The position numbers and the translations under genes are program-made. A DNA stretch of 64,000 bases from a bacterium (GTDB lineage Bacteria; Myxococcota_A; Bradymonadia; UBA7976; UBA1532): NCBI GenBank assembly GCA_030426085.1, contig JAUHYW010000038.1, positions 1 to 64,000 on the forward strand, read 5' to 3'. Shown one piece after another: positions 1 to 64,000 of the stretch. The notes beneath the pieces were generated by a model. The model searched no databases. It worked only from the letters and a program-made list of their open reading frames with translations, and was not told the DNA's origin. Positions within the stretch are counted from its first letter, which is position 1. Each line of letters opens with the position of its first letter.

Positions 1-167
1 GCTCGCCGCTCGACGTGACTCTGCCACGACTTCGGGCTCGCGCCTTGCCGCTCGCGGCGCTCGTCCGGCTCGCGACGGTGTACTTTCCCCGGGCACTGCC
101 AGGCATGGGTTCCTGACCACCCTCGGCTGATGTAAGCTGCGGCCGCTCTTCCCCGCGAGGTCAGCCG

Positions 168-944
168 GTGTCCGACAAGCCGCTCATCTTCATCGCCTAC
201 TTCGGCCCCGACCGGGGGGCCGCCGTCTCGCTGCACGGCGCGCTGGCCGCGGGCGGCCACCGGCCGTGGTGCGATGCCATCGATCTGCTGCCCGGCGATC
301 TGTGGGACGAGGTGATCCCCGCCCGGCTCAAAGAGGCCACGATCATCCTCGTCCTCGTCTCGACCACCGGCCACGATGGCTGGTACGCCCGCTCCGAGGT
401 GGCCGAGGCGATCGACCGGGCCCGGGCCGACCGCAGCCGCCGGGTGATCCCGGTGATGCTCGACGGCGCCACCAAGGAGGACGTGCCCTATGGCCTGCGG
501 CGGGTGAGCCATATCGACGCGTCGCGCAATGACTTCATCGCGGTGGTCGATGGCATCGACCGGCTGCTCGGCCGCTTGTCCGGCGACGACGGGCCGAGGC
601 CGACAGCCCCCACGAAGGGCGCCGGCAAGGACGTCACCGCTGGCCACGGCGGCCCGCCGACGATCGATCTGCACGGGCTGGTGCAGGCCACCATCCGCCG
701 GCGCCTCGACCGCGACCTGCTGCTGAGCTGGCTGCCCGATGACCTGCGGGCGATGATGCCCACCCACCGGACCTACTTCGAGCAGATCACCTCCGATCTT
801 GCGTTCTTGCACAAGGCGGGCAAGCTCTCCGACGGTCAGTGGGCCCTCGAGGTCTGGCTGCGTCAGGCCGAGCGCCTCGCCGGGCCCTTCGCCGAGGCCC
901 GGATCTATCGGGGCGCCCTGCAAGCCCTCGCCCACCAGCGCTGA
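168..944 (+). CDS. TIR-domain protein with C-terminal effector-associated-like domain
   Basis: This is a 258-residue protein starting at GTG. Residues 1-135 form a TIR fold: an IFIAYFG first strand, the PWCDAIDLLPGD BB-loop region, the IILVLVS strand, and WYARSE carrying the Glu (about E77) that acts in NAD-cleaving TIRs. A Gly/Pro/Lys-rich linker (about 136-165) leads to a helical C-terminus (about 168-258) ending in LEVWLRQAERL and similar helices. That end resembles the small effector-associated domains (EADs) found in predicted NTP-dependent bacterial conflict systems, which recruit effectors by like-with-like pairing. The role is inferred to be an NADase effector of a defence or cell-death system whose sensor is not visible here. 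The TIR call is firm; the EAD assignment is by eye. Confidence 0.8.
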   Translation: MSDKPLIFIAYFGPDRGAAVSLHGALAAGGHRPWCDAIDLLPGDLWDEVIPARLKEATIILVLVSTTGHDGWYARSEVAEAIDRARADRSRRVIPVMLDGATKEDVPYGLRRVSHIDASRNDFIAVVDGIDRLLGRLSGDDGPRPTAPTKGAGKDVTAGHGGPPTIDLHGLVQATIRRRLDRDLLLSWLPDDLRAMMPTHRTYFEQITSDLAFLHKAGKLSDGQWALEVWLRQAERLAGPFAEARIYRGALQALAHQR

Positions 945-1044
945 CCCTCGAACCCGTGCCCCGCCGGGCTCCGCTGCAAGTCGCTCGCACCTGAGTCACG
1001 ACCGGGTTATCCTCGCCGGACACGGTGAGCGACGAGGAGGCCCC

Positions 1045-2370
<1,326 letters not shown>

Positions 2371-2491
2371 GCCCGGGTGCGGGCATGACGGTGGGCGACC
2401 CCCGCCCGATCCTATTCCCGAAGGTGAAATACGACGTCCGGCATATCGGTTGCGCCGGACAGCCTTCGTGCTCTAAGGATCCGCGTACCGC

Positions 2492-3433
2492 ATGCGTCGC
2501 CTCGCCCGATACTGGTGGGTCGTCGACCTCGGCCTGCTCGCCGGGCTCGCCGCCCTGGCCGCCCTCGCCATCAACAATCGCATCGGCGCCGAGATCCACG
2601 CGCTGCCCAGCGCGCCGACCGTCGCCGAGCCGGTCCCGCTCGCGCCCGACGACCGCGACGCGCCCGACCGCTGGGCGACCGCGATCACCGAGCGCAACCT
2701 CTTCAACAGCGACCCCCCCGAGCCCGAGCCGCCCGCGCCGCCTGAGCCGGAGCCCGACCCCCAGCCCACCGCCGACGACCTGCCCGGCCCCGCGGGGCCC
2801 TGCGATCAGGCGGACGGCACGCTCAAGCTCGTCGCGACGATGGTCGCCGAGCCCGCCGCCGCCTCCCGCGCCGTGCTCGCCGACGGCCGCGGGCGCAACG
2901 CGGAGCGCCGCCTCGTGCGCCCCGGGTCGCGCCTCGAAGACGGGGTCGTGGCCGCGATCTACCGCCAGCGGGCGGTCCTCTGGCAGACGGACGCCTTCGC
3001 CTGCCTCGAGCTCGGCGAAGAGCCGCCCCGCCGCCGCGCGTCGCGCCGGGCGACCCCGCGCACGAGCCGCCGCAAGACGGGCTTCGACCCCGACAGCGTC
3101 AAGAGCCTGGGCAAGAACCGCTACGCCATCGACCGGGCCGCGCTCGACGAGCAGCTCGGCGACCTGGGCAAGCTCGGCCGCCAGATCCGGATCCGACCGC
3201 ACAGCCGGGGCGGCCAGAACCTGGGCTTCAAGATCCTGCGGGTCAGCCGCAACAGCCTGTTCGACGCCATCGGCCTCGAGCGCAACGACATCCTCAGCAG
3301 CGTCAACGGAGAGCCCCTCGACAGCCCGACCAAGGCGTTGCAGCTCTTCGAGCAGCTCGAGAAGACCCGCAACGTGACCGTCGAGGTCAAGCGTCGGGGC
3401 AAGCCGGTGGTGCTGGAGTACCAGATCCGATGA
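2492..3433 (+). CDS. gspC: Type II secretion inner-membrane protein GspC
   Basis: A 313-residue GspC, the inner-membrane component that links the type II secretion platform to the GspD secretin. It has a short cytoplasmic N-terminus, one membrane segment (about residues 9-27, followed by AINNRIG), and the RNLFNS motif that opens the periplasmic part. A Pro/Glu-rich linker follows, then a homology-region domain (about 105-178, LKLVATMV start), then a C-terminal PDZ domain (about 215-313) with GFKILRV and GLERNDILSSVNG. No other gsp gene is in the window, so the rest of the apparatus must lie elsewhere. A shortened paralogue follows 25 bp downstream. A pullulanase gene, the classic type II substrate in Klebsiella, lies 2.2 kb away. 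Confidence 0.85.
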   Translation: MRRLARYWWVVDLGLLAGLAALAALAINNRIGAEIHALPSAPTVAEPVPLAPDDRDAPDRWATAITERNLFNSDPPEPEPPAPPEPEPDPQPTADDLPGPAGPCDQADGTLKLVATMVAEPAAASRAVLADGRGRNAERRLVRPGSRLEDGVVAAIYRQRAVLWQTDAFACLELGEEPPRRRASRRATPRTSRRKTGFDPDSVKSLGKNRYAIDRAALDEQLGDLGKLGRQIRIRPHSRGGQNLGFKILRVSRNSLFDAIGLERNDILSSVNGEPLDSPTKALQLFEQLEKTRNVTVEVKRRGKPVVLEYQIR

Positions 3434-3458
3434 CAGCCGACGCGGGCCGGCGCGGCCG

Positions 3459-4121
3459 ATGAGACCGCTCGCCCGGCGGGCCTCGCGGCTGGTCCTCCTG
3501 GCGGCCGCGGCGGCGCTGCTCGCGATGGTGGTCAACAACCGCCTCGCCGCCGCGCTCCACACGGCGCCCACCCGAACGCGCGTCGCCGAGCCTCGCCCGC
3601 TCCGCCTGCCTTCGCCCGCCCGGGTGGATCGCATGGCATCGGTCATCAACGACCGCCACATCTTCGACAGCCAGCCCCCGCCCCGGGCGGCCGGGCGCGG
3701 CGAGGGCCACGGCTCGGCCTGTGGCCACGACCCGACGTTCGTGCGCCCGGTGGGCCCCCACACGTTCGCGGTGAACCGGGATGCCATCAGGGCCCGGCTG
3801 CATGCCATCCGCGACCTCTGCCGCAGCTCGGACATGCGCGCCGAGCCCCACGGCGGCGCCGATGTCATCGGCTATCGCATCTGGAGCCGACGGGACGACG
3901 CCTTCATGCGCCGGATGGGGCTCTGTGACGGAGACATCCTGCTCGCGGTCGGCGACCGCCGGCTCACCGATCCCGTCACGGTCCACGAACTGTTCGATCA
4001 GCTCGAACGGGCGGCCTTCGACCGGATGACGCTCCGGCTGCTGCGGGACCGGCGACCGATCACGCTCACCTGGATAACGGAGCGCCCGGCGGCGTTCACC
4101 AGCGGCCGTCGACGCCCTTGA
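3459..4121 (+). CDS. GspC-like paralogue lacking the homology-region domain
   Basis: A 220-residue protein with the same plan as the GspC gene just upstream: a membrane segment (about residues 9-28) ending in VVNNRLAA, a conserved RHIFDSQPP motif matching RNLFNS of GspC, a short linker, and a PDZ-like domain (about 85-205, with GYRIWSR and GLCDGDILLAVG). The homology-region domain that contacts the secretin in GspC is missing. This looks like a tandem duplicate that lost one domain and may modulate the secretion platform; that role is inference. The last 26 bp overlap the 3' end of the convergent aldo/keto reductase gene. Confidence 0.7.
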   Translation: MRPLARRASRLVLLAAAAALLAMVVNNRLAAALHTAPTRTRVAEPRPLRLPSPARVDRMASVINDRHIFDSQPPPRAAGRGEGHGSACGHDPTFVRPVGPHTFAVNRDAIRARLHAIRDLCRSSDMRAEPHGGADVIGYRIWSRRDDAFMRRMGLCDGDILLAVGDRRLTDPVTVHELFDQLERAAFDRMTLRLLRDRRPITLTWITERPAAFTSGRRRP

Positions 4122-5121
4122 TGAAGTCGTAGGGGTAGCCCACCTCGAACGCGCTGGCCTCGTTCAGCGCGTCGAGCACCTCGGCCGGCAGCTCGAGCGC
4201 GGCCGCCTTCAGGTTGTCGTCGAGCTGCTCGATCGTGCGGACCCCGATGATGACCGAGGTGACCACCGGCTGGTGCACCAGCCACGCCAGCGCCACCTGG
4301 GCCGGGGTCGCGTCGACCTCCTCCGCCGCGGCGCGGATGGCGTCGACGATGCGCCAGTTGCGCGGCGAGTCGAACCGCTCCATACGGCTCTGCCACTTCT
4401 CCATGCGGCTGCCCTCGGGCGGGGCCTCGCCCTTGCGGTACTTGCCCGACAACAGGCCGCCGGCCAGCGGAGACCACGGCAGCAGGCCGATGCCGCTCTG
4501 CTGCATGTAGGGGACGTGCTCCCGCTCGAGGCTGCGCTCGGCGAGGCTGTACTGCGCCTGCAACGTCGCGAAGCCCTGATAGCTGCGGCGGTCGGCGATC
4601 CAGTCGGACTGCACCAGCCGATAGGCGGAGTAGTTCGAACAGCCGTAGTAGAGGATCTTGCCCGCCGTCACCAGATCGTCCAGGGCCCGCAGGACCTCCT
4701 CCTCGGGGGTGGCGATGTCCTGCATGTGGATCTGGTAGAGGTCGATGTGATCGGTGCCCAGCCGCTCCAGGCTGGCCTCGCACGCCTCGATGATGCGCCG
4801 CCGACTGGCGCCGGTGCCCAGCTTGCCGTCGAACATGCGGAACCGGCACTTGGTGGCCAGCACGACCTCCCGACGGTTGCCCCGGGCGGCGAACCACTTG
4901 CCGATCACCCGCTCGCTCAGCCCGTCGTTGCCGTAGACGTCGGCGGTGTCGATGAAGTTGATGCCCGCCTCGAGGGCCCGATCCATCATCGCGAAGCTGG
5001 TCTTCTCGTCGGCGGCCACGCCGTGCATGAACGAGTTCTCGTCGGGCTGGCCGAAGGTCATCGCGCCGAGGCACAGGGACGAGACCTTGACCCCGGTGCG
5101 GCCCATCGTGCGGTACTGCAT
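4096..5121 (-). CDS. Aldo/keto reductase
   Basis: A 341-residue cytoplasmic NADP(H)-dependent oxidoreductase of the aldo/keto reductase superfamily, in the voltage-gated potassium channel beta-subunit/YghZ-like group by overall look. The catalytic tetrad is visible: D58 and Y63 in FIDTADVYG, K91 in VLATKCRF, H132 in LYQIHMQD. The C-terminal IIGVRTIEQLDDN is the cofactor-binding signature. The ATG at 5121 follows GGAGC; an upstream in-frame stretch is low-complexity and rejected. The substrate cannot be read from the sequence. It is transcribed convergently to the GspC pair and divergently from the small gene at 5314. Confidence 0.9.
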   Translation of the reverse strand: MQYRTMGRTGVKVSSLCLGAMTFGQPDENSFMHGVAADEKTSFAMMDRALEAGINFIDTADVYGNDGLSERVIGKWFAARGNRREVVLATKCRFRMFDGKLGTGASRRRIIEACEASLERLGTDHIDLYQIHMQDIATPEEEVLRALDDLVTAGKILYYGCSNYSAYRLVQSDWIADRRSYQGFATLQAQYSLAERSLEREHVPYMQQSGIGLLPWSPLAGGLLSGKYRKGEAPPEGSRMEKWQSRMERFDSPRNWRIVDAIRAAAEEVDATPAQVALAWLVHQPVVTSVIIGVRTIEQLDDNLKAAALELPAEVLDALNEASAFEVGYPYDFIKGVDGRW

Positions 5122-5313
5122 GAAAGCTCCATCGTGCGGGTGTGGCCGATCGATGCCCTGCGAGGCCCGCCCGTCGCGGCTCCTGCCGAAACCCCGACGG
5201 CCCCGCGGAATCGAATCACCCCTGCATCGAACGCGGGAATCTGATACAGAGGGCCGCACGATTCACTGGGCGTCACGCCCGAGAGGTCGAGATCGACCCG
5301 AAAGGAGATTGGT

Positions 5314-5565
5314 TTGGCAGGCAGCACCTGGGAAAAGCGACAGCGCGAGAAGGCGAAGCGGGAGAAGAAGGCCGCCCGGCGGATGCGGCGGGACATGAAG
5401 CGGGAGCGCCCGGCTGAGCCGGATGAAGCGCCCGATCAGGAGGAGCTCATGCAGCGCTTCGCCGCGTTGAACCAGGCGCTGCAGGAAGGCCGGATCAATC
5501 AGGAGACCTTCGACACCCAGCGGGACGAGATCTGGGAGGCCATGGGGCTGCCCCCCGCCACCTGA
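5314..5565 (+). CDS. Small basic protein with SHOCT-like C-terminus
   Basis: An 83-residue protein starting at TTG, chosen because AAGGAGA sits at ideal spacing before it. Residues 5-35 are extremely Lys/Arg/Glu-rich (repeated EK/RE pairs), predicted as a charged helix. Residues 44-80, with LMQRFAALNQALQEGRI and FDTQRDEIW, look like a short C-terminal oligomerisation (SHOCT-like) helix pair. No signal peptide or membrane segment is present. The basic helix could bind nucleic acid or membrane; I do not recognise a function. Confidence 0.6.
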   Translation: MAGSTWEKRQREKAKREKKAARRMRRDMKRERPAEPDEAPDQEELMQRFAALNQALQEGRINQETFDTQRDEIWEAMGLPPAT

Positions 5566-5591
5566 TCCGCGCGCCCCGCCTCGACCCGCGC

Positions 5592-5609
5592 CGGGGGCCG
5601 ACGCCCCCG
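5592..5609. terminator. Bidirectional terminator-like hairpin
   Basis: A perfect 7-bp inverted repeat, CGGGGGC / GCCCCCG, with a 4-nt CGAC loop lies in the 63-bp gap between the convergent small gene (plus) and pullulanase (minus). There is no U-tract, as is common at this GC content. It would end the long alpha-glucan operon on the minus strand. Confidence 0.5.
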
Positions 5610-5628
5610 ACCCCACCTCACCGCAGAC

Positions 5629-8600
5629 TCACCGCGTATTGCACGGCAGCCCGTCCCCCTGAGCCTCACCCTGGGGCCGCCAGAAGACGGCCGCCGTGCG
5701 GGCGGGCACCGAGAACGTGCCCTCGGCGAACGCCGCCTCGCGGGTGCGGGCGTCGGCGCTGGCCGCCTGGACCGGGTGCAATTCGAATCCCTCCGCGCCC
5801 TCGACGGTGAAGTCGCGGGTCTCGGGCGCGGCGTTGATCAGCACCAGCACCGCGTCGACGGCGGGGTCGAGGTCCTCGCCGGCGCAGGCGCCGTCGGTGA
5901 TGCTCATCGCGATGAGACCCGGCACCTGATCCGGGCCGACGTTGTGGAAGTCGACCCGGGCCTCGACCTCGGCCCCCGCGTGCAGGCGGAACAGCGGGCT
6001 GCTGAACCGGATCTGGAGCAGCTCGCGGAAGAGCGCGGCGGTCGCCGAGATGTGGACCGGCTCGGCGGCCAGCGTCTCGTCGGCGATGACCGCCCGGATG
6101 ACATCCCAGTTGGGGCCGTCCTTGTCCTCCCGGGGCAGGCCGACGTTCCAGTTGTTCGTCTGCATCGACCAGTCCAGCCGGTTGAACCAGTCGCCCGAGT
6201 CGTAGCTGTCCCGCTCCATCGACTTCGAGCGCAGCAGGTCGCTGCCCGCGTGGAAGAACGGGATCCCCTGCCCCAGCGCCACCGTCGCCAGCGCGACGAT
6301 CTGCATGCGCAGGCGCTCGTCCATCGGGGTGCCGGCGGGGGCCTTGTAGGCGTTGTTGTCGAACAGGGTCTGGTTGTCGTGCTTGCTGACGTAGTTGACG
6401 ACGTCCTGGGGATCGTCGGCGTAGCCCGCCCGGGCGCCGTTGTAACTCAGCAGCCGCCCGGGGCTCGTCGCCCCCTGGCCGGTGACCAGCCGGAAGCCCT
6501 TCAGGTTGCCGGCCATACCCAGCCGGATGTGATCGGTCGTCTCGAGCAGCGTCTCCCGATCGGCGTCGGGGTCGCGCTCGGCGTCGTTGGGGTCGGTCAC
6601 CAGCCCGTTGGCGAAGCCTTGATTGGCCCGCAGATCCGCCCCGCTGTCGAACGGCCCCCCGCCCCGCACGCCGTCGCGGATGCGGTCGTTGAAGGTGCCG
6701 ATGCCGGTGCCGCCCATGTTGTCCTGGGTGGCGTTCTCCCCCCGGGCGTTGCTCTGCACCTCGCCGAAGTTCCAGCCCTCGCCGTAGAGGTAGATTGCCT
6801 CGCCGTCGACTCCGTCGTCGTCCACCGTGAGCGCCCGCAGCGCGCCCTGCACCGCCAGCATATTGCGCTTCATGTGATGGCCCATGAGGTCGAAGCGGAA
6901 GGCGTCGACCCTGTACGCCGTGGCCCAGGTCACCAGGGAGTCGACCATCAGGCGCTCCATCATCCGGTGCTCGCTGGCGGTGTTGGCGCAGCAGGTCGAG
7001 TTCTCGACGGCGCCGCTCTCGATGTTCCGCCGGTGGTAGTAGCCGGGCACGATCTTGTCGAGCACCGACTGCTCGCCGAGACCGCTGGCGTGGGTGTGGT
7101 TGTAGACGACGTCCAGCGCCACCCGCAGGCCCATGTCGGCGAGGGCCATGACCATCCGGCGGAACTCGACGATGCGCGCCGTGCCATGAGGGTCGGTGGC
7201 GTAGCTGCCCTCGGGCACGGTGTAGTGGAAGGGATCGTAGCCCCAGTTGAAGGCGTCGTAGGGCCGGATGTACCCGTGCAGCGCCTGGGCGTCGGGGCTG
7301 GCCGGGTCGTAGGTCGCCAGCAGCTCGGCGATGGTCATGCCGCCGCTCTCGGCGCACAGCGACTCGGGGGCGCCGGTGCCCAGGTCGCACAGCCGCTGGA
7401 CCGGATCGCCGAGCGCGACCCGCTCTTCGGCCCGCTCGCGCACGGTGGCGATGTCGAAGCTCGGCAGCAGGTGCAGCACGGTCAGGCCAGCGTCGCTGAG
7501 CGCCTGGAGGTGCGCCTGACCGGCGGTGGGCGCGCCGTCGGGCACGAAGGCCATGAACGTGCCCCGGCGCTCGGCGGGCACCGTCTCGTCCCACGCCGAG
7601 AAGTCGCGGACGTGCAGCTCGTAGATCGCGACGTCGGTGGCGTGGGCCAGCGGCGGCTTCTCGAAGTCGGCCCAGCCGTCGGGCGCCAGCGCCGGATCGG
7701 CGAGGTCGACGAGCTGGAAGTGGGTGCTGTCGGCGGACAGGCTCACCGCGTAGGGGTCGGTCACCCGCACGGTCTCCACCCGCCCGACGTCGGGGTGGTA
7801 GACCTCGATCTCGTACTGGGCGAAGTCGCCGGACCAGCCGGCCTCACCGTCGGCGCGCCACGCCCCGCCTTCGATCGGGGTCAGCTCGACGGCGTCTCCG
7901 ATGGGGTTCAGATCGGCGTCGAATCGATGCAGGCGCACCGCCCGGGCGGTCGGGGCCCAGATGTAGCACTCGATCCCCTCGTCGGTGTACACCGCGCCCA
8001 GCGGACCCTGGTAGGCGTAGAGCGCGTCCAGCGCGCCGGCGAGCTGCACGTTCGTGGCCTCGACCGGGGCCTCGCCGGTGTAGGCGACGGCGACGAGCTG
8101 CCCCGCCACCAGGGCTTCGGTGGGCGCGTCCGCGGGCAGCGTGAACACCCGGAAGCCACTCAGGTGCGGCCAGCGCTCGGCCTGCGCGGCGTCGAGGCCG
8201 GCGACCTCGCTCAGCGGGATCCGCTCACCGCCGCTGATCTGGCCGTCCGCCGTCGTGATCGCGCCGTCGGGATCGGCCCGCAGCTCGACCGCGTCGACCG
8301 CCTCGGGCACATCCCAGGCGACCGTGCGGGCGTCGATCCAGTGGGCGGCGGCCCCGGTGATGGCCAGCGGGGGGATGCCCCGGGGGAAGGGCGTGATCTC
8401 GGCCGAGCCGGTCAGCAGGAAGACCATGTCGCCCATCTCGGCCAGATCCCAGCCCATGTCGGGGCCGGGATCCTTGGTGTCGCCGGCGTGCACGATGACG
8501 TTGACCCGCGCCGCGTCGGGCGCCGTATCGACGACGAACCACGCCCCGAAGCGGGGGTCGATACCGCCCGGGCGGGCCGGCGCCATCCACGGCGTCTCGA

Positions 8601-9120
8601 ACGCGGTGTCGCCCCAGTGGTGGATGCCCCACGGCTCGTAGTCGCCGTCGTCCCGCAGGTAGTGCACCACGACCTGATCCGGGCCGGGGATGGCCGGCGG
8701 CGGGGCGTCGTAGATCAGCTCGCCGCCGTCGAAGTGCCACAGATCCGCCTCGCCGTCGTAGGTGAACGGCAGCGCCTCGGCGGGGCGCGTGGCGCCATCG
8801 CGCTCGAACTGCGCGGTGTAGTCGCCGGGTGAAGCGATCGCCAGCGGGAACCACGCCCCGAAGTCGTCGACGCCGCCCGCGGGGACCGGCTCGCCGCCGA
8901 CGAGCAGCGTCCAGCCGTCGTAGTCCCCGTCGGCCCGGTGATAGTGAAAAAGCACTGCGGCGGGCACCCCCTGGTCGGGCGCGGCGTCTTCGCGCGGGTC
9001 CATGTCGTTCACGTCGGCGTCGGGCGTCTGCATGGGATCGTCGGCGTCTCCGTCGTCACAGCCGACGAGCGCGGCGAGCAGCATCAGCGAGAGAATCGGC
9101 AGGCGGGATCGCGCGGGCAT
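5629..9120 (-). CDS. pulA: Lipoprotein pullulanase (GH13, two CBM41, CBM48)
   Basis: A 1163-residue surface-type debranching enzyme that hydrolyses alpha-1,6 links of pullulan and branched alpha-glucans. A lipoprotein signal ends at C21, followed by Asp-Asp and an acidic linker. Two CBM41 starch-binding modules follow (about 55-140 and 148-245; [12 protein letters not shown] and [12 protein letters not shown]), then an N-domain, a CBM48-like module (about 375-475), and the GH13 barrel. FNWGYDP (624-630) is the type I pullulanase signature. YNHT (673-676), nucleophile D744 in FRFDLMG, acid/base E781 in YGEGW and D915 in KHDN complete the site. Asp at +2 after the lipid Cys is also seen in Klebsiella PulA. 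It is the last gene of the alpha-glucan operon, 24 bp after the amylase. Confidence 0.93.
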
Positions 9121-9144
9121 CGCGGGCTCCTCGATGAGATGGGT

Positions 9145-11040
9145 TCAGCGGGGGATCGCGACGACCACCGCGTCGCGCCCCTCGGGGCGGTCGAGGGTGC
9201 GGGCGAAGACATAGGCCCCCTCGGCGGCGAGCGGCTGATGGGCCCCGGCGCCGACGGCCGGGTGCCGCCGACGGAAGGTACCCAGCGCCCGCCAGTGATC
9301 GAGGATGCCATCATCGAGGCTGTCCCAGTTCATGTCGGAGCGGGTGTATTGCACCTCGTCGCTCGACTCGGGCCCGCCCCGGCGGCCGCTCTCGTCGCCG
9401 TAGAAGATCTGCACCCCGCCGGGGGCGAGCAGCAGCGCGGTGCCGACCCGGTTCTGCAAGGCCCGGTCGTAGCCGGTGGTGTGATAGAAGAGCGACGTGT
9501 CGTGGGACGAGATGTAGGTCAGGGCGTTGAAGCTCGAGTCGCTGTTGATGGCATCGGCGTAGGTCTGATAGGTGCCATCCAAAGCGTCCAGATCGGTCGC
9601 CAGCCGCTGCGCCTCGTCCTGGAAGTCGAAGTTGATCAGCGAGTCGAAGCCGTTGTCGAAGTAGTCGTCGCGCACGACGCTGTGGGGGAAGACCTCACCG
9701 ACCATCCAGAACTCGTCGTCGAAGGCCCGCTCGGGGTTGGCCGCCCGCCACTCGCGCAGGGCCTCGGTCGAGGCGTCCTTGAGCGCGGCCCACGCGTCCT
9801 TCTCGACGTGCTTGGCGGTGTCGCAGCGGAAGCCATCGACACCATATTCGCGCACCCAGCCCGACAGCCACGAGACCAGGTAGTTGCGCACCTTCCAGCC
9901 GTCGACGAAGACCGCGTCGCTGTCGCCCTTGCGCACCAGCAGCCCGGGCAACCCGGGGTCGGCAGGCACCGGCCGGAAGTCTTCGGTCATGAAGTCGGGC
10001 AGAAACGCCAGCGACATGCGCAGGTCGTCCATGCCGGCGCCGTTGTGCAGCGGGAAGCCGGCGCGGATCCAGCGATTGCCCCACCAGTTGAGCCACTCTT
10101 CGCTCTCGTAGTTCACGACGTCGTTCCACCCGTGCCAACTGTCGGCCTGCTCGCGGTCCTGCCACTCTTCCCAGCCGGGCAGCAGCACCTCGGGCAGATA
10201 GGCCGCCAGATCGTCGAGCGCGGCGTAGCCCGGGTGGTTCATCACCACGTCGAGCACGACCCGGATGCCGCGCTGATGGGCCGCCGCCACCAGCGCGCGC
10301 AGGGTGGCCTCGTCGCCCCAGTTGGCGTCGGGGCGGGTGAAGTCGAGGGCCCAGTAGCCGTGGTAGGCGTAGTGCTTGAAGTCGCCGTCGCCCCCGCCGA
10401 CCCAGCCGTGGATCTGCTCGTAGGGCGCGCTGATCCAGATGGCCGAGACCCCCAGCGCGTCGAGGTAGTCCATACGATCGATGAGGCCCTGCCAGTCGCC
10501 GCCGTGCCAGGTGCCCACCTCGTCGGCCCCGTCCGGGCGGCGGCCGTAGCTGCCGTCGTTTCTCGGGTCGCCGTTGGCGAAGCGATCGGTCATGGCGAAG
10601 TAGAGGGTGGCGTTGTCCCAGTCGAAGGCCCACCGCTCGGGGTCGGTGTCGGCGGCCTCGATGAGCACCACCCCGCCCTCGGGGTTGTCGAAGGCGACCG
10701 CGCCGTCGTCGCCCACGGTGGCCTGCTCGCCGGTGTAGGCGTTGCGCAGCGCGGTGCCGGCGGGCCACACCGTCGAGACGTCGACGGTGACCGCGCCCTC
10801 GGGCGTCGGCGGGGTGCCGCCGCCCACGCCACCCGTGCCCCCCGTGCCACCCGTGCCGCCCATCCCACCGACGCCGCCGGTGCCGGCCATGCCACCCATG
10901 CCGCCCGGACCGCCGTCGGCCATCGGGGCGCCGCCGCTGCCGCCGGCGCCGTCGCCGTCGCCTCCGTCGTCGCAGGCGGCGAGGCCGAAGGCGAGCGCCA
11001 GGGCCAGGAGCAGGGTCGTCGAGCGGGCGGTTCGAGTCAT
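9145..11040 (-). CDS. Lipoprotein alpha-amylase (GH13)
   Basis: A 631-residue alpha-1,4-glucan hydrolase. The lipobox ends at C23, followed by Asp-Asp and a Gly/Met-rich flexible linker (about 25-80). The barrel shows the four GH13 regions: DVVMNH (264-269), GFRCDTAKH with nucleophile D407, GEVFP with E449, and SSHDT with D514. It resembles periplasmic MalS-type amylases. The C-terminal beta domain stops early at VVVAIPR, whereas residues 83-130 (VSTVWPAGTALRNAYTG to GVVLIEA) read like the missing second half of that domain, so the protein may be circularly permuted. The ATG at 11040 was preferred over an ATG seven codons upstream because a GGGGTGA site precedes it and the lipoprotein signal fits. 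Confidence 0.9.
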   Translation of the reverse strand: MTRTARSTTLLLALALAFGLAACDDGGDGDGAGGSGGAPMADGGPGGMGGMAGTGGVGGMGGTGGTGGTGGVGGGTPPTPEGAVTVDVSTVWPAGTALRNAYTGEQATVGDDGAVAFDNPEGGVVLIEAADTDPERWAFDWDNATLYFAMTDRFANGDPRNDGSYGRRPDGADEVGTWHGGDWQGLIDRMDYLDALGVSAIWISAPYEQIHGWVGGGDGDFKHYAYHGYWALDFTRPDANWGDEATLRALVAAAHQRGIRVVLDVVMNHPGYAALDDLAAYLPEVLLPGWEEWQDREQADSWHGWNDVVNYESEEWLNWWGNRWIRAGFPLHNGAGMDDLRMSLAFLPDFMTEDFRPVPADPGLPGLLVRKGDSDAVFVDGWKVRNYLVSWLSGWVREYGVDGFRCDTAKHVEKDAWAALKDASTEALREWRAANPERAFDDEFWMVGEVFPHSVVRDDYFDNGFDSLINFDFQDEAQRLATDLDALDGTYQTYADAINSDSSFNALTYISSHDTSLFYHTTGYDRALQNRVGTALLLAPGGVQIFYGDESGRRGGPESSDEVQYTRSDMNWDSLDDGILDHWRALGTFRRRHPAVGAGAHQPLAAEGAYVFARTLDRPEGRDAVVVAIPR

Positions 11041-11103
11041 GATGTCACCCCGAGATGGCATGGGAGGGCATGGGACGGCGCGCAGGGACCCGAGCGGGGC
11101 ACG

Positions 11104-11955
11104 TCAGCCCTTGACGCCGCCGGCGGTCAGGCCGCCGACGAGGTTCTTCTGCAAGGCGAAGAAGAGCGCGACGACCGGGATGCTCACCAGGATCGCCCCG
11201 GCGGCGAAGTAGCCCCAGTCGGTCGAGAACTGACCCACCAGCCGCTGGAGGCCGACGGGCAGGGTGTAGTTGTCGGCCCGGTTCATGAACACCGCCGCGA
11301 GGATGAACTCGTTCCACGCGGTCATGAACGAGAACAGCGCCGTGACCGCCACCGCGGGCAGCGACAGCGGCAGGATGACCTTCCAGAAGATGGTGGCGGT
11401 CGAGGCGCCGTCCATCATCGCGGCCTCTTCGAGATCGATGGGGATGGTGTCGAAGTAGCCCTTGAGCATCCACACGCAGAACGGGATCGCGGTGGTCGAG
11501 TACACCAGGATGAGCCCCAGCAGGTGGTCGAGCAGACCCAGCCAGTCCATGATGAGATACAGCGGGATCATCATCAGCACGCCGGGGAACATCTGGGTGA
11601 CCAGGAACGAGAGCATCGCGGTGGTGCGCCCGGGGAAGCGGAACCGACTGAGCGCGTAGGCGCTGGTGCAGGCGAGGAAGACGCCGACCAGCGTGGTCGC
11701 GAGGCTGATGACGACGCTGTTGAACAGCCAGGTGAAGAACGGCAGCTCGGTCAGCAGGTACTCGAAGTTGGCCAGCGACGGGTTCTCGGGGATGGGGTTG
11801 AGCGACATGCTGAACCCCTGTGACGGGGTGAACGCCATCTTGAACACCCACACCACCGGGTAGAGCACCATCACGCACAGGGCGACGAGGAAGAGGTTCT
11901 TGAGCAGGCGCTCGCCGGCGGTCGACTGCTGGGTGCTGCTGGTGTGGCCGCTCAT
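11104..11955 (-). CDS. malG: Maltodextrin ABC transporter permease MalG
   Basis: A 283-residue inner-membrane permease of the binding-protein-dependent sugar importers, with six predicted membrane segments. The EAA loop is visible as EEAAMMDGASTATIFWKVILP, which contacts the MalK ATPase. SQGFSMSLNPIPENPSLANF in the N-terminal part and the ending LTAGGVKG are typical of MalG. Its ATG overlaps the TGA of malF by 4 bp (ATGA), so the two subunits are translationally coupled. The alpha-amylase gene follows 63 bp downstream. Confidence 0.92.
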   Translation of the reverse strand: MSGHTSSTQQSTAGERLLKNLFLVALCVMVLYPVVWVFKMAFTPSQGFSMSLNPIPENPSLANFEYLLTELPFFTWLFNSVVISLATTLVGVFLACTSAYALSRFRFPGRTTAMLSFLVTQMFPGVLMMIPLYLIMDWLGLLDHLLGLILVYSTTAIPFCVWMLKGYFDTIPIDLEEAAMMDGASTATIFWKVILPLSLPAVAVTALFSFMTAWNEFILAAVFMNRADNYTLPVGLQRLVGQFSTDWGYFAAGAILVSIPVVALFFALQKNLVGGLTAGGVKG

Positions 11956-14012
11956 TCGAAGGCCCCCTTGGTCGCGCCGGTGATCCGGTTGGTGATCAGC
12001 GTGAAGCCGAGCAGGATCAGGAAGATGATGGTCGAGTAGGCCGCGGCGTAGCCATAGCGATCACGCTCGAAGGCCCAGCGATAGGCGTCGGTGATGAGGA
12101 TGTCGGTGGCCCCGTTGGGCGCCCCGCCGCTGACGAGGTAGATGATGTTGAACATGTTGAAGGTCCACACCGCGCCGACGATGACCGCCGGCACGAGCGC
12201 GGGCATCAGCAGCGGCAGCGTGATGCGCCGGAAGCGCTGCCAGCGATCGGCCCCGTCGACCCACGCCGCCTCGTAGAGGTCGGACGGGATCGACTGCAAG
12301 GCGCCGAGGCAGACCACCATCATGAACGGGAACCCGAGCCAGGTGTTGGTGATGAGGTTGGTCGAGAACGCCGGCCAGAAGCTCTGGAACCAGCTCAGCG
12401 ACTCGCCGCCCATCATCTCGATGAAGGCGTTCACCGCGCCGAACTGCTTGTTGAACATGCCCTTCCAGATGAGCGCGGTGATGTAGTTGGGGATGGCCCA
12501 GGGCACGATGAGGATGACCCGGTAGATGCCCCGGGCCTTGAGCATCTGGTCGTTGAGCAGGACGGCGAGGAAGAGCCCGATGCTCACGTGCAGCCCGACG
12601 TTGAGGATGGTCCACATCAACGTCACGCCGAGCTTGAAGTAGAAGTTGGTCGGGTCGCCGAGGTCGAAGTCGGTCAGGATCTCGATGTAGTTGGTCAGCC
12701 CGGCGAACTCGATGATGTTGTAGGTCCGCTGGGTGAACCCGAGCACGATGCCGTAGACCACCGGGATGAAGACCAGGACGACCATGCCGACGATGGCCGG
12801 GCTGAGGTAGCCATAGGCCCCGCGGTGGTCGACGGCGGCCCGCCCCATCCGGCGGAGCTGGCCCAGCTCGCCGAGCAGCAGGATCAAGAGCCCGATCACG
12901 CCGAAGCCGATGCCCCACAGGCGCACGTCGGCCTCGTCGGTCACCACCGCCGCGTCGAACGCGGCCCCCGAGAAGTACACCGCGCGGCCCTCGGCGGCGA
13001 ACATCAGCGCGCCGGCGGGCAGGCCGGCGGGCGGCTCGAGCCGGGTGTCGTCGCCTTCGTTGGCCCGGGCGATCGTCACCAGCCGGCCTTCGAGCGCGCC
13101 GTTCAGCCCCCGGTCGAGGTAGGGCATGAGCGCGTTGGCTTCGATGCGGGCGGTCTCTTCCTGCTGCTCGTCCTCGTCGAGATCGGCCCACTCTTCTGGA
13201 TCCCACGGGGGCGCCTGGGCGGCGAGCAGCCCGGCCTCGTCCAGCGCGGCGAGGGTCCCGGCCTGCCCGTCGGCCTGCGCCCGGCGCAAGTCATTGCGCC
13301 ACCCGGGCAGGGTGACGCTGCCGGCGACGGTCAGCCCGGCCAGCGCGAGCACGCCCACCGCGATCCGGGGGCGGGTCGGCAGCCGGCCGCCCACGATCAG
13401 CCACAGCGCCGAGAGGCCCAGCGCGACGAGCAGCACCAGCCACGGCAGCTCGAAGCGATATGGCGCCGGGCCGGTGGTGATGCGGGCGGTGCCGATGTAC
13501 TTGCCCGCGTCCTCGGCCACGGCGAGCGCCTGCAAGCCGCCCTCGACCGGGATGATCTGCACCTCGGGGTACGGGTCGTAGCCCAAGGCCGGGTTGCGGG
13601 CGCGCTCCTCGGCGTTCTTGTCGACGTTGGCCTTGAGGCGGCGGGCGTCGTCGTACAGCGCCTTGGCGGCGAGGCTGTCGACGTCGAGCCGCTGCTCGAC
13701 CAGCGCGGCGTCGCTGTGGGCCTTGTAGTTGACCCCCTTGAGCACCAGCGCCTCGCGCACGCCGGGCACCTTCTCGGGCAGCGCCTCGACGAAGCGCTGG
13801 GTCTGGCCCTCGCCGGCGTCGTCGACCCGCATCGCCTCCTGGACGTGCACCCAGGCCACGCCGCGGGCGATGGTCGCCGCCCGCCGGGCCTGATAGGCCT
13901 CGCCGTCGGCGACCCCCTGGGACCACGCGACCGCCAGGAACCCGCCGGCGATGATCAGGGCGGCGACGGGCAGCCAGACGAGCCCCCGCCGGCCGGATGC
14001 CTGCCCGCTCAC
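11952..14012 (-). CDS. malF: Maltodextrin permease MalF with extended N-terminal extracytoplasmic domains
   Basis: A 686-residue protein starting at a GTG that overlaps the malK stop (GTGA). Residues about 400-686 are a normal MalF core with the EAA loop EAAWVDGADRWQRFRRITLP. The first 390 residues are unusual: a membrane segment (about 12-30), a 160-residue extracytoplasmic domain with KGVNYKAHS and GGLQALAVAEDAGKYIG, two membrane segments (about 189-207 and 216-235), a second extracytoplasmic domain (about 236-365) ending in GRAVYFSG, and another segment (about 366-384). The two domains look like small Cache/PAS-type sensor modules. E. coli MalF has one large P2 loop instead. The permease role is firm; the sensing role is inference. 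Confidence 0.88.
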   Translation of the reverse strand: MSGQASGRRGLVWLPVAALIIAGGFLAVAWSQGVADGEAYQARRAATIARGVAWVHVQEAMRVDDAGEGQTQRFVEALPEKVPGVREALVLKGVNYKAHSDAALVEQRLDVDSLAAKALYDDARRLKANVDKNAEERARNPALGYDPYPEVQIIPVEGGLQALAVAEDAGKYIGTARITTGPAPYRFELPWLVLLVALGLSALWLIVGGRLPTRPRIAVGVLALAGLTVAGSVTLPGWRNDLRRAQADGQAGTLAALDEAGLLAAQAPPWDPEEWADLDEDEQQEETARIEANALMPYLDRGLNGALEGRLVTIARANEGDDTRLEPPAGLPAGALMFAAEGRAVYFSGAAFDAAVVTDEADVRLWGIGFGVIGLLILLLGELGQLRRMGRAAVDHRGAYGYLSPAIVGMVVLVFIPVVYGIVLGFTQRTYNIIEFAGLTNYIEILTDFDLGDPTNFYFKLGVTLMWTILNVGLHVSIGLFLAVLLNDQMLKARGIYRVILIVPWAIPNYITALIWKGMFNKQFGAVNAFIEMMGGESLSWFQSFWPAFSTNLITNTWLGFPFMMVVCLGALQSIPSDLYEAAWVDGADRWQRFRRITLPLLMPALVPAVIVGAVWTFNMFNIIYLVSGGAPNGATDILITDAYRWAFERDRYGYAAAYSTIIFLILLGFTLITNRITGATKGAFE

Positions 14013-15109
14013 GCCGCCCCCCGATGGGCCTGCCGGCCGAGCGCGAGCCCGGTCTCGCGGTCGAAGAGGTGGATCTGATCCAGATCCATGCGCAGCCCCA
14101 CCGGGCCGCCGACGCGGACGGCTGTGTCGGGCTCGAGGCTGGCGACGATGGGCTGCCCCTCGACGTCGCCGAGCGCGTGCACCTCGGCCCCGAGCGGCTC
14201 GAGCATGTCGACCCGGGCGGTCATGTGGGGCCCGTCGACGGCTTCGGAGAGGTGCTCCGGGCGCACCCCCAACACCAGCTTCGTCTGGTCGCCGAGGTGG
14301 GGCCGGAGGCGCTCGGGCACCGGCACGCTCAAGCCCTTGCCGGTCACCGTCGGCTCACCGCCCGTCGCGCGCAGGTCGACGTCGAAGAGGTTCATCGACG
14401 GGCTGCCGATGAAGCCGGCGACGAAGGTGTTGGCCGGCTCGCGGTACAGCTCGAGGGGCGCGCCGACCTGCTGCACGACGCCGAAGTTCATCACCACGAT
14501 GCGGTCGGCGAGGGTCATCGCCTCGATCTGGTCGTGGGTGACGTAGACCGTGGTCACCCCCTCCCGGCGGTGCATGCGGGCGATCTCGGCCCGCATCTGC
14601 ACCCGCAGCTTGGCGTCGAGGTTCGACAGCGGCTCGTCGAAGAGGAACACCGCCGGCTGGCGCACGATGGCCCGCCCCATGGCCACCCGCTGCCGCTGCC
14701 CGCCGGACATCGCCTTGGGCTTGCGGTCGAGCAGCTCGGTCAGCCCCAGCTTCTGCGCCGCGTCCCGGACCCGCTTGTCGATCTCGGGCTTGGGCATCTT
14801 GCGCAGCCGCAGGCCGAAGCTGATGTTGTCGTAGACGGTCATGTGCGGATAGAGCGCGTAGCTCTGGAAGACCATCGCGACGTCGCGATCGCGGGGGGTC
14901 ATGTCGTTGACCACCCGCTCGCCGATCTTCAGCTCGCCCTCGGTGATGTCTTCGAGGCCGGCGATCATGCGCAGGGTGGTCGACTTGCCGCAGCCGCTGG
15001 GGCCCACGAGCACGACGAACTCGCCGTCGGCGATGTCGAGGAAGACGTTCTTGACGACCGTGTTGTCGCCGAATCGCTTGCTGACGTCGGTCAGGGTGAC
15101 GGATGCCAT
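14009..15109 (-). CDS. malK: Maltodextrin ABC transporter ATP-binding protein
   Basis: A 366-residue ATPase that powers import through MalF/MalG. Walker A is GPSGCGKST, the Q-loop VFQSYALYPHMTV, the signature SGGQRQR, Walker B VFLFDEP with the D-loop LSNLDAK, and the switch His is in YVTHDQIEAM. The C-terminal third (about 235-366) is the regulatory OB-type domain of the MalK/UgpC group. It sits between malE (40-bp gap) and malF (4-bp overlap). No sugar-specific residue can be read; the maltodextrin assignment rests on the neighbouring amylase, pullulanase and MalE. Confidence 0.93.
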   Translation of the reverse strand: MASVTLTDVSKRFGDNTVVKNVFLDIADGEFVVLVGPSGCGKSTTLRMIAGLEDITEGELKIGERVVNDMTPRDRDVAMVFQSYALYPHMTVYDNISFGLRLRKMPKPEIDKRVRDAAQKLGLTELLDRKPKAMSGGQRQRVAMGRAIVRQPAVFLFDEPLSNLDAKLRVQMRAEIARMHRREGVTTVYVTHDQIEAMTLADRIVVMNFGVVQQVGAPLELYREPANTFVAGFIGSPSMNLFDVDLRATGGEPTVTGKGLSVPVPERLRPHLGDQTKLVLGVRPEHLSEAVDGPHMTARVDMLEPLGAEVHALGDVEGQPIVASLEPDTAVRVGGPVGLRMDLDQIHLFDRETGLALGRQAHRGAA

Positions 15110-15149
15110 CGGGCTGCGGGCTCCCTTCGGTGGGGTTCGGGGGCTGGGC

Positions 15150-16358
15150 TCAGCGACGGGCGCCCTTGACCAGCTTCTTGATCTCGGCCTGGGCCTCTTT
15201 CGCCGCCTCGGCGGGCGGGGTCGAGCCGTTGATGACCTTGTTCATGGCGGTGGTCATCGGCGACCAGACCATGCGCATGGCGGGGCTGTTGGGCATGGGC
15301 AGCGCGCTCTCGAGCTGCTTGCGGAAGACGCCGAGCACCGCGTCGCCCTTGACCTTCGGGTTCCGGTAGACCTCGGCCCGGGCGACCGGCTGGCGGCCCT
15401 CGGTGGCCATGATGACCCCCGCCTCGGCGCCGGTGAGGTACTGCATGACCTCGAAGGCCTCCTTCTTGTGCTTGCACTTCGCGCTCATGATGACCGCCTC
15501 GGCGGTGAGCGCGGGGCGGGCCGGCTTGCCGGTGGCGCTGATGGTGGGCAGGGTCGCCACCCGGTAGTCGACGCCCTTGTCGATCTCGCCCATGAACCAC
15601 GGCCCGCTGATGACCATGCCCGCCTTGCCCTGGTTGAAGAGGCTGGTGACCAGGGTCGCGCTGATCTCCTCGGGCATGAACCCGGCCGGATCCTTGGCCA
15701 GCCCCCGGGCGAAGTCGAGCGAGGCGACGACCTCGTCGCTGGCCAGCCGGGGCTTGCCCCGCTTGCTGAAGACCCGCCCGCCGAAGCCCTGCATCCAGGC
15801 GAGCTGGTAGTAGAAGTTGGCGTTCTCGTAGACCAGCCCGAACTGCTTGTCGGCGGCGTTGGTGGCCGCCTTGGCCATCGCGATCATCTCTTCGGTGGTC
15901 TTCGGCGCGGTCGGCACCAGCTTCGGGTTGTAGTACAGGGCGACCATCTTGAAGGCGAGCGGCAGGCCGTAGACCGCGTCGTCGTAGGTCAGCGCCTGCA
16001 TGGTCGGGGGCAGGAAGGCGCCCCGGATCTCGTCGGTGAGCCAGAAGTCGACCGGCTCGATGACCTGCTGAGCGGCCCAGTCGCCGATGCGATCGTGGGC
16101 GAAGATGAAGAGGTCGGGGCCCTTGTCCCGGGGCACGGCGGCGGTGATCTTGTCCGCGAAGGCGTCGTAGGGGATGCCGAGCAGCTCGATCTGGAGGTCG
16201 CCGCCCTTCTTGTTGAAGGCCTCGACGACCTTCGCGAACGCGGCCTCCTCCTTGCCCCGGTATGAGTGCCAGACGGTGATGGTGGTCTTCGCGAGGGCGA
16301 AGGCCGGCGCGCTGAGCAGCGCGAGGCCGGCGAGCAGGACGAGCAATCGCTTCGACAT
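15150..16358 (-). CDS. malE: Maltose/maltodextrin-binding protein MalE
   Basis: A 402-residue periplasmic solute-binding protein. Residues 1-24 are a Sec signal ending in FALAKT. The mature part opens with TITVWHSYRGKEE and contains GPDLFIFAHDRIGDWA, VYGLPLAFKMVALYYN and GKAGMVISGPW, all close in pattern to E. coli MalE. No lipobox is present, so it should be soluble in the periplasm. The ATG at 16358 follows GGAG at good spacing; a GTG three codons earlier overlaps the upstream stop (GTGA) but has no spaced ribosome site. It delivers maltodextrin to MalFGK. Confidence 0.92.
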   Translation of the reverse strand: MSKRLLVLLAGLALLSAPAFALAKTTITVWHSYRGKEEAAFAKVVEAFNKKGGDLQIELLGIPYDAFADKITAAVPRDKGPDLFIFAHDRIGDWAAQQVIEPVDFWLTDEIRGAFLPPTMQALTYDDAVYGLPLAFKMVALYYNPKLVPTAPKTTEEMIAMAKAATNAADKQFGLVYENANFYYQLAWMQGFGGRVFSKRGKPRLASDEVVASLDFARGLAKDPAGFMPEEISATLVTSLFNQGKAGMVISGPWFMGEIDKGVDYRVATLPTISATGKPARPALTAEAVIMSAKCKHKKEAFEVMQYLTGAEAGVIMATEGRQPVARAEVYRNPKVKGDAVLGVFRKQLESALPMPNSPAMRMVWSPMTTAMNKVINGSTPPAEAAKEAQAEIKKLVKGARR

Positions 16359-16363
16359 CGGGG

Positions 16364-17545
16364 TCACTCCTGGGGCTGGGGGAATCGGACGGCCATGCCT
16401 TCGCGGATGGCGTCGAGCCCCTCTACGATGGACGCGGTGACGAATTCGGATCGGATGGCGGTGACGACGACCTTGCCCACCGGCCGGTCGTCGGCGTCGA
16501 GCACGACGCCGAGCTTGTAGGCGACGAGGCCGGCCGGCGGATCGACGATCACGACGGTGGTCTCGAGCACGTCCCGCACCCGAGGCCGCGCGGCCGGGGC
16601 CCCGGTCGCGCCATCGGCGGGCGCCACCCCGGCGAATCGATCGGGCGAGACGCGGTGCCCCACGGCGGCCGCCTTCTCGGGGTCGGGGTAGACCATCGCC
16701 ACGGTGGCGAAGCGCTTCGCGGCGGCGTCATGGGCCGACAGGAGCTGCTTCTGGGTCACGCCCGGCGGGGTCAGGATGTCGATGACCTGGGGGTGCACCC
16801 CGCCGACGGTGCCCCCGCCGAACGCGTCGTCCTGGGGCACGGTGTGCACCGGCAGGGTGTAGGCGTCGAGCCGGTGGTCGTCGACGAGGCGGTCGGTGAG
16901 TTCGAAGTTCTGCGCCCAGGTCGCGCCGCTGATGGCCACGGCCCAGCCCCACTCGGGGCGCACCGGGCCGCCGAGCCGGGCGTGCGGCACCCGGGCGACG
17001 AAGGTGGGGCCCTCGTGGATCACGCCGGTCGGCACGTAGACCTGGGTGCCCGGCAGGCCCCAGTCCTCCATGACCGAGCGCAGGCCGTACGGCTGGGGGG
17101 TCAGCACCACCGCCAGCTCCCAGCCCTGCTCCGGGTGGAAGGCGACGCGCCGGCCGGGCAGGCCCTCGATCAACCCCACCCCGGGGGTCATGTCGACGTA
17201 GACGTCGATGTTCTGGATGTAGATGCTGTTGCTCAGGTCGACCTGCCCCCCGACGGCGTTGTGGGCCTCGATCGGCTTCTTCGGGGGGGCGGCGACGGTG
17301 ATCCGCAGCTCGGCGTGATCGGCGCGGTCGACCACCTCGAAGCGCCGCAGGTCGAGCTGCCCCCGCCCGAACCGGCTGCCGCTGGGATACACGTAGTGTC
17401 CCGGGCCACGGTCGTCGTCGGCGGGGTCGTCGAGGGTGACGGCGGGGCCGCCGAGGGCGGCGGGGGCGGTGAAGAGCAGCCACACCAGCGATCCGGCCAG
17501 GGCGACGGACGTCGGCCGGGGACGGATCCGGGCGGGTCGGGCCAA
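16364..17545 (-). CDS. Secreted Glucodextran_C-like binding protein
   Basis: A 393-residue protein with a TTG start supported by a strong GAGGTG site. A signal peptide (about 1-32) is followed by DDPADDDRGPGHYVYP, the hallmark of the C-terminal binding module of glucodextranase (Glucodextran_C), which carries on through GQLDLRRFEV and the IDVYVDMTPG calcium/sugar-site region. The C-terminal 90 residues form a separate beta-rich part. A paralogue with the same module is the first gene of the operon (22055-22927). Position immediately before malE suggests it holds or senses alpha-glucans in the cell envelope; no catalytic residues were recognised. Confidence 0.75.
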   Translation of the reverse strand: MARPARIRPRPTSVALAGSLVWLLFTAPAALGGPAVTLDDPADDDRGPGHYVYPSGSRFGRGQLDLRRFEVVDRADHAELRITVAAPPKKPIEAHNAVGGQVDLSNSIYIQNIDVYVDMTPGVGLIEGLPGRRVAFHPEQGWELAVVLTPQPYGLRSVMEDWGLPGTQVYVPTGVIHEGPTFVARVPHARLGGPVRPEWGWAVAISGATWAQNFELTDRLVDDHRLDAYTLPVHTVPQDDAFGGGTVGGVHPQVIDILTPPGVTQKQLLSAHDAAAKRFATVAMVYPDPEKAAAVGHRVSPDRFAGVAPADGATGAPAARPRVRDVLETTVVIVDPPAGLVAYKLGVVLDADDRPVGKVVVTAIRSEFVTASIVEGLDAIREGMAVRFPQPQE

Positions 17546-17597
17546 GCTTCACCTCGTCGGGCGGCGCGACCGGGGCCGCGGCGCCGGGAGAATCGGT

Positions 17598-17637
17598 GCG
17601 GGGGCCCGAGGGCCCCCGCGGCGCCTCCGGAGAGGCG
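17598..17637 (-). terminator. Tandem intercistronic hairpins in the alpha-glucan operon
   Basis: Two hairpins lie in the 102-bp gap after the Gly-Glu lipoprotein gene. The first has 10-bp arms, GCGGGGGCCC / GGGCCCCCGC at 17598-17619, around 2 nt. The second has 6-bp arms, CGCCTC / GAGGCG at 17622-17637, around CGGA. They may attenuate or protect the mRNA and set different levels for the surface lipoproteins and the transporter, as structured intergenic repeats do in enterobacterial mal operons. Function is inference. Confidence 0.45.
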
Positions 17638-17647
17638 GCGGCTCAGG

Positions 17648-18658
<1,011 letters not shown>

Positions 18659-18772
18659 CTCTCTCACCTCGGTCATCATGCACCGCGACCCTCCCCAGAT
18701 CGCCGCGCGGTTGTCCTCACCCCGCCCCCCGGACGGGGCTCATCATGTCGGGCGGCCGCGTCGACCGCCGGG

Positions 18773-18792
18773 CGCCGGCCTTCGGGCCGGCG
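18773..18792 (-). terminator. Hairpin directly after the lipoprotein stop codon
   Basis: An 8-bp perfect stem, CGCCGGCC / GGCCGGCG, around a 4-nt loop (TTCG on the plus strand, CGAA in the operon transcript), begins two bases past the stop of the 18794-20026 gene. It lies inside the operon, so partial termination or mRNA 3'-end protection is more likely than full termination. Confidence 0.45.
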
Positions 18793-18793
18793 G

Positions 18794-20026
18794 CTACTCT
18801 TCGCAGTCCACCGTCGCCGGGCCGATGGCCGTCGGCGTGACGAACATGTCGAGCATGCAGTCGTTGTCGAGGTCGAGCGGGCGCTCCCACGCGTCGGGGA
18901 TGCCGTCGTCGTTGACGTCGCTCTCCCAGTCGATCTCGCCGCCGCTCGAGCGGTTGAGGTTGCTCTTGTCCTTGTTGGTGGCCTCGTCGGCGAAGTTGTC
19001 CCGCCGGCGCACGAAGTCGTCTTCGTTGACGTCGACGACCTCGAGGATGCGCTGGTTGCCGGGCCACTCCTCGGTGCCGGTCCACAGCTGCCCCCGCTGG
19101 CCCCAGGTGTACTTGTAACCGATGCGGGCCCCCCGGGGCAGGTCGACCGTCAGGGTCCAGATGTTGTCCCCCGCGGCCTCGTCGCCGTTCGTGCCGTCGT
19201 CGTACATCGGGATCTGGTTGGGGGTCCACGAGCCGCTCGCGCTGCCGAGCAGCGCGTTGTACTGGAGGTCCTGCACCGGCGAGTCCTCGTGCAGCCCGCC
19301 GACGAAGTACATCTGCTTGCCCGGCTCGTCTTCGACCCAGCGGAAGCGCGAGATGTTGTCGCAGTTGCCGTCCTGCCGGCCCTCGTTGAAGTCCACCTCG
19401 AGCACGGTGCGGATCAGGGTCGGGTGCACCCCGCTCTCGAGCGCCACCCCGGCCGCCGCGCTGCCGACGACGGCCTCATCGAGCGTCTCGGGCACGCCGC
19501 CGGCGTCTTCGACCGCCGCGAGGACCTCGGCCGCGGCGGCCTCGCCGTCCATCTCGGTGTAGAGCTTGTCGAAGGCCTGGGTGAGCAGGCAGCTCTGCAC
19601 GATCTGGAGGGTGGTGCCCTGAGCCGACAGCGCCTGATCGACGATCAGCGTCGCCGCCGTCGAGCGGGCGTCGATGTCGACCCCGTCGAGCACGCTCTCG
19701 ACCTCGATCGCCGGCACCAGGGTCATCAGGGTGCCGTCGTCGTCGGCGGCGGTGAGCCGGGCGTTGGTGTAGGCCGCGTCGGGCAGGTCGAGCCGGTAGG
19801 TCGCGCCGGACACCGCGAGCGCGATCGGCTCCACCTCTTCGCCGTCGGGCCGGGTGAGGATGATCGTCTCGGGGGTGTTGGCGATGGCCCCCCGCACCGT
19901 GGTGACCGGGATCGGGTGGTCCTCGCTGGCCGCGTCGACGGCGATCGCCTCGAGGCCACAGCCGAACAGGAGCGCGCCGAAGCCGCCGACACCGATGACT
20001 CGGATGACATCATGCATGTGCTTCAC
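18794..20026 (-). CDS. Lipoprotein with starch-binding-like and calcium-binding segments
   Basis: A 410-residue lipoprotein; the lipobox ALLFGC is about 20 residues in. The GTG at 20026 is preferred because GGAGACC precedes it and it overlaps the upstream stop by 4 bp (GTGA); an ATG three codons later is the alternative. The central part is helical and Ala-rich. Residues about 240-340, with YFVGGLHEDSP and MYDDGTNGDEAAGDNIWTL, resemble CBM20/CBM48-like glucan-binding folds. The C-terminal part has EF-hand-like Asp loops (DVNDDGIPDAWE, LDLDNDCMLD). Lying between the barrel and the Gly-Glu lipoprotein, it is probably a surface glucan-binding subunit; this is inference. Confidence 0.65.
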   Translation of the reverse strand: MKHMHDVIRVIGVGGFGALLFGCGLEAIAVDAASEDHPIPVTTVRGAIANTPETIILTRPDGEEVEPIALAVSGATYRLDLPDAAYTNARLTAADDDGTLMTLVPAIEVESVLDGVDIDARSTAATLIVDQALSAQGTTLQIVQSCLLTQAFDKLYTEMDGEAAAAEVLAAVEDAGGVPETLDEAVVGSAAAGVALESGVHPTLIRTVLEVDFNEGRQDGNCDNISRFRWVEDEPGKQMYFVGGLHEDSPVQDLQYNALLGSASGSWTPNQIPMYDDGTNGDEAAGDNIWTLTVDLPRGARIGYKYTWGQRGQLWTGTEEWPGNQRILEVVDVNEDDFVRRRDNFADEATNKDKSNLNRSSGGEIDWESDVNDDGIPDAWERPLDLDNDCMLDMFVTPTAIGPATVDCEE

Positions 20027-22011
20027 CAGCCGGTCTCCACGCTCGCCTTCGCCCGCCACACCCGCCACTGCTGATCGGGCGAGCCGGGGCGGTCCCGCTC
20101 CTGATCCTTGTGAAAGTATTCAAGCAGGTAGTTGAAGGTCAAACCGCCGAAGGTATAACTCGCCACCAGCCGCCCGGTGTGCTTGGTGGTCGCGTAATCG
20201 TAGAAGCCCTGCTCCTGGGAGCCGCTGCGCCTCTCCTCGTCCCACCGCTGCCACTCGTAGCCCAGGCCGGTGGCGAACTCATTGGTGGCCTGCCACTTGA
20301 GCATGCCATACCCCAGGAAGAGATCGCCGACGTAGTCATCCTCGGCGTTGTCGGCCTTGCGGCTGTCGGTGTCGTGCACCCACTTGCCCTTGACGGCGAA
20401 CTTGAGATCCTCGGCTCCGGGGATGGCGCTCTCGGCGTTGAGCACGGCGATGAGCGTCTGCCGGTCCTGGAACTCTTTGTAGACCGAGCGGGGGTCGGAT
20501 CCCCGATCGTAGATGTTGCCGTAGTCCTGGTCGGCGGTGAACGCCTGGGGGTCGGTGAAGCCGTCGGTGTACAGGAAGTCGGGGTACTGGTTGTCGGTGT
20601 CCCGCCCCTGCTGGTTGGTGTTGTAGGTGACGAAGGTGCCCTCCAGGCTGGCCGCGAGCAGCCCCCGCTGCAGCTCGAGCAGGGCCGTGGCGCCGTGCCA
20701 GCCGATGATCGTCTCGTACCACGCCTCGTCGAAGTCGATGAACTCGTTGGCCAGGTTGAGGGTGGGCAGCTGACCGCCCTTGATGAAGCCGCTGCCGATG
20801 ATGCCATCGGTCAGCAGCACATCCCCCTCGCGGCGGGCGCCGAAGATCGCGTTGAACTCGCTGCCGATGTTGAAATACTCGAGCTTGAGCGACACCCCCG
20901 CCTCGAACGGGTCGTACATCTCGACCCGCACCTTGCCCGCGAAGCCCTGCGCCGCCTCGGGCTCACCCTCGCCGTCGACGAGGTAGAGCAGCGGCGAGAA
21001 GCCCTGGTCGTCGCGCACCGAGTTGGCCGCGTAGTCGGTGTTGACGAGGTTGTAGCTGTAGGCCACCAGCCCGGTGAGGTTGAGCCAGTCCATCGACTCG
21101 GGGCTCAGCCGGGCGTCGAGGGTCGCGTTGGCCCCCTGGTAGCGGATCTCGCGCTCGATGGCCCGGTTGGTGCCCCGCTCGACGTCCGACGGCCCGGTGG
21201 CGTCGGGGTCGTTGTCGTCGGCCTCCCAGTCGTGCACGTAGCTGCCGATGAGCCGCAGCGCCAGGGCGCTGGATGGCCGGTAGTCGAGCTTGAGGGCGTA
21301 GGTCCAGTCGCTGGCCCAGTAGTCGGCCCGGGGGTCGGCGTTGCTCAGGCCCGAGGTCCACCGGGGGCCGATGAACAGCTTGGGGGTGGCGATGGCCGCA
21401 GCGTGATACTGCACCGTCCGATCGGCGAAGTCGCCCTCGACGAAGACCCCGTTGGCGTTGTCCCGGTCGATGTAGCGCACCTTGCCGACGGTCCACTCGT
21501 TGAACATGCCCAGGTCGCTGGCCCCGATGTGCACCCAGCGCACGGTCGGGATCGGCGGCGCGACCCGGATGAACGCGCCCCGCAGCTTGACGTACTGCGC
21601 GTGGTTCATGCCCAGCGACTCGCCGCTGGTGTTCTCGACGAAGAGCGTGTCGTTGGGGTAGTCCCAACGCACGTCGCCGTTCTCCCACCAACCCTGCCAC
21701 AGCGCGCCGAAGCGGCTCTTGAGGCGCACCCCGGTGGTGACGTACTTGCTCGCCCGGCCGAGGATGGTCAGTTCGAACTCGGTGCACGCCCCGTTGTTGC
21801 CGCCGATGTTGTCCGGCCAGAACGGGTTGGAGAGCGACAGACAGCCGGCGCTGTCGTCGTTCTTGTACAGATACTTGGTGTAGATCTTGCCATTGAGTTC
21901 GAAGTTGTCGGTGTCGGCTCGGGCGGGCGCCGGCGCGAGCAGGCAGGCGAGGGCCGCGCCGACGGCCACGAGGCCGCCGACCGGCAGGATCGATGCAGTG
22001 CGTGCGCTCAC
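20023..22011 (-). CDS. Outer-membrane beta-barrel, probable maltodextrin porin
   Basis: A 662-residue protein with a GTG start behind GGAGGAG. Signal peptide residues 1-32 end in APARADT. The mature chain has many short amphipathic strands rich in Tyr, Trp and Gly (ELNGKIYTKYLYKN, FELTILGRASKYVTTGVRLKSR, LAVSYTF-type segments) separated by Asp/Asn-rich turns. It ends in an aromatic residue (VETGW), as expected for a BamA-inserted barrel. It is far longer than LamB and I do not recognise the family. Its place between two glucan-binding lipoproteins and upstream of MalEKFG suggests it carries maltodextrins across the outer membrane. Confidence 0.72.
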   Translation of the reverse strand: MSARTASILPVGGLVAVGAALACLLAPAPARADTDNFELNGKIYTKYLYKNDDSAGCLSLSNPFWPDNIGGNNGACTEFELTILGRASKYVTTGVRLKSRFGALWQGWWENGDVRWDYPNDTLFVENTSGESLGMNHAQYVKLRGAFIRVAPPIPTVRWVHIGASDLGMFNEWTVGKVRYIDRDNANGVFVEGDFADRTVQYHAAAIATPKLFIGPRWTSGLSNADPRADYWASDWTYALKLDYRPSSALALRLIGSYVHDWEADDNDPDATGPSDVERGTNRAIEREIRYQGANATLDARLSPESMDWLNLTGLVAYSYNLVNTDYAANSVRDDQGFSPLLYLVDGEGEPEAAQGFAGKVRVEMYDPFEAGVSLKLEYFNIGSEFNAIFGARREGDVLLTDGIIGSGFIKGGQLPTLNLANEFIDFDEAWYETIIGWHGATALLELQRGLLAASLEGTFVTYNTNQQGRDTDNQYPDFLYTDGFTDPQAFTADQDYGNIYDRGSDPRSVYKEFQDRQTLIAVLNAESAIPGAEDLKFAVKGKWVHDTDSRKADNAEDDYVGDLFLGYGMLKWQATNEFATGLGYEWQRWDEERRSGSQEQGFYDYATTKHTGRLVASYTFGGLTFNYLLEYFHKDQERDRPGSPDQQWRVWRAKASVETGW

Positions 22012-22054
22012 CGCAGCTCCTCCGGGTGACCCGCCGGGGCGGGCTGTTCGCGAT

Positions 22055-22927
22055 CTACTTGCCGGGGTAGATCATCGGCACCTCCGCCAGATCGGCGGGG
22101 GTCGGCTCGTTGGCGTCCCTGGTGTACTTCGACAGCGCCGCGTGCTGAGCGGCCTTCTCGTCGTCGCCCCCGGCCGCGCGGCCGGCGAGCATGTCGATCA
22201 CATGGGGGTCGTTGTCGTAGTCGGTGCCCCCACCGAAGCGGTGCTGGCCCTCGAACTCGTTGACCTTGCGGGTCAGCAGATCGGTCTTGGCCGGGAAGCC
22301 CTCGTTGGACTGCATCAGCACTTGGTAGCCCCAGCCGGGCTGGGGGGCGCCGCCCAGATCGGCGACGTCGACCACCGCGATGAGCGTGCGGCCCGAGGCC
22401 CGGGTGACCTTGGGCACCACGACCCGATCCTTGACGTCGGCGGCCTTGGTCTCGACCTCGCTGTTGACCCGGGTCGGCCCCTGGGGGCTGATGATCACCA
22501 CCTTGTCCCACGCCTGGGCCTCGGCGAAGCGCACGTTGACCCCGGGCAGGGCCGCGGTGACCCCCGAGCCGGCGACGCCGTCGGTGTCGATGTGGATGAA
22601 GGCCATCTGCAGCGAGAAGCCGTTGCCGCCCCAGTCCTTGCTGCCCCACGGGTCTTCGATGCGGCTGCCCACGCCGACCCGGAACTCGACCGTGTCGCCC
22701 TTGGGGATCACCTCGAAGCTGCGCAGGTCGAAGCTGCCCGGCTTGTAGACCTGATCGGTGGGGTAGATGTAGTCGCCTGGGCCGTTGTCGTCACCGCTGG
22801 GGTCGGTCAGCGAGACCGCGCCGGGGGTGTCGGGGTTGACCTGGGACCCGCCGCAGGCCGCGAGGCCGAGGGCGACGGTCGCGGCGCCGAGGCCGCGGAT
22901 CAGGGCGCTTGTGGGGGTGCACTGCAT
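22055..22927 (-). CDS. Glucodextran_C-like lipoprotein, first gene of the alpha-glucan operon
   Basis: A 290-residue lipoprotein with lipobox LGLAAC (Cys at about 25) followed by Gly-Gly. The mature part is almost entirely one module: LTDPSGDDNGPGDYIYP, KPGSFDLRSFEV, MAFIHIDTDGVAG and a Gly-rich HRFGGGTDYDNDPHVIDML segment. This matches the glucodextranase C-terminal binding module and the paralogue at 16364-17545. It is the first gene after the candidate promoter at 22993-23022 and lies 43 bp before the barrel gene. It probably binds alpha-glucan at the membrane; no enzyme activity is expected. Confidence 0.78.
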   Translation of the reverse strand: MQCTPTSALIRGLGAATVALGLAACGGSQVNPDTPGAVSLTDPSGDDNGPGDYIYPTDQVYKPGSFDLRSFEVIPKGDTVEFRVGVGSRIEDPWGSKDWGGNGFSLQMAFIHIDTDGVAGSGVTAALPGVNVRFAEAQAWDKVVIISPQGPTRVNSEVETKAADVKDRVVVPKVTRASGRTLIAVVDVADLGGAPQPGWGYQVLMQSNEGFPAKTDLLTRKVNEFEGQHRFGGGTDYDNDPHVIDMLAGRAAGGDDEKAAQHAALSKYTRDANEPTPADLAEVPMIYPGK

Positions 22928-22992
22928 GGTGTCTCGTCGGCGGCATCGGGCGCGACGTCACGCGCTGTTGAGTTCCTGACGGGATTGCATTG

Positions 22993-23022
22993 CTCATAGG
23001 CCAGTCCGACTGGATTTTTCAA
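22993..23022 (-). promoter_or_regulatory. Candidate promoter of the alpha-glucan operon
   Basis: Read on the minus strand, TTGAAA (23017-23022) and TATGAG (22993-22998) are separated by 18 bp. They match 5 of 6 and 4 of 6 consensus bases in an AT-richer island, about 65 bp upstream of the first gene. The spacing is within the sigma-70 range. Confidence 0.45.
23001..23013. promoter_or_regulatory. Perfect dyad between -35 and -10, candidate operator
   Basis: CCAGTC-C-GACTGG is a perfect 6-bp inverted repeat around one base. It lies wholly inside the 18-bp spacer of the candidate promoter, where a bound dimer would block or distort RNA polymerase. No regulator gene for it is in the window. Confidence 0.45.
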
Positions 23023-23178
23023 GTTCTTCTCCGATCCGACTTTCGCGGTTCACAGGCCCGTCACGTAGCCCGCCTCCGGGCGACTTCATCCTGACGCTCG
23101 CCGGGTCCGGCGCGCCGTCCGCTGGCATCGAACGCGACGATCGGATAGACCTCCGCCGATCGTTCGCAGGAGGTCGGC

Positions 23179-24003
23179 ATGCGCATCTCTCGAGTCATCG
23201 GATCATCGTTCGCCGCGGCGCTGCTCGCCGGCTGCCTGACCACCGGTGGGGGCGGCGGCGGCGACTGCCGCGACGCGGACGACGGGTGCAGCCCGGGCTT
23301 CGCCTGCGTGGCGGTCGCCGGGGGCACCGCCTACGCCTGCCGGGCGGCGTGCGACGGGCCCGAGGACTGCCTGCGGGACGAGGTCTGCGGGCCCGGCGCG
23401 ATCTGCATCGACCGCCCGCCGGTGCAGGCCGAGGACGACGCGATCGTGGTGAGCCCGCCGGTGACCGACCAGGGCCCGCGCGACGCCGAGCCCGTCCGCC
23501 TGATCGACGCCGGGCCCGAGCCGGACAGCGGCGTCGTGATGGTCGATCCCGACGTCTGCGCGGTCGACCGGGCGCCGGCCCGGCGCCTGGTAGTGTCCAC
23601 CGAGCTGACCGGCTTCGAGGGCTTCCCGCTGTACTTCGCCGTCACCGCCGAGGTCGAGCGCCGGTTCGTCGGGCTGACCTTCGAGCCGCTGACGACCGCG
23701 GACCGGGCGCCCACCGGCGAGGTCACCGCGGCGCCGGTGTTCGAACTGGGACCCGAGGGCGAGTTCCGGGTGCCGACGGTCGAGCTGTGGGTGCCCCGAT
23801 CGGCCAATCAGCTCGGGGGCGAGCTGCTGCTGCGGGTGGCCTTCGAAGGCGCGGTGCGCAGCGACGGCTCCATCTGCGGGGCGCTGGCCGGCGCGCTGGT
23901 GGAGCCGCCGGTGGGCGACGTGTCGGGCTCGCCGTTCGCCGGGCGCCCTTCGGACGACGGCCGGGGCGACCCGTGGGGCGCCTGCGATGGCTGTCTGCCC
24001 TGA
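23179..24003 (+). CDS. Cys-rich lipoprotein of unknown function
   Basis: A 274-residue lipoprotein: signal peptide with lipobox LLAGC, a Gly-rich run, then a Cys-rich segment (about 30-78; CSPGFACVAV, CRAACDGPEDC, CGPGAICI) of the kind found near DUF4215-like surface modules. An acidic Pro-rich linker leads to a beta-rich C-terminal half with RRLVVSTELTGFEGFPLYF. AGGAGG precedes the ATG at good spacing. It is divergent from the alpha-glucan operon and 40 bp upstream of the GH113-like gene, so they may be co-transcribed. I do not recognise the family. Confidence 0.65.
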   Translation: MRISRVIGSSFAAALLAGCLTTGGGGGGDCRDADDGCSPGFACVAVAGGTAYACRAACDGPEDCLRDEVCGPGAICIDRPPVQAEDDAIVVSPPVTDQGPRDAEPVRLIDAGPEPDSGVVMVDPDVCAVDRAPARRLVVSTELTGFEGFPLYFAVTAEVERRFVGLTFEPLTTADRAPTGEVTAAPVFELGPEGEFRVPTVELWVPRSANQLGGELLLRVAFEGAVRSDGSICGALAGALVEPPVGDVSGSPFAGRPSDDGRGDPWGACDGCLP

Positions 24004-24043
24004 TCGTCGGTAGGCTGACGGGGTCCCGACACGGAGCTCCGCG

Positions 24044-25105
24044 ATGTCCCGCCCCGCCACCTGCCTCTTCGCCTGCCTCGCCCTCGCCTTCGCGCTCCCG
24101 GCCGGCGCGGCGCCCCCGAAGCCCGGCGCGCCGGGGGCGTGGCCCGCGGCGGGCTTCCAGCGGGGGGTCGTCTACAGCTCGTGGGACGGCACCTACCCCC
24201 ACCGCGCCGAGTGGACGGCCGATCTGGACCACTTCCGCGCGCTGGGGGTGACCTGGATCCAGGTGCTGACCTTCGCCGAGCAGCCCCGGGTGAGCGGGCC
24301 CGCCATCCGCCCCATGCCCGCCGCCCGCTGGCCCCGGGCGTTCGTGAAGGCCGCCCGGGCCCGCGGCTTCCGGGTGCTGGTCAAGCCCCACGTCTGGAGC
24401 CGCGAGTTCTACGACGGCTCCAACCGCTGGCGGGGCTCGATCGCGATGCCCGACGACGCCACCTGGAAGCGGTGGTTCGCCGAGTACGGCGACTTCATCG
24501 AGCGCGAGGCCCGCGTCGCCGCCGAGGTCGGCGCCGAGATGTTCTCGGTGGGGCTGGAGTACGTCGAGGCGACCAAGGGGCACACCGCCGAGTGGAAGGC
24601 GATCATCCAGCGGGTCCGGGCGGTCTACCCCGGGGTGCTGACCTACGCCGCCGACGGCAACCACGAGGCGCGGCACGTCGGCTTCTGGGGCGATCTGGAC
24701 GTCATCGGCATCGACGCCTACTTCGACGTCGGCGCCCCGGTCCTGCCCGGCGGGGCCGACCTGCGGCTGGGCTGGGTGCCGCACGTCACCTGGATGAAGG
24801 CGCTGTCGGAGGAGCACGGCAAGCCGATCGTCTTCACCGAGGCCGGCTACCCGTCGGTGGTCGGCGCGACCCGCAAGCCGTGGAAGTGGCCGTCGGGGGA
24901 CGAGGTCGTCGACCCGGGCTTGCAGGCCGAGGCCTACGACGCGCTGATGCGGGTGTGCACCGTCGGCCGCTGGTGCCAGGGCGTCTTCTGGTGGAAGTAC
25001 TACGAGAAGCCCGAGCGGGGCACCTCGCACGCCCACGACTACAGCCCCCGGGGCAAGCCGGCCGAGGCGGTGCTGCGCCGCTGGTACCGGACCCCCGCCC
25101 CGTGA
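24044..25105 (+). CDS. Secreted GH113-like glycoside hydrolase
   Basis: A 353-residue protein with a signal peptide (about 1-22, ending in AGAAPP) and a single TIM barrel. It shows the pattern of the GH113 mannanase-like clan A enzymes: GVVYSSWDGTY on the first strand, LGVTWIQVLTF, VLVKPHVW after the third strand, a Glu in SVGLEYVEATKG as candidate acid/base, and IVFTEAGYPS with the Glu of TEAGY as candidate nucleophile. GVFWWKYYEKPE closes the barrel. The substrate is unknown; beta-mannan is the family precedent, but assignment to GH113 is by motif only. GGAG precedes the ATG. Confidence 0.7.
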   Translation: MSRPATCLFACLALAFALPAGAAPPKPGAPGAWPAAGFQRGVVYSSWDGTYPHRAEWTADLDHFRALGVTWIQVLTFAEQPRVSGPAIRPMPAARWPRAFVKAARARGFRVLVKPHVWSREFYDGSNRWRGSIAMPDDATWKRWFAEYGDFIEREARVAAEVGAEMFSVGLEYVEATKGHTAEWKAIIQRVRAVYPGVLTYAADGNHEARHVGFWGDLDVIGIDAYFDVGAPVLPGGADLRLGWVPHVTWMKALSEEHGKPIVFTEAGYPSVVGATRKPWKWPSGDEVVDPGLQAEAYDALMRVCTVGRWCQGVFWWKYYEKPERGTSHAHDYSPRGKPAEAVLRRWYRTPAP

Positions 25106-25143
25106 GACACGACTTCGACCCCCTGACGGTTCGCGAGGGCGCG

Positions 25144-27336
25144 ATGCGACGAGATGTGTGGCAGGCGATGGCGGTGGTGGCGGCGCTCCTGACGGGCTGC
25201 GCCGCGGGCGAGGTCGACGACGACCCGCCGCCCGACAGCGCGGTGATCCCCGAAGACGCCGGGTTCGACATCCCGCCGGCCGTCGACCAGGGCCCGCCGC
25301 CGGAGTGCGCGCTGGGCGACAGCCGCCCGTGCGAGGCCGGCCCCGGCTGCACCGGGCTCCAGGTGTGCTTCGACGGGCGCTACGGGCCGTGCGACACGAT
25401 CACCGAGCTGTGCAACGGCGAGGACGACGACTGCGACGGGGCGGTCGACGAAGAGTACGCCGGGGTGGGGCAGCCGTGCGCCGCCGGGCGGGGCGCCTGC
25501 CAGGTCCGGGGGGAGAACGTCTGCGCCGAAAACGGCCGAGGCGTGGTGTGCGGCGCGGCCGAGGGCGAGCCCGCGGCCGAGGTGTGCAACGGGATCGACG
25601 ACGACTGCGATGGGATCCCCGACGAGGAGACCGACTGCCCCGACGCCGAGGCGGCGTGCAACGACGGGGTGGACGACGACGGGGACGGGGACGCCGACTG
25701 CGCCGACGCCGACTGCGCCGACGGGCCCGAGTGCCAGGGCGACCCCGAAGACTGCGCGACGCCGGGCGACGAGGACGGCGACGGGCGGTCGGACTGCGAC
25801 GACCTCGACTGCGCCGACCACCCCGACTGCCGGCCGCCGGCGATCGAGATCTGCGACGCGCCGGGCGACGAGGACGGCGACGGGCAGGCCGACTGCGAGG
25901 ACCCCGACTGCGCCGACTTCGTCGACTGCGTGCCCCCGCCGGAGGAGATCTGCGACATCCGGGGCGACGAGGACGGCGACGGGCTCCAGGACTGCCGGGA
26001 CGACGACTGCGTGGGGCACCCCGCCTGCGGGCCGCCGCCGGACGAGATCTGCGACGTGCGCGGCGACGAGGACGGCGACGGGCTCTTCGACTGCCTCGAC
26101 GACGACTGCGTCGACCACCCCGCCTGCCAGGCGCCGACCGAGATCTGCGATCAGCCGGGGGACGAGGACGGCGACAACCGCCCCGACTGCCTCGACGACG
26201 ACTGCGTCGACCACCCGGCGTGCGCGCCGATGGACGAGATCTGCGACCGCATCGGCGACGAGGATCGCGACGGGCTCGTCGACTGCGACGACGACGACTG
26301 CGATGACCACCCGTTCTGCGCGCCCGACCCCGAGCGGTGCGATCGCGTCGGCGACGAGGACGGTGACGGGCTGTCGGACTGCGACGATCCGGACTGCGCG
26401 GCCGATCCCCTCTGCGCGCCCGACCCCGAGGCGTGCGACGTCGCCGGCGACGAGGACGGCGACGGCCTGTCGGACTGCGACGACCCCGACTGCGCCGGGC
26501 ACCCGCTCTGCGCGCCCCCGCCGGACGTGACCCCCATCGCGGCGCCGGGCGGCTCGATCGACCTCGAGGGCCGCCTGGACGCCGCCAGCCCCACCTGGAG
26601 CCGGCCCACCGAGATCTGCGCCGCCGGCGACCCGGGGCACCCCTACCAGATCCACCGGGTGCGCAACGACACCGGGTCGGATCAGGTCATCGACATCTAC
26701 GCCGCCTGGGACGGCGACGGCTACCTGCACGCCTTCCTCGACCCGTTCGACCCGGCCGATCTCGCCGGGTGCATCGGCGGAGACGACGACGTACCCGAGG
26801 GCAACACCGCCAGCCGGCTGCTCATCGGCATCGCCGCCGGCCAGACCCTGACCTTGGTGGCCTCGACCTTCGACCCGGGCGACGCCATCGGGCCCTACGT
26901 GATGGAGGTCGTCACCCTCTCCGACCGGCGGGACGCGCCGCCGGCCGGCGGGCAGATCATCCTGGTGGGCTCGCTCGACGCCGACGACCCCCAATGGGCC
27001 CGGCCGAACCTCTGCGCCGCCGAGGCGCCCGCCGACCACGTCTACGACCGCTTCGAGATCAGCAACCCCACCGCCGCCGACATCACCGTCACCGCCACCG
27101 CCACCTGGACCGACGGGGACGGCTACCTGCACTGGTTCCGCGGCGGGCTGCCCTTCGACCCGGCCGACCTCGCCCGCTGCGGCGGCGCCGACGACGACCG
27201 GGTGGCGCTCGATACCAGCCAGAGCGAGGTGGTCGACGTGCCGATCCCCGCCGGTGAGGCCATCGTGCTCGTCGCCTCGACCTACCGGGCCGGCGAGGCG
27301 ATCGGGCCCTACACCATCACCGTGACCACCGACTGA
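25144..27336 (+). CDS. MopE-like lipoprotein with Cys/Asp repeats and two C-terminal beta modules
   Basis: A 730-residue lipoprotein; lipobox ALLTGC near residue 19. Two MopE-type motifs, CNGEDDDCDGAVDEE and CNGIDDDCDGIPDEE, are followed by nine copies of a roughly 28-residue unit with the core GDEDGDGLxDCxDxDCxxHPxC, each with four Cys and a dense Asp loop likely to bind calcium. Residues about 460-730 are two similar beta modules, each opening with GGSIDLEG/GGQIILVG, containing DGDGYLHxF, and ending in VASTFxxGxAIGPY; these resemble pre-peptidase C-terminal-like modules. The ATG at 25144 was chosen over a longer frame because the lipoprotein signal begins there. Probably a cell-surface calcium-binding stalk. 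Confidence 0.75.
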   Translation: MRRDVWQAMAVVAALLTGCAAGEVDDDPPPDSAVIPEDAGFDIPPAVDQGPPPECALGDSRPCEAGPGCTGLQVCFDGRYGPCDTITELCNGEDDDCDGAVDEEYAGVGQPCAAGRGACQVRGENVCAENGRGVVCGAAEGEPAAEVCNGIDDDCDGIPDEETDCPDAEAACNDGVDDDGDGDADCADADCADGPECQGDPEDCATPGDEDGDGRSDCDDLDCADHPDCRPPAIEICDAPGDEDGDGQADCEDPDCADFVDCVPPPEEICDIRGDEDGDGLQDCRDDDCVGHPACGPPPDEICDVRGDEDGDGLFDCLDDDCVDHPACQAPTEICDQPGDEDGDNRPDCLDDDCVDHPACAPMDEICDRIGDEDRDGLVDCDDDDCDDHPFCAPDPERCDRVGDEDGDGLSDCDDPDCAADPLCAPDPEACDVAGDEDGDGLSDCDDPDCAGHPLCAPPPDVTPIAAPGGSIDLEGRLDAASPTWSRPTEICAAGDPGHPYQIHRVRNDTGSDQVIDIYAAWDGDGYLHAFLDPFDPADLAGCIGGDDDVPEGNTASRLLIGIAAGQTLTLVASTFDPGDAIGPYVMEVVTLSDRRDAPPAGGQIILVGSLDADDPQWARPNLCAAEAPADHVYDRFEISNPTAADITVTATATWTDGDGYLHWFRGGLPFDPADLARCGGADDDRVALDTSQSEVVDVPIPAGEAIVLVASTYRAGEAIGPYTITVTTD

Positions 27337-27348
27337 CCGCGACCGCCG

Positions 27349-27388
27349 GGCCGGCGCCGGCCGCCCGACCCGACCCGACCCGACCCGG
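27349..27388. repeat. GC palindrome plus short tandem repeat
   Basis: GGCCGGCGCCGGCC (27349-27362) is a perfect 14-bp palindrome. It is followed by four copies of CCCGA and one CCCGG (27364-27388). Both lie in the 66-bp gap before the methyltransferase gene. It may act as a weak terminator after the MopE-like gene. Confidence 0.4.
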
Positions 27389-27402
27389 AGTACACCCCGG
27401 CC

Positions 27403-28185
27403 ATGAGCATCGACCGCGACCGCTACACCGCCGTCGGCCACCAGGGGATGACCCTGTGGCACCCCCATGACCCGGGCGCGCTCGAGCGGCTGATCGACGC
27501 CGCCGGGCTCGGGCCACAGAGCACCGCGCTCGACATCGGCTGCGGGCGGGCCGAGGTCGTCCTCCGCATCTCCGAGCGCACCGGCGCCGCCGCGCGGGCC
27601 ATCGACGCCTCCCCGATCGCGATCGACGCCGCCCGGCAGGCCGCCGCCGAGCGCGACCCCGACGGGCGGCTCACCCTCGACTGCGCCCGGTTCGACCCGG
27701 CGCGCGCCGTGCCGGCCGATCTGGTGGTGTGCATCGGATCGACCCACGTCGTCGGCGGGTTCGAAGCGGGGCTGCCCACCTTGATCGGGCTGATGCGCCC
27801 CGGGGGCCGGCTGCTGATCGGCGACGGCTTCTGGGCCAGCGAGCCCGACCCGGCGTGGCTCGAGCGGCGGTTCGGGGGAGATCGGGGCGCCTTCTCGAGC
27901 TGGGATGCGCTGCTGGCCAGCGCTTGGGCCGCGGGCCTGACCCCGATCGCGACCCACCGGGTGAGCGCCGACGGCTGGCGGGCCTACGAGACGCGGCACA
28001 ACGCGAACATCCGGGCCAGCGAGGGCCCGGACGCCGACGCCATGCGGGCGCGCTCCGACAGTTGGTTCGGGGATTGGAAGCGGTGGGGGGCGGCGCTGGG
28101 CTTCGGCCTGTGGCTCTTCGCCCAGCGCCCGGAGCAGGCGGGGGCGGACTACTCTTCTTCGATGGGATCCGTGGTCAGCTCGTAG
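27403..28185 (+). CDS. SAM-dependent methyltransferase (class I)
   Basis: A 260-residue cytoplasmic protein with a Rossmann-type methyltransferase core. Motif I is ALDIGCGRAEV, motif II follows as RAIDASPIAI, motif IV is ADLVVCIGSTHVVGG, and the post-motif strand is LMRPGGRLLIGDGFW. The arrangement resembles small-molecule methyltransferases of the Methyltransf_11/25 type; the substrate is not readable. The last 37 bp overlap the 3' end of the convergent lipoprotein gene, so the two genes could interfere with one another's transcription. Confidence 0.82.
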   Translation: MSIDRDRYTAVGHQGMTLWHPHDPGALERLIDAAGLGPQSTALDIGCGRAEVVLRISERTGAAARAIDASPIAIDAARQAAAERDPDGRLTLDCARFDPARAVPADLVVCIGSTHVVGGFEAGLPTLIGLMRPGGRLLIGDGFWASEPDPAWLERRFGGDRGAFSSWDALLASAWAAGLTPIATHRVSADGWRAYETRHNANIRASEGPDADAMRARSDSWFGDWKRWGAALGFGLWLFAQRPEQAGADYSSSMGSVVSS

Positions 28186-28886
28186 CCGACGCCGGTCGCG
28201 ACGGCGTCGAAGACGGTGTTGCTGGTCAGGCGGACCTCCCAGATCTCGCCGGTGTCCTCGTCACCCAGCTCGCTGTCGACCCAGGCGTCGTAGTCGTCCT
28301 GGGCGATGAGCCAGCTCATCTCGGGGTAGCCGAGGTTCCCGCTGAAATCCATGACGTGGTAGTAGGTGATCGTCCCGCTCTCGCCGCCCCAGGCCGCCGC
28401 CTCCAGCTCGTAGAGGATGATGCCGTTGGCGGGGTCGTCCCACAGCTGCTGCGCGCTCTTGTTGAGGGTGAAGCTGCGGTTGACGATCCAGTCGGTCCAG
28501 GTCCCGGTGCCGCTCTCGAAGTTGGCGGTGATGGTCGAGTCGTAGGTCTCCGAGGTGTCGAAGACATCGACCTCGATCTCGTCGATGGCGCCGGTCTCGA
28601 TGTCATCGAGGACGTCCTCCTCCCAGCGCCAGTACTCCCGATTGTCGTCGTAACCGGCGGCCGAGTTGTAGGCCCCGTTGGTCACGATGAGGCTGCCCAC
28701 CCGGGTGCGCACGCTCTCGATGTCGATGTAGAAGTCGAACCCGGCGATGCCACCCCCGGCGCTGAGCTGGGCCATGGGGGCCGATCGTACGTCGGGCTCG
28801 GTGCCGGCGAGTTCGGACTCGCCTGCGCACGAAGCCAGGAGCCCGACGGCGGCGAAGAGAGAGAAGACGGTGCTGATGCGGCTCAT
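28149..28886 (-). CDS. Lipoprotein of unknown function
   Basis: A 245-residue lipoprotein with lipobox LLASC near residue 20. The mature chain is acidic and rich in Tyr, Trp, Thr and Ser, suggesting an all-beta extracellular or periplasmic domain (GFDFYIDIESVRTRVG, WDDPANGIILYELEAAAWGG). No known motif is recognised. The ATG follows GCGAGG. Upstream, 28980-29092 is an unusually AT-rich island for this genome (CTTAAGTTAGTTGAG and nearby), which probably holds its promoter, though no clear -35/-10 pair could be fixed. The gene overlaps the methyltransferase by 37 bp at the 3' end. Confidence 0.65.
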   Translation of the reverse strand: MSRISTVFSLFAAVGLLASCAGESELAGTEPDVRSAPMAQLSAGGGIAGFDFYIDIESVRTRVGSLIVTNGAYNSAAGYDDNREYWRWEEDVLDDIETGAIDEIEVDVFDTSETYDSTITANFESGTGTWTDWIVNRSFTLNKSAQQLWDDPANGIILYELEAAAWGGESGTITYYHVMDFSGNLGYPEMSWLIAQDDYDAWVDSELGDEDTGEIWEVRLTSNTVFDAVATGVGYELTTDPIEEE

Positions 28887-29092
28887 GATGGCCTCGCTAT
28901 GTGATTTCGGCGCCGACTGCCGGGCTGGTGCCCACCCGGTCGCGCGGCGCGCGCCCTCGATGTGCGGAGGCCGGCAATGGCCCCTTCCCCTTTGGAGCTT
29001 AAGTTAGTTGAGTTAGGTATGCGGGGCAATGGGGGGAACTACGTATCGCGGCCGCTAATTACTGATACAAACACGTATTTCTGCACCCGTCC

Positions 29093-30418
29093 TCATCCCT
29101 GGGTGGGGCACCATGCCCCATCGAGGGCCCCCCGCATCACCTCGGCGAAGTCCCCCTCGGCGCCCAGCCGGGCCAGGACCGCGTGCAGCCCCCAGACGAG
29201 GCGCATCCACCAGATCCACGGCGGCGGAAGGGCGACCCGGCGCAGGTTGGGATCCCGGGTGCCGTTGAACCGGGCCCCCTCGCGGATGTAGTCGGCGTCG
29301 AAGCGGAAGCCGGCCGCGCGATACGGGCGGTACTGCCAGTCCTGCATCGCGTACCACTGCTCGAAGTCGAACCGGTCGGGCCGGGGCACCATGCCCGTGG
29401 CCAGCACCGCCTCGCGGAACGCGGCCCGATCCTCGGCCAGCACCGCCCGGACCACCGCCCGCTCCCGCTCGACGTAGCCCCGATCGAACCGCCGGATGCA
29501 GCCGAAGTCGAGCAGCTCCACCCGGCCCCCCTCCCCCGGCTCGAACAGATAGTTGCCCGGGTGGGGGTCGGCGTTGATGGCGCCCAGGGTGAAGAAGCTC
29601 TCCAGCGCGACCCGGGCCAGCACCCGCCCCGCCGCGCTGCGCCGCTCGGCCGACGCCTGCTCGACGAAGCGGTAGAAGTCGACCCCCTTGCACCACGCCG
29701 TCGTCAGCACCGTGTCGCCGCTGCGGGCGTCGATGACCGCCGGCACCCGCACCGCGTCCGGCAGCCGCTCGGCCCACACCGCCGCGAAGCGCCGCTGCCA
29801 GCGGGCCTCCCGGCGGTAGTCGCACTCCTCGACCACCCGGGCCCGCAGCTCCTCGGCCAGCGCCGGGCCGTCGACCGCCGTCGCCAGTGAGGCCAGCTTC
29901 GCCAGCTTGCCGATGCGCCCGAAGTCGGCCTCGAACGTCTCGAGCACCGCCGGATACTGCACCTTGACCGCCACCGGCTGCCCCTCGAAGCGGGCCCGAT
30001 GCACCTGCCCGATCGACGCCGCCGCAACCGGCGCGCGCTCGAAGCCCTCGAAGAGGGTATCCGGCCCGGCCCCCAGCTCGGCCTCGATGCGCTCGGCGAC
30101 CACCTCGAAGCGCACCCCCCGCCGACCCACCTGGAGCGCCTGCAAGGCCGCGTGAGTCTCGGGCGGCAGCACCCCGTCGAAGTAGGACAGGATCTGGCCG
30201 ACCTTCATCGCCAGCCCCTTCATCTGATCCAGCTCGCGGACCAGGGCCTCGCCGATGCGCCCGTCCACCCCGCCGTCGCTGCGCCCCACCAGCCGCCGCC
30301 CCGCCAGTCGCAGCGCCGAGGCCGCCACCCGCCCGGTGGACCACGCCCGCCGCCCCCAGCCGTGGGTGATGCCGTCCAGCGCGCCCGGCGCGTCGCCCGC
30401 GTCGTCCCGATCCGCCAT
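29093..30418 (-). CDS. ABC1/AarF family atypical kinase
   Basis: A 441-residue protein of the ABC1 (UbiB/AarF/COQ8) family. The family-specific N-terminal motif appears as MKVGQ (about residues 71-75). The Ala-rich replacement of the P-loop is VAAASIGQVHRA, the catalytic Lys is in VAVKVQYP (about K152), the catalytic loop is NADPHPGNYLF, and the metal-binding DFG is in LLDFGCIRR. Such proteins support isoprenoid-lipid (for example ubiquinone) metabolism and have ATPase more than protein kinase activity. GAGGAGG precedes the ATG at 30418. It is divergent from the acyltransferase gene; no quinone genes are nearby, so its target is unknown. Confidence 0.88.
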   Translation of the reverse strand: MADRDDAGDAPGALDGITHGWGRRAWSTGRVAASALRLAGRRLVGRSDGGVDGRIGEALVRELDQMKGLAMKVGQILSYFDGVLPPETHAALQALQVGRRGVRFEVVAERIEAELGAGPDTLFEGFERAPVAAASIGQVHRARFEGQPVAVKVQYPAVLETFEADFGRIGKLAKLASLATAVDGPALAEELRARVVEECDYRREARWQRRFAAVWAERLPDAVRVPAVIDARSGDTVLTTAWCKGVDFYRFVEQASAERRSAAGRVLARVALESFFTLGAINADPHPGNYLFEPGEGGRVELLDFGCIRRFDRGYVERERAVVRAVLAEDRAAFREAVLATGMVPRPDRFDFEQWYAMQDWQYRPYRAAGFRFDADYIREGARFNGTRDPNLRRVALPPPWIWWMRLVWGLHAVLARLGAEGDFAEVMRGALDGAWCPTQG

Positions 30419-30531
30419 CGGCCGCCTCCTCGCCTGCCACGAGAGTGGACCCCGAGACCCCGGAGAGGCAAGCGCGGCGGATTCCAACGCGCCCCCTTGC
30501 CCCACCGCAATCGACCGGCCATGGTGGCCGG

Positions 30532-31383
30532 ATGCACAGCGATCCGGATCCGCCCGCCGTCCCCCGCTTCGAGCCCCTGCCCCGGGCGCAGCTCCGAGGC
30601 GTCGAGCGCTTCTCGGTCCCCCTGCTCGAGCGCCTCAACCGCACCCGGTGGCTCAAGACCACGGTGCACGCGGTCGTGGGCACGCTCGACTCGCTCTTCG
30701 TGCGGTTCATCACCGGCAAGCTGTGGGAGGTGCACGGGATCGAGCACGCCCGCATCCCGGCCGAGCGGGGGGTGATCCTCGTCTCGAACCACCGCTCGTT
30801 CTTCGACATGTACATCTGCTACTCGATGCTGTTCTTCCGCACCCGGCTCGGGCGGCGGCTCTTCTTCCCGGTGCGCAGCACGTTCTTCTACGATCGCCCG
30901 CTGGGGCTGCTGCTCAACCTCGCGATCAGCGGCGGCTCGATGTGGCCCCCGGTCTTCCGCGACGAGGAGCGCCGCCCGCTCAACCGCATCGGGCTCAAGC
31001 AGATGGCGGCCGTGCTGGGCCCCGGCGCCCTGATCGGCATCCACCCCGAGGGCAAGCGGGGCAAGGGCCCCGACCCCTATACGCTGCTGCCCGCCCGGGC
31101 CGGCCTGGGGCGGCTCGTCGCCGAGTGCCACCCCGAGACCGTGGTGCTGCCGTTCTTCACCCTGGGCCTGGGCAACAGCTTCAAGACCGAGGTCCGGCGC
31201 AACTTCCGCCGCCCCGGCCAGCGGGGGGAGCCGGTCCGCATCCGCTTCGGCCCGGCCATCCCCGCCGGCGAGCTCCAGGCGCTGGAGGACCCCCAGGCGA
31301 TGACCGACGCGGTGATGGACCGCATCCGGTCGCTGGGCGAAGAGGACCGCGCCGCCCGGGCCGCCGACCCCCGGGTGGCCTGA
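30532..31383 (+). CDS. 1-acylglycerol-3-phosphate acyltransferase family protein
   Basis: A 283-residue PlsC-type acyltransferase that probably attaches a fatty acyl chain to a lysophospholipid at the inner membrane. The catalytic HX4D motif is NHRSFFDMY (about residues 84-92), and the phosphate-binding motif is HPEGKRGKGP. A hydrophobic stretch with LGLLLNLAIS lies between them. The ATG at 30532 was chosen because conserved sequence begins soon after; an in-frame start 29 codons earlier adds only a Pro/Arg-rich extension. It is followed by the DksA-like gene and the glycosyltransferase in the same direction. Confidence 0.82.
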   Translation: MHSDPDPPAVPRFEPLPRAQLRGVERFSVPLLERLNRTRWLKTTVHAVVGTLDSLFVRFITGKLWEVHGIEHARIPAERGVILVSNHRSFFDMYICYSMLFFRTRLGRRLFFPVRSTFFYDRPLGLLLNLAISGGSMWPPVFRDEERRPLNRIGLKQMAAVLGPGALIGIHPEGKRGKGPDPYTLLPARAGLGRLVAECHPETVVLPFFTLGLGNSFKTEVRRNFRRPGQRGEPVRIRFGPAIPAGELQALEDPQAMTDAVMDRIRSLGEEDRAARAADPRVA

Positions 31384-31428
31384 CCGCGGCGGCCGATCCA
31401 CCCACCCCCGATGATGTACGCTGAGCCG

Positions 31429-31797
31429 ATGCACCCACCCGAAGACCTCACCGACGCCCAGATCGACGCGCTGGCCGCCACCCTGCGAGCCCTGCGGGCC
31501 GAGCTGATCGCCAACCTCGCCGCCTCGGCCGACGCCTCGAAGCCGGTGACCCTCGACCAGCAGGCGATGGGCCGGGTCAGCCGGATCGACGCCATCCAGC
31601 AGCAGCAGATGGCCAAGGCCGCCCGCCAGCGGGCCGAGACCCGGCTGGCGCTGGTCAAGCAGGCCCTCGCCGCCGTCGACGAAGGCCGCTACGGCGAGTG
31701 CCGCCGGTGCGAGGAGCCCATCGGCCACCGCCGGCTCCAGGCCCGCCCCGAGTCCCCCATCTGCCTGCGCTGCCAGGCCGCGATCGAGCGCCGATGA
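31429..31797 (+). CDS. TraR/DksA-type zinc-finger protein
   Basis: A 122-residue protein. The N-terminal two thirds is a helical coiled coil (ALAATLRALRAELIANL, ARQRAETRLALVKQALAAV). The C-terminus carries a C4 zinc finger, CRRC then CLRC, in the DksA/TraR layout (GRYGECRRCEEPIGHRRL). DksA proteins insert the coiled coil into the RNA polymerase secondary channel and adjust transcription with ppGpp. The coiled-coil tip Asp pair typical of DksA is not obvious, so it may be a DksA-like paralogue. Start is uncertain: ATGs at 31411 and 31414 are alternatives. Its stop overlaps the next ATG (ATGA). Confidence 0.78.
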   Translation: MHPPEDLTDAQIDALAATLRALRAELIANLAASADASKPVTLDQQAMGRVSRIDAIQQQQMAKAARQRAETRLALVKQALAAVDEGRYGECRRCEEPIGHRRLQARPESPICLRCQAAIERR

Positions 31798-33023
31798 CCC
31801 GCGCGCCGCGCCGGGTGCTGATGCTCACCGCCGCCTGGCCCCCGGTCGCCCGGGTCGGCGGGCGGCGGCCGCTGCGGCTCGCCCGCCGGCTGGGCGCCCT
31901 GGGCTGGACCCCGGTCATCCTGACCCCCGAACCGCAGGCCGTCTTCCGGGCGCCGCCCCGCCTCGACCCCAGCCTCGACGCCCCCCCGGTGGAGGTCCTG
32001 CGCGTCGGGCGCACCGTGCCGTCGACCGCGCTGCACCGCCTGCTCGGGCGCCTGCCCGCGGCCCGCGTCACCCGCCGGCTGCTGGCCGACGCGCTGCTGC
32101 CCGATCAATACGTCGAGTGGCTGCCCGCCGCGCTGCTCGCCCTGCGCCGGGCGGGCCCGATCGACGCGGTGTGGGCCACCGGGCCCCCGTTCGGGGTGCA
32201 CGCCGTCGGGGCCGCGCTCGCCGCGGCGGCGAAGGCCCCGCTGGTGCTCGACTACCGCGACCCGTGGACGGTCTCCGAGGTGCGCCGCCGGGCCCCGCAC
32301 GCCCCACCGCTGATGCGCGCGCTCGAGGCCCGGCTGATCCGGCGGGCGGCGGCGATCATCTACGTCGCCGACGACCTGCGGGCCCGCAACCGCGCCGCCT
32401 TCGGCCCGGCCGCCGACGGCCCGGTGATCCCCAACGGCTTCGAGCGCCCCGGCCCGGCCCCGCCGCTGCGCCCGCTGCGCCCGACATTGCTCTACGCCGG
32501 CGCGTGCTACGGATCGCGCACCATGCGCCCGGTGCTCGAGGCGCTGGCCGAGGGCTTCGGGCCGGGCACCCGGGGCCTCGTCCTGCGCGTCTTCGGCGAG
32601 CTGGACCCCGCCGCGCGGGCCTTCCTCGACGCCCACCCGCTGCCGGGGCGGGTGCAGATCGAGGCCCGGGTCGACGCGGCCGAGCTGACCGGCCACCTGC
32701 GGGGCGCCGACGGGCTGCTGCTGCTGGTGGGCGACACCCACCACACTGTGCCGGCGAAGCTGTTCGACTACATGGCGGCCGGGCGCCCGGTGGTGGGGGT
32801 CGGCCCGGCGGACGGCGCCGCGGCCCGGGTGATGGCCGAGTGCGGACTGGGCCCGTGGTGCGCCGACCGCCTGGCCCTGATCGCGGCGCTGCGGTCGGTC
32901 GCCGCCCGGGCGGTGCCCTGGGATCCGGCGCCCGACCGCATCCGGCAATACTCGGCCGACGTCATGGCCGAGCGGGTCGCGGCCGCGCTGGACCGGGCCG
33001 TGGGCCGCTCCTCGAACGATTGA
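31794..33023 (+). CDS. GT-B glycosyltransferase (GT4-like)
   Basis: A 409-residue cytoplasmic glycosyltransferase. The N-terminal half opens with RVLMLTAAWPPVARVGGRR, typical of family 4 acceptors. The C-terminal donor domain has VIPNGFERP, TLLYAGACYGSR, the EAE-like region GADGLLLLVGDTHHTVPAKLFDYMAAG, and RPVVGVG. Such enzymes build polysaccharide or glycolipid chains from nucleotide sugars. Its ATG overlaps the DksA-like stop, so the two are translationally coupled. It is convergent with the MoxR gene, 24 bp apart. Donor and acceptor are unknown. Confidence 0.82.
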   Translation: MTRAPRRVLMLTAAWPPVARVGGRRPLRLARRLGALGWTPVILTPEPQAVFRAPPRLDPSLDAPPVEVLRVGRTVPSTALHRLLGRLPAARVTRRLLADALLPDQYVEWLPAALLALRRAGPIDAVWATGPPFGVHAVGAALAAAAKAPLVLDYRDPWTVSEVRRRAPHAPPLMRALEARLIRRAAAIIYVADDLRARNRAAFGPAADGPVIPNGFERPGPAPPLRPLRPTLLYAGACYGSRTMRPVLEALAEGFGPGTRGLVLRVFGELDPAARAFLDAHPLPGRVQIEARVDAAELTGHLRGADGLLLLVGDTHHTVPAKLFDYMAAGRPVVGVGPADGAAARVMAECGLGPWCADRLALIAALRSVAARAVPWDPAPDRIRQYSADVMAERVAAALDRAVGRSSND

Positions 33024-33047
33024 CGCCGCGCCCACCACCCGCCCCGG

Positions 33048-33989
33048 TCAGACCGGGACCGGCACCTGCTCGATGAGCTGGGCCACCACCCGCTCGGCCT
33101 CGCCGTAGGTCCGCAGGAGCCCCTCGCCGCCGCCGGTCACCAGCACCCGGTGGGCCAGCACCGGCACCGCGAGGTGCTTGACGTCGTCGGGCAGCGTATA
33201 CGCCCGCCCCAGCAGCAGCGCCCGGGCCCGGGCCGCCCGCTGGAGGGCCAGGGCCCCCCGGGTCGAGACCCCCAGTTCGAGGGTCGGCGTCTGCCGGCTC
33301 GTCTCGACCAGCGTCATGATGTAGTCGATCACCAGATCGTCGACCCGGATGTCGTCCACCCGCCGCTGTAGATCGCGCACCTGATCCAGCGTGGCCTTCG
33401 GCTCGAGCGCATCCAGCGGATCGCGCCGGGTGCGCCCCTTGAGGATGGCCCGCTCGACCCGCCCGTCGGGGTAGCCGAGGTGCAGCCGCATCATGAAGCG
33501 GTCGAGCTGGCTCTCGGGCAGCGGATACGTGCCGTGGAAGTCCTGCGGGTTCTGGGTCGCGATGACGATGAACGGGTCGGGCAGCGGGTGGGTCTCGTTG
33601 TCGATCGACACCTGCCCCTCGTTCATCGCCTCGAGCAGGCTCGACTGGGTCTTGGGCGTCGTGCGGTTGATCTCGTCGGCGAGCACCACGTTGGCGAAGA
33701 TCGGCCCCGGGCGGAACTCGAACTGCTCGCTGCCCCGCAGGAAGACGTTGACCCCCAGGATGTCGCTGGGCAGCAGGTCGCTGGTGAACTGGATGCGGCG
33801 GAAGCTGCACCCCAGCACCCGGGCCAGGGCGTGGCCGAGGGTGGTCTTGCCCACGCCGGGCACGTCCTCGAGCAGGATGTGGCCCCCGGCGAGCGTGGCG
33901 GTCAGCGCGTTGAGCACCACGTCTTCCTTGCCCCGGACCACCCCGTTGACGGCGTCGAGCAGGTCGCGCAACAGGCGCTGATGAGTCAC
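33048..33989 (-). CDS. MoxR-family AAA+ ATPase
   Basis: A 313-residue MoxR-type chaperone-like ATPase. Walker A is GVGKTTLG in LLEDVPGVGKTT, Walker B is VVLADEINRTTPKTQ, sensor I lies in VIATQNPQDFHGTYPLPE, and the arginine finger region is ESQLDRFMMRL. The C-terminal helical lid follows, with LGVSTRGALALQRAARA. MoxR ATPases activate or mature protein complexes, usually with a VWA partner; no VWA gene is adjacent here, unlike the cassette at 50186-54961. The GTG at 33989 was chosen because GAGGGA precedes it and the upstream extension is Arg/Pro-rich and unconserved. Confidence 0.9.
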   Translation of the reverse strand: MTHQRLLRDLLDAVNGVVRGKEDVVLNALTATLAGGHILLEDVPGVGKTTLGHALARVLGCSFRRIQFTSDLLPSDILGVNVFLRGSEQFEFRPGPIFANVVLADEINRTTPKTQSSLLEAMNEGQVSIDNETHPLPDPFIVIATQNPQDFHGTYPLPESQLDRFMMRLHLGYPDGRVERAILKGRTRRDPLDALEPKATLDQVRDLQRRVDDIRVDDLVIDYIMTLVETSRQTPTLELGVSTRGALALQRAARARALLLGRAYTLPDDVKHLAVPVLAHRVLVTGGGEGLLRTYGEAERVVAQLIEQVPVPV

Positions 33990-34197
33990 GGCGGGGTCCC
34001 TCGCGGCCGGTGGGCGCGGGCCGGGCCGGCCGCGCCTCGGTGGTGTGTACCCGGAGCGGGCCCCGCGGGCAAGAGGCACACGCGCCCCCGCTCGCCGTGA
34101 CGGCCTCGGGTCAATTCGACGGCAGGGGTTGCAACCGGCCGTTCATCTGTTCAACCTTCCCCCTCTCCGGGTCCGAACTGACGAAGCGAGGTGTTCG

Positions 34198-36960
34198 ATG
34201 CCGGCAACCGCGAGGCCCCAAGCGCTGGTGATCGTCGAGTCCCCCACCAAGGCGCGCACCATCCGCAAATTCCTCGGCGAGGGCTTCACGGTCGAGGCGT
34301 CGATGGGCCATGTGCGGGACCTGCCGTCGTCGGCCAGCGAGATCCCGGCCTCGGTCAAGGGCAAGCCCTGGGCCCGCCTCGCGGTCAACGTCGACGACGG
34401 CTTCAAGCCGGTCTACGTGGTGCCCGGCGACAAGAAGAAGGTCGTCTCCGAGCTCAAGAAGGCGCTCAAGCAGGCCGAGGTCCTCTACGTCGCGACCGAT
34501 GAAGACCGCGAGGGGGAGTCGATCGGCTGGCACCTGCTGCAGCTCCTCAAGCCCAAGGTGCCCACCCACCGCATGGTGTTCCACGAGATCACCCGCGAGG
34601 CCATCGACAAGGCGCTCGCCAGCCCCCGGGCCGTCGACCAGCAGCTCGTGCAGGCCCAGGAGGCCCGGCGCATCCTCGACCGGCTGGTGGGCTACGTCGT
34701 CTCGCCGCTGCTGTGGAAGAAGGTGCGCCCCCGGCTGAGCGCCGGGCGGGTGCAGAGCGTGGCGGTGCGGGTGCTCGTGCTGCGCGAGCGGGAGCGCATG
34801 GCCTTCGTCGCCGGCCGCTGGTGGGATCTGAAGGCCACCGCCGAGAAGGCCGGCACCCGGTTCGACGCCCAGCTCGCCACCATCGACGGCACCACCGTCG
34901 CCTCGGGGCGCGACTTCGACGAGCACACCGGCGCGCTCAAGCCCGGGCGCAAGGTGGTCCTGCTCGGCGAGGCCGAGGCCACCGCGCTGCGGGGCCGGCT
35001 CGACGGGCGCCCGCTGACCGTCGGCGACATCCAGCGCAAGGTCCAGACCCGGCGGCCCTACCCCCCGTTCACCACCTCGACGCTGCAGCAGGAGGCCAAC
35101 CGCAAGCTCGGCTTCACCGCCCGCACGACGATGCAGGTCGCCCAGCGGCTGTACGAGAACGGCCACATCACCTACATGCGGACCGACTCGGTGCACCTCT
35201 CGGGGCAGGCCATCGGCTCGGCCCGCTCGATGATCGAGCGGCGCTACGGGGCCGAGATGCTCTCGCCCAAGCCGCGCAACTACACCACCAAGAGCAAAGG
35301 CGCCCAGGAGGCCCACGAGGCGATCCGCCCGGCGGGCACCCGCATGGCGACCGCCCAGGAGCTGGGGCTCTCGGGGCCCGAGGCCCGGCTGTACGACCTG
35401 ATCTGGAAGCGCACCGTCGCCACCCAGATGGCCGACGCCAAGGTGGCCCTGACGACCGTGCGGCTGACGGTGGACGACCCCGAGACCGGGCGCACCATCG
35501 AGTTCCGGGCCAGCGGGCGGCAGGTGGTGTTCCCCGGGTTCTTCCGGGCCTACGTCGAGGGCAGCGACGACCCCGAGCAGGTGCTCGACGACCGGGACCA
35601 GCCGCTGCCCGAGCTGACCGAGGGCGAGGCGATCGCGCTCGCCGAGCTGACCGCCGCCGACCACGAGACCCGGCCCCCGGCGCGCTACACCGAGGCCTCG
35701 CTGGTCAAGGCGCTCGAAGAGCAGGGCATCGGCCGGCCGAGCACCTACGCCTCGATCATCGACACCATCCAGCACCGGGGCTACGTCCAGAACATCAGCC
35801 GGCAGCTCGTGCCGACCTTCACCGCGATGGCGGTGACCCGGCTGCTCGAGGAGACGCTGTCGAAGGTGGTCGACGTCGAGTTCACCGCCTCGATGGAGAG
35901 CTGGCTCGACGACATCGCCGAGGGCACCGACGCCGAGAAGTACCTCGAGCGGTTCTACAAGGACGAGCTGCTCGACGGGGTGGCCCAGGGCGAGCAGATC
36001 GACCCCCGGTCGGTGTGCACCCTCGACGGGGAGCGCTTCGGCCCCTACCGCATCCGGGTCGGGCGCTACGGCCCGTTCGTGGAGTACGACATCGAGGGCG
36101 CCGAGAAGCCCGGCTCGTTCTCGCTGCCCGAGGAGGCCGCGCCGGCCGACGTCGACGTGCCCTTCCTCGACACGCTGCGGGCCAAGGCCGAGAAGGGCGA
36201 GTCGCCGCTGGGCGAGGACCCCGAGACCGGCGAGCCAGTGTACGTGCGGGTGGGCCGCTTCGGGCCCTACGTGCAGCTCGGCGAGCGCACCGACGAGAAC
36301 CCCAAGCCCAAGCGGGCCTCGCTGCCCCCGGGCATGGACGTCGGTGATGTGACCTTCGCGGTGGCCGTCGACATCCTGGCGCTGCCCCGCCCCATCGGCG
36401 AGCACCCCGAGGACGGGGTCGCGGTCGAGGCGGGCATCGGGCGCTACGGGCCCTACGTCAAGCACGGCAAGACCTACGCCTCGCTGAAGAAGACCGACGA
36501 CGTGCTCGCCATCGGGCTGCCCCGGGCGCTCGAGCTGCTCGCCGAGAAGAAGAGCCGCGGCCGCAAGACCGAGCCGCTGCGCGAGATGGGGGCCCACCCG
36601 GAGGACGGCAAGCCGGTCAACGTGCTCGACGGCCGCTTCGGGCCCTACGTCAAGCACGGCCGGCTCAACGCCTCGCTGCCCAAGGGCACCACGGTCGAAG
36701 AGCTCACGATGGATCAGGCGGTGGCGCTGCTCGAAGCCCGCGCGGCCCGCAAGGCCAAGCGCGGCGGCGGGCGCAAGACGACGACGGCGAAGAAGACCAC
36801 CGCCAAGAAGCCCGCCGCCAAGAAGACCACCACGAAGAAGACCACGGCCAAGAAGTCGACCGCGAAGAAGGCCACCGCGAAGAAGCCGGCCGCCAAGAAG
36901 ACCACTGCGAAGAAGCCGGCCGCCAAGAAGCCGGCCGCCAAGAAGCCCCCCACCGAGTAG
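34198..36960 (+). CDS. topA: DNA topoisomerase I with Lys/Ala-rich tail
   Basis: A 920-residue type IA topoisomerase that relaxes negative supercoils. The TOPRIM domain holds VIVESPTKA and TDEDREGE (residues 100-107, Mg2+ site); the active-site Tyr is Y326 in YMRTDS. RPSTYASIIDTIQ and later segments complete the core. Instead of C4 zinc fingers, the C-terminal part has at least four RFGPYV-type repeats (GRYGPFVEY, GRFGPYVQL, GRYGPYVKH, GRFGPYVKH). It ends in about 70 residues of Lys/Ala/Thr repeats (AKK units), like a histone H1 tail. GAGGTG precedes the ATG at 34198. The 3' end borders the inverted 42-bp repeat arrays. Confidence 0.95.
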   Translation: MPATARPQALVIVESPTKARTIRKFLGEGFTVEASMGHVRDLPSSASEIPASVKGKPWARLAVNVDDGFKPVYVVPGDKKKVVSELKKALKQAEVLYVATDEDREGESIGWHLLQLLKPKVPTHRMVFHEITREAIDKALASPRAVDQQLVQAQEARRILDRLVGYVVSPLLWKKVRPRLSAGRVQSVAVRVLVLRERERMAFVAGRWWDLKATAEKAGTRFDAQLATIDGTTVASGRDFDEHTGALKPGRKVVLLGEAEATALRGRLDGRPLTVGDIQRKVQTRRPYPPFTTSTLQQEANRKLGFTARTTMQVAQRLYENGHITYMRTDSVHLSGQAIGSARSMIERRYGAEMLSPKPRNYTTKSKGAQEAHEAIRPAGTRMATAQELGLSGPEARLYDLIWKRTVATQMADAKVALTTVRLTVDDPETGRTIEFRASGRQVVFPGFFRAYVEGSDDPEQVLDDRDQPLPELTEGEAIALAELTAADHETRPPARYTEASLVKALEEQGIGRPSTYASIIDTIQHRGYVQNISRQLVPTFTAMAVTRLLEETLSKVVDVEFTASMESWLDDIAEGTDAEKYLERFYKDELLDGVAQGEQIDPRSVCTLDGERFGPYRIRVGRYGPFVEYDIEGAEKPGSFSLPEEAAPADVDVPFLDTLRAKAEKGESPLGEDPETGEPVYVRVGRFGPYVQLGERTDENPKPKRASLPPGMDVGDVTFAVAVDILALPRPIGEHPEDGVAVEAGIGRYGPYVKHGKTYASLKKTDDVLAIGLPRALELLAEKKSRGRKTEPLREMGAHPEDGKPVNVLDGRFGPYVKHGRLNASLPKGTTVEELTMDQAVALLEARAARKAKRGGGRKTTTAKKTTAKKPAAKKTTTKKTTAKKSTAKKATAKKPAAKKTTAKKPAAKKPAAKKPPTE

Positions 36961-37001
36961 CCGACCCCCGCGCCGTCGGCTCGATCACCCGCACGCCGCG
37001 A

Positions 37002-37477
37002 GTCCGGGCCGACCCCCCTTCGACCGCACTCACGCCGAAAGTCCCGATCCGACCCGCCCGCTCGCTCGCCCTCGGGGCTGGAGTCCGGGTCCGACCCGCC
37101 CGCTCGCTCGCCTTCGGCCCTGAAGCCCGGGTCCGACCCGCTCGCTCGATCGCCTTCGGCCTCGAAATGCGGGTCCGACCCGCTCGCTCGATCGCCTTCG
37201 GCCTCGAAATGCGGGTCCGACCCGCTCGCTCGATCGCCTTCAGCCTTGAAGTCCAGCTCCGACCCGCCCGCTCGATCGCCCTCATCCTTGAAGTCCAGCT
37301 CCGACCTGCCGGCTCGACCGCCTTCGGCCCTGAAATCCGGGTCCGACCCGCCCGGTCGATCGCCTTCGGCCCTGAAGTCCGGGTCCGACCGACCCCGCCG
37401 AGTCGTCCGGGCAGATTTCGGGCGGGTCCGACCCGGCCACCAGGCCGGACGACGATCTGCGAGACGGGTCCGACCCA
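37002..37477 (-). repeat. 42-bp repeat array A, dyad core CGGGTCCGACCCG
   Basis: About eleven units follow topA. The 13-bp core (6-bp inverted arms around one base) is perfect at 37086, 37128, 37170, 37212, 37338 and 37423, nearly perfect at 37465 and 37380, and degenerate at 37044, 37254 and 37296. Spacing is 42 bp except one 43-bp step at 37380-37423. The 42-bp period is four DNA helical turns, so all cores would face the same side. Read on the minus strand the unit matches array B. Because 42 is divisible by three, open frames with 14-residue repeats appear on both strands, but none has a credible start or codon pattern. Confidence 0.85.
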
Positions 37478-37633
37478 TCCGTGAAAACCGTCGCTGATCG
37501 GGTGAGGCACCTCGAAGGTGTCCGCCCGCCCGGCGGGGGTTCTCTCACCCACCGACGACCCGTCCGCCAGGCCCGAAGCCTCGTCGCGCGACCGCTGCCA
37601 CCCGGACTGCAAGCGCCGAAGGCGATCGAAGTG

Positions 37634-37900
37634 CGGGTCGGACCCGGACTTCAGCCCCGAGGCCTATAGATCTCACGGGTCGGACCCGGACTTCAGCCCC
37701 GAGGCCGATCGATCTCACGGGTCGGACCCGGACTTCGGGCCCGAGCCCGCCCCCGCCCGCGGGTCGGACCCGGACTTCAGCCCCGAGGCCGATCTCTCCC
37801 GCGGGTCGGACCCGGACTTCAGCCCCGAGGCCGATCGATCTCACGGGTCGGACCCGTACTTCGGGCCCGAGCCCTCTCGCGCCGGCCGGTCGCACCCGTT
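37634..37900 (+). repeat. 42-bp repeat array B, inverted relative to array A
   Basis: Six perfect cores CGGGTCGGACCCG start at 37634, 37676, 37718, 37760, 37802 and 37844, with a decayed seventh at 37886, all exactly 42 bp apart. The unit begins with the same 21 bases as the reverse complement of array A, but here on the plus strand, so the two arrays form a large inverted repeat around a 156-bp non-repeat centre (37478-37633). The step between the last core of A and the first of B is 169 bp, close to four units. The array runs to within 20 bp of the next gene's stop codon. Confidence 0.85.
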
Positions 37901-37919
37901 CGGCCGCCGCCGCGCGCCG

Positions 37920-38276
37920 TCAGTCCCAGGTCCAGGGCGCGGCCTTCGCCGCCGCCGACAGCGCCTCGAGATCGTGGAAGACCCCGTGCAGCAGCGCGGC
38001 GAGCTCTTGCAGCGCCTCCAGATCGTCCCCGTACGCCACGAACATGCCCGCCTCGGGGTCGAGGTCGAACCGGCCCTCGAGCTCGGGCGCCTCGGTGGCC
38101 ACGAGGTGGTCCGCCACGTCGGCCCAGCCGTAGCCCCCGGGGTGGCGCCCGGCGGCTTCGAAGGTCTCCATCGTCGGCCCCATCCGGCTGTCGGAGAGGA
38201 TCAGGCCGTAGCGCACCCCGTCTTCGTAGGGGTAGAGCAGAAACGGGCTCCAGGTCTCGTCGTCGCGCTCGTCCAT
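37920..38276 (-). CDS. Imm51-like immunity protein
   Basis: A 118-residue acidic protein without signal or membrane segment. WSPFLLYPYEDGVRYGLIL, GGYGWADVADHLV, APELEGRFDLDPEAGMFVAYGDDLEAL and the final helix match the pattern I know for the Imm51 family, which neutralises polymorphic toxins. No toxin gene is adjacent, so it would be an orphan immunity gene, protecting against neighbours' toxins or left from a lost toxin module. GGAG precedes the ATG. Its 3' end abuts repeat array B. Family assignment is from memory of motifs and should be treated as probable. Confidence 0.6.
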   Translation of the reverse strand: MDERDDETWSPFLLYPYEDGVRYGLILSDSRMGPTMETFEAAGRHPGGYGWADVADHLVATEAPELEGRFDLDPEAGMFVAYGDDLEALQELAALLHGVFHDLEALSAAAKAAPWTWD

Positions 38277-38351
38277 CGTGTGGCTCCGGGCAGTGAGCGG
38301 CGCATGGTGCCAGGGGCGAAGGCCGGGGTCGAGGGGTGGATCGCCCGGGAC

Positions 38352-38900
38352 CTAGTCGGCTTCGCTGCTTCGCTCGCTACCCCGAGCCCGAATACGGGCG
38401 AGAAGAGAGTTGAGGACAGCCGTCGTGGATGGCGCCTGCAGAATCTTGCGCAGATACGACAGGAACTCCTCCTCGGAGTGCGCGTTCGGATAAGTCACGC
38501 GCTTGCGGTATCGCTTGATACGAGTCGTCGTCGGGCCACGGGTGAATCCGAACACGCTTCTTGCGCCCTCGTGCACGATCTCCTCCTCGACCACCCGATC
38601 CCCAAGGAACGTGTCCTCCTCCTCTTCCTTGACGACCTTGGCCACCGGCTCAGCAATCGCCACGGCCGGGAAGGACAGTTCGGCGCCGTGCTCGACCCGA
38701 AATAGGATGTGGCGGTAGTCGAGAGACGGCGCTTCGACGACGAACTCGAGCTTGACGCTCCCGTCGTCCTCGGTGCCCTCGATGTGCCCCTTCAGATGCC
38801 CGGCTGTCCGCGCGCCGAGGGCCTCGGCCTGCTCCTGGAGCAGTTCGAGGGGTGTCCGCGTCTCCAGATCGAGCGAAGGCCACAGTCCAGCGTCAGACAT
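38352..38900 (-). CDS. Unknown protein paired with an EEP-family nuclease
   Basis: A 182-residue soluble protein. The N-terminal half is beta-rich (GSVKLEFVVEAPSLDYRHILFRVEHG), the middle has a highly acidic run KEEEED, and the C-terminal third is basic and helical (RIKRYRKRVTY, FLSYLRKILQ). I do not recognise a family. Its ATG overlaps the stop of the upstream EEP gene by 8 bp (ATGTCTGA), so both are co-translated. Base composition of this pair looks less GC-rich than its surroundings, consistent with acquisition by transfer. Confidence 0.6.
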   Translation of the reverse strand: MSDAGLWPSLDLETRTPLELLQEQAEALGARTAGHLKGHIEGTEDDGSVKLEFVVEAPSLDYRHILFRVEHGAELSFPAVAIAEPVAKVVKEEEEDTFLGDRVVEEEIVHEGARSVFGFTRGPTTTRIKRYRKRVTYPNAHSEEEFLSYLRKILQAPSTTAVLNSLLARIRARGSERSSEAD

Positions 38901-39708
38901 CGGGCAACTCCAAGGTGAAGAGGAGGGGGAAGTGATCAGAGGCAGAGGGGTGACCGTCAGCGGATGCGAGGGGGCGACCCGCGACCGCGTCCACGATCTG
39001 TATGTCGGTCAAGGCATCCACGAGGACCGGGCGCACGAGGACCTGATCCAGCATGTGCCAGAACCTGTTGATGTGGTGGCCCGAGTTGTTGAAGAAGTAG
39101 GTCCCGGGTGGACCCATCATCACATCTCCCCACATACCCCACATCGCGTTGTAGAAGTAGGGATATTCCACGCCCTTGACGATCCGCGAACCACGACGGA
39201 CGGTCACGCGATCAGCGAGCGCATGCAGCCCCGTGGCCTTGACCATCCCCGCCTCGAAGGGGTCCATGTTCAGGTCGCCGACGAGCAGTGTACGTCGCTG
39301 AGGGTCCTGCGCGTCTTCGTATCTTCGAATCAAATCGCCCAGATCACTCGCCCCCTCCTCCCGATCAATGTCTTCGGCGAAGGACTTGCTGACGAGATGG
39401 GCGACGACGAGTGTGCAGCCACCGAGTCTGTACAGGGTCGCGTATGGAAAGTTTTCGTCATTCTGCGCGGTGTGGAACTGCGCGTGCGGCAACCTCGAGA
39501 TTGCGCAGATGCGAGACCGAGGCGGCCGAAGCGCGTCGGAGAACACGTCGGTCACGAGCCGTTCGTTGAGGTATCTGGCGATCTCACCGCCATCGATTTC
39601 GGGCTTCTCGGCGAGGAGAACGAGATCCACCGCGTGCTCTCGAACAAGGTCGGCTACGAAGTCCAGCGTAGCCTCGCGGCGCTTGAGGTTCCAGAACAGG
39701 GCCTTCAT
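38893..39708 (-). CDS. Endonuclease/exonuclease/phosphatase family protein
   Basis: A 271-residue EEP-fold protein. The family motifs are FWNLKRR (first Asn), LLVGDLNMDPFEAG (the DLN metal site), and SASDHFPLLF (the final catalytic Asp-His). A Glu in LLAEKPEIDG supplies the metal ligand of the second strand. The family covers DNases, phosphodiesterases and phosphatases, so the substrate is open. The long insertion with PYFYNAMWGMWGDVMMGPPGTYFFN is unusual. No signal peptide is present. It is coupled to the unknown 182-residue gene and may be a defence or stress module; this is inference from pairing and low-GC look. Confidence 0.75.
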   Translation of the reverse strand: MKALFWNLKRREATLDFVADLVREHAVDLVLLAEKPEIDGGEIARYLNERLVTDVFSDALRPPRSRICAISRLPHAQFHTAQNDENFPYATLYRLGGCTLVVAHLVSKSFAEDIDREEGASDLGDLIRRYEDAQDPQRRTLLVGDLNMDPFEAGMVKATGLHALADRVTVRRGSRIVKGVEYPYFYNAMWGMWGDVMMGPPGTYFFNNSGHHINRFWHMLDQVLVRPVLVDALTDIQIVDAVAGRPLASADGHPSASDHFPLLFTLELPDV

Positions 39709-39769
39709 CAGAGCGGCAATCTACGCCGGTACGCGGCGCCGCCCAACCCGGCCCGCCCGGCGCACTCAC

Positions 39770-41512
39770 TCACACCGGCGGCAGCGTCATAGTCACCACC
39801 GGCCACGGCTCGAACCGCTCGATCGTCAGCCCGCCGCCCTGGATCTCGACCAGCCGGTGCAGCAGTAGTACCGGGGCGCCGCGCAGGTCGCCGGGGCCGG
39901 GGCGGGCGCGGCGGGCGTCGGCGTCGGCGGCGCGCCACTGCTGCACGACCGCCGCCCGATCGGACGGCTCGCCCTCGGCCGAGACGACCTCGATGCGGGC
40001 CTCGACCCCGCCGCTCCGGGGGTGGGTGAAGGCGATCTGCACCTCGCCGCGATCCATTGCGTCGATGAGGCTGCCGGCGGCGATGTACAGCGCGCGGGCG
40101 GTGTGGGCCGGGTCGAAGCGGGCGGCGGGCTGGGTCTCGCCGGCGGCGGCGTAGAGCGCGACCCGGATGTCGACCTGCTCGAGCGGGTCGGGGCGGACCT
40201 GCTGGCGCAGCATGCGGGCGAGGTCGGCGGCGGTGGTCGGGGCCGGGGCGAAGCCGGTCGAGCGCACCGAGGCGGCGCCCGGGCTGCGCAGCCCCTCGAG
40301 GCGGCTGAGGTCGAGCAGGGCCAGGATGAACCGCAGGAGGCCGTCGCCGCTGCGCCACAGGGTGCCGAGCTGGCTGCGCTGGCGGGCGTCGATCGGGCCG
40401 TCGATCTCGGCGAGCAGGACCTCGCTGAAGCCGAGGATGCTGTTGAGCGGGCTCTTGAGCTCGTGGCTGAGGTGGGCCAGGAATCGGGCCTTGGCCGCGT
40501 CGGCCCGCCGCCGCTCGGCCGCCGCCCGCCGCAGGGCGCTGCGCTGGGCGGTGAGGCCGGCGAGGGTCGCGTCGAGCGCCCGGGCGACGGCGGTGGTCTC
40601 CCACAGAGCGACGGCCGGCGGCGGCGGCGGGCTGGGGTCGTCGTCGTTGATGTGGCGCAGGGTCTCGCCGATGCTGGCGAGGTCGTCGGTGACGGTGCTC
40701 GCCAGCCGCCGGCCGGTGACCGCGGCGAGCAGGATGAGGCCGGCGAGCAGGCCGTAGGGCAGCAGGCCGAGGCGCAGCTCGTCGGGGCGCTCGCCGTTGA
40801 GCCGGGCGGTGACGCTGGGGGGCAGGGCGGCGGCGAACTCGGCCCGCTCCAGCTCGCCGGGGAGCTGCTCTGCGATGGTGCGCGCCATGCGCTCGAGCCG
40901 CTCGGTGAAGTAGGCCCCGGCCTCGACGGCGTAGGCTTCGCTGTTGCCCTCCTGCACCAGCAGCAGGCCGACGGCGCAGATGACGACCGGGACCTGCAAC
41001 GCCAGCGCCAGCCGGCCGGCGAGCGGCTGGCGGATGCCGCGCACCGGGCCGGCGCCGGGCGGGCCGGCGGCGTGGCGCCGGAGGATGTGGCGCGCCCCGA
41101 GGTATAGCCCCAGCACCGGCCACAGCGCGACGACGTAGGTGATCGCGCCGACGGCGACCGCGTCTCCGGCCGGGCCGCCCCGGGCCATCATCCAGGCGGC
41201 GGTCGTCACCCCGAAGGCCAGCGCCCCGACGAAGCCGCCCCGCACCAGCTCGACCGGGAAGTCGTGGGCCAGCCGCCGGTGCTCGGGGTCGGCGGTGGGC
41301 CGGGCCCCCAGCCGGCGCAGGGGGCGGCCCATCCACACCTGGGCCAGCGCGAGGGTCAGCAGCGCGCCGGCGGCGTAGAAGATCTGCCAGTCGCGGCCGG
41401 GGGCCCGGGGGCCGCTGAGCTCGGGCACGGCGATCACGGTGAAGGCGGTCGAGGCCAGCCCGGCGAGGAGGGTGTACAGCCGGATCGCGTCGAGGGGGTG
41501 CAGGCGCCTCAT
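39770..41512 (-). CDS. Sensor kinase with intact His box but degenerate ATP-binding domain
   Basis: A 580-residue membrane protein with about six membrane segments in the first 290 residues, an extracytoplasmic stretch with YAVEAGAYFTERL, a HAMP-like linker, and the dimerisation box LSHELKSPLNSILGFSEVLL, phospho-acceptor H350. The C-terminal domain keeps the length and end pattern of a HATPase (LLLHRLVEIQGGGLTIE). However, the N box Asn, the G1 DxGxG and the G2 GxGxG are all missing (IAAGSLIDAMDR, VVSAEGEPSD, RGAPVLLLH). It therefore should not bind ATP. It overlaps the upstream kinase gene by 4 bp (ATGA); that kinase has the reverse defect. Confidence 0.8.
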   Translation of the reverse strand: MRRLHPLDAIRLYTLLAGLASTAFTVIAVPELSGPRAPGRDWQIFYAAGALLTLALAQVWMGRPLRRLGARPTADPEHRRLAHDFPVELVRGGFVGALAFGVTTAAWMMARGGPAGDAVAVGAITYVVALWPVLGLYLGARHILRRHAAGPPGAGPVRGIRQPLAGRLALALQVPVVICAVGLLLVQEGNSEAYAVEAGAYFTERLERMARTIAEQLPGELERAEFAAALPPSVTARLNGERPDELRLGLLPYGLLAGLILLAAVTGRRLASTVTDDLASIGETLRHINDDDPSPPPPPAVALWETTAVARALDATLAGLTAQRSALRRAAAERRRADAAKARFLAHLSHELKSPLNSILGFSEVLLAEIDGPIDARQRSQLGTLWRSGDGLLRFILALLDLSRLEGLRSPGAASVRSTGFAPAPTTAADLARMLRQQVRPDPLEQVDIRVALYAAAGETQPAARFDPAHTARALYIAAGSLIDAMDRGEVQIAFTHPRSGGVEARIEVVSAEGEPSDRAAVVQQWRAADADARRARPGPGDLRGAPVLLLHRLVEIQGGGLTIERFEPWPVVTMTLPPV

Positions 41513-43350
41513 CCGGTGGGCTCGGGCGCGTCGGGGGTGTCGGGCGGGCCGTGCACCGGCAGCAGCAGGTGGAAGGTGCTGCCCTCGCCGGGGATCGACT
41601 CGGCCCACAGCCGCCCCCCGTGGCGCTCGACCAGCCGCCGGGCGATGGCCAGCCCCAGCCCGGTGCCGGCGACCGCCCGCTGCTCGGCGACCCGGTGGAA
41701 CTCGACGAAGATGGCCTCCAGCTCGACGGCCGGGATGCCGGGCCCGGTGTCCTGGACCGAGAGGTGCACCGCCGGGCCGCCGCGCAGGGTCTCGGTGGTC
41801 GGCGCGACCCGCAGCTCGACCCAGCCGGTCTCGGTGAACTTGAGCGCGTTGCCGACGAGGTTGGCCACCACCTGCTTGACCCGGGCCCGGTCGGCCCGCA
41901 CCGGGGGCAGGCCGTCGGTGATCTCGAGCCGGCTCTGCACCCCGGGCGCGGTGCGGTCGGTGTGCCCGGCCATCTCCTCCCGGGCCACGGCGCCCAGGTC
42001 GACCGGCGCGAGCTGCAGCGGGCTCTCTTCGCCGGCTTCGATGCGCGACAGGTCGAGGATCTCGTCGACGTGGGCCAGGAGCTGCGCGCTGGCGTCGGCG
42101 ATGACCCGCACGTCCTCCCGCTGGGCGTGGCTGAGGTCGGTCTGTCGCAGCAGGTGGCAGTAGCCGGTGATGGTGGTCAGCGGCGTGCGCAGCTCGTAGC
42201 TGGCGGTGTGCAGGAACCCGGTGCGGGTCCGATCGCTGCCCGCGGCGGCCCCCAGCTCGGCGGCGAGGCGCTGGTTCTGGGCGGTGAAGCGGCGCACGGT
42301 GCCGTTGACCACCGCCGCCAGATCGCCGAACTCGTCGTTGCTGCCGTGGGGCACCTCCCCCGCCCCGCCGTCGGCCGCCTCGTCGGCCGCCTGTCGCCCC
42401 ATGCGCCCGAGCGCCTCGTCGATCGGGCGGAGCTGGGCCACCGCGTCGTGACCGATGAGCCCGGCGCCGATGGGGGCCCCCAGCATCAGCAGCGCCAGGA
42501 TGAGCAGCGGCGAGGCGTCGTCGGGGGCCCGCACCGGGGGGCCGATGCCGGCGGTCTGCCACAACCACAGCCGCTCGCCGCCCACCGCCCGCTGCACCAG
42601 GTGGAACCGGGCCTCGCCGAACAGCAGCAGCCAGCGGCCGCCCTCCTCGACGACGGCGTCGGCCGCCGCGAAGACCGCCGGCGGCCGATCGGCGGGCATC
42701 ACGGCGCCGTCGATGTACAGCTCGCCCCGCAGGGTGTCCAGCGCGGCCGGCGCCCCGATCCGGGGCACCGCCTCGGCGAGCAGATCGGCGATGGCCTCCA
42801 GCTCGGCCAGCCGGGCCCGGTCGACCTCGCCCGCCGAGCGGGCCGACATGGCGACCCCCAGCCCGGCCGAGGCCAGCAGGCCCAGCACGCCGGCCCCGGC
42901 CATGTAGGCCGCCCGCAGGCCGGGCGGCCGGTCGTGGGCCTGCGCCGCCAGCCCCCGGCCCAGCGGGTGCACGGTCAAAAAGACCCCCATGCAGGCGGTC
43001 CAGCCCAGCGCCAGGGTCGAGACCAGCACCGAGACCGCCTCGATATAAGGCACCCGGGGGTCGTGGTGGTCGGCCACCCACCGGGCGACGCCGAAGACGG
43101 CGACCCAGAACGCCAGCCGCCGGGCGCAGCGGGCGGCCGACGCCGGGCGGCCCTCGTCCCCCGCCTGCCGGCCGAGCGTGCGCTGGGCGACGATGACCGC
43201 GATGAGCAGCAGCGCCAGCCCGGCCCAGGCGCCGCTGGCCTGCACCGCGCCCCGGGCGAGCGGGTCGATCTGGAGGACGTGGGCCACCCCCGGGCCCCAG
43301 GCCGCCGGCAGGGGCAGCATCCAGGCCAGCGTTCGGCGGCGGGCGGGCAT
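41509..43350 (-). CDS. Sensor kinase with intact ATP site but Tyr in place of the phospho-acceptor His
   Basis: A 613-residue membrane protein with about five membrane segments in the first 150 residues, an extracytoplasmic sensor region, another segment (about 275-295), and a HAMP-like linker with NDEFGDLAAVVNGTV. The dimerisation box reads ASYELRTPLTTITGY; codon TAC (plus-strand 42196-42198) gives Y385 where His is expected. The ATPase domain is complete: N box NLVGNALKFTETGW, G1 DTGPGIP, F box region EFHRV, G2 GTGLGLAIARRLVERHGG. It can bind ATP but cannot autophosphorylate in the usual way. It is preceded by a CNNM gene (1-bp TGATG overlap) and followed by the complementary kinase. Confidence 0.85.
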   Translation of the reverse strand: MPARRRTLAWMLPLPAAWGPGVAHVLQIDPLARGAVQASGAWAGLALLLIAVIVAQRTLGRQAGDEGRPASAARCARRLAFWVAVFGVARWVADHHDPRVPYIEAVSVLVSTLALGWTACMGVFLTVHPLGRGLAAQAHDRPPGLRAAYMAGAGVLGLLASAGLGVAMSARSAGEVDRARLAELEAIADLLAEAVPRIGAPAALDTLRGELYIDGAVMPADRPPAVFAAADAVVEEGGRWLLLFGEARFHLVQRAVGGERLWLWQTAGIGPPVRAPDDASPLLILALLMLGAPIGAGLIGHDAVAQLRPIDEALGRMGRQAADEAADGGAGEVPHGSNDEFGDLAAVVNGTVRRFTAQNQRLAAELGAAAGSDRTRTGFLHTASYELRTPLTTITGYCHLLRQTDLSHAQREDVRVIADASAQLLAHVDEILDLSRIEAGEESPLQLAPVDLGAVAREEMAGHTDRTAPGVQSRLEITDGLPPVRADRARVKQVVANLVGNALKFTETGWVELRVAPTTETLRGGPAVHLSVQDTGPGIPAVELEAIFVEFHRVAEQRAVAGTGLGLAIARRLVERHGGRLWAESIPGEGSTFHLLLPVHGPPDTPDAPEPTG

Positions 43351-44624
43351 CAGGCGCCGCCGCGGGGCCGGCCGAAGTGCACCTCCTGGATGGCCCGGGC
43401 CGAGGCTCGGCGCACGGTGAACGCCCGGCCGTCGGGCAGGCGCACGACCTCGCCGATGCGGGGGATGTGGCGCAGGCGATCGAGCATGTACCCGGCGAGC
43501 GTCTCGAAGTCCTCGTCGGTGGGCAGCGACAGCCCGAACTGCGCGTTGAGCCGGTCGACGGGCACCCGGGCGTCGACCAGCCACCCGTCGGGGGCCTGAC
43601 GCCACAGGCCGCCCTCGATGTCGAACTCGTCCTCGATCTCGCCGACGATCTCTTCCAGCACGTCCTCGAGGGTCAAGAGCCCCACCGCCCCGCCGAACTC
43701 GTCGACCACCACCGCCGCCGAGGCCGCCTCCCGCTGGAGCAGGATCAGGATCTCGTCGACCTCCTGGTTCTCGGGCACGAAGTACGCCGGCCGCATCAGC
43801 TCGGCCACCGGCTGGTCGGCCCGCTCGGCTTGCAGCAGGTCGAGGTGGTGCAGCAGCCCGACGATGTTGTCGACCCGGTCCCGGTAGACCGGCAGGCGGC
43901 TGAACCCGGCTCGGGCCACCGCGCCCACCGCCGCTTCGACCGTGGCGTCGACCGGCACGGCGACGATCTCGACGAGCGGCACCATGCTGTCCCGGGCCTC
44001 GAGGTGGCTGAACGCGAAGATGCGCTGAATCATCTCCCGCTCGTCGGCATTCATCTCGCCGTCGTCGTCCTCGGTCTGCATCAGCAGCACCAGCTCTTCG
44101 CGGGAGGCCATCGCCTGCTCCGAGGTGGCGTCGATGCGCAGCACCCGATACAGGGCGGTGGTGTAGGCCCGCACGAACAGGATGGGGACGGCGAGCACCT
44201 TGTGCACCACCAGCAGCGGCCCGGCGAGGAGCTGCGAGAGGCTGTCGGCCCGGGCCTGCCCGATGCTCTTGGGGATGATCTCGCCCCCGATGAGCACCAG
44301 CGGCGACATCAGCAGCATCGCCCACCACTCCCCGTTGGCCGGGTCGATCTGCAACAGGGTCAGCGAGGCGGTCGTCGAGCCGGTGACCGTGCTGAAGTTG
44401 GTGCCGAGCAGGGTCGTGCCGAAGAGCCGGTCGGGGTGGCGCCGGAACCACAGCACCCGCTTCGCCGCCGCGCTGCCGTTGCGGGCCGCCTCTTCGAGCC
44501 GGATGCCGTTGGCCGAGACGATCGACAGCTCGCTCGCCGCGAAGAACGCCTCGGAGAAGACGCAGCCGGCGACCACCAGCCACGGCAGCCACGCCACGAG
44601 CTGATCGAGCACCCCGTCAGGCAA
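43350..44624 (-). CDS. CNNM/CorC-type membrane protein with CBS domains (paralogue 1)
   Basis: A 424-residue inner-membrane protein of the HlyC/CorC (CNNM) family. The N-terminal DUF21 domain has three to four membrane segments with SEAFFAASELSIVSANGIRLEE and GGEIIPKSIG. A CBS pair (about 210-330; ARDSMVPLVEIVAVP, FSRLPVYRDRVDNIVGLLH, AAVVVDEFGGAVGLLTLEDVLEE) senses nucleotides, and a C-terminal CorC_HlyC domain follows. The family handles Mg2+/Co2+ efflux or tolerance. Its first 8 bp overlap the end of the paralogue gene. The head-to-tail pair suggests a heteromeric transporter. Confidence 0.88.
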   Translation of the reverse strand: MPDGVLDQLVAWLPWLVVAGCVFSEAFFAASELSIVSANGIRLEEAARNGSAAAKRVLWFRRHPDRLFGTTLLGTNFSTVTGSTTASLTLLQIDPANGEWWAMLLMSPLVLIGGEIIPKSIGQARADSLSQLLAGPLLVVHKVLAVPILFVRAYTTALYRVLRIDATSEQAMASREELVLLMQTEDDDGEMNADEREMIQRIFAFSHLEARDSMVPLVEIVAVPVDATVEAAVGAVARAGFSRLPVYRDRVDNIVGLLHHLDLLQAERADQPVAELMRPAYFVPENQEVDEILILLQREAASAAVVVDEFGGAVGLLTLEDVLEEIVGEIEDEFDIEGGLWRQAPDGWLVDARVPVDRLNAQFGLSLPTDEDFETLAGYMLDRLRHIPRIGEVVRLPDGRAFTVRRASARAIQEVHFGRPRGGA

Positions 44625-45645
44625 GGGTGGCCTCCGCGGTGGCCTCGGCCTCGTCGTCGGTGATCGGGCCGAACAGCTCCTCGAGCAGATCTTCCATCGT
44701 CACCAGCCCCCGGGCCTTGCCGAACTCGTCGACCACCACCGCGAGGTGGGTCCGCCGGGCGCGGAACTCTTCGAGCAGATCGGCCGCCGGGCGTCGGGCG
44801 AGGGTGAACAGCGGCCGGCGCAGCAGCCGCCGCAGGCGGGGCGGCGGCGGGCGCAGCCCCCAGCGCACGGGCAGCAGATCCTTGACGAAGAGCACCCCGA
44901 CGACCGCCCGGCGGTCGCCGCGATAGACCGGGATGCGGCTGTAGGCCCGCTCGTCGAGCAGGTCGAGGATCTGGTCGATGGTGCGGTCCTCGGAGATCGC
45001 GAAGACCTGATCCCACGGCTTCATCACATCCGCGACCGTCAGATCACCGAAGTCGAGCACGTTGTGGATCAAGGCCCGCTCGCCCTCCTCGACGACGCCC
45101 TCGGCGGCGCCCACGTCGACCAGGGTGCGGAACTCGCTCTCGTCGATGGTCGACTCGGCGGTGGTGCCCGGGGCGTGGCCGGCGAAGCGCTTGACCACCG
45201 CGTCGGTCAGCCGCCGCAGCAGCCGGCGCACGGGGGTGGTCACCGTGGCGAAGAGCTGGAGCGGGCGGGCGACGATGCGGGCCAGCCCCTCGGGGCGCTG
45301 CGTGGCGAGCGTCTTGGGGGTGACCTCGCCGAAGACGAGCAGCAGCGGCACCACGATCGCCGCCGAGATGAGCGCCTGTTCGAGCATCGTGCGGTCCTCG
45401 AGGTAGGCCCGGGTGATGCTCGCGCTGACGATGGAGAGGGCGATGTTGGTCAGCTCGTTGCCCAGCAGCACGGTGACCAGCAGGTCGCGCGGAGACTCCA
45501 GCAGCCGGGCGACGAGGCGGTCGGTGCGCCGCTCGGACTGCTGCAGCCGGGTCTGGGCGACCTTGCCGATGGTGAAGAGGGCGGTCTCCGACCCGCTGAA
45601 GAAGCTGGACACCGCCAGCAGCCCGAAGAACAGGGCGTACTCCAT
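44617..45645 (-). CDS. CNNM/CorC-type membrane protein with CBS domains (paralogue 2)
   Basis: A 342-residue relative of the downstream gene. DUF21 part: SSFFSGSETALFTIGKVAQTRL, LLGNELTNIALSIVSAS, FGEVTPKTLA. CBS pair: TVADVMKPWDQVFAIS, YSRIPVYRGDRRAVVGVLFVKDLL, LAVVVDEFGKARGLVTMEDLLEELFG. It ends soon after the CBS pair, so the C-terminal CorC_HlyC domain present in paralogue 1 is missing. Its ATG overlaps the thiL stop by one base (TGATG). The missing domain supports a division of labour between the two copies. Confidence 0.86.
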   Translation of the reverse strand: MEYALFFGLLAVSSFFSGSETALFTIGKVAQTRLQQSERRTDRLVARLLESPRDLLVTVLLGNELTNIALSIVSASITRAYLEDRTMLEQALISAAIVVPLLLVFGEVTPKTLATQRPEGLARIVARPLQLFATVTTPVRRLLRRLTDAVVKRFAGHAPGTTAESTIDESEFRTLVDVGAAEGVVEEGERALIHNVLDFGDLTVADVMKPWDQVFAISEDRTIDQILDLLDERAYSRIPVYRGDRRAVVGVLFVKDLLPVRWGLRPPPPRLRRLLRRPLFTLARRPAADLLEEFRARRTHLAVVVDEFGKARGLVTMEDLLEELFGPITDDEAEATAEATLA

Positions 45646-46601
45646 CAGCGCCCCTCGGCGGGGGCGAAGTGGTCGTGGCCCTCGGGGCGCAGCGCTTCGC
45701 CATCGAGCCGCAGCCGGGGGCCGCCGGGCGGGCGGACGTGGCCGACGCAGATCGCGCCGGCGGCGTCGGGTGGGTCGTGGCCGGGGTCGGCGCAGAAGAG
45801 CAGCACGTAGTCCTCGCCGCCGGTGAGCGCGACCCGCCGATCGCGGCCCCGGCGGGCGGCGTAGTGGGCCGAGGTCGGGATGCAGGCCGCCATCAGATCG
45901 GCCGCCGCGCCGCTGGCCCGCATCATCCGGTCGAGGTCGATCGCCAGCCCGTCGCTGATGTCCATCGCGGCGCTCACCCGGCCCCACTCGGCCAGCGCCC
46001 GGGCTTCGGCGAGGTGCGGCCGCCAGCGGTGGCGCCGGGCCCGGGCCTCGGGGTCGGGCTCGAGGTAGCCCAGCGCGGCGTCGCCCAGATCGCCGGTGAC
46101 ATAGATCAGATCCCCGGGGCGGGCCCCGCTGCGGGTGAACGGCCGCGCGCCGGCCAGCGGGCCGCCGACGGTGACCGAGATCACCCCCGGGCCCTCGGTG
46201 CGGGTCAGGTTGCCGCCGATGATCGCGCAGCCGTGCGCCGCGCAGGCCCGGGCGAAGCCGCGCACCACGCCCCGGAAGCGGGCCAGATCCCAGCGGGCGG
46301 GCAGGGTCAGATCCCACACCGCCCAGCCGGCGGCCCCGCCGCTCGCGGCGAGGTCGCTGAGGTTGGCCACCGCCGCCTGGGCCCCGACCTGCTCGGGGGT
46401 GTCGCGCTCGAAGTCGAAGTGGCGGCCCTCGACCAGCGCGTCGGTGGTGACCAGCGCGGTCGGGCCCGGGGGGCGGCCGCAGTCGTCGGTGAGGTCGGGA
46501 TCGAGGCCGGCGGCGCGCAGCTCGGCTTCGATGGCCTCGACCAGCAGGCGCTCGCCGGGCAGGCCGGCGCGGCCGGCAGAGGGAGGTTCGTCGTCAGGCA
46601 T
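45645..46601 (-). CDS. thiL: Thiamine-monophosphate kinase
   Basis: A 318-residue enzyme converting thiamine phosphate to thiamine diphosphate with ATP. The AIR-synthase fold signatures are TTDALVEGRHF (metal-binding Asp), QAAVANLSDLAASGG, IIGGNLTRTEG, GDLIYVTGDLGDAALG, AMDISDGLAIDLDRM and LTGGEDYVLLF. It is the only clear metabolic gene in this signalling/transport operon, overlapped on both sides (8 bp with the kinase gene, 1 bp with CNNM), and no other thiamine gene is in the window. Confidence 0.92.
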   Translation of the reverse strand: MPDDEPPSAGRAGLPGERLLVEAIEAELRAAGLDPDLTDDCGRPPGPTALVTTDALVEGRHFDFERDTPEQVGAQAAVANLSDLAASGGAAGWAVWDLTLPARWDLARFRGVVRGFARACAAHGCAIIGGNLTRTEGPGVISVTVGGPLAGARPFTRSGARPGDLIYVTGDLGDAALGYLEPDPEARARRHRWRPHLAEARALAEWGRVSAAMDISDGLAIDLDRMMRASGAAADLMAACIPTSAHYAARRGRDRRVALTGGEDYVLLFCADPGHDPPDAAGAICVGHVRPPGGPRLRLDGEALRPEGHDHFAPAEGR

Positions 46602-47982
46602 CCGCTGAGCGCTGCTCCACGGGCACGATGAACCAGAAGGTCGAGCCGGTGCCCTCTTCGCTCTCGACCCCCACCTCGCCGCCGTGCGCCTCGACGAAGT
46701 TCTTGACGATCGACAGCCCCAGCCCAGTGCCGCCGTAGCTGCGGGTCGACGAGTTGTCGACCTGATAGAACGCCTCGAACACCCGCCCGAGCTGATCGGC
46801 GGGCATGCCGACGCCGGTGTCCTGGACCGAGAAGCGCACCGCGGTCGGCTCCCGGGATTCGCCGTAGGGCGTGCGGGGCGGCAGCGAGCGCTGGGTGCGC
46901 ACGGTGACCGATCCGCTCGGCGGGGTGAACTTGACCGCGTTCGACAGCAGGTTCACCAGCGACTGCCGCACCTTGTAGCGGTCGACCTCGAGCACCGGAA
47001 GGCCATCGGCGATCTCGACCCGCAGCTCGATCTGGCCCTTGCGGGCCTGGGGCCGCACGGTCGACAGCGCCGCCTCGATCAGCGCGTCGGCGGTGACCCG
47101 CTCGAGCGACAGCGTCTCGATGCCCCGCTCGATCTTGCTGATGTCGAGGATGCCCCCGATGAGCTGAAGCAGGCTCTCGCCCCGCTCCATGATGGTCGAG
47201 ATGTACTCCTTCTGCTCGTCGTTGAGCGGCCCGGCGAGCTCTTCGTAGAGCATCTCGCTGTAGCCGATCACGCTGGTCAGCGGGGTGCGCAGCTCGTGGC
47301 TGACCGTCGCCAGGAAGTTGCTCTTGAGCTCGTCGAGCTCCTTGAGCCGGGCGTTGCTCGCCGCGAGCGCCTCGTTGCGCTCGCGCAGGGCCCGGTTGGC
47401 CGCCTGGAGGTCGTTGTAGGCCTCGGTGATCGACTCGAGGTGCATGTTGCTGGTCAGCAGCGCCTTGTAGCCGGCGTGGCACGTCGCCGAGATCGAGGTG
47501 TGCAGCATCGTCAGCCGGGCCCGCAGCCCGGCCTCGCCGAAGCTCGCCAGCCGCTCGGCGGCCCGGCTCACCGCGGTGACGTCCAGCCGCGAGGCGTAGG
47601 GGCTGGCGTGCACCGGCTGGTCGGTCTCGCCCCGATACGGCCCGCAGACGAGCTTCCCGATGACGTCGAACTCGTAGATGATCGGCATGACCACGTAGCG
47701 GTGGCCCAGGACCGGATCGACCTTGGTGACCGAACTCTCGGGGTCCAGCCGCACCAGCCCGCTGACGAACTCGACCGTCGCCCGCTGCACCACCGCGTCG
47801 GCGAAGAGCAGCGCCATCAGCCCGTGGTCGTGCACGATCTCGACGAGCTGCTCGTGCTGCTCGTCGTAGACCCGCAGCCCCACCCGGTACAGATCGGCGA
47901 AGGCCCCGCACAGCTCGGCGAACAGGCCCGGCTCGATCAGCTCGGCGAGGCGCGGGGGGCGGTCGAGGATCGAGTCGCTCAC
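46594..47982 (-). CDS. Cytoplasmic sensor histidine kinase (PocR-like sensor)
   Basis: A 462-residue kinase with no membrane segment. Residues about 10-170 look like a PocR-type ligand-binding domain (LAELIEPGLFAELCGAFADLYRVGLRVYD split over the first strands, with VVMPIIYEFDVIGKLVCGPY). A coiled coil (about 180-235) leads to a canonical kinase core: SHELRTPLTSVIGYSEML, N box NLLSNAVKFTP, G1 DTGVGMP, G2 GTGLGLSIVKNFVEAHGG. GTG start overlaps the GTPase stop (GTGA), so it is translated with the MglA-like protein. No response regulator is in the operon. Confidence 0.85.
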   Translation of the reverse strand: MSDSILDRPPRLAELIEPGLFAELCGAFADLYRVGLRVYDEQHEQLVEIVHDHGLMALLFADAVVQRATVEFVSGLVRLDPESSVTKVDPVLGHRYVVMPIIYEFDVIGKLVCGPYRGETDQPVHASPYASRLDVTAVSRAAERLASFGEAGLRARLTMLHTSISATCHAGYKALLTSNMHLESITEAYNDLQAANRALRERNEALAASNARLKELDELKSNFLATVSHELRTPLTSVIGYSEMLYEELAGPLNDEQKEYISTIMERGESLLQLIGGILDISKIERGIETLSLERVTADALIEAALSTVRPQARKGQIELRVEIADGLPVLEVDRYKVRQSLVNLLSNAVKFTPPSGSVTVRTQRSLPPRTPYGESREPTAVRFSVQDTGVGMPADQLGRVFEAFYQVDNSSTRSYGGTGLGLSIVKNFVEAHGGEVGVESEEGTGSTFWFIVPVEQRSADA

Positions 47983-48659
47983 GGCGTCCCTCCGAAGACC
48001 GGGCGGGGCGGGCCCCACTCGCGGAAGATCTCGGCGATGAAGCTGTCCCGCTCGACGCCGAGCCGCTCACCCATGCGGTACTCGCGGTCGAGGCGATCCC
48101 ACGCCGCCCGCAGGACCCCCTCGAGCGTCTCGCGGACCCCGATGCCCTCGATGGCGATCGCCGGATACACCGCGGTGTTGCGGTGCCGCTGGAACGCCGC
48201 CAACTCGGCCTCGCTGCGGATGTTCGGCAGGTCGCGCTTGTTGAACTGGATGACCGTCGGCAGATCGGCCGGCAGCCCGTTGGCGGCGAGGTTGTCGGCG
48301 AGGTTGCGGAAGGACTGCTTGTTGGCCTCGGTCTCGGAGAGCTGGCTGTCGGCGATGAAGACCACCGCGTCGGCCCCCTGAAGCACGACCCGCCGGGTGC
48401 TGTCGTGGATGACCTGCCCCGGCACCGTCAGCAGCTTGACCTTGAGCTTGAAGCCGCTGCGGGCCTTGAACACGACCGGCAGCAGGTCGAAGAAGAGGGT
48501 GCGGTCGTCCCGGGTCTCGAGGGTCATCAGCCGGCCGGCGCCGGCCCGGGGCACCATCAGGTGCAGCGCCTGGAGGTTGGTCGTCTTGCCGCTGAGCGCC
48601 GGGCCGTAATAGACGACCTTCAGCGTGATCTCGCGCCGGGGCAGGTTGAACTGGACCAT
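47979..48659 (-). CDS. MglA-like small GTPase
   Basis: A 226-residue Ras-like bacterial GTPase. P-loop GPALSGKTTNLQ, effector region after DRTLFFDLLP, G3 TVPGQ (Pro-Gly-Gln instead of Asp-x-x-Gly, as in MglA), and G4 NKRD. MglA proteins control cell polarity and gliding in Myxococcota, while relatives act in broader signalling; this one is longer and linked to sensor kinases. ATG at 48659 (MVQFNLPRREI) follows AGGACGG and overlaps the upstream stop by one base. No MglB-type Roadblock partner lies beside it. Confidence 0.87.
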   Translation of the reverse strand: MVQFNLPRREITLKVVYYGPALSGKTTNLQALHLMVPRAGAGRLMTLETRDDRTLFFDLLPVVFKARSGFKLKVKLLTVPGQVIHDSTRRVVLQGADAVVFIADSQLSETEANKQSFRNLADNLAANGLPADLPTVIQFNKRDLPNIRSEAELAAFQRHRNTAVYPAIAIEGIGVRETLEGVLRAAWDRLDREYRMGERLGVERDSFIAEIFREWGPPRPVFGGTP

Positions 48660-49492
48660 CAGCCGTCCTGCGGCTCGACCGGACATGCCATCATGCCCGC
48701 ATGATGCCCCGCCGGCGCCCGGTTGGCCAGATGATGGGTGCCGGGCGTGGCCCGCCCCTCGAACTGCCGGGTCACCTGGTACTTGCTCAGCAGGTAGTAG
48801 CCGAACGCCAGGATGCAGACGATGAGCGCGGCGACGAGCAGCAGCAGCATGCCCCGCAGGCGGCGGGTGTCGGCGGCGACCCGCTGCTCGACGCGACCCA
48901 CCCGGGCCATCGCCGCCTGAAGCACCCGCTTTCGGTATTCGGCCAACCGGGGGTCGTCGGCGCGGGGGCCGCGGGCGAGGGCCCGATAGCAGAAGCCGGC
49001 GTATTCGAGCAGATCCGACTCGGCGCAGAGCTGGATGAAGCCATGGTGGCCCTCGGTGTCATCGAGATCACCGGCGAGGGCCTGCCAGCGGGCGCGGATG
49101 GCATCCGCCGCGGGGTGGCCGGCGAGCGGGTCGCCCGGCAGCCGGGCCCGCCCGGTGGCGGCGTAGGCGAACATGAGCCCGCACCGATGGCACGCCCGAT
49201 CGCCTTCCGGCTGCCAGTGCTGGCACTTGGGGCACTCGACGGTGCCCGGAGGCGGGCCGGCGTCGTCGGCCGGGGCCCGCTCGGGCGGGGGATCGGCCGA
49301 GGGCTCGGGCGCGGTCGGATCGGGCGTGGTCGGGTCGGGCGCGGTCGGGTCGGGCGCGGTCGCCGGGCCGGCCGCCGGCGCCAGCACGTTCACCGCGTCG
49401 CACGCCGGGCAGCGGAAGCCGAAGCCGCCGTCGACGACGTCGAGGCCATCCAGATCGGCGACGTGCGGGCAGCGGGTGCAAGGGACACGCAT
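48659..49492 (-). CDS. Zinc-ribbon membrane protein, first gene of the signalling operon
   Basis: A 277-residue protein. Two zinc ribbons: C5/C8 with C28/C31 at the N-terminus, and CPKC/CHRC around residue 90-107. Between them is a long Pro/Asp/Thr linker (PDPTAPDPTTP-type). A helical domain (about 115-205) follows, then a single membrane segment (about 213-236, GMLLLLVAALIVCILAFGYY) and a short His-rich end (THHLAN, GHHAGMM). The topology suggests a cytoplasmic zinc/RNA/protein-binding head anchored to the inner membrane. Function unknown; coupling to the GTPase (TGATG) suggests it acts with it. Confidence 0.65.
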   Translation of the reverse strand: MRVPCTRCPHVADLDGLDVVDGGFGFRCPACDAVNVLAPAAGPATAPDPTAPDPTTPDPTAPEPSADPPPERAPADDAGPPPGTVECPKCQHWQPEGDRACHRCGLMFAYAATGRARLPGDPLAGHPAADAIRARWQALAGDLDDTEGHHGFIQLCAESDLLEYAGFCYRALARGPRADDPRLAEYRKRVLQAAMARVGRVEQRVAADTRRLRGMLLLLVAALIVCILAFGYYLLSKYQVTRQFEGRATPGTHHLANRAPAGHHAGMMACPVEPQDG

Positions 49493-49632
49493 CGCGTCAT
49501 TGTGGGCGCTCGGCCGAAGGGGTCAAGCGCCTCGGGTATGTTCGGGGGAGAGAGTCGATCGGTCGCGCGGGGTCGGCGACCAGACGGGGCGCCTCGGCGC
49601 CCGTGAGGTGGGTCGTGCGGGGTTCGGGGGGA

Positions 49633-49995
49633 TCAGTAGTCCCGGTTCCAGCCGCCGCCGCCGCCGCGTCCGCCGCGACCGCCACCGCCGCCGCCCCAAC
49701 CACCGCCGCCGCCGCCGCGTCGGCCACCACCGCCGCCGCCGCCGCCGCCCTTGGCCTTGGCCTCGTCGACCCGGATCCGGCGCCCGTCGAGCTCCTGACC
49801 GTCCAGCTCCTTGGCCGCCTGGGCCGATTCGGCGTCGGCGAAAGTCACGAAGCCGAAGCCCCGCGACCGACCGGTCTCGCGGTCCAGGATGACCCGCGCC
49901 TCGGTCACCTCACCATACTGTTCGAATCCCGCCCGCAGCGAGTCGTCGGTCGTGGCCCAAGCAAGGCCGCCCACGAACAACTTGTTCTCCGACAT
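49633..49995 (-). CDS. RRM-type glycine-rich RNA-binding protein
   Basis: A 120-residue protein with one RNA recognition motif: RNP2 KLFVGGL (about residues 5-11) and RNP1 RGFGFVTF (about 46-53). A Gly-rich tail (about 83-120, with RGG and GGW units) ends the chain. Such small bacterial RRM proteins resemble cold-induced or RNA-chaperone proteins of cyanobacteria and Deltaproteobacteria. GAGAGAG precedes the ATG at 49995. The upstream gap to 50185 is AT-rich with poly-A and poly-T runs, fitting a long regulated 5' leader, though no promoter could be fixed. Confidence 0.88.
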   Translation of the reverse strand: MSENKLFVGGLAWATTDDSLRAGFEQYGEVTEARVILDRETGRSRGFGFVTFADAESAQAAKELDGQELDGRRIRVDEAKAKGGGGGGGGGRRGGGGGGWGGGGGGRGGRGGGGGWNRDY

Positions 49996-50185
49996 CTGCT
50001 CTCTCTCTCTGTATCCTGGCGTGCAAGGAATTATTGCGTGGCACGCCTCTCGTCCGCAGCACGTCGCCCGAGCGGCGACTCCCAGAGCATAACCAACCCC
50101 GCCCGGCATCGCCGCAAAAAATTCCCGACATGGACAAAAAACACCTCGTTGTCATATGGGCGTCAGCCGCGCATTGTGGGAGCCG

Positions 50186-50758
50186 ATGACTGATCGGCGA
50201 ACACTCTGGCGTTTCCCCGGCCCGCTCGCGCTCGGTCGGGTGCTCGACGGGGCCCCGCCGACGCTGCACCACCCCGACGCCCAGACGGTCTATCTCGGTG
50301 ATCGCGGCCTGTGGTCCTGGCCCGGGGTGACCGAGTTCGGGGCGCTGTCGATCTTCGATGCCGAGCGCCTCGACCCGCGACCGGGCCCGGTGAGCGGGTG
50401 GTTCGTCGTCGACCCGAGCCCGCTCGACGCCGCCCGGGTGCTCTACGTGCCCGACCGCCGCTGCGCCGACGCGGTCGCCGGCTGCCCCGACGTCGCCACC
50501 GCCCGGGCCCGACTGCCGGACCACTACCCGGCGGCCGTCGGCGAGGCCCGACAGGCCATCGAGCGCTACGACGCGATCACCCGGCGCATGGTGGACGGCC
50601 TGCGGGCCCTGACCGGCGACGGCGTCGACCCGGTCGACCGCCTGCCCCGCCGCTGGCGCACGGCGGCCCGCACCCCGCTGCACATGCTGCCCCCCGCCCG
50701 GCGCCGGGCGCTGGTCGAGGCGGTGGGGCGGGCCGCGGCCGCCGCGGAGCCGGCATGA
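50186..50758 (+). CDS. Unknown protein, first gene of the AAA+/VWA cassette
   Basis: A 190-residue soluble protein, Arg/Asp/Pro-rich, without signal or membrane segment. It opens with TLWRFPGPLALGRVLDG and contains GWFVVDPSPLDAARVLYVPDRRCADAVAG and a helical C-terminus (PPARRRALVEAVGRAAAA). I recognise no family. ATG at 50186 follows GGGAG; a start further upstream at 50156 adds only ten residues. Its stop overlaps the ATPase start (ATGA), so it belongs to the four-gene unit and may be a substrate adaptor. Confidence 0.6.
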   Translation: MTDRRTLWRFPGPLALGRVLDGAPPTLHHPDAQTVYLGDRGLWSWPGVTEFGALSIFDAERLDPRPGPVSGWFVVDPSPLDAARVLYVPDRRCADAVAGCPDVATARARLPDHYPAAVGEARQAIERYDAITRRMVDGLRALTGDGVDPVDRLPRRWRTAARTPLHMLPPARRRALVEAVGRAAAAAEPA

Positions 50759-52296
50759 GCGACCGCCCGCTGTCCTTCGAAGATCTGATCACCGGCCGGG
50801 CCGAGGTCACCGACCACCTCGATCTGCACCTCTCGGCCCGCGACGGTCCGGGGCTGGCCGACAAGCTGCGCCAGGCCTACTACTGGATCGTCAACAACGC
50901 CGTCATCGTCCCGTACTACGACGTGGCCTTCGAGGCCGAGGCCGGGCGCCGCTTCGGCTTCCCCAACGGCGACGCGTTCGTGCTGCCCCGGGGCCCGGCG
51001 TGGTCGAGCTACGTGCTCTTCCCGCTGCTGACCTTCGCCACCGGCAGCCGGGCGCTGCTGGTCGGCGGGCCGGGCAAGGGCAAGACGGTCACCGCGGTGC
51101 TGATGGGCCTGCTCGCCGGCTACACCGAGGCCGAGGTGAAGCGGGCGGTGCAGCACGGCCACCCCCAGCTCACCGTGGCCGATCTGCTCGGCAACCCGAT
51201 GCCGTCCGATCTGATGGCGGCCCGCACGATGGACGAGATCCGCATCGCCTGGCGCGACTGGATCTCGATGCGGGTCAAGATCATCGACGAGTACAACCGC
51301 ATCCCGACCCGGACCCAGTCGGCGCTGCTCTCGCTGCTCGCCGAGGGCTACGCCGAGATGCTGGGGCAGACGGTCGAGGCGGGCCACGGGGCGTGGTTCC
51401 TGACGGCCAACGACGACGCCGGCGGGGGCACCTTCCAGGTCATCGAGGCGCTCAAGGATCGCATCGACGTGACCATCCGGGCGATGACCTTCAACAGCCG
51501 CTTCCTGCCCCGGCTGCTCGACCGGCTGGAGTCCGGCCAGTCGCCGACCGACCTGCTGCCCCGGGACATCGTCTTCACCCCCGACGAGATGGATCGCATG
51601 CGGGCCGCGATCCGGGCGGTGCCGTTCGAGACGCCCGCCCTGCGCCGGCTGGAGTTCTTCGTGGGCAGCCTCGACTTCTGCCAGCGGGCGTCGGTCGACT
51701 TCGAGGCCAAGAGCAAGGACACCCTCAAGCTGGCCGGCATCCCGCTGCACAGCGTGTGCAACGAAGACTGCCCGCTCGACAAGCACCGCCACATCTGCGC
51801 CCAGACCGGCGAGGGGCTGTCGGTGCGCAGCTACCTGACGGTGATGACCTTCGCCAAGGCGCTGGCGTTCTTCCGGGGCGCCGAGGCGGTCACCCCGGCC
51901 GACATCCGCCAGGTGCTGCCCTACGTGCTGCACGAGAAGCTGACCGCCAACCGCCGGGGCGACTTCTTCACCGATGACCGCCACCGGGCCTACCTGCACG
52001 ACAAGGTCGCCTGGATCCGCCAGATGTGGGACCGGGCGATGGACGCCTACGACCGGGCCGACCGCGATCGGGTCGACCCCGGGCGGGCGCTGCTCGCCGA
52101 GCTCGAGGCGGGGCTGGAGGGCGTCGGCCGGGCCGAGGTCGAGCGGCGCATGGGCGCGGTGGAGCGGGCCATCGCCGATCTGTGCGCCGGAGGCGAGCTG
52201 TCGGCGCCGGTCTTCGAGGATCTGGTGCGGCTGAAGTATGTCTACCTGCGCTACCAGAACTACCTGCGGTGGCTGGTGCAAGGCGCCGACACCTGA
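50755..52296 (+). CDS. MoxR-type AAA+ ATPase of the cassette
   Basis: A 513-residue ATPase. Walker A is GGPGKGKTVTAV (about residues 105-116), Walker B is VKIIDEYNRIPTRTQSALLSLL (about 173-180 for the core), and sensor I is FLTANDDAGGGTF. Residues 1-95 and 250-513 are extra helical parts not found in the 313-residue MoxR at 33048; the C-terminal region includes CNEDCPLDKHRHIC, a possible metal site. The size suggests the YehL-like branch of MoxR ATPases. It is coupled on both sides (ATGA and TGATG overlaps) and probably works on or with the VWA protein of gene four. Confidence 0.82.
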   Translation: MSDRPLSFEDLITGRAEVTDHLDLHLSARDGPGLADKLRQAYYWIVNNAVIVPYYDVAFEAEAGRRFGFPNGDAFVLPRGPAWSSYVLFPLLTFATGSRALLVGGPGKGKTVTAVLMGLLAGYTEAEVKRAVQHGHPQLTVADLLGNPMPSDLMAARTMDEIRIAWRDWISMRVKIIDEYNRIPTRTQSALLSLLAEGYAEMLGQTVEAGHGAWFLTANDDAGGGTFQVIEALKDRIDVTIRAMTFNSRFLPRLLDRLESGQSPTDLLPRDIVFTPDEMDRMRAAIRAVPFETPALRRLEFFVGSLDFCQRASVDFEAKSKDTLKLAGIPLHSVCNEDCPLDKHRHICAQTGEGLSVRSYLTVMTFAKALAFFRGAEAVTPADIRQVLPYVLHEKLTANRRGDFFTDDRHRAYLHDKVAWIRQMWDRAMDAYDRADRDRVDPGRALLAELEAGLEGVGRAEVERRMGAVERAIADLCAGGELSAPVFEDLVRLKYVYLRYQNYLRWLVQGADT

Positions 52297-53207
52297 TGGG
52301 TGAGGCGCCCCCCGACCGCGACGAGGCGCTGCACGGCGCGCTGCGGGCGGCCGTCGAGGCGACCCGGGCGGCGAGCAGCGCGTGGCGGCCGGCGGTGGCC
52401 GAGTATCTGTTCCGCCACGGGCTGGCCCCGCTGCACGCCGCGCTGGCCGGCCGGGGGCCGGTCCCCCACCCGCTCGTCGAGGGCGTCTGGCGGCTGATGC
52501 TCGAGACGGTCGCCACCCGCCGCTTCGGGGTGTCGACCGACGCCTGGCGCGCCGGCGACTACCCCGACCGCTACTTCCCGCTCGTGTGGCTCGATCTGCT
52601 GCCCGCCCGGCTGCCGGCCGTGGCCCCCGAGCAGCGTATGGCGGCGGTCGCGGCCCTGTTCAACCTCGGCGAGCGGCTACCCCGCAGCGTGGCCACGCCG
52701 GTGGCCCGGCGGCTGGTGGCCGAGGGGCACACCTTCGCCGCCGATCCGCTGGGCGCGCTGCGCCGGGTGAGCCGGGAGGCGGGCCTGATCGGCGACGGCC
52801 GGGCTCCGACCGGCTGGCACCGGCTGATCGAGCAGGGGGTCTTCGACTGCGCGCAGGTCGACCCCCGGTTCCTGCCCGGCGCGATCGCCGCCGGCCCCGA
52901 GCGGCGCTTCGTGGTGGTCGACGCGCTGCGGCCGGTGGCGCTGCACCTCGACATCGGCCCCGGGGGCCCCGTCTGCCGGGCGACGGGCGCCGCGCCGCCG
53001 GCGGTCACCCCCGAGCGGGCGGTCGAGCTGGAGGGCGTGCGGCTGGCCTTCGATCGCCGGGCGCTGCGGTGGCAGGGCGCGCTCGGCGCCGGCCACCACC
53101 CGCTGGACGGCGTGGCCCCGGTGGCGCTGGCGGCCAACCCGGCCGGTGACGTGCTGTGGGTCGACGCCGCCTCCACCCGGGTGCGCTGGCTGCGGGCGGG
53201 CGGATGA
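52296..53207 (+). CDS. Unknown protein, third gene of the AAA+/VWA cassette
   Basis: A 303-residue soluble protein. The first 180 residues are helical and Ala/Arg-rich (RAAVEATRAASSAWRPAVAEYLF, VAALFNLGERLPRSVATP). The last 120 are beta-rich and include FVVVDALRPVALHLDIGPGG and GVAPVALAANPAGDVLWVDA. No motif of a known family is seen. It starts at the TGATG junction with the ATPase and ends in an ATGA junction with the zincin-VWA gene, so it is made in step with both. It could be an adaptor between ATPase and VWA subunits. Confidence 0.6.
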   Translation: MGEAPPDRDEALHGALRAAVEATRAASSAWRPAVAEYLFRHGLAPLHAALAGRGPVPHPLVEGVWRLMLETVATRRFGVSTDAWRAGDYPDRYFPLVWLDLLPARLPAVAPEQRMAAVAALFNLGERLPRSVATPVARRLVAEGHTFAADPLGALRRVSREAGLIGDGRAPTGWHRLIEQGVFDCAQVDPRFLPGAIAAGPERRFVVVDALRPVALHLDIGPGGPVCRATGAAPPAVTPERAVELEGVRLAFDRRALRWQGALGAGHHPLDGVAPVALAANPAGDVLWVDAASTRVRWLRAGG

Positions 53208-54961
53208 GCCGCCCCGCGCCGGGGGACGCCGGGCGGGCCCGACGGTGGCAGGCGGCCCTCGACCGGTGGAGCAGCGCGATCGAGCTGCGCCCGCCCCGCC
53301 CGGCCCCGAGCGGGGGCCCCATCGCCTTCATCGACCTCGTCGACCGCCAGACCCGGGTGGACTTCGACCGCCTCGCGGCGCTGGATCTGGCCCACTGCGA
53401 AGAGGCCCTCTTCGCCCACGAGATCGGGCACCACATCCGCCACCCGCACACGCTGGTCCGGGCCCGCCAGCATCAGCGGTTCCTGCGCAGCGAGCTGAGC
53501 GCGCTGGCCCACGCCTGGGCGCTGCCCCGCCTCGCCGCCGAGGCGTCCCGCGGGCAGCACGACGGGCTGCTCAACCTGCTCTATGATCTGCTGATCAACA
53601 CCGCCCTGCGCCGGTGGTACGAGGCCGAGTTCATCGACCTGTACCGGGCGCTGTCGGGCGACGGGGTCGAGCCCATCTTCGGCTTCTACCTCGCCCTGTA
53701 CGAGTCGCTGTGGTACCTGCCCGAAGGGGCCCTGATCGGCCCGGCCACCGCCGACGCGCTGAGCGCGATCGATCCCGCATGGCGCACCGCGGCCGACGCC
53801 TGCGCCCAGTTCATCGCCAACCGCCCCGACAACCGCTGCCTCCAGCTCGTGCGGCTGCTCGTCGCCCTGCGCCCGTTCTTCGCCGCCGGGGCCCGCATGG
53901 CCGAGGACGCCTCGCCCGAGGGGCACGACAGCTTCGGGGGCGATCTGCCGACAGAGGACGTCGCCCGGGTGATGCGCCCCGCGCCGGGGGAGGCCGAGGC
54001 CCGCCGCTGGCGGCGGTCGAGCGGGCCGGCGCCCGACGTGGATCGGGGCGAGCCGGACACCGACGCAGCGGCGGGCGCCGGGATCGGGGCAGCGGGGGTG
54101 CCCGGCGTCGGCGAGGGCGACCCGGTGCGCGACGCCCAGGCGGTGATGCGCGGGCTGTGCGACGAGACCGCCGTCGCGCTGGCCACCTACCGCCGGCTGG
54201 CGGCCCGCAGCCCGATCGAGGCCCCGCCGTCGCTCGAGCCGGGCGAGCCCGAGGTGCCCGGCCCCACCGCGGAGTGGCACGTCGGCGATCGCCTGGAGAG
54301 CATCGACTGGTTCGCCAGCCTCACCCGCGGCGGCCCGCCCATCCCGGGCTACACCCTGCACAAGCGGACCTGGCTGCCGGCCGACCCCCGGGCGGGTGAT
54401 CGGGCGGTGCCGTGGATCGAGATCTACGTCGACATGTCGGGCTCGATGCCCGATCCGGTGCAGTCGCTCAACCACTCGATCGTGGCCGGGTTCATCCTGG
54501 TCGACGCCGCGACCGACGCCGGCGGCCGGGTGCGGGTGGTGCAGTACAGCCACCGCTTCGAGGCGATGCCCGACTTCGTGCAGAGCCCCCGCCCGGCGCG
54601 GGCGGCGCTGCTGGCCTATGTCGGCGGCGGCACGACCTTTCCCTGGGCCGAGCTGCTGCGCAGCGCGCGCCGCTGGCGGCGGGCGGCCCGGGTCGTGCGG
54701 GTGGTGATCACCGACCGCGACTTCTGCCACAACTGGCGTCGCCCGGGGGACGTCGCCACCCGGGACGCCGCGGTCGAGCAGGCGACGGCCCACGGGCAGC
54801 TCGTCGCGCTCATCGACCACGGCGAGGCGGCCGCGCACCGCCAGATGCGGCGGGCCGGCGTGCAGGTGGTCGAGGTGGAGGGCTGGCAGACGCTGCCCGC
54901 CATCGCCCGGGCGCTGGCCCGGTCGCTCTTCCCGACGGAGGGCGGCGACGGCAGGGGGTGA
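53204..54961 (+). CDS. Zincin-motif and VWA-domain protein (DUF2201-like)
   Basis: A 585-residue protein. HEIGHH (about residues 72-77) is a HEXXH zinc-metalloprotease motif in the N-terminal domain. The C-terminal third (about 400-585) is a VWA fold with the MIDAS motif DMSGSMP in EIYVDMSGSMP, and ITDRDF as the third MIDAS loop. A disordered Ala/Gly/Asp linker (about 265-310) separates them. The layout is like DUF2201 proteins, which pair a putative metallopeptidase domain with VWA and travel with MoxR ATPases. Whether the zincin is active is unknown: the third ligand was not identified. A bidirectional hairpin follows at 54999. Confidence 0.75.
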   Translation: MSRPAPGDAGRARRWQAALDRWSSAIELRPPRPAPSGGPIAFIDLVDRQTRVDFDRLAALDLAHCEEALFAHEIGHHIRHPHTLVRARQHQRFLRSELSALAHAWALPRLAAEASRGQHDGLLNLLYDLLINTALRRWYEAEFIDLYRALSGDGVEPIFGFYLALYESLWYLPEGALIGPATADALSAIDPAWRTAADACAQFIANRPDNRCLQLVRLLVALRPFFAAGARMAEDASPEGHDSFGGDLPTEDVARVMRPAPGEAEARRWRRSSGPAPDVDRGEPDTDAAAGAGIGAAGVPGVGEGDPVRDAQAVMRGLCDETAVALATYRRLAARSPIEAPPSLEPGEPEVPGPTAEWHVGDRLESIDWFASLTRGGPPIPGYTLHKRTWLPADPRAGDRAVPWIEIYVDMSGSMPDPVQSLNHSIVAGFILVDAATDAGGRVRVVQYSHRFEAMPDFVQSPRPARAALLAYVGGGTTFPWAELLRSARRWRRAARVVRVVITDRDFCHNWRRPGDVATRDAAVEQATAHGQLVALIDHGEAAAHRQMRRAGVQVVEVEGWQTLPAIARALARSLFPTEGGDGRG

Positions 54962-54998
54962 GGCGTCGGGCGGCGCAGCGCGGCCCGATGGGTGGGGC

Positions 54999-55024
54999 GC
55001 CGGGCCGACGGCGCGCGGCCCGGC
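54999..55024. terminator. Bidirectional terminator-like hairpin
   Basis: Perfect 9-bp arms GCCGGGCCG / CGGCCCGGC around an 8-nt loop lie between the convergent VWA and OmpA/TSP3 genes. No U-tract is present. Confidence 0.5.
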
Positions 55025-55061
55025 AGGGGGGCAGAAGCGGGGCGGCGGCGCCCGGCCGGGC

Positions 55062-56855
<1,794 letters not shown>

Positions 56856-57185
56856 CTTCGCACCCCTCTGCATGTTTTTGCCTCGGTCTCGCATATCGAG
56901 CGATACGTCAGAGCCGTGCCGGGTGAACCGCGTCACGACATTTTCCGGAACATGTCAGCGGATGCGCGATTTGTCCAGCATCTTGGGCCATCTTCGGTCG
57001 AAGACGGCGCGGTGACGTGACCCCATGTCCACTTCCTTCCTCCATATCTTCCAGTGGCCCGGCGGCGGCGTTCGTCCTGGCGGGCATCGCGACATGTGCG
57101 ATATACGAGGGTCAGCCAACTGGTCGGGGAGAGGGCCTTGGATTCCGAGTGCAAAAGAACCTTGCAATCAGACAGGAGAATTGCG
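56856..57185. other. Divergent intergenic region
   Basis: This 330-bp region separates the divergent OmpA/TSP3 gene and the nidogen/TSP3 gene and must hold both promoters. It is less GC-rich than its surroundings, with ATATCG and TATACG segments. I could not fix a convincing -35/-10 pair, a dyad or a small gene in it. Confidence 0.5.
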
Positions 57186-61472
<4,287 letters not shown>

Positions 61473-61575
61473 TCGGCCAACATCGCGAGTCGATCCGGCC
61501 GGATCGGCTCGCGGTGTGCCCCACCCCGCCTCCCTCCGGCCCCTCGCGTCGCGCACGCACCCGGAGGCCCGCCCG

Positions 61576-61914
61576 ATGAAGATCCCCCGCAACGAACCGT
61601 GCCCCTGCGGCAGCGGCGTCAAGTACAAGAAGTGCCACCTCGGCAAGCCTCTGCCCGGCGAGGAGACCGACGGCGACGCCACGATGGGCCAGGACGTGCA
61701 AAGCGCGCTGGCCGATCGCCGGGTGCAGGGGGCGATCGTGGTGGGCATCCTGGTCTCGGTCGGCGCGGGCATCTGGCAGGGGGCCTACACCGGCATCGTG
61801 GTGGGCGCCGCCTGCCTGCTGGGCATCATCGCCTGGGCCAGCTTCCGCAACCCGCCGCCGCCCAACCCCGACGCCGGGGACCCCGCCGCGCTCAACTTCG
61901 GCCGCCAGGACTGA
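61576..61914 (+). CDS. SEC-C motif membrane protein
   Basis: A 112-residue protein. The first 25 residues are a SEC-C zinc motif, PCPCGSGVKYKKCHLGK, as at the C-terminus of SecA, where it binds zinc and SecB or ribosomes. A short acidic linker leads to two close membrane segments (about 53-90; GAIVVGILVSVGAGIWQGAYT-type and GIVVGAACLLGIIAW split by Gly-Ala). ATG at 61576 follows GGAGG. It is 1 bp before the acyltransferase start. Function unknown, possibly a membrane-anchored zinc adaptor. Confidence 0.78.
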   Translation: MKIPRNEPCPCGSGVKYKKCHLGKPLPGEETDGDATMGQDVQSALADRRVQGAIVVGILVSVGAGIWQGAYTGIVVGAACLLGIIAWASFRNPPPPNPDAGDPAALNFGRQD

Positions 61915-61915
61915 C

Positions 61916-63214
61916 GTGTACGCCTTCGTGGCGCGGGTGTTCGGCCAGGCGGCCGACATCTTCTACCGCCGACGCATGCTCGGCGGCGCCGTGCCGCGCC
62001 AGGGGCCGACGGTCATCGTCTCCAACCACCCAAACGGGCTGATCGACCCGGTCCTGATCATGCGCATCGCCCGGCGGACGGTGCGCTTCCTGGCCAAGGC
62101 CCCGATGTTCGGCATGCCGGTCATCGGCCGGCTGACGAAGTGGGTCCGGGCGCTGCCGGTCTACCGGGCGCAGGACGGGCACGACACATCGGCCAACGCC
62201 GACATGTTCCGGGCGGTGTACGCGGCGCTGGCCGACGGCGACTGCATCTGCCTCTTCCCCGAGGGCGTCAGCCACAACGAGCCGGCCCTGCAACCGCTCA
62301 AGACCGGCGCCGCCCGCATGGCGCTGGGGGCCGAGGCCGCCGCCGATCGACCCCTGGGGGTCCAGATCGTGCCGGTGGGGCTCTACTACCGCGACAAGTC
62401 GGCGTTCCACAGCGAGGTCGCCATCCGCATCGGCGAGCCCATCGTGCTCGACGACGGCTGGCGGGCGCGCCACGCCGAAGACCCGCGGGCCGCAGCCCGG
62501 TCGCTGACCGAGGCCATCGACGAGGCCATCCGCCGGATCACCGTCAACCTCGACGCGTGGGACGACCTGCCGGTGCTCGAGCTGGCCGCCCGCATCTGGC
62601 ACGACGAGCGGGATCCGGTCGAGCGGCTGCGGGCGATGGCCGACGCCCAGCGCACCTTCCTGACGACCCGGCCTCGCCGCATCGAGGCCCTGCGCAACCG
62701 GCTGCTGGCGTTCGGCGACGACCTCGAAGCCCTGGGGCTGACCCCCGAAGCCCTCGACCGCCCGGTGGGCGACGGCCGCCGGGCGCGCTACGTGCTGCGC
62801 AACCTGGTGGCGGCGGTGCTCGGGCTGCCGGTGGCCCTGATCGGCGCGGTGGCCTACTTCGCGCCGTATCAGCTCATCCGGCTGCTGGTGCGGCTCATCG
62901 ACCCCGAGGAGGACATCATCGCCACCGCCAAGGTGCTGGCGGCGGTGCTGTTCTTCGTGCCGTGGCACATCGCGCTGGTGACCGCCACCGCGCTGTGCAT
63001 CGGGCCGGGGACCGCCTTCGTCGCCAGCGTCGGCCTGCCGCTGTGCGCGCTCTACACCCACCACTTCATCGAGGGCCGCATCGCCGCCCTGCGTCGGGCC
63101 CGCATGGCGTGGACCCTGCTGCGGGGGCAGGGGCGCGAGGCGAGCGCCGCGCTGCGGGCCGAGCGGGAGGCGCTGCGGGTCGAGCTCGACGCCCTGGCGG
63201 CCGAGTACGGCTGA
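61916..63214 (+). CDS. Glycerolipid acyltransferase family protein
   Basis: A 432-residue acyltransferase. The catalytic motif is SNHPNGLIDP, with five residues between His and Asp instead of the four of PlsC; that spacing occurs in a separate branch of lysophospholipid/glycerol-3-phosphate acyltransferases. FPEGVSH is the phosphate-binding motif. The C-terminal half has membrane segments (about 295-320 and 340-385; LRNLVAAVLGLPVALIGAVAY split over one helix). GTG start one base after the SEC-C stop shows tight coupling. It probably works on membrane lipids at the inner membrane; the exact substrate is unknown. Confidence 0.8.
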   Translation: MYAFVARVFGQAADIFYRRRMLGGAVPRQGPTVIVSNHPNGLIDPVLIMRIARRTVRFLAKAPMFGMPVIGRLTKWVRALPVYRAQDGHDTSANADMFRAVYAALADGDCICLFPEGVSHNEPALQPLKTGAARMALGAEAAADRPLGVQIVPVGLYYRDKSAFHSEVAIRIGEPIVLDDGWRARHAEDPRAAARSLTEAIDEAIRRITVNLDAWDDLPVLELAARIWHDERDPVERLRAMADAQRTFLTTRPRRIEALRNRLLAFGDDLEALGLTPEALDRPVGDGRRARYVLRNLVAAVLGLPVALIGAVAYFAPYQLIRLLVRLIDPEEDIIATAKVLAAVLFFVPWHIALVTATALCIGPGTAFVASVGLPLCALYTHHFIEGRIAALRRARMAWTLLRGQGREASAALRAEREALRVELDALAAEYG

Positions 63215-63241
63215 GGTCCCCCGCTGCCGATTGCCGTTCAT

Positions 63242-63309
63242 GGTGCACGGCACCCGGCCCCACCGGGGCGGTGGGAGGCGGTTTCGTGCCTCGATTTGTG
63301 CACCGCACC
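63242..63309. promoter_or_regulatory. Two GTGCACsGCACC sites upstream of the symporter promoter
   Basis: GGTGC-ACG-GCACC (63242-63254) is a perfect 5-bp inverted repeat. A near copy, GTGCACCGCACC (63298-63309), lies 55 bp further and just upstream of the candidate -35. They could be activator or repressor sites. Confidence 0.35.
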
Positions 63310-63316
63310 AAAATGC

Positions 63317-63346
63317 TTGACGGGTCGAGAACCCGCTGACTACGGT
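63317..63346 (+). promoter_or_regulatory. Candidate promoter of the symporter gene
   Basis: TTGACG (63317-63322) is followed after 18 bp by TACGGT (63341-63346), giving about 28 bp to the ATG at 63375. The spacer holds a 5-bp inverted repeat CGGGT-CGAGA-ACCCG. The -10 is a weak match. Confidence 0.35.
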
Positions 63347-63374
63347 CCGAGCGCACGCGCACGGAGGTCAACAC

Positions 63375-64000
63375 ATGGACCAGTCGACCATCGCCTGGAT
63401 CGCCTTCGGGGTGTACCTGGCGGTCACCGCCGGGCTGGCGATCATCGGCTACCTCAAGACCGACTCTCTGGAGTCGTTCGCGGTGGGCAAGCGGGACATG
63501 GGCCCGTGGCTGGTGGGCATCACCATGGGCGCCGCGATGAGCTCGACGGCCACCTTCGTGATCAACCCCGGCTTCGTCTACGCCCACGGTCTGAGCGCCT
63601 TCGTGCACCTGGGGCTCGCGGTGGGCATCGGCATCGCGGTGGCGCTGGCGGTCATGTCGCCCACCTTCCGTCGGGTGGGCGTCGACGGCCACGCCCTCAC
63701 CCTGCCCCACTGGATCGGCGCCCGCTATCAGAGCACCGCGCTGCGGGTCATCTTCGGCCTCATCAGCCTGATGTCGATCGCGTTTCTGGTGCTCATCGCC
63801 GGCAGCGTGCAGATCCTGCTGCAGAAGACGCTCGGCCTCAGCCCGGACAACGCCCTGCTGCTGACCATCGGCTTCGTCTTCAGCTACATCCTCATCGGCG
63901 GGACCTACGCCCACACCTACACCAACTCGTTGCAGGGGGTGATGATGGTGTTCGTGACGGTCGCGATCCTGACCAAGACCGTCGGCGCGCTGACCACCGA
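63375..64000 (+). CDS. Sodium:solute symporter (partial, runs off the window)
   Basis: The first 208 residues of an inner-membrane symporter of the SSS/SLC5 family. ATG at 63375 follows GGAGGT. Six or so membrane helices are visible: IAWIAFGVYLAVTAGLAII, the conserved loop SLESFAVGKRDMGPWLVG, the sodium-site region MGAAMSSTATFVINPGFVY, LGLAVGIGIAVALAVM, IFGLISLMSIAFLVLIAG and GFVFSYILIGGTYAHTYT, followed by NSLQGVMM, typical of the PutP/PanF group. The substrate cannot be read from this part. Confidence 0.88.
   Translation, partial: MDQSTIAWIAFGVYLAVTAGLAIIGYLKTDSLESFAVGKRDMGPWLVGITMGAAMSSTATFVINPGFVYAHGLSAFVHLGLAVGIGIAVALAVMSPTFRRVGVDGHALTLPHWIGARYQSTALRVIFGLISLMSIAFLVLIAGSVQILLQKTLGLSPDNALLLTIGFVFSYILIGGTYAHTYTNSLQGVMMVFVTVAILTKTVGALTT

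Follow-up and report, generated by a model that had tools for sequence, protein, structure and literature searches.

What fills the gap between topA and an Imm51 immunity-like gene in the window (the whole 64,000-nucleotide stretch of DNA analyzed), and does it belong to topA? From the topA stop at 36960 to the Imm51 gene (37920-38276), 959 bp are filled by two opposite tandem arrays of a 42-bp unit, a 13-bp dyad core plus a 29-bp spacer, arranged head-to-tail in each arm. A recount bears out the inventory given in the earlier note: two inverted 42-bp arrays, the length of the gap, a 156-bp center (37478-37633) and exactly 12 perfect CGGGTCSGACCCG cores, with decayed cores in addition. Perfect cores start at 37086, 37128, 37170, 37212, 37338 and 37423 on the left and in the center, and at 37634, 37676, 37718, 37760, 37802 and 37844 on the right. 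The element spans 37002-37898 and lies among the following features.

34045..36960, plus strand: topA (DNA topoisomerase I) with a lysine-rich 15-bp-repeat tail; a neighbor, outside the element
37002..37392, plus strand: left arm, head-to-tail 42-bp units (core and 29-bp spacer)
from 37002, plus strand: outermost left unit, decayed, resembling the outermost unit of the element on contig C107 of the same genome
37044 (decayed), 37086, 37128, 37170, 37212 and 37254 (2 mismatches), plus strand: left-arm cores
37296 (decayed), 37338 and 37380 (2 mismatches), plus strand: inner left-arm cores
37393..37633, no strand: center, with cores at 37423 and 37465 (1 mismatch)
37634..37898, minus strand: right arm, reverse-complement units; cores from 37634 to 37844 all perfect, 37886 with 2 mismatches
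37920..38276, minus strand: Imm51 immunity-like gene (PF15595, E=2.2e-25)
38352..39708, minus strand: two genes, one of 182 aa with no Pfam match and a 271-aa Exo_endo_phos gene, with lower third-position GC (0.77-0.78)

TRF places the left array at 37039-37390 (8.4 copies, 87% match) and the right array at 37600-37871 (6.5 copies, 83% match), both with 0% indels. The 42-bp step that the earlier note described is upheld within the arms, but the lattice as a whole departs from it, with a +1-bp step on either side of the center and a right arm that is +2 bp off the left-arm lattice. The arm-to-arm distance, from 37380 to 37634, is 254 bp, or 6x42+2. At the geometric midpoint (the 13-mer 37507-37519), the usual core is replaced by an alternative dyad, CACCT-CGA-AGGTG (37508-37520), which is 1 bp off. 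A translated repeat with coding-type substitution bias would have spoken against the earlier note, and a coding tandem repeat was rejected. Differences per codon position among units are 0.17, 0.17 and 0.21 (0.21, 0.20 and 0.22 in the spacer only); this lack of codon-position bias, together with +1 steps that break the frame, indicates that the window array is non-coding.

The array is not confined to this locus. Searching the genome and its relatives, as the earlier note had proposed, recovered further elements at six or more other places of this genome and a single one in a sister species. The host genome (G000, 10.15 Mb in 178 contigs) is a fragmented assembly in which several arrays end contigs. 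It holds 44 exact cores against 3 for a reversed-pattern control and 23 core pairs at exactly 42 bp against 0, which excludes chance. By DNA search, the two-armed element is also present on C51, C87, C107 and C154. The elements on C64 and C116 are partial and run into contig ends, so more copies may exist. C54 and C177 hold weaker relatives of the repeat, and in the sister species G001 one complete element lies on contig 52. Arrays occupy seven or more loci in the host genome, none of them within a credible gene as judged by the gene calls of a simple composition-based script. A separate repeat was noted at C12:44844, C96:35645 and C129:73930, where GGGTCGGACC pairs occur at 43 bp (GGGTCGGACCTCACTCGAAGGGGTGATCCC...) with weak 42-bp periodicity nearby.

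The copies follow a common geometry. In elements with two arms, the left-arm units share one orientation, the right-arm units are their reverse complement, and the unit consensus is related between arms; orientation is constant in each arm and flips once, at the center. Core spacings in eight arrays equal 42n or 42n+1 in 104 of 106 cases (87 of 42 bp, 6 of 43 bp and the remainder 84, 85, 126, 127 or 169 bp), the sole departure being a chance match that divides one step into 29 + 13. Exactly two +1 steps, one to either side of the center, are present in every complete element (C51, C87, C107, C154, the window and G001, in that order below). Arm-to-arm distances are 254, 170, 170, 254, 254 and 86 bp, which is 42k+2 in all six (k = 6, 4, 4, 6, 6 and 2), and they vary in 84-bp steps only. 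A core dyad occupies the exact midpoint in five of the six (C51, C87, C107, C154 and G001), and in the partial C64 element a core stands at +127, where one is expected.

Sequence conservation is concentrated in the core, where between-arm consensus identity is 0.92, compared with 0.66 in the spacer. Outer units match better by position across loci than inside one locus. For example, unit C64_L1 agrees at 41/42 positions with C107_L1 and 40/42 with C116_L0, but at no more than 29/42 with units of its own locus. This agreement by position suggests that whole elements were probably copied as blocks. Furthermore, the finding of unit variants in opposite arms suggests exchange between arms.

Comparison with the sister species separates the element from topA. 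The topA gene of G001, the one sister species used for the synteny comparison, is syntenic and encodes a protein of 89% identity in a locus of 87% DNA identity. From the topA stop to the next shared gene is about 100 bp in G001 and about 2.85 kb in the window; the array, the Imm51 gene, the 182-aa gene and the Exo_endo_phos gene (36947 to 39809) are all missing there. Beside topA, positions 37920-39808 form a small island of three minus-strand genes without a counterpart at the syntenic sister locus. Either gain in the window or loss in G001 could explain the difference. Similarly, at the C51, C107 and G001 elements inter-species homology breaks off at the edge of the array or no more than about 35 bp from it, and these arrays are absent from the orthologous place in the other species. 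Of the four places compared, not one is conserved across the two species. Elsewhere in the genome, arrays adjoin unrelated genes and most copies are not near topA. Given the empty syntenic sister locus and the unrelated neighbors of the other copies, the element is not a conserved topA feature, and the link to topA drawn in the earlier note is not supported.

What the copies keep, and what they let vary, suggests a different role. A conserved dyad core, a free spacer, a four-turn pitch and symmetry about a midpoint dyad are consistent with a dispersed, BIME-like extragenic palindrome element that would act as a phase-locked scaffold for a putative dimeric, sequence-specific DNA-binding protein. 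This explanation is the best of those considered and is held tentatively, as something close to an even call. The dimeric-protein binding array of the earlier note would fit the same properties, namely conservation of the core above the spacer, a fixed four-turn pitch and a symmetric, phase-locked layout. One dimer would dock per core, docked neighbors would meet on one helix face every four turns, and the complex would be organized symmetrically about the central dyad. The compact nucleoprotein body so formed may anchor, condense or insulate DNA, or may serve the maintenance of the element itself. Copies may have spread blockwise, either together with acquired gene islands or next to IS200-type element ends. 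That such elements constitute a new class of chromosomal nucleoprotein site, with two converging phased four-turn arms, a central dyad and a putative assembling protein, copied as a unit, is considered unlikely.

Arrays in other genomes bear on the importance of pitch. When spacings of about 28-58 bp were allowed and 42 was not preselected, palindromic pairs in KLAP118 (G006, same family) were all at 42 bp, and those in KT_bin-1087 (called an uncultured Sandaracinus) were mostly at 42 bp, with one at 41 and one at 43. The Alcaligenaceae genome G061 has the same palindrome type at irregular spacings. KT_bin-1087 carries at least eight loci of 3-5 units in a single orientation, with a spacer that is different from that of the window and common to its loci. 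In a phylum-wide sample of Myxococcota, 9 of 379 genomes gave matches. The complete genomes G212 and G368 have one-armed arrays of 18 units (pitch 40-43 bp) and 8 units (pitch 41-42 bp), respectively, both with core TGGGTCSGACCCA; core type and pitch are as in the window element, and spacers are unrelated. This recurrence of a pitch of about 42 bp with unrelated spacers in other myxococcotan lineages supports the scaffold. The two-armed form has so far been found only in the genus of the window. A scan of genome contigs required 42-bp spacing, so spacing there was not used as evidence; many of its matches (e.g. in Pseudomonas) carry the pattern on one strand only, as does the one pattern match in IMG/VR. 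A plasmid or phage origin was rejected after a plasmid collection searched with the window array and a phage collection searched with the C107 array gave no match.

Several observations count against a scaffold. Duplication of units by itself preserves a constant pitch within an arm, and the drift of pitch from 40 to 43 in G212 indicates that phasing is not absolute. Because the elements of the genus have a common descent, the +2 offset and the 42-bp pitch that they share do not count as separate events. Moreover, position is not conserved between sister species, unlike that of most essential chromosomal sites, the array is absent from most of the other myxococcotan genomes sampled, and the central dyad of the window copy differs from the standard core. 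A second dyad at half-pitch (21 bp), attractive by eye in KT_bin-1087, was dropped because it is only moderate there (3.7 of 6 pairs) and did not turn up in other arrays.

Chief among the rivals is a selfish REP/BIME- or foldback-like repeat with no host function. Its core would be a hairpin recognized by a Y1 (HUH) transposase, and the repeat would have spread with IS200-type elements, been tandem-amplified and had its arms homogenized by conversion. Dispersal of block copies at non-orthologous places agrees with such an origin, as do the roughly 20 IS200/Y1-like genes of the host genome and the GGGTCNGACCC palindromes that flank REP-transposase genes of other bacteria. An IS-type end, GGCACCTYGATC, also abuts the first core exactly in C116 and C154 and lies within 12 bp of it in C51. 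However, the host Y1 genes bear GGTGCTTGGCACC-type ends and not GGGTCSGACCC, which is not enriched in the flanks of the G000 Y1 genes. Host IS200/Y1 elements were rejected as makers of the core because their own ends are a different palindrome. KT_bin-1087 and KLAP118 carry arrays but yielded no REP transposase match in a RAYT/REP transposase search limited by incomplete assemblies, and neither a GTAG nor a CGTC tag lies beside the core. The fixed pitch and central dyad are likewise unlike REP clusters, whose spacers vary and in whose families head-tail dimers are rare (PMC3733652). With respect to transposon or MITE features, the elements have an outer unit in common at the left edge, no target duplication is apparent by eye and, in two of them, that edge adjoins an IS-type end. 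A selfish repeat is a possible explanation, although a doubtful one. It may hold in part alongside the scaffold, since a genuine binding array can travel on a mobile element.

The IS200/Y1-like transposase genes (P0001 and P0002; weak NF047646 match) form a REP-transposase-like multi-copy family of about 20 copies on C2, C7, C14, C34, C37, C73, C87, C88, C89, C96, C145, C160, C162, C177 and C178 (L172-L185). Its ends comprise a conserved left end, GCGCAACAA...CTGATCGATGA, and a tandem right end, GGTTGGCACC / GGCACCTTGATC. On C116 (L048:9744-10224), a GGCACCTTGATC end followed by the first array core (CAGGTCCGACCCG or TGGGTCCGACCCG) occurs four times, twice mid-array, as if the array start and the IS-type end were copied together. 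On C87 (L046:7035-7451), about 2.2 kb away from the array and close to a gene for an IS200-like transposase, lies a gene with a strong match to eukaryote-type profilin (PF00235, E=2.6e-28), unusual in a bacterium and possibly contamination.

Alternatively, the arrays could be a neutral satellite, in which a GC-rich unit was tandem-duplicated, kept uniform by slippage and conversion, and dispersed by rearrangement. The location of arrays at conserved-synteny edges and contig ends would suit a satellite, as would unit variants common to both arms. A satellite does not predict core conservation far above that of the spacer, arms without indels although spacers diverge, two +1 steps and a midpoint core kept in diverged copies, or the recurrence of this core and pitch in other families whose spacers are unrelated. 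This reading, already disfavored, is improbable. The earlier note had held that random scattering as simple satellite DNA, with no conservation at the topA locus of relatives, would undo its proposal; conservation at topA is indeed lacking, but the copies are not randomly scattered satellite, as they share boundaries, center and lattice.

A device acting at the RNA level, in which the inverted arms, once transcribed, would pair as one very long hairpin or work as a bidirectional terminator or insulator, is still less probable. The plus strand folds to -523.7 kcal/mol, compared with a shuffled mean of -403.7 (z -20.7), as expected of any long inverted repeat, and the window array does sit between convergent genes. 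Other copies, however, lie between divergent or tandem genes, and in other families the arrays run in a single orientation. Neither terminator-like nor promoter-like sites were found with the array. An intrinsic terminator (hairpin and T tract) was rejected, with 0 sites at 36900-38000, and such a terminator would need the A-tracts of the unit on the other side of the core hairpin. Rfam returned only two mir-2518 matches, far below cut-off and due to chance, so that a known RNA family was also rejected.

Finally, a topA-linked supercoil sensor or topoisomerase site, to which adjacency in the window, the reported binding of gyrase by E. coli BIME-2 arrays (PMC2817692) and, as a weak hint, an array of two units less than 1 kb from topA in G341 might point, is highly improbable, as no array is found at the syntenic topA of G001 or at topA of KT_bin-1087 and most copies lie away from topA. 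The G341 array, on contig C164 (L296:4583-8515) of another myxococcotan family, is about 950 bp upstream of topA with a Uma2-like gene in between; it is the second array noted close to a topA, but its proximity is probably coincidence.

The papers searched contained neither the core string nor a description of the architecture, and several known systems resemble the element in part. Eukaryotic Foldback (FB) elements are dispersed and have two inverted arms of short tandem repeats around a short center; in contrast, the present element is bacterial, with a fixed helical pitch and a central dyad, and no target-site duplication or transposase was seen. Plasmid centromeres with iterons, such as parC of R1, also have binding sites at regular phase, grouped in two clusters on either side of a middle segment, whereas this element is chromosomal, is present in several copies and has converging arms of 42-bp pitch. 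No partition families were found among the neighboring proteins scanned beside the arrays. Tn7/TniA-type ends are inverted sets of repeated protein-binding sites that face each other, as the arms do here, but in the element no terminal signature, target duplication or cargo between its arms was seen. A CRISPR array was rejected: spacers recur within an arm, and the scan of flanking proteins gave no Cas family.

Of the kinds already described, the BIME/REP cluster (PMC2817692, PMC3733652) comes nearest; protein-binding and chromosome-organizing roles have been proposed for it (PMC2817692). Both consist of GC-rich palindromes that lie outside genes and form clusters of several units scattered over one genome. 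The element differs in having no GTAG/GTGG or CGTC tag in any family, with AGTC (or GGA/CCG) before the core in the unit consensus, and no cognate RAYT flanked by its palindrome was found. Its units are head-to-tail in each arm rather than alternating in orientation, with an exact 42-bp pitch and two-fold symmetry about a central core. Because tag, cognate transposase and alternating orientation were each sought and not found, the element is not filed as a BIME; it may still function like one. Dispersed bacterial palindromes are usually read as REP leftovers of transposases. If the scaffold reading is true, an element that keeps its core, pitch and symmetry while spacers drift, in several copies per genome and with relatives across Myxococcota families, would point to an ordered, undescribed protein assembly on DNA, whose protein could be a chromosome organizer, a partition-like protein or a transposase.
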